A DNA stretch of 14,111 bases from positions 1 to 14,111 of the forward strand of contig SKSA01000227.1 of assembly GCA_007118195.1 (NCBI GenBank), written 5' to 3'. This DNA is from Anaerobacillus sp. (GTDB taxonomy: Bacteria > Bacillota > Bacilli > Bacillales > Anaerobacillaceae). Below, piece by piece: positions 1 through 14,111 of the stretch (positions within the stretch are counted from its first letter, which is position 1; every line of letters starts with the position of its first letter). The notes under the pieces are model-generated. The model was not told the DNA's origin. It did no database searches and saw nothing but the letters and a program-made list of their open reading frames with translations. Both the position numbers and the translations under genes were made by a program.

Positions 1-202
1 CTAAAAATATGACAAATATTTCTACCAAAAGTGTAAGTGAGGGTGTATAACATGATAATGTAACGATACTATATGACTATCGATGTTTGACAATCAGGCT
101 CGTTTCTTCGAAAGTTGAAAGAGCGCTTTTGCTATTATTGACCCAAATTCAAGGGAAATAATGTTAATATTAAAAAGAATATTGAGCTGGTTAGTTCAAA
201 TT

Positions 203-223
203 AGAGGAAAAGAAATGAGTTGA
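203..223 (+). promoter_or_regulatory. Ribosome binding site with two-codon micro-ORF before the kinase gene
   Basis: An AGAGG-type ribosome binding site (203-207) is well spaced for an ATG at 215, but that frame reads only Met-Ser before TGA at 221. The kinase start codons (GTG 227, ATG 230) follow within a few bases and have no well-spaced site of their own. The layout suggests translation by reinitiation after the micro-ORF. I saw no convincing sigma-A promoter in 1-202; TTGACA at 87-92 and TTGACC at 138-143 lack a well-placed -10 box. Confidence 0.35.
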
Positions 224-226
224 TTC

Positions 227-1855
227 GTGATGAAGACAAAAAGTAAATTGCGGCGAATGACGAAGGTGCTATCAATGGTATTTGTCATCTTCATTCAAAT
301 TTATTGGTATAAGTTTAGCAAAAAAACTGAGGCCCAGTGGGAGAAACTATGGGAGAACATAGGGCAAAGGTTTCGAAAAACATTATTTGAATTAGAGGGA
401 TTACTAATTAAAATAGGACAACTACTAAGCATACGAGCAGACTTGTTGCCTCATGGGTTTATACGTCAAATACAAGATCTCACAGATAAAGTCCCTCCTT
501 CTGAATGGACTGAGATTCAGGCAATTCTTGAGACAGAATGGGGCGGTCCTCTTGAGCAGCACTTTCTTACTATAGATAAAAAAGCAGTTGCTTCTGCTTC
601 TATTGGAGAAGTTTATAAGGGGATCTTAAAAGATGGTCAAGAGGTAGCTATTAAAGTACAGCGCCCTGAAATCCAATCGATTATTCAAACGGATTTCCGC
701 ACCTTAGGGATTATTATATGGATTGCCGATCATTTGATTCCCCTTCCAAAAAGCTTTATCAACTTCAACGTTTTATTTAAAGAACTAAAACAAGTCATTG
801 AGCGCGAGCTTGATTTTACTCAGGAGAAGAAAACCTTGCTTTATTTTAAAGAACGGTTTAAGAATGTAGAAATAGTGAAGGTTCCAGATGTGTATTCGGA
901 GCTAAGTACGTCCAAGATATTAGTGATGGAGTGGGTAGATGGAATCAGGCTTACAGATGAGGGAAAGTTAAATCAATTAGAGGTGAGCCGCGATGAGCTG
1001 GTACAGCGTCTCATTCACGTATTTCTTCCCCAATGGCTTGAACCTGGTACGTTCCACGCTGACCCTCATTCAGGAAACGTGCTAGTATCAAAGGATGGGA
1101 GAATCGTATTACTAGATTTCGGAATGATAGGGGAAATCTCTAAAAGGGATGCTTCGAATTTTCAAGGGTTAATAGAGAGTGTTCTTTCCAAAAATTACGC
1201 TAATGCAGTAGAATGTTTGACTCATTTAGGATTTTTACTTCCTGAAGCTGATCCAAGAACGATGGAAAGATTATTAGCTGAATTGATGTCTTTTCAGCCT
1301 GCTGAATTGAAAGAAATGGACATTATGGCTTTAAAGTTAGAAATGAACGATATGCTTCAAGCACTTCCGATTCAGGTACCAACAAGATTTGTTTTTTTAG
1401 GGCGTTCTTTCGTTACGATGGAAGGAATGATCCGTAGTTTGATCCGTGAAGATGATGAATTGATAGATGTATTAAAACCAGTATTTCTGGATTGGTTAAA
1501 TAAACAAGGAAATAATAAATGGTCATTTGTCTGGTATTGGTTGCAGTCACAACCTTTATTTAAGACCATCCACTCCTTTACAGAGTTTTTAAAATTACCG
1601 AAAAAGATTGAGGATATAAAGGAAAATGAGCAGCGAAGACAATTTCAATTTACTATTTATGAAAATTACAAAAAGCAGTTATTTCAATTAACACTACTTG
1701 GATTATTCGGGATAGGAGCGGGTATCTACACATCCCATCAGCTTATTTTGCAGTTATCAATAGGGGTATCAGTGAGCTCAAGTGCAGGGTATTTTATTAG
1801 TAGTTTTAAGTTAAAAAAGTGGATGAAATACATGCATGAAAAACGGAGAGGTTAG
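227..1855 (+). CDS. UbiB/AarF (ABC1/ADCK) family atypical kinase, membrane-anchored
   Basis: This is an atypical protein-kinase-like ATPase of the UbiB/AarF/ADCK family; members support isoprenoid-quinone synthesis or membrane lipid homeostasis. Visible signatures are the KxGQ motif (KIGQ, residues 62-65), the alanine-rich nucleotide loop ASASIGEVY (about 122-130), the ATP-binding lysine in AIKVQRP (Lys143), ELDF with a nearby Glu, the catalytic segment HADPHSGN (277-284) and the metal-binding DFG (297-299). A hydrophobic segment lies near residues 14-30, and two C-terminal ones near 480-525 match the usual family membrane anchor. At 542 residues the length is normal. The start is uncertain between GTG 227 and ATG 230. 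In a menaquinone-using Gram-positive bacterium the substrate is unknown. The gene appears to stand alone, with no quinone-synthesis neighbour. Family assignment is firm; physiological role is not. Confidence 0.9.
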   Translation: MMKTKSKLRRMTKVLSMVFVIFIQIYWYKFSKKTEAQWEKLWENIGQRFRKTLFELEGLLIKIGQLLSIRADLLPHGFIRQIQDLTDKVPPSEWTEIQAILETEWGGPLEQHFLTIDKKAVASASIGEVYKGILKDGQEVAIKVQRPEIQSIIQTDFRTLGIIIWIADHLIPLPKSFINFNVLFKELKQVIERELDFTQEKKTLLYFKERFKNVEIVKVPDVYSELSTSKILVMEWVDGIRLTDEGKLNQLEVSRDELVQRLIHVFLPQWLEPGTFHADPHSGNVLVSKDGRIVLLDFGMIGEISKRDASNFQGLIESVLSKNYANAVECLTHLGFLLPEADPRTMERLLAELMSFQPAELKEMDIMALKLEMNDMLQALPIQVPTRFVFLGRSFVTMEGMIRSLIREDDELIDVLKPVFLDWLNKQGNNKWSFVWYWLQSQPLFKTIHSFTEFLKLPKKIEDIKENEQRRQFQFTIYENYKKQLFQLTLLGLFGIGAGIYTSHQLILQLSIGVSVSSSAGYFISSFKLKKWMKYMHEKRRG

Positions 1856-1863
1856 AATTTAAT

Positions 1864-2124
1864 CCTTAAATGGTTTAAGGGTTATAGACCCCCACCTCAA
1901 CGCGTAGTGTAGGTGGGAACTTTTAATCAGGTGGAGTTGAGACTCCATCTGATTTCTCGATGTTTCAGCTTGCTGAAACGAGTTCGCTCGTAAATGATGA
2001 CACTTATATGAGCGGATGGGGCTGGCGTATAAGTGTCAGATCACCAAAGCAAAACTACGAAAAATAGACGTATGGATGTAACATTTGTGTATTTCGGTGC
2101 CTAGCGGTGACTGACGCTTTTATA
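1864..2124 (+). other. Chain of strong hairpins; candidate structured RNA or mobile-element remnant
   Basis: This gene-free stretch between the kinase and zorA holds consecutive inverted repeats: 1864-1870/1874-1880 (7 bp, perfect); 1891-1897/1911-1917 (CCCACCT/AGGTGGG); 1926-1937/1942-1953 (12 pairs, one G-U, loop TGAG); 1962-1969/1972-1979 (8 bp, perfect); 1978-1982/1987-1991 with a TTCG tetraloop; and 1998-2010/2026-2038 (13 pairs, one G-U). The motif TATAAGTGTCAGATCACC near 2028-2045 is also nearly complementary to 2106-2124, so the last part can refold over a longer range. The motif TGACACTTATA thus occurs three times in alternating orientation. No open reading frame of note lies here. 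It could be a non-coding RNA, the kinase 3' untranslated region, or the end of a decayed IS element; I cannot assign a known family. Confidence 0.45.
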
Positions 2125-2163
2125 AGAGTAAAGCGATACCGTAATATCAATCCAATAACCAAG

Positions 2164-2197
2164 AAAAAGTAACCGTCGTTATTGAGGTTACTTTTTT
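2164..2197 (+). terminator. Rho-independent terminator downstream of the kinase and hairpin region
   Basis: An 11-bp perfect stem (2164-2174 with 2186-2196, core AGTAACC/GGTTACT) closes an 11-nt loop and runs into six T. The A-run on the left arm makes it potentially bidirectional. It is flanked by a further inverted pair, TACCGTA (2137-2143) and TACGGTA (2200-2206). It would end transcripts coming from the kinase gene or from the hairpin region and insulate zorA. Confidence 0.75.
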
Positions 2198-2297
2198 AGT
2201 ACGGTAGTTTCATTGCCTTCAATGCTATTTGTGACCCAGGATATTTATATGATGAAGCAATAATCCAATTGCATAGTACATGCATGATTTGTCCCCC

Positions 2298-2327
2298 TTG
2301 CGAATAGCTATTAATTAAGGATATAGT
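2298..2327 (+). promoter_or_regulatory. Probable sigma-A promoter of the zorAB operon
   Basis: TTGCGA (2298-2303) and TATAGT (2322-2327) are separated by 18 bp. This would start transcription near 2334, about 28 nt ahead of the zorA start codon. It lies after the upstream terminator and is the best candidate in the gap. Confidence 0.4.
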
Positions 2328-2361
2328 GACAAGCTCAAGATTTGGACTGGGGGAATGATAA

Positions 2362-4230
2362 ATGGTTGAAGCGATTTTAAAAATTTTTATAAGTGAACAG
2401 CAAGCGCAATCGATTTTATCGAATTCGTTAATTGAATTTATTTTTATGGTGTTATTTGTTTCATTTGCGATCGCAATTATCATTCATTTTACTTTGTATA
2501 GTAGATTGAGAAGAATACGGAACTTCCTTAGTACGAATAATTCGTTAGACATTGAACCGTTAAATCGGTTTCAAGGGGAGTTTGAACATAAAAATAAGCA
2601 AGAGTCGTTGAAGGTTGAAACGTTTGTTCAAAAGAAGTTCTCAGGCTGGCGAATGTTTAACGTACCTGTTGTTAGTCTCATTAAAATGATTCAAATGACG
2701 GTCTCCGTTTTTATATTAGTCGGTGTTTTAGGAACATTTATTGGTCTTGCGATGTCACTGGGGAGTATTGATGCCACAGGGGATCAGCTCGTAGAAAACG
2801 TGGCGCTCGTACTTGCTGGTATTGATGTGGCGTTCTACACGAGTATTGCCGGTATGGGTTTGTCACTTATCATGACAGTGGTTACTAGAGTGGCCAATAC
2901 AGAATATATGTTAACGGACATTATGTTAAAAACTGAGTCTTATTTAGAAGAAAATGAACCAGATGCGCTTGAGCGTCTTATCGATGTATCTGAAACGATC
3001 AATTCTTCCATAGTTCAGCTTCGGGAAACAAACGAAGAATCGTTACAAAGTATTGTCCAATCCTTTGATGGTTTTCAAGAATATACCGTTGGTTTACAGC
3101 AATCTGCGAAGGATTTAGCGAAGTTTAATGAGGGACTGTCGCAAAATCTACAAGATTTCACCGTGATTTTTGATGGAATCAAAGAATTAACTGAGGGCTT
3201 CGATAAAGGAGTAACGAAGTTAAATAAAAACTTTGACCAATTATTCAATTATTTTTACAAAATGGATCAAAGGAATGAAAAAATGACGAGTGCCTTTACG
3301 GAAACGTATAAAAAAGTGGCGGAACTAACAACATCCCAGACAGAAACGTTGAATCATTTTCAAAATTCAGTTGTTGATTTAAAGGACTTTTTCTCTTCGG
3401 TTGTCGGTCGGCAGGAAGCGATTCAAGGAGCATTTGAGAGAACGAATGCCCAAAGTGATCATCTCGTAAAATTAATGCAACAAAACAATCAACAGTTTAA
3501 AGGGATTTTTGGGAACGATTTGAGCGGGAAACTATCGGGAATTAATACTAACTTAAAAGAGCTGAAACATGACTTTGATAAGCTAGGCAATTCCGTTGTC
3601 CGTTTACCAGAGGCATTGGATATGATTAACATCGCTCAAGTGGAATATAAAAACCTCCTCAAGGAACGCCTGGCTGATTTAAAGCAATTTAATCAAGACT
3701 TCAACAACCATTTAAAAGCACATCATACGGAATCTCAAGCGTTTGAAAAACATATAAATGAAGCAAGTCGTTCTTATGAACAAGTCGGAATAAAAAACCA
3801 GCAATTGCTAAACGAAATCAACCGTACGATTTCGCAAATGACAGAAACGTTTAATCATAGAGAAAAAGGAATCGAGTCGAGCGTCGCTATTTTAAAAGAC
3901 ACCCTTTCTAGATATGTTGCAAATTTAGATGGTACTCTTGGTGAAAAATTAGACAAAGTGAGTAGGAACCTTGGCGATTATGTTGTTGATATGAATGACT
4001 CTATTAAAAAAGAATTTAAGCAAATCGGTGAATTAACCGAAGATAATCAACAAAGAAGTGCACGTGTAATGCAACAAACGCTTAATGAGTTAGGTCGTGA
4101 ATTTCAAAACTTAAATCGACAGCTTCATTCCATCACCCAAGAGGTAGCGAGACAAAGTCATATTCAAAGTCAAATTCAAAGCCAAAACCAAAATCGAAGC
4201 CGGCAGGTAAGGATTGGAAGCCATGATTAA
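2362..4230 (+). CDS. zorA: ZorA-like MotA/TolQ/ExbB-family channel subunit with long coiled-coil tail
   Basis: This is the stator-type subunit of a proton- or sodium-driven 5:2 inner-membrane motor. In the Zorya anti-phage system ZorA forms a pentamer around two ZorB and projects a long intracellular tail. Visible here are TM1 (about 22-46), TM2 with the family motif VGVLGTFIGL (120-129), and TM3 with AFYTSIAGMGLSL (157-169). A tail of more than 400 residues follows, rich in E, K, Q, L and N, with heptad-like, phage-tape-measure-like character. It ends in a Q/N/S/R-rich segment with short QSQ repeats (about 598-615). The length, 622 residues, fits ZorA and far exceeds flagellar MotA (about 260-290). 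GGGGG at 2349-2353 is the ribosome binding site. The gene overlaps zorB by 8 bp, so the two are translationally coupled. No flagellar genes are nearby. Alternative: a related 5:2 motor with another function. Confidence 0.75.
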   Translation: MVEAILKIFISEQQAQSILSNSLIEFIFMVLFVSFAIAIIIHFTLYSRLRRIRNFLSTNNSLDIEPLNRFQGEFEHKNKQESLKVETFVQKKFSGWRMFNVPVVSLIKMIQMTVSVFILVGVLGTFIGLAMSLGSIDATGDQLVENVALVLAGIDVAFYTSIAGMGLSLIMTVVTRVANTEYMLTDIMLKTESYLEENEPDALERLIDVSETINSSIVQLRETNEESLQSIVQSFDGFQEYTVGLQQSAKDLAKFNEGLSQNLQDFTVIFDGIKELTEGFDKGVTKLNKNFDQLFNYFYKMDQRNEKMTSAFTETYKKVAELTTSQTETLNHFQNSVVDLKDFFSSVVGRQEAIQGAFERTNAQSDHLVKLMQQNNQQFKGIFGNDLSGKLSGINTNLKELKHDFDKLGNSVVRLPEALDMINIAQVEYKNLLKERLADLKQFNQDFNNHLKAHHTESQAFEKHINEASRSYEQVGIKNQQLLNEINRTISQMTETFNHREKGIESSVAILKDTLSRYVANLDGTLGEKLDKVSRNLGDYVVDMNDSIKKEFKQIGELTEDNQQRSARVMQQTLNELGREFQNLNRQLHSITQEVARQSHIQSQIQSQNQNRSRQVRIGSHD

Positions 4231-4921
4231 TAAATATAAAAGGTTATTTAAAGGTGAGCAGGAGGAAAGTTATTTTTGGCCGTCATTTACCGATTTATTG
4301 ACGGCGATCTTGCTTTGTTTTATCCTCATTTTTATTATCATGATGGTCATAAAATCATTTCAAATTGAAGAGATGAAACGTACGATTGATCAAATTATGG
4401 GGGTTCGAGTTGATTTAATCAATGACTTGAATGAAGAATTTAGCGACTCGACTCTGGGGATTGAGATTGATGAGAAAACGGGTGCGATGATCTTTAACAC
4501 CGATATTTTGTTTGAGTTTGATGCGGCGGTCTTAAAGCCAGAGGCGTTTGAGTTTTTAGATGAGTTTGTTCCGGCCTATTTAGATGTGTTATTAGAAAGT
4601 GGTTATGAAGACTATATTTCCGAAATCATCATCGAAGGTCATGCCGATCGAACTGGTAGTTATTTGTACAACTTAGAGCTTTCTCAGGCAAGGGCTTTTA
4701 GTGTCGCAGAGTACGTACTTAGTGAAGATTTCCCCTACCAAAACATTCAGGAACATCTGAAAGAAAAATTAACGGTCAACGGAAGATCTTATACGGATGG
4801 ACGCACCGATGCAGAGGGGAACTATAGCCATCAGGATTCTCGTCGCGTAGAATTTAAATTCCGCTTAAAAGATGAAGAGATTTTAGAGGCAACACGTGAG
4901 TTGCTAGGTGGGAAAAATTAA
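4223..4921 (+). CDS. zorB: ZorB-like MotB-family protein with OmpA peptidoglycan-binding domain
   Basis: This is the partner of the upstream channel protein. One N-terminal TM helix (about 25-43) follows the motif FWPSFTDLLT, whose Asp24 matches the ion-carrying aspartate of MotB/ZorB. A short linker leads to an OmpA-like domain (about 90-215) with EGHADRTG (138-145), LSQARA (153-158) and a C-terminal DSRRVEFKF (205-213), the usual ligand-binding elements for cell-wall peptidoglycan. At 232 residues it matches ZorB. ATG 4223 is preferred over TTG 4214 because AAGGA (4209-4213) is well spaced for the ATG. The ATG lies 8 bp inside the end of zorA. A terminator follows directly, so this is the last gene of the operon. 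Family and pairing are firm; assignment to Zorya rather than another 5:2 motor is likely but not proved. Confidence 0.78.
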   Translation: MINKYKRLFKGEQEESYFWPSFTDLLTAILLCFILIFIIMMVIKSFQIEEMKRTIDQIMGVRVDLINDLNEEFSDSTLGIEIDEKTGAMIFNTDILFEFDAAVLKPEAFEFLDEFVPAYLDVLLESGYEDYISEIIIEGHADRTGSYLYNLELSQARAFSVAEYVLSEDFPYQNIQEHLKEKLTVNGRSYTDGRTDAEGNYSHQDSRRVEFKFRLKDEEILEATRELLGGKN

Positions 4922-4933
4922 ATGAATTTTGTA

Positions 4934-4972
4934 AGGCTGTAAAAGGGTAAATCTCCCTTTTACGGCTTTTTT
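4934..4972 (+). terminator. Rho-independent terminator of zorAB
   Basis: A perfect 9-bp core stem (4939-4947 GTAAAAGGG with 4955-4963 CCCTTTTAC) is extended outward by further pairs including two G-U, and runs into six T (4967-4972). It sits 13 bp after the zorB stop codon and closes the two-gene operon. Confidence 0.9.
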
Positions 4973-5078
4973 AAACATTAGTCAGTTCACTGTGACGTCC
5001 CGAAAAATCTTGTTTCACAGAATGGTTTCACGAGGTTTCATTACATAGTACGATTAGCAATTTAAAAATGAAAAAAGG

Positions 5079-5118
5079 AAAAACCTTACTACAAGAATAC
5101 ACGTAGTGAGATTTTTTT
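5079..5118 (+). terminator. Terminator-like hairpin upstream of the first aminotransferase
   Basis: The arms 5079-5092 and 5103-5116 pair over 14 positions with one mismatch and one G-U, around a 10-nt loop, and lead into seven T (5112-5118). The A-rich left arm makes it potentially bidirectional. It lies about 110 bp after the zorB terminator and upstream of the likely aminotransferase promoter. It may be a second barrier or may end a short transcript starting in 4973-5078. That stretch has no gene; it shows GTTTCA three times (5012, 5025, 5035). Confidence 0.6.
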
Positions 5119-5137
5119 GGATTATTCAGAAAAAAAC

Positions 5138-5166
5138 TTTAGTAAGAAAGAGGAAATAAATATAAT
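5138..5166 (+). promoter_or_regulatory. Probable sigma-A promoter of the first aminotransferase
   Basis: A perfect TATAAT (5161-5166) lies 17 bp after a weak TTTAGT (5138-5143). Transcription would begin near 5173, about 50 nt before the GTG start at 5225. This also argues against using the upstream in-frame TTG at 5117. Confidence 0.45.
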
Positions 5167-5224
5167 ACAACGAATAGAAATTAAGCAATGGCTTTTTAGA
5201 ATAAAAGCGAAGGGGGAATTTCAA

Positions 5225-6571
5225 GTGACAAAGTTCGATCATATCAAAAATATTGATGAGAAAAGTATTTGGCATTCTATGAAGCCTTATAATCCCGAGG
5301 CAACAATGGTCATCACAAAAGGCGAAGGTGCCTGGGTTACTGATATCGATGGAAAAAAATATTTAGACGCGATGTCAGGCTTGTGGTGTGTTAATGTTGG
5401 TTACGGAAGAGCAGAATTAGCTAAAGCTGCTTATGAACAGTTAAAGGAACTAGCCTACTATCCTTTAACTCAAAGTCATTTAGCAGCTATTAAATTAGGT
5501 GAGAAATTAAATGAAATGCTTGGTGACGATTATGTCTTTTACTTTTCAAATAGTGGTTCTGAAGCAAATGAAACCGCTTTTAAAATTGTTCGACAGTATC
5601 ATCAACAACGCGGAGATCACCAACGCTCTAAATTCATATCAAGATATCGGGGATATCATGGAAATTCATTTGGAACACTTGCAGCCACAGGGCAAGCGCA
5701 ACGAAAATATAAGTATGAACCGCTAGCTACAGGATTTATTCACGTAACACCACCGGATTTATACCGCTCGAATGAATGGAATGATACTCCAGCTTTAGAA
5801 ATTGAAACCGTAAAAGAAATCGATCGTGTCATGACATGGGAACTAAGCGAAACGGTTGCTTCTGTAATCATGGAGCCAATTATTACAGGTGGGGGAATTC
5901 TCATGCCACCAGATAATTATATGAAAGGTGTTAAGGCGGTTTGTGAAAAACATGGTGCATTACTAATTGCAGATGAAGTCATTTGTGGCTTCGGTCGTAC
6001 TGGTGAGCCTTTTGGCTTTATGAACTATGGTGTAAAACCTGATATTATTACGATGGCAAAAGGAATTACGAGTGCCTATTTACCTTTAGCGGCAACGGCC
6101 GTTAAAAGAGAAATTTTTGAGGCTTTTAAAGGGGAAGAAGAGTACGATTACTTCCGTCATGTAAATACATTCGGTGGGTCACCAGCCTCGTGTGCTGTCG
6201 CATTAAAAAACATTGAAATCATGGAACTAGAGAATTTATTTGAGCGCTCAAAAACAGCAGGGGAAAAGCTACAAAATGAATTAAAGGCCGCTTTACTAGA
6301 TCATCCATTTGTGGGTGATATCCGTGGGAAAGGACTTTTAATTGGTATTGAGCTTGTTGCAGACAAAGTTACGAAAGAACCTATTGATGTAAAAATCGTT
6401 AATGAGATAATGTTAAAATGCAAAAATAAAGGGCTTATTATCGGTAAAAACGGTGCAACTGTCGCTGGGTTTAATAATGTTATTTCGTTAGCGCCACCAT
6501 TAAGTAGTACGGATGAAGATTTACAATTTATTAAAACGACGCTAATCGAAGTTTTTAACGAAATAAATTAA
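5225..6571 (+). CDS. Class III pyridoxal-phosphate omega-aminotransferase (omega-amino acid/taurine--pyruvate type)
   Basis: This PLP enzyme of the class III aminotransferase family moves an omega-amino group to a keto acid, probably pyruvate. In its 448 residues one sees SNSGSEANE (phosphate binding), RYRGYHG, MEPI..GGG, the cofactor aspartate in ADEV (Asp250), the Schiff-base lysine in MAKGITSAY (Lys279), and a TFGGSP segment, all in family order. The N-terminal layout (IWHSMKPY, then DAMSGLWCVNVGYGR) resembles beta-alanine/taurine--pyruvate transaminases more than ornithine or GABA enzymes. GTG 5225 is chosen because GGGGGAA lies just upstream and the family N-terminus begins there; a longer in-frame reading from TTG 5117 adds 36 non-family residues. 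Together with the second aminotransferase it points to use of several omega-amino acids. The exact substrate cannot be read from sequence. Confidence 0.85.
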   Translation: MTKFDHIKNIDEKSIWHSMKPYNPEATMVITKGEGAWVTDIDGKKYLDAMSGLWCVNVGYGRAELAKAAYEQLKELAYYPLTQSHLAAIKLGEKLNEMLGDDYVFYFSNSGSEANETAFKIVRQYHQQRGDHQRSKFISRYRGYHGNSFGTLAATGQAQRKYKYEPLATGFIHVTPPDLYRSNEWNDTPALEIETVKEIDRVMTWELSETVASVIMEPIITGGGILMPPDNYMKGVKAVCEKHGALLIADEVICGFGRTGEPFGFMNYGVKPDIITMAKGITSAYLPLAATAVKREIFEAFKGEEEYDYFRHVNTFGGSPASCAVALKNIEIMELENLFERSKTAGEKLQNELKAALLDHPFVGDIRGKGLLIGIELVADKVTKEPIDVKIVNEIMLKCKNKGLIIGKNGATVAGFNNVISLAPPLSSTDEDLQFIKTTLIEVFNEIN

Positions 6572-6616
6572 AGTTGCTCGAACTTAATGAATTTCACTAT
6601 TCTATTAAATTAATTT

Positions 6617-6648
6617 TTGTCTTTCCTTCAAAGGAAAATTAGTATAAA
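6617..6648 (+). promoter_or_regulatory. Possible promoter with overlapping palindrome before the GNAT gene
   Basis: TTGTCT (6617-6622) is followed 17 bp later by TAGTAT (6640-6645), or 20 bp later by TATAAA (6643-6648). Between them lies a perfect inverted repeat TTTCCTT-CA-AAGGAAA (6622-6637), in the place a repressor operator would occupy. No clear terminator separates this from the preceding aminotransferase, so readthrough is also possible. Confidence 0.3.
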
Positions 6649-6709
6649 ATTTCCCCATAGACTTAAAGTGCTGGATCAATGACTTTCAATACAAAGGGGA
6701 TAAATTTCC

Positions 6710-7171
6710 ATGTTCATACGTAAAGCAGTAATGAGTGATGTAGATACCATTTATAATTTAATTGAACACTATGCAAAAGAAGGGAGACTATTATCTCGTC
6801 CACGTATTTCTATTTTTGAAAACCTTCAATCGTTGTATGTTGTCTCTGAGGGAGATGAGATCCTAGCAATCGCTGGATTACATATACTGTGGGATAATCT
6901 TGCTGAAATCCGTTCCCTAGTAGTTTCTCCGGAACATGCAGGTAAAGGAATTGGGAAGCTTCTAGTAGACCATATTGTCTCAGAAGCTGCAAAACTAGAA
7001 ATTGAAAAGCTACTTTCATTAACCTATCAAGTAGAATTTTTCAAAAGATGTGGTTTTACAATTGTTGATAAAGAAACCATGCCACAAAAAGTATGGAAAG
7101 ACTGCATTAACTGTAGTAAATTTCCAAATTGTGATGAGACGGCGATGATCATTCACACGAAAAATATATAA
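6710..7171 (+). CDS. GNAT N-acetyltransferase of the short N-acetylglutamate-synthase (ArgA-like) type
   Basis: This single-domain GNAT acetyltransferase has 153 residues. The acetyl-CoA loop is HAGKGIGKLLV (76-86), preceded by DNLAEIRSLVV (62-72). The segment LTYQVEFFKRCGF and the C-terminal stretch MPQKVWKDCINC...FPNCDE, with Cys132, Cys135 and Cys141, are hallmarks of the short stand-alone amino-acid N-acetyltransferases that acetylate glutamate in arginine synthesis. No other arginine gene is in the window. Lying between two aminotransferases, it may instead acetylate a different amino acid; that is inference. AAAGGGGA at 6693-6700 supports the ATG start. The cysteines could bind a metal or respond to redox state, but this is not shown. 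Confidence 0.8.
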   Translation: MFIRKAVMSDVDTIYNLIEHYAKEGRLLSRPRISIFENLQSLYVVSEGDEILAIAGLHILWDNLAEIRSLVVSPEHAGKGIGKLLVDHIVSEAAKLEIEKLLSLTYQVEFFKRCGFTIVDKETMPQKVWKDCINCSKFPNCDETAMIIHTKNI

Positions 7172-7195
7172 TTTTCACAATTTTTTTAATAATTA

Positions 7196-7224
7196 TTGAC
7201 AACTAGATGACATTATACTAAAAT
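7196..7224 (+). promoter_or_regulatory. Sigma-A promoter of the gabT-like gene
   Basis: A consensus TTGACA (7196-7201) lies 17 bp ahead of TAAAAT (7219-7224). Transcription would start near 7231, leaving a leader of about 225 nt before the ATG at 7455. That leader carries the attenuator annotated next. Confidence 0.65.
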
Positions 7225-7234
7225 CAAATTAAAT

Positions 7235-7396
7235 AAATCGTTTCTAGAAAGACTTCCCTCTTTCATGATCAGCGATTTTCTAATTTTCAAAACTATATAT
7301 GTTAACTGAGAAATCTATCAGACTTCAAAAAATGAAGCTACAAAGTAGATTAAAGCCAGTTATGTCATAATTATTTATGATGTAATTGGCTTTTTT
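7235..7396 (+). promoter_or_regulatory. Candidate riboswitch/attenuator leader (copy 1), upstream of the gabT-like gene
   Basis: The 5' domain has outer stem AAATCG/CGATTT (7235-7240/7273-7278), internal-loop strand TTTCTA, hairpin GAAAGA/TCTTTC (7247-7252/7259-7264) and a returning strand containing GATC (7267-7270). The 3' domain has AACTG (7304-7308) pairing with CAGTT (7357-7361) around a nested stem AATCTA/TAGATT (7312-7317/7346-7351) and inner stem CTTC/GAAG (7323-7326/7334-7337). CAGTT is also the base of the terminator, so the two folds exclude each other. The permease leader at 12148-12331 repeats both domains. No T-box or known riboswitch consensus was recognised. Confidence 0.6.
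7353..7396 (+). terminator. Intrinsic terminator inside the gabT-like leader
   Basis: The arms 7353-7370 and 7375-7392 form an 18-pair stem with three G-U pairs and a 4-nt loop, running into six T (7391-7396). It ends 58 bp before the start codon. It is the OFF half of the attenuator. Confidence 0.85.
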
Positions 7397-7454
7397 GCTA
7401 TCATTTGCAATTCAAAAGTAGAACTATAACATTAAGATTATTTGGAGGTGTAAC

Positions 7455-8789
7455 ATGAACATTCAAAACAAAGAATTACAGGATGTAGAAAAGAGCACTT
7501 CAGCGTCTTTGCATGAACGCCGGATGAAAGCGGTTCCTAGAGGTCCGTATAATATCACTCAACATTATGTTGAGACGGCTAAGGGAGCAATAATTGAAGA
7601 TGTTGATGGAAATCGTTTAATTGATTTTGCTGGTGGAATTGGTATGCAAAATGTTGGGCACTGTCACCCAAAAGTTGCTAAAGCTATTACCGAACAAGTA
7701 AACAAAGCAATACATACTTGTTTTCATGTAGCACCTTATGAGAGTTATATTGAATTAGCGGAGCGACTCAATGAAATAACCCCTGGTGTCATGGAAAAGA
7801 AAACATTATTTTTAAATAGTGGTGCCGAGGCAGTTGAAAATGCAGTCAAAATAGCCAGGAAGTATACTGGCAAACCTGGAATTATCTCATTTGAACGAGG
7901 CTATCACGGTCGAACATTGTTAACGATGTCATTGACGAGTAAAGTGAAACCTTATAAGCACGGGTTTGGACCTTTTGCAAATTCAACTTATAAAATACCA
8001 TATCCATATTATTACAGAGCCCCTGAAGGAATGAGTCCTGATGATCTTGATAATTATTTACTAAATCAAATCGAAAATTTCTTCATTGCAGATGTTGCTT
8101 CAGATGAAATAGCTGCTATTATTATGGAACCTATTCAAGGTGAAGGAGGGTTTGTTGTTCCTTCCAAAAAATTTGTTCAAGGGATCGCAAGAGTTTGTGA
8201 AAAGAACAATATTTTATTTATAGCCGATGAGATCCAAACCGGCTTTGGCAGAACAGGAAAACTCTTTGCAATGGATCACTTTAATGTAACTCCTGATATT
8301 ATGACAATGTCCAAATCTTTGGCTGCTGGTATGCCTTTAAGTGCGGTTACTGGAAGAGCTGAAATTATGGATGCACCAGATATAGCGCAGCTAGGGGGGA
8401 CATTTGGTGGTAGTCCAGTATCATGTGCGGCGAGTTTAGCCGTCTTGGATGTTATTGAAGAGGAGAATTTAGTTGAAAAGAGTAATAAAGTAGGGTCTAT
8501 ATTACAAAATAGATTAAATTTGATGAAAGAAAAATATTCAGTAGTTGGGGATGTTCGTGGTCTAGGCTCTATGTGTGCCATTGAGTTAGTAAAAGATCGG
8601 CATACGAAAGAACCGGCAAAAGAATTAGCTGGGAAAATTGTTAATTACTGTTCTGAACACGGTCTAATTGTTTTAAGCGCTGGAATGTTCGGAAATGTTC
8701 TACGCTTTCTTCCGCCACTAGTGATCAATGAGGATGAACTTCAACAAGGTTTAGATATTTTAGAAAAAGCAATAGATGCTTGTAAATAA
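7455..8789 (+). CDS. gabT: GabT-like 4-aminobutyrate / 5-aminovalerate aminotransferase
   Basis: This class III PLP aminotransferase of the GABA transaminase group converts GABA or 5-aminovalerate, with 2-oxoglutarate, to succinate or glutarate semialdehyde plus glutamate. Its 444 residues show the GabT-like VPRGPYNITQHYVETAKGA start, DFAGGIGMQNVGHCHP, LNSGAEAVENAVKIAR, FERGYHGRT, IMEPIQGEGG, the cofactor Asp258 in ADEIQTGFGRTG, Schiff-base Lys287 in MSKSLAAGMPL, and TFGGSPVSCAA. GGAGG (7444-7448) sits 6 nt before the ATG. Its own promoter and a 225-nt attenuated leader precede it, and the downstream CoA-transferase may be reached through a second attenuator. The neighbouring CoA-transferase and glutaryl-CoA-type dehydrogenase favour a five-carbon substrate, by inference. 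GABA is the alternative. Confidence 0.88.
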   Translation: MNIQNKELQDVEKSTSASLHERRMKAVPRGPYNITQHYVETAKGAIIEDVDGNRLIDFAGGIGMQNVGHCHPKVAKAITEQVNKAIHTCFHVAPYESYIELAERLNEITPGVMEKKTLFLNSGAEAVENAVKIARKYTGKPGIISFERGYHGRTLLTMSLTSKVKPYKHGFGPFANSTYKIPYPYYYRAPEGMSPDDLDNYLLNQIENFFIADVASDEIAAIIMEPIQGEGGFVVPSKKFVQGIARVCEKNNILFIADEIQTGFGRTGKLFAMDHFNVTPDIMTMSKSLAAGMPLSAVTGRAEIMDAPDIAQLGGTFGGSPVSCAASLAVLDVIEEENLVEKSNKVGSILQNRLNLMKEKYSVVGDVRGLGSMCAIELVKDRHTKEPAKELAGKIVNYCSEHGLIVLSAGMFGNVLRFLPPLVINEDELQQGLDILEKAIDACK

Positions 8790-8819
8790 TAGGTAATCAT
8801 TGAAACACCAATTAGATTG

Positions 8820-8925
8820 AACTGCCAAAGTTTAAGCAATTCTATTCCAGGATTGTCTATTAAACTAATATGCCAGTTAAAACATTTTCCATAGTATTGG
8901 TCTATGTTTTTAACTGGCTATTTTA
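8820..8925 (+). promoter_or_regulatory. Related antiterminator/terminator switch (copy 3), between gabT and the CoA-transferase
   Basis: AACTG (8820-8824) can pair with CAGTT (8874-8878) around a perfect 7-bp stem (8829-8835/8860-8866) and an inner 6-pair hairpin (8837-8842/8850-8855). CAGTT is also the base of the following terminator. This is the layout of the 3' domain in the gabT and permease leaders. The 5' TCTAG...GATC domain is not seen here, and the gabT stop codon is only 30 bp upstream. It may tune readthrough from gabT into the next operon. Confidence 0.45.
8872..8925 (+). terminator. Terminator hairpin between gabT and the CoA-transferase
   Basis: GCCAGTTAAAACAT (8872-8885) pairs with 8904-8918 over 14 pairs with one bulged T and an 18-nt loop. 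The T-tract is weak (TATTTT from 8919), so termination may be partial. Confidence 0.6.
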
Positions 8926-8987
8926 ATTATAACCAATATTTAAGGTTAAATTTAATTAATATTTTTATATAAAAGGTGGTGATAGTT

Positions 8988-10175
8988 GTGACCGGTGCAT
9001 TACATGGCGTACGGGTTTTAGATCTAACAAGAGTATTAGCAGGTCCTTATTGTACAATGATTCTTGGTGATTTAGGAGCAGATGTAATTAAAGTTGAGGC
9101 TCCAGGAGGAAGTGATGATACTCGTGCTTGGGGACCACCTTATACTGGAGGTGAAAGCGCTTATTATTTATGTGCTAACCGAAATAAAAGAGCAATTACA
9201 TTAGATTTGAAATCAGAGCAAGGGCAAGCAATTTTAAAAAAATTAATTGTTCGATCAGATGTAATTATTGAAAATTTTAAACACGGAACAATGGAAAAGT
9301 GGGGCTTAGGTTACGAACAACTTAAAGAAATAAATCCGCAAATTGTGCATTGTTCGATTACAGGCTTTGGTCATAAGGGCTTGTATAAAGATTTAGCAGG
9401 CTATGATTTTATCATTCAAGCAATGAGTGGATTAATGAGTATCACAGGAAGTGAAGAATCTGGTCCAATGAAAGTAGGTGTTGCAATCTCAGATATATTT
9501 ACAGGTTTGTATGCTGCAATTGGAATTCAAGCGGCTTTAATAGAGAAAAATCAATCAGGGTTAGGTCAAAGTATTGATATATCCTTATTCGATTCTCAAA
9601 TTAGCGCCTTAGCAAATGTTGCAAGTAACTATCTTATCTCAAATGCAGTACCAAAAAGATTAGGAAATGAACATCCGAATATAGTTCCGTATCAACCGTT
9701 TCCAACTTTAGATGGTTTAATAGCGGTTGCTGTAGGGAATGATCGTCAATTTGGAAAATTTATGAATGTAATAGGGTTACCAAATTTAAGTGCAGATGAA
9801 AAGTATTCTACTAATCCTAGACGACTAGAGAATAGAAATGAATTAACAAAAATAATTTCAGATCAGCTAGAGCAGGAAGAAACGAATTACTGGGTAGAAA
9901 AATTACGGGATTGTGGAATTCCTGCTGGGCCAATCAATTCAATTGATGAAATGTTTGAAGATCCACATGTGGTTGAAAGAGAGATAGTTAAGGAGGTTAC
10001 TCATCCAACGGCAGGGAAAATAAAGCTTGTTGGTAGCCCACTTAACCTTTCACGAACACCTACTGAGATTCAAAGACATCCACCTTTAGCTGGAGAACAT
10101 ACTGAGGATGTATTGAAGGAACTAGGTTTATGTATAGATGAGTTAAATGAATTAAAAGATAAAAAAATTATTTAG
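8988..10175 (+). CDS. Family III (CaiB/BaiF) CoA-transferase, possibly for glutarate
   Basis: This enzyme moves CoA between a donor acyl-CoA and a carboxylic acid through an aspartyl-CoA thioester. In its 395 residues the family start GVRVLDLTRVLAGPYCTMILGDLGADVIKVE-type segment, NRNKRAITLDL, the catalytic aspartate in AGYDFIIQAMSG (Asp140) and the C-terminal CGIPAGPINSIDEMFEDPHV are all present. GTG 8988 is chosen because AAAGGTGGTGA lies just before it; in-frame GTGs at 8976 and 8979 fall inside that ribosome binding site. The stop codon overlaps the AGGAGG of the acyl-CoA dehydrogenase gene 11 bp downstream, so the two form an operon. Pairing with a glutaryl-CoA-type dehydrogenase suggests glutarate or another dicarboxylate as acceptor; this is inference, since the family covers many acids. 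Confidence 0.88.
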   Translation: MTGALHGVRVLDLTRVLAGPYCTMILGDLGADVIKVEAPGGSDDTRAWGPPYTGGESAYYLCANRNKRAITLDLKSEQGQAILKKLIVRSDVIIENFKHGTMEKWGLGYEQLKEINPQIVHCSITGFGHKGLYKDLAGYDFIIQAMSGLMSITGSEESGPMKVGVAISDIFTGLYAAIGIQAALIEKNQSGLGQSIDISLFDSQISALANVASNYLISNAVPKRLGNEHPNIVPYQPFPTLDGLIAVAVGNDRQFGKFMNVIGLPNLSADEKYSTNPRRLENRNELTKIISDQLEQEETNYWVEKLRDCGIPAGPINSIDEMFEDPHVVEREIVKEVTHPTAGKIKLVGSPLNLSRTPTEIQRHPPLAGEHTEDVLKELGLCIDELNELKDKKII

Positions 10176-10186
10176 GAGGTTTTTAA

Positions 10187-11401
10187 ATGTTAAATTTTGG
10201 ATTTTCTGAAGAGCAAGAAATGGTAAGAAAGATGGTACGTAGTTTTGTCGATAAAGAGATTATGCCACATATCGGTGAGTGGGATGCGAATAGTCATTTT
10301 GAAATGAATATTATGAAACGCCTTGCTGACCTAAATTTAATGGGTGTATGTGTTCCAGAGTGTTATGGCGGTAGTGGCATGGATTACAATACATTAGCGA
10401 TTGTTTGTGAAGAATTAGAGCGTGGTGATACTGCGTTTAGAACTGCAGTGTCTGTTCATATCGGTTTAAATAGTATGACATTACTTCAATTTGCGAACGA
10501 AGCTCAAAAACAAAAATACTTGATCCCTCAAGCGAAAGGTGAAAAAATTGGTGCTTTCGGTTTAACAGAACCTAATGCAGGCTCAGATGTTGCTGCACTG
10601 CAAACAACTGCTGTAAAAGATGGAGATGACTATATTTTAAATGGCTCTAAATCTTGGATCTCTTTATGTGATGTTGCCGACAACTTCCTCGTTTTCGCTT
10701 ATACAGATAAGAGTATGAAGCATAAAGGAATTTCAGCGTTTATCGTTGAAAGAGATACTCCTGGATTTTCTTCAAAAGCCACAAAAGGGAAGATGGGGAT
10801 CCGCGCCGGAAATACAGGTGAGCTTTTCTTAGAAGATGTTAGAGTACCAAAAGAAAATTTACTCGGTGAAGAAGGAGAAGGCTTCAAAATTGCGATGGCC
10901 GCTCTTGACAATGGAAGATTTACAGTTGCTGCTGGAGCTTGCGGTCAAATTATGGCGTGTATTGAAGCAAGTGTTGATTATTGCCATGAGCGTAGTACAT
11001 TTGGCAAAGAAATCGGAAGACATCAATTAGTTCAACAAATGATTGCGAAAATGGAAGCTGGATTACAAATGTCACGCCTTCTCGTTTATAAAGCAGGTTG
11101 GCTAAAAAATGAAGGGAAACGTAATACGAAAGAAACGTCATTAGCGAAATGGCAAGCTTGTGACTTTGCTAACCAATCAGCGAACGACGCCGTACAAATT
11201 TTTGGAGCATACGGTTATTCAAACGAGTACCCTGTAGAGCGTTATTTACGTAACTCAAAAGCACCAGTCATTTATGAAGGAACGAGAGAGATCCACACGA
11301 TTATGCAAGCTGAGTATGTATTAGGTTATCGTGAAGATCGTCCTCTTTCAAAAATGTTACCAGCATGGCCTTATGAAGCTTCAGAAGAATATGTAAAATA
11401 A
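10187..11401 (+). CDS. Acyl-CoA dehydrogenase, glutaryl-CoA dehydrogenase-like
   Basis: This FAD-dependent acyl-CoA dehydrogenase makes an enoyl-CoA and normally passes electrons to electron-transfer flavoprotein. Its 404 residues show the FAD/substrate segment FGLTEPNAGSD (124-134), a WIS motif in the NGSKSWIS region, and the catalytic base in YEGTREIH (Glu364). The segment FRTAVSVH puts Arg85 and Ser89 where human glutaryl-CoA dehydrogenase has YRSAMSVQ with Arg94 and Ser98, which hold the distal carboxylate. This favours glutaryl-CoA (giving crotonyl-CoA) or a similar dicarboxyl-CoA, but related monocarboxyl enzymes could share it. AGGAGG (10174-10179) lies 7 nt before the ATG and overlaps the upstream stop. 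A strong terminator follows. No etfAB genes are in the window. Confidence 0.85.
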   Translation: MLNFGFSEEQEMVRKMVRSFVDKEIMPHIGEWDANSHFEMNIMKRLADLNLMGVCVPECYGGSGMDYNTLAIVCEELERGDTAFRTAVSVHIGLNSMTLLQFANEAQKQKYLIPQAKGEKIGAFGLTEPNAGSDVAALQTTAVKDGDDYILNGSKSWISLCDVADNFLVFAYTDKSMKHKGISAFIVERDTPGFSSKATKGKMGIRAGNTGELFLEDVRVPKENLLGEEGEGFKIAMAALDNGRFTVAAGACGQIMACIEASVDYCHERSTFGKEIGRHQLVQQMIAKMEAGLQMSRLLVYKAGWLKNEGKRNTKETSLAKWQACDFANQSANDAVQIFGAYGYSNEYPVERYLRNSKAPVIYEGTREIHTIMQAEYVLGYREDRPLSKMLPAWPYEASEEYVK

Positions 11402-11413
11402 GGTTAAAAACAG

Positions 11414-11453
11414 AGACTTACGAATTAGGAAAGCTAATTCGTAAGTCTTTTTT
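11414..11453 (+). terminator. Strong Rho-independent terminator after the acyl-CoA dehydrogenase
   Basis: A perfect 15-bp stem (11414-11428 with 11434-11448) closes a 5-nt GAAAG loop and runs into TTTTTTCTTT. It starts 13 bp after the stop codon and ends the CoA-transferase/dehydrogenase operon. Confidence 0.95.
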
Positions 11454-11463
11454 CTTTACTTAA

Positions 11464-11576
11464 TGAATTTCATCATCCTTATTTAACGCCACTAAGATCA
11501 ATATATAGTTGCGTCAAAACCATTCGCAAACTATATATTCCGTGGTGTGGCTCATTTTTGGTAATTATGAAATTCA
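11464..11576 (+). repeat. Nested palindromic element (fold-back or MITE-like) of about 113 bp
   Basis: Three inverted-repeat pairs are nested symmetrically: TGAATTTCAT/ATGAAATTCA (11464-11473/11567-11576, 10 bp perfect), GCCAC/GTGGC (11488-11492/11547-11551), and 11500-11513/11525-11539 (14 pairs with one bulged T). The whole could fold as one long hairpin. No T-tract follows, so it is not a simple terminator, and no target-site duplication was identified. The left end, ACTTAATGAATTTCA, also occurs upstream of the GNAT gene (about 6583-6597). It occupies most of the 288-bp gap before the DUF3870 gene; the rest holds a 9-bp tandem duplication (11632-11649) and no evident gene. Confidence 0.5.
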
Positions 11577-11689
11577 CTCAACTATTTAAAAATAAAATTT
11601 TTAAACAGTGAGAAGGGATTTTTAATAAAATGTTGAATTAGTTGAATTAGATGTTAAACATAAAAAAATTCACATATGGAGGGAACAAC

Positions 11690-12010
11690 TTGGGAAATAA
11701 AACGATCTTTATTGCAGGACATGCAAGATTACCACAAGGAATGGCAGCTAAAAGTTTATTTGAAACATTAACTGTTACTGCTGAGGTAGATAAAAAATAT
11801 GGAGTAATTTTAGATGCTTCTTGTACTTTAGCCACTGAACATGGTCGTAATTTTATCGGTACACTTTTAAAGGGGTATAGTTTGAAAGATGGAATCGAAG
11901 AACCTATTAAATCGATTCAAAATCATTATCGTGGAAAAGCAACAAATGCAATTGTTGCTGGATTGAAAGATTTACATCTTCAGTTTATACAAATTAAACA
12001 AGGAGAATAA
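11690..12010 (+). CDS. DUF3870 domain protein
   Basis: This small 106-residue protein of unknown function matches DUF3870. Family-typical parts are the first strand TIFIAGHARLPQGMAAK, the middle ILDASCTLATEHGRNFI with a conserved-looking cysteine, and the end YRGKATNAIVAGLKDLHLQF. It has no signal peptide or membrane segment. TTG 11690 is preferred because GGAGGG (11678-11683) is ideally placed for it; an in-frame ATG at 11651 would add 13 residues but has no good ribosome binding site. It sits between a terminator and the permease promoter, so it seems to be its own transcription unit. Placement inside an omega-amino acid/CoA-thioester cluster suggests a supporting role there, but no function can be stated. 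Confidence 0.8.
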   Translation: MGNKTIFIAGHARLPQGMAAKSLFETLTVTAEVDKKYGVILDASCTLATEHGRNFIGTLLKGYSLKDGIEEPIKSIQNHYRGKATNAIVAGLKDLHLQFIQIKQGE

Positions 12011-12095
12011 GTTTTAAGATATATAGTAATAAATTTTAAATAAGTGTAAATCGAGAAAAAAGTAGTCTTTGAATTCTAAATTTTCTAAAAAAACA

Positions 12096-12124
12096 TTGAC
12101 TTTGTAAGCGGATACATTTACAAT
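12096..12124 (+). promoter_or_regulatory. Sigma-A promoter of the amino acid permease
   Basis: TTGACT (12096-12101) and TACAAT (12119-12124) are separated by exactly 17 bp. The spacer is filled by a cre operator. Transcription would begin near 12131, giving a leader of about 268 nt with an attenuator. Confidence 0.7.
12102..12117 (+). promoter_or_regulatory. CcpA catabolite-responsive element (cre)
   Basis: TTGTAAGCGGATACAT matches every position of the Bacillus cre consensus WTGNAARCGNWWWCAN. It lies precisely between the -35 and -10 boxes of the permease promoter, a position where bound CcpA would block RNA polymerase. This predicts repression of permease, and perhaps aldehyde oxidoreductase, transcription when a preferred sugar is present. 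Confidence 0.8.
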
Positions 12125-12147
12125 AGGTTTATGAACAGATGTAATAA

Positions 12148-12331
12148 GCACCTCTAGAAAGATATTCTCTTTTAAGATCCGTGCAAATTACATTCACATA
12201 TTTTCCCAACCTTATATATTTTACATTTCAACTGTTGAATCTACTCTATTCGGGTCCCCGATGTACATAGTAGGTCGAAGCCAGTTGCATCATTTTATGT
12301 TTATTAATGATGTAGCTGGCTTTTGTTTTTT
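12148..12331 (+). promoter_or_regulatory. Candidate riboswitch/attenuator leader (copy 2), upstream of the permease
   Basis: The 5' domain has outer stem GCAC/GTGC (12148-12151/12181-12184), strand CTCTA, hairpin AAAGA/TCTTT (12158-12162/12168-12172) and a returning strand with GATC (12176-12179). The 3' domain has AACTG (12230-12234) pairing with CAGTT (12282-12286) around ATCTAC/GTAGGT (12239-12244/12270-12275), an internal loop and TCGGG/CCCGA (12250-12254/12257-12261). The stems differ in sequence from copy 1 but pair in the same places, while the single-stranded motifs are kept. That is the pattern expected of a conserved RNA fold. CAGTT is shared with the terminator. Confidence 0.6.
12278..12331 (+). 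terminator. Intrinsic terminator inside the permease leader
   Basis: The arms 12278-12294 and 12306-12322 form a 17-pair stem with two G-U pairs and an 11-nt loop, followed by TTTTGTTTTTT. It ends 68 bp before the permease start codon and is the OFF half of the leader switch. Confidence 0.85.
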
Positions 12332-12365
12332 AATTTTAAATTAGTTCGTTTTCTCTTCAAATTTG

Positions 12366-12398
12366 AAGGGGTGAAAATATTAATGTAAACGAAAGGGG
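12366..12398 (+). promoter_or_regulatory. Start-stop element (ATG TAA) between two ribosome binding sites before the permease
   Basis: AAGGGGTG (12366-12373) is ideally spaced for an ATG at 12383, but that ATG is directly followed by TAA (12386-12388). A second Shine-Dalgarno, AAAGGGG (12392-12398), abuts the permease ATG at 12399 with no spacer. A ribosome stalled or terminating at the start-stop could limit or couple permease translation. Confidence 0.4.
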
Positions 12399-13835
12399 AT
12401 GGGGATTATTAAGACGGAAAACAAATTAAAGAAGGTGTTGTCTAGGTTTGATGTGCTCTTTTTGTCCTTTGGTGCGATGATCGGCTGGGGATGGGTAGTT
12501 CTATCAGGTATTTGGATTACTGAAGCAGGTACTTTAGGGGCGATGTTGGCGTTTGTCATTGGGGGTATTTTAGTTATTTTTGTTGGGCTTACTTATTCAG
12601 AATTAGCTTCAGCGATGCCTAAGGTTGGTGGAGAGCTCGTCTATGTACTGAGGGCCCTCGGTAAGAATTTAGGTTTCGTTGCTGCTTGGGCTGTTACATT
12701 GGGGTATGTATCAGTTGTTGCTTTCCAGGCTACGGCCTTACCGACGGTTATTGAATTTTTCTTTCCTAATTATCGTGTCGGTTACATGTGGACCATACAA
12801 GGTTGGGACGTTCATTTATCGTGGGTGCTTGTCGGTGTTTTAGGGGCATTGTTCGTTATGTTTGTCAATTATATCGGAATTAAAATAGCCGCAATTGTTC
12901 AAATGATTTTTACACTTATGATTGCAGTAATGGGTATATTGTTAATTAGCGGAGCTTCTGTAACGGGGAGCATGGCAAACGCTGAACCTCTATTCCTTGG
13001 TGGAATGGCTGGAATTATGACCGTTATTGTTATGACACCGTTCATGTTCGTCGGCTTTGACGTCATTCCTCAAGCGGCTGAAGAGATGAACATTAAGCGA
13101 AAATCAATTGGTAAAATATTAATTTTCTCTGTATTTTTAGCGGTGTTTTGGTACATTGCGATTATTTTCGGAGTAGGTGTTTCTCTTGATAAGCCTTCTC
13201 TTGTAGATGCGTCATTACCAACAGCAGCAGCTATGGGGGCAATTTTCGGATCCGAATTCTTTGCAAAGCTACTAGTTGCAGGGGGAATCGCAGGAATTTT
13301 AACAAGTTGGAATGCCTTTATCATCGGTGGAAGCCGAGTTCTTTATGCGATGGCAGAAGCTCGGATGTTACCAGCTTGGTTCGGAAAACTACATCCAAAA
13401 TACAAAACTCCAGCAAACGCAATTTTATTTATTGGCTGTTTATCCGTACTTAGCCCGCTTTTTGGTCGTCCAATGTTAGTATGGTTAGTTGACGCAGGAG
13501 GATTTGCAGTTGTTATCGCATATTTCTTAGTTGCATGGGCATTCCTTAGACTTCGAAAAGATGAGCCTAACATGAGTCGTCCATTTAGAGCAGGAAAAAG
13601 CAATGTCGTTGGCTGGTTCGCTATAGTTATGAGTTTAGGTTTCATCGTCTTGTATCTGCCTGGTATGCCAGCGGCACTTTCTTGGCCAGCAGAATGGTTC
13701 ATCTTTGCAGGGTGGTCGTTATTAGGGGTATTTTTCTGGGCTAGGATGAGAAAAACGTTAACAGATGAACATGTTGATGAATATTTAAAAGATGTTGTTG
13801 AATTAAATGATGAGGATGAAGAGAAAGTAAGTTAA
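12399..13835 (+). CDS. APC-superfamily amino acid permease
   Basis: This secondary transporter has 478 residues and about 12 hydrophobic helices, of the amino acid/polyamine/organocation superfamily. The TM1 helix break FGAMIGWGWVVLSG, the TM2-3 loop YSELASAMPKVGGELVYV, and the TM6-7 region FVGFDVIPQAAEEM are typical. A charged, acidic C-terminus ends the protein. Substrate cannot be read from sequence; its place in the cluster, and a leader shared with the gabT-like gene, suggest import of the same omega-amino acid. The start is ATG 12399: the frame is closed by TAA at 12381, and the first internal alternative (GTG 12435) would cut into the N-terminus. The start is odd because the ribosome binding site abuts it. 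Transcription is predicted to be under CcpA and an attenuator. Confidence 0.88.
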   Translation: MGIIKTENKLKKVLSRFDVLFLSFGAMIGWGWVVLSGIWITEAGTLGAMLAFVIGGILVIFVGLTYSELASAMPKVGGELVYVLRALGKNLGFVAAWAVTLGYVSVVAFQATALPTVIEFFFPNYRVGYMWTIQGWDVHLSWVLVGVLGALFVMFVNYIGIKIAAIVQMIFTLMIAVMGILLISGASVTGSMANAEPLFLGGMAGIMTVIVMTPFMFVGFDVIPQAAEEMNIKRKSIGKILIFSVFLAVFWYIAIIFGVGVSLDKPSLVDASLPTAAAMGAIFGSEFFAKLLVAGGIAGILTSWNAFIIGGSRVLYAMAEARMLPAWFGKLHPKYKTPANAILFIGCLSVLSPLFGRPMLVWLVDAGGFAVVIAYFLVAWAFLRLRKDEPNMSRPFRAGKSNVVGWFAIVMSLGFIVLYLPGMPAALSWPAEWFIFAGWSLLGVFFWARMRKTLTDEHVDEYLKDVVELNDEDEEKVS

Positions 13836-13873
13836 ATATTTCGAATGTTCCACCAATAATATAAAATAGTATT

Positions 13874-13909
13874 CCATCAGTGGGGTGATGCCCCACTGAT
13901 GGTTTCTGT
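13874..13909 (+). terminator. Terminator between the permease and the aldehyde oxidoreductase gene
   Basis: A perfect 12-bp GC-rich stem (13874-13885 with 13891-13902, ending GGGG/CCCC) closes a 5-nt TGATG loop and is followed by a broken T-tract, TTTCTGTTT. With only 34 bp left to the next start codon and no evident new promoter, it may allow partial readthrough. Confidence 0.75.
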
Positions 13910-13936
13910 TTAACCACTTTTACATAGGAGGTAACT

Positions 13937-14111
13937 ATGAAAATATTAAAAATAGATATGAAGCATTTAACAGTAAATGAAGAAGACATAGCTAAGTATA
14001 AGCGTTTAGGAGGTAGAGCGTTAACTTCAAGAATTATTCATGATGAAGTATTACCTACATGTCACCCATTAGGGGAGCGTAATAAATTAATTTTTGCCGC
14101 TGGTTTATTGA
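13937..14111 (+). CDS. Aldehyde:ferredoxin oxidoreductase family protein, N-terminal fragment
   Basis: Only the first 58 residues are inside the window. They fit the AOR family start: MKILKIDM, then RLGGRALTSRIIHDEV, and HPLGERNKLIFAAG, where the GGR segment lies near the tungsten-pterin and the NKLIFA strand follows. Family members are oxygen-sensitive enzymes with a tungsten or molybdenum bis-pterin and a 4Fe-4S cluster, oxidising aldehydes to acids with ferredoxin. AGGAGGT (13926-13932) sets the ATG. At the end of an omega-aminotransferase cluster it could oxidise the semialdehydes produced; this is inference, since the metal-binding and substrate parts are not visible. Confidence 0.85.
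   Translation, partial: MKILKIDMKHLTVNEEDIAKYKRLGGRALTSRIIHDEVLPTCHPLGERNKLIFAAGLL

What the first reader, a model, noticed from the sequence alone, without database searches (positions are those of the whole stretch)
7235..7396. Undescribed two-domain leader RNA shared by the gabT-like gene and the permease
The leaders at 7235-7396 and 12148-12331 share a 5' fold: outer stem, TCTA strand, AAAGA/TCTTT hairpin, and a returning strand with GATC. The outer stems have different sequences (AAATCG/CGATTT and GCAC/GTGC) but pair at the same place, while TCTAG and GATC in the internal loop are kept. That looks like an aptamer with a conserved binding core. Both leaders end in an antiterminator/terminator switch. 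The two genes plausibly act on the same compound, so an omega-amino acid or a derived metabolite is a candidate ligand. I could not match it to a T-box, ykkC, glycine, lysine, purine or TPP consensus.
Basis: partly seen in the sequence, partly recalled or inferred. Interest (0 to 1): 0.8.

Follow-up and report, generated by a model that had tools for sequence, protein, structure and literature searches.

The report
Leader RNA of glutarate breakdown genes
Bacillus-like bacteria carry a previously uncatalogued folded RNA switch in front of many of their genes for breaking down glutarate and its precursor 5-aminovalerate; it probably senses such a compound and decides whether transcription continues.

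Summary
The leaders at 7235-7396 and 12148-12331 belong to a widespread RNA family with strong compensatory base changes (63 leaders, 91.8% of cells paired, changes on both sides in 27 of 30 pairs, 0/500 shuffles as good). No Rfam family matches the leaders. The claimed fixed TCTAG/GATC core is wrong: CTAG occurs in 17 and GATC in 16 of 63. What is kept is the antiterminator: AACUG/CAGUU, a covarying stem-loop inside it, and GCCAGU shared with the terminator. Downstream genes are mostly glaH, the glutarate-type CoA-transferase, gabT and transporters. The leader occurs in genomes with glaH but no such CoA-transferase and in genomes with the reverse, pointing to glutarate, its semialdehyde or 5-aminovalerate. 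Best reading: an ON-switch attenuator, probably a glutarate-pathway riboswitch. Binding is unproven. A protein route is a live rival: DUF3870 is in 49 of 49 leader-bearing genomes.

The parts
7196..7224 (+). sigma-A-type promoter of leader 1 (TTGACA-17-TAAAAT)
   Evidence: 11 of 12 consensus matches; consensus match only
7235..7278 (+). leader 1 domain 1: P1 7235-7242/7271-7278, P2 7247-7252/7259-7264, asymmetric internal loop, apical loop 7253-7258
   Evidence: P1 and P2 covary in 63 leaders
7304..7361 (+). leader 1 domain 2 (antiterminator): P3 AACTG 7304-7308/CAGTT 7357-7361, P4 7312-7318/7345-7351, P5 7323-7326/7334-7337
7352..7396 (+). leader 1 intrinsic terminator: 5' arm 7352-7370 overlaps the P3 3' strand, 3' arm 7375-7393
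7455..8789 (+). gabT-type aminotransferase gene after leader 1
   Evidence: TIGR00700 625 bits vs cut-off 506.65
   Evidence: (37.1 bits, E 1.1e-7, best hit in the window with a model holding no window sequence); with the two-domain model R2 it scores only 22.7 bits, E 0.12
8976..10175 (+). CaiB-type CoA-transferase gene after leader 3; best NCBIfam model succinate--glutarate CoA-transferase
   Evidence: NF052585 467.8 bits, below its cut-off of 750; PF02515
10187..11401 (+). acyl-CoA dehydrogenase; best NCBIfam models acryloyl-CoA reductase and glutaryl-CoA dehydrogenase, both under cut-off
11651..12010 (+). DUF3870 protein; family present in all 49 leader-bearing genomes of the order sample; predicted fold most like IscU, weakly
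12096..12124 (+). sigma-A-type promoter of leader 2 (TTGACT-17-TACAAT)
   Evidence: consensus match only
12148..12184 (+). leader 2 domain 1: P1 12148-12151/12181-12184, P2 12157-12162/12168-12173
12230..12286 (+). leader 2 domain 2 (antiterminator): P3 12230-12234/12282-12286, P4 12238-12244/12270-12276, P5 between them
12278..12326 (+). leader 2 terminator (arms 12278-12294 and 12306-12322) and T run
   Evidence: not listed by the simple scan
12399..13835 (+). APC-family amino acid permease gene after leader 2

Best explanation
These are copies of one cis-acting transcription-attenuation leader that controls 5-aminovalerate/glutarate catabolism in Bacilli. RNA is made from a promoter just upstream (for leader 3 probably by read-through from gabT). 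The nascent RNA forms domain 1 where present, then domain 2: P4/P5 closed by the 5-bp helix P3 (AACUG/CAGUU). The 3' strand of P3 is also part of the 5' arm of the terminator. With nothing bound the terminator wins and transcription stops. When a pathway metabolite is present, most likely glutarate (next 5-aminovalerate), it stabilises P3 on P4, the terminator cannot form and the genes are expressed. Shown by computation: the RNA family, its covariation, the mutually exclusive helices, the gene association. Inferred: the ON direction, direct metabolite binding, ligand identity, and that domain 1 docks on or tunes domain 2.
For: Covariation: in 63 leaders 375 cells changed on both sides against 110 in shuffles and 36-84 in slid controls; RNAalifold predicts 26 pairs, 23 with compensatory changes. 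Domain 2 alone in 20 leaders of other species: 55 double changes against 18 shuffled and 9-16 slid. A terminator with the complement of CCAG and a U run in 62 of 63. Folding: RNA up to CAGUU folds as P3-P4-P5 in all three window leaders; full-length RNA folds with the terminator and without P3, and forcing P3 costs 15.6, 13.5 and 8.6 kcal/mol. Specificity: the domain 2 model finds 47 matches at E up to 0.05 in 80 CoA-transferase loci (851 kb), all on the gene strand and ahead of the gene, 45 of them by 41-667 nt and two by 3.2 kb (17 of the 47 helped build the model). In 299 genomes drawn from the phylum only the window's own and one same-order genome match R2. Genes: of 95 leaders the first gene is GlaH in 33, CaiB in 31, GabT in 7; 83 have a core pathway gene in the next four ORFs. 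One representative each of GlaH and L-2-hydroxyglutarate oxidase exceeds its curated cut-off. In the class search 24 of 25 newly fetched loci hold a relative of a core gene. Ligand logic: 29 of 49 glaH genomes lack a close CoA-transferase relative and all 29 carry a leader; 11 of 12 leader genomes without glaH have that enzyme, so L-2-hydroxyglutarate and glutaryl-CoA are unlikely common signals. In E. coli the csiD operon is derepressed by glutarate through CsiR (PMC6265302, abstract and passages).
Against: No binding, 3'-end or expression data were available. Domain 2 also stands before HyuA/HyuB-type genes with a different 5' hairpin, and in leaders with no clear domain 1 (by eye), so one ligand for all members is not certain. 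12 of 95 leaders have no core gene in the next four ORFs. Some pairs of the structure are weak: columns 4-55, 12-46 and 120-183 are unpaired in 26, 27 and 20 of 63. For domain 2 alone, the number of pairs with double changes is reached by 20 of 500 shuffles. The CoA-transferase and dehydrogenase assignments in the window are below curated cut-offs. Five of six same-genus genomes have no match. DUF3870's co-occurrence with the leader would also fit a protein-dependent mechanism.
Confidence: 0.55

Rival explanations
1. Protein-dependent antitermination: a trans-acting RNA-binding protein, with DUF3870 the best candidate, binds the near-invariant ACUG/GCCAGU region or domain 1 when the metabolite is present and stabilises the antiterminator, as HutP does for hut (HutP recalled).
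For: DUF3870 is in 49 of 49 leader-bearing and 49 of 49 glaH genomes of the order sample, against 118 of 348 leader-negative genomes. It lies within 10 kb of a leader in at least 31 of 49 (the list of DUF3870 places was truncated) and directly ahead of one on the same strand in G000, G049, G254, G361 and G384. P3 and GCCAGU are near-invariant while other stems vary. E. coli has GlaH (control) while DUF3870 is in none of the 14 control genomes.
Confidence: 0.25
2. The leader is a general attenuator (sensing pausing, translation of a leader peptide or RNA chaperones) with no specific metabolite.
For: Thermodynamically the terminator dominates. Leader peptides were not searched for.
Against: Tied to one pathway and to two unrelated enzyme routes; a near-invariant loop C (62 of 63) and covarying inner stems are not needed for a simple terminator.
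Confidence: 0.1
3. Tandem sensing: domain 2 binds one signal (perhaps 5-aminovalerate) and domain 1 another (perhaps glutarate), giving a two-input gate.
For: Domain 2-only leader 3 stands beside two-domain leaders 1 and 2 in one cluster; HyuA/HyuB-type leaders have domain 2 and a different 5' hairpin (by eye).
Against: Nothing here separates this from one bipartite pocket; domain 2-only members were judged by eye from promoter position.
Confidence: 0.2

Closest known systems
gabT RNA motif (Rfam RF01738, Pseudomonas; row of a table in PMC2864571, seen)
   Same: Named for a gabT gene
   Different: Found in Pseudomonas; its model is in Rfam, which gave no match to the leaders searched
CsiR/glutarate control of csiD-lhgO-gabDTP in E. 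coli (PMC6265302, abstract and passages)
   Same: Same pathway and enzyme types, induction by glutarate
   Different: DNA-binding repressor there; RNA attenuator here
ON-type transcription-terminating riboswitches in general (recalled)
   Same: Switch helix whose 3' strand is shared with the terminator, ahead of catabolic and transport genes
   Different: Matches no Rfam class; ligand unknown; antiterminator domain also occurs without domain 1
T-box and lysine riboswitches (features recalled)
   Same: Leaders with antiterminator/terminator exchange in Bacillales
   Different: No Rfam match to the leaders searched
HutP-type protein antitermination (recalled)
   Same: Catabolic operon, possible small partner protein
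   Different: No relation of DUF3870 to HutP was seen; its model is closest to IscU

Membership tests
Any of 4227 Rfam 15 families | score at or above the family's gathering cut-off | tested here: not met
   window: 0 matches; 12 leader-bearing loci: only a tRNA and Bacillaceae-1, both outside the leaders; relaxed searches of 2 window loci and 6 divergent loci gave only U12 and MIR7504 far below cut-off
gabT RNA motif RF01738 | match to the Rfam model | tested here: not met
T-box leader | match to the Rfam T-box models | tested here: not met
Lysine riboswitch | match to the Rfam model | tested here: not met
Structured cis-regulatory RNA | compensatory base changes above shuffled and slid controls | tested here: met
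Transcription attenuator | mutually exclusive antiterminator and intrinsic terminator ahead of the gene | tested here: met
   (sequence and folding only)
Riboswitch | direct, specific binding of a metabolite that changes gene expression | not testable with these tools
   needs probing and in vitro transcription
HutP-type antitermination | ligand-dependent RNA-binding protein required | not testable with these tools
   DUF3870 co-occurrence only
IscU/NifU-like fold (DUF3870) | structural match well above background | tested here: inconclusive

The most novel reading that the evidence does not exclude
A new riboswitch class for glutarate (or another C5 metabolite of lysine breakdown), spread over many genera of Bacilli, with a modular antiterminator aptamer used alone or with a second upstream domain, three copies gating successive steps of one gene cluster in this window, and DUF3870 as an associated partner.
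Probability: 0.42. Interest if true: 0.87.

Novelty: new variant of a known kind. Interest (0 to 1): 0.77.

Why it matters
Glutarate and 5-aminovalerate are intermediates of lysine breakdown and nylon-type monomers; the glutarate sensor I could read about is a DNA-binding protein (PMC6265302). A widespread RNA sensor would explain how many Bacilli regulate this pathway, give a compact genetically encoded biosensor, and offer a handle on the small DUF3870 proteins of this pathway.

Tried and rejected
Rfam at gathering and relaxed thresholds: nothing on the leaders. Exact loop pattern in the family: only the window's own two copies among 7 genomes, because the loop is not conserved. L-2-hydroxyglutarate and glutaryl-CoA as common ligands: disfavoured by genomes with only one of the two routes. 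A fixed TCTAG/GATC core: rejected. Profile search of DUF3870 against PDB: no match under E 0.16; HutP-like folds are not among the rows, which excludes nothing. Plasmid search: no match.

Literature, all in one open-access library that lacks most subscription papers: search listings only. Word searches of the main texts of PMC11109978, PMC8632094 and PMC6429828 found no glutarate, hydroxyglutarate, gabT, csiD or aminobutyrate (supplements not read). Passages of PMC6265302, PMC2864571 and PMC4387736 were read. PMC4387736 assigns the C-terminal, beta-rich half of a Bacteroides protein (PDB 3kog) to PF12986 and likens it to pore-forming toxins; this does not fit my model of the small window protein (three strands, three helices), and 3kog is not among the PDB hits. 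I could not resolve this.

Rows dropped: of 98 matches, one duplicate (L010, same as L166) and two that I judged chance (L127, L129) were left out of the 95-leader tally; the two genomes behind them (G147, G350) were taken from the 51 to give 49. My ORF caller missed glaH at L145, which one search places there; the tally counts that leader under LhgO. A5 (63 rows) used 54 of the 86 sources and E up to 1e-5. A7 left out all window sequences and 13 of the 33 rows printed.

Full report
Setting. The window is one whole contig (G000 C38) of a partial genome, 2.7 Mb and 62% complete. It holds a class III aminotransferase (5117-6571), a GNAT protein, gabT (7455-8789), a CaiB-type CoA-transferase whose best NCBIfam model is succinate--glutarate CoA-transferase (below cut-off), an acyl-CoA dehydrogenase with a glutaryl-CoA dehydrogenase model second (below cut-off), a DUF3870 protein and an APC permease. 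Read together (inference), this is a 5-aminovalerate to glutarate to glutaryl-CoA route.

The observation. Both reported leaders fold as stated and much better than shuffles. Both follow sigma-A-like promoter matches, a kind of match that is also common by chance. In each, the segment up to CAGTT folds as P3 (AACUG/CAGUU) enclosing P4 and P5, while the full leader folds with the terminator and without P3; forcing P3 costs 15.6 and 13.5 kcal/mol. So in leaders 1 and 2 only the 5-bp P3 competes with the terminator, and P4/P5 can persist in both states.

Relatives. A scan for the CoA-transferase gave 80 loci. Hand-made patterns found the leader ahead of that gene in several genera. A covariance model from the two window copies and six relatives (R1) matched 51 of 397 genomes of the order at E up to 0.1, two of which I judge chance; of six same-genus genomes one matched. 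Matches were collected and 63 strong ones aligned.

Covariation. On these 63 leaders 91.8% of cells form standard pairs, 27 of 30 pairs have a change on both sides, and double changes number 375 against a shuffled mean of 110 and 36-84 in slid controls. The alignment was fitted to the model's structure, which leans towards it, and three outer pairs are unpaired in 20-27 of 63. RNAalifold predicted its own structure on the same rows: 26 pairs, 23 with compensatory changes. P3 is almost invariant (C-G 63, U-A 62, G-C 63 of 63), as are alignment columns 188 (G, 62 of 63) and 189 (C, 63 of 63) and a C in the P2 loop (62 of 63). CTAG is present in 17 and GATC in 16 of 63.

A third leader. A model of domain 2 alone (R3) was built from 20 leaders of other species, none from the window. 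Its stems covary: 55 double changes against 18 shuffled, though the count of pairs with a double change is reached by 20 of 500 shuffles. In the window it finds three places, best 8820-8880 (37.1 bits, E 1.1e-7), then the two known ones. In the own genome the next hit has E 1.5. The sequence shows AACTG...GCCAGTT...AACTGGC. The two-domain model R2 scores it only 22.7 bits, E 0.12. It sits between gabT and the CoA-transferase gene without a good promoter match ahead, so it probably gates read-through (inference). Of 80 CoA-transferase loci 47 have an R3 hit at E up to 0.05, all on the gene strand and ahead of the gene: 45 by 41-667 nt, two (L027, L035) by 3.2 kb. Seventeen of the 47 helped build R3.

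Breadth and controls. R2, built from the 63, matched 28 of 398 genomes of the class at E up to 0.01. Among 299 genomes drawn from the phylum it matched only the window's own genome and one same-order genome. At this sensitivity the family looks confined to Bacilli. These large searches use stricter filters that lose weak matches.

Genes. For 95 leaders the first gene is GlaH 33, CaiB 31, GabT 7, HyuA 4, APC permease 3, GntR 3, acyl-CoA dehydrogenase 2, ABC transporter 2, one each of TRAP transporter, GabD-like, Rieske and LhgO, and six without a recognised gene; 83 of 95 have a core pathway gene among the next four ORFs. The one counted under LhgO (L145) really starts with glaH. Cluster names for GlaH, LhgO, TRAP and TAXI rest on NCBIfam hits for one representative each over its cut-off; GabD-like had no hit over a cut-off. 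HyuA/B, Rieske, BCCT, ABC and GntR are my reading of sequences. In the class search 24 of 25 newly fetched loci hold a relative of a core gene by tblastn; acyl-CoA dehydrogenases and CaiB-type transferases are large families, so single hits of these are weaker evidence.

Which signal. GlaH exceeds its cut-off in 49 of 397 order genomes. R1 finds a leader in 37; in the other 12, R2 finds one 74-309 nt ahead of glaH in 11 (one weak, 23.2 bits, E 0.097) and one in the CoA-transferase/DUF3870 region of the twelfth. Of the 49, 29 have no CoA-transferase relative at E 1e-100, and all 29 have a leader. Of 12 leader genomes without glaH, 11 have the CoA-transferase; one of these is the window's own incomplete genome. 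The two routes meet only upstream, at glutarate, glutarate semialdehyde and 5-aminovalerate. In E. coli the csiD operon is derepressed by glutarate through CsiR (PMC6265302, passages). I therefore rank glutarate first.

Modularity. HyuA/HyuB-type leaders (L114, L118, L121, L122) keep domain 2 but have another 5' hairpin; some leaders (L123, L124, L125, L024) seem to start directly with domain 2, judged by eye from promoter position. This suggests that domain 2 is the common switch and domain 1 adds specificity or strength (inference).

Verdict. A real RNA leader family of the glutarate/5-aminovalerate genes, not in Rfam 15 and not found in the papers searched. Confidence that it is a structured transcription attenuator of these genes is about 0.95; that the RNA itself senses the metabolite about 0.6; that the ligand is glutarate about 0.4.

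Noticed in passing
   Followed up: yes
11651-12010: DUF3870 family is present in 49 of 49 leader-bearing genomes and in some stands directly ahead of a leader; predicted fold weakly IscU-like.
   Followed up: partly
L114, L118, L121, L122 (about 430-540 of the oriented loci): Same antiterminator with a different 5' hairpin ahead of HyuA/HyuB-type genes, possibly lactam hydrolysis to 5-aminovalerate (guess).
   Followed up: no
L133 9413-9557, minus strand: Leader ahead of a Rieske-type oxygenase and a BCCT-type transporter, beside three other leaders in the same 19 kb; could be a betaine-type route into glutarate semialdehyde (guess).
   Followed up: no
L217 5600-5676; also L218, L225: Short related-looking terminators (GCTGC...GCAGAT...CCAGC) near or right after divergent DUF3870-like reading frames.
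   Followed up: no
L146, L117 (G084, G045): Good leader matches with no recognised pathway gene within 400 nt; the next ORF called, a dynamin-like GTPase by my reading, is 480-494 nt away.
   Followed up: no
2362-4921: MotA/ExbB-like and OmpA-domain protein pair upstream of the cluster, unrelated to the finding.
   Followed up: no
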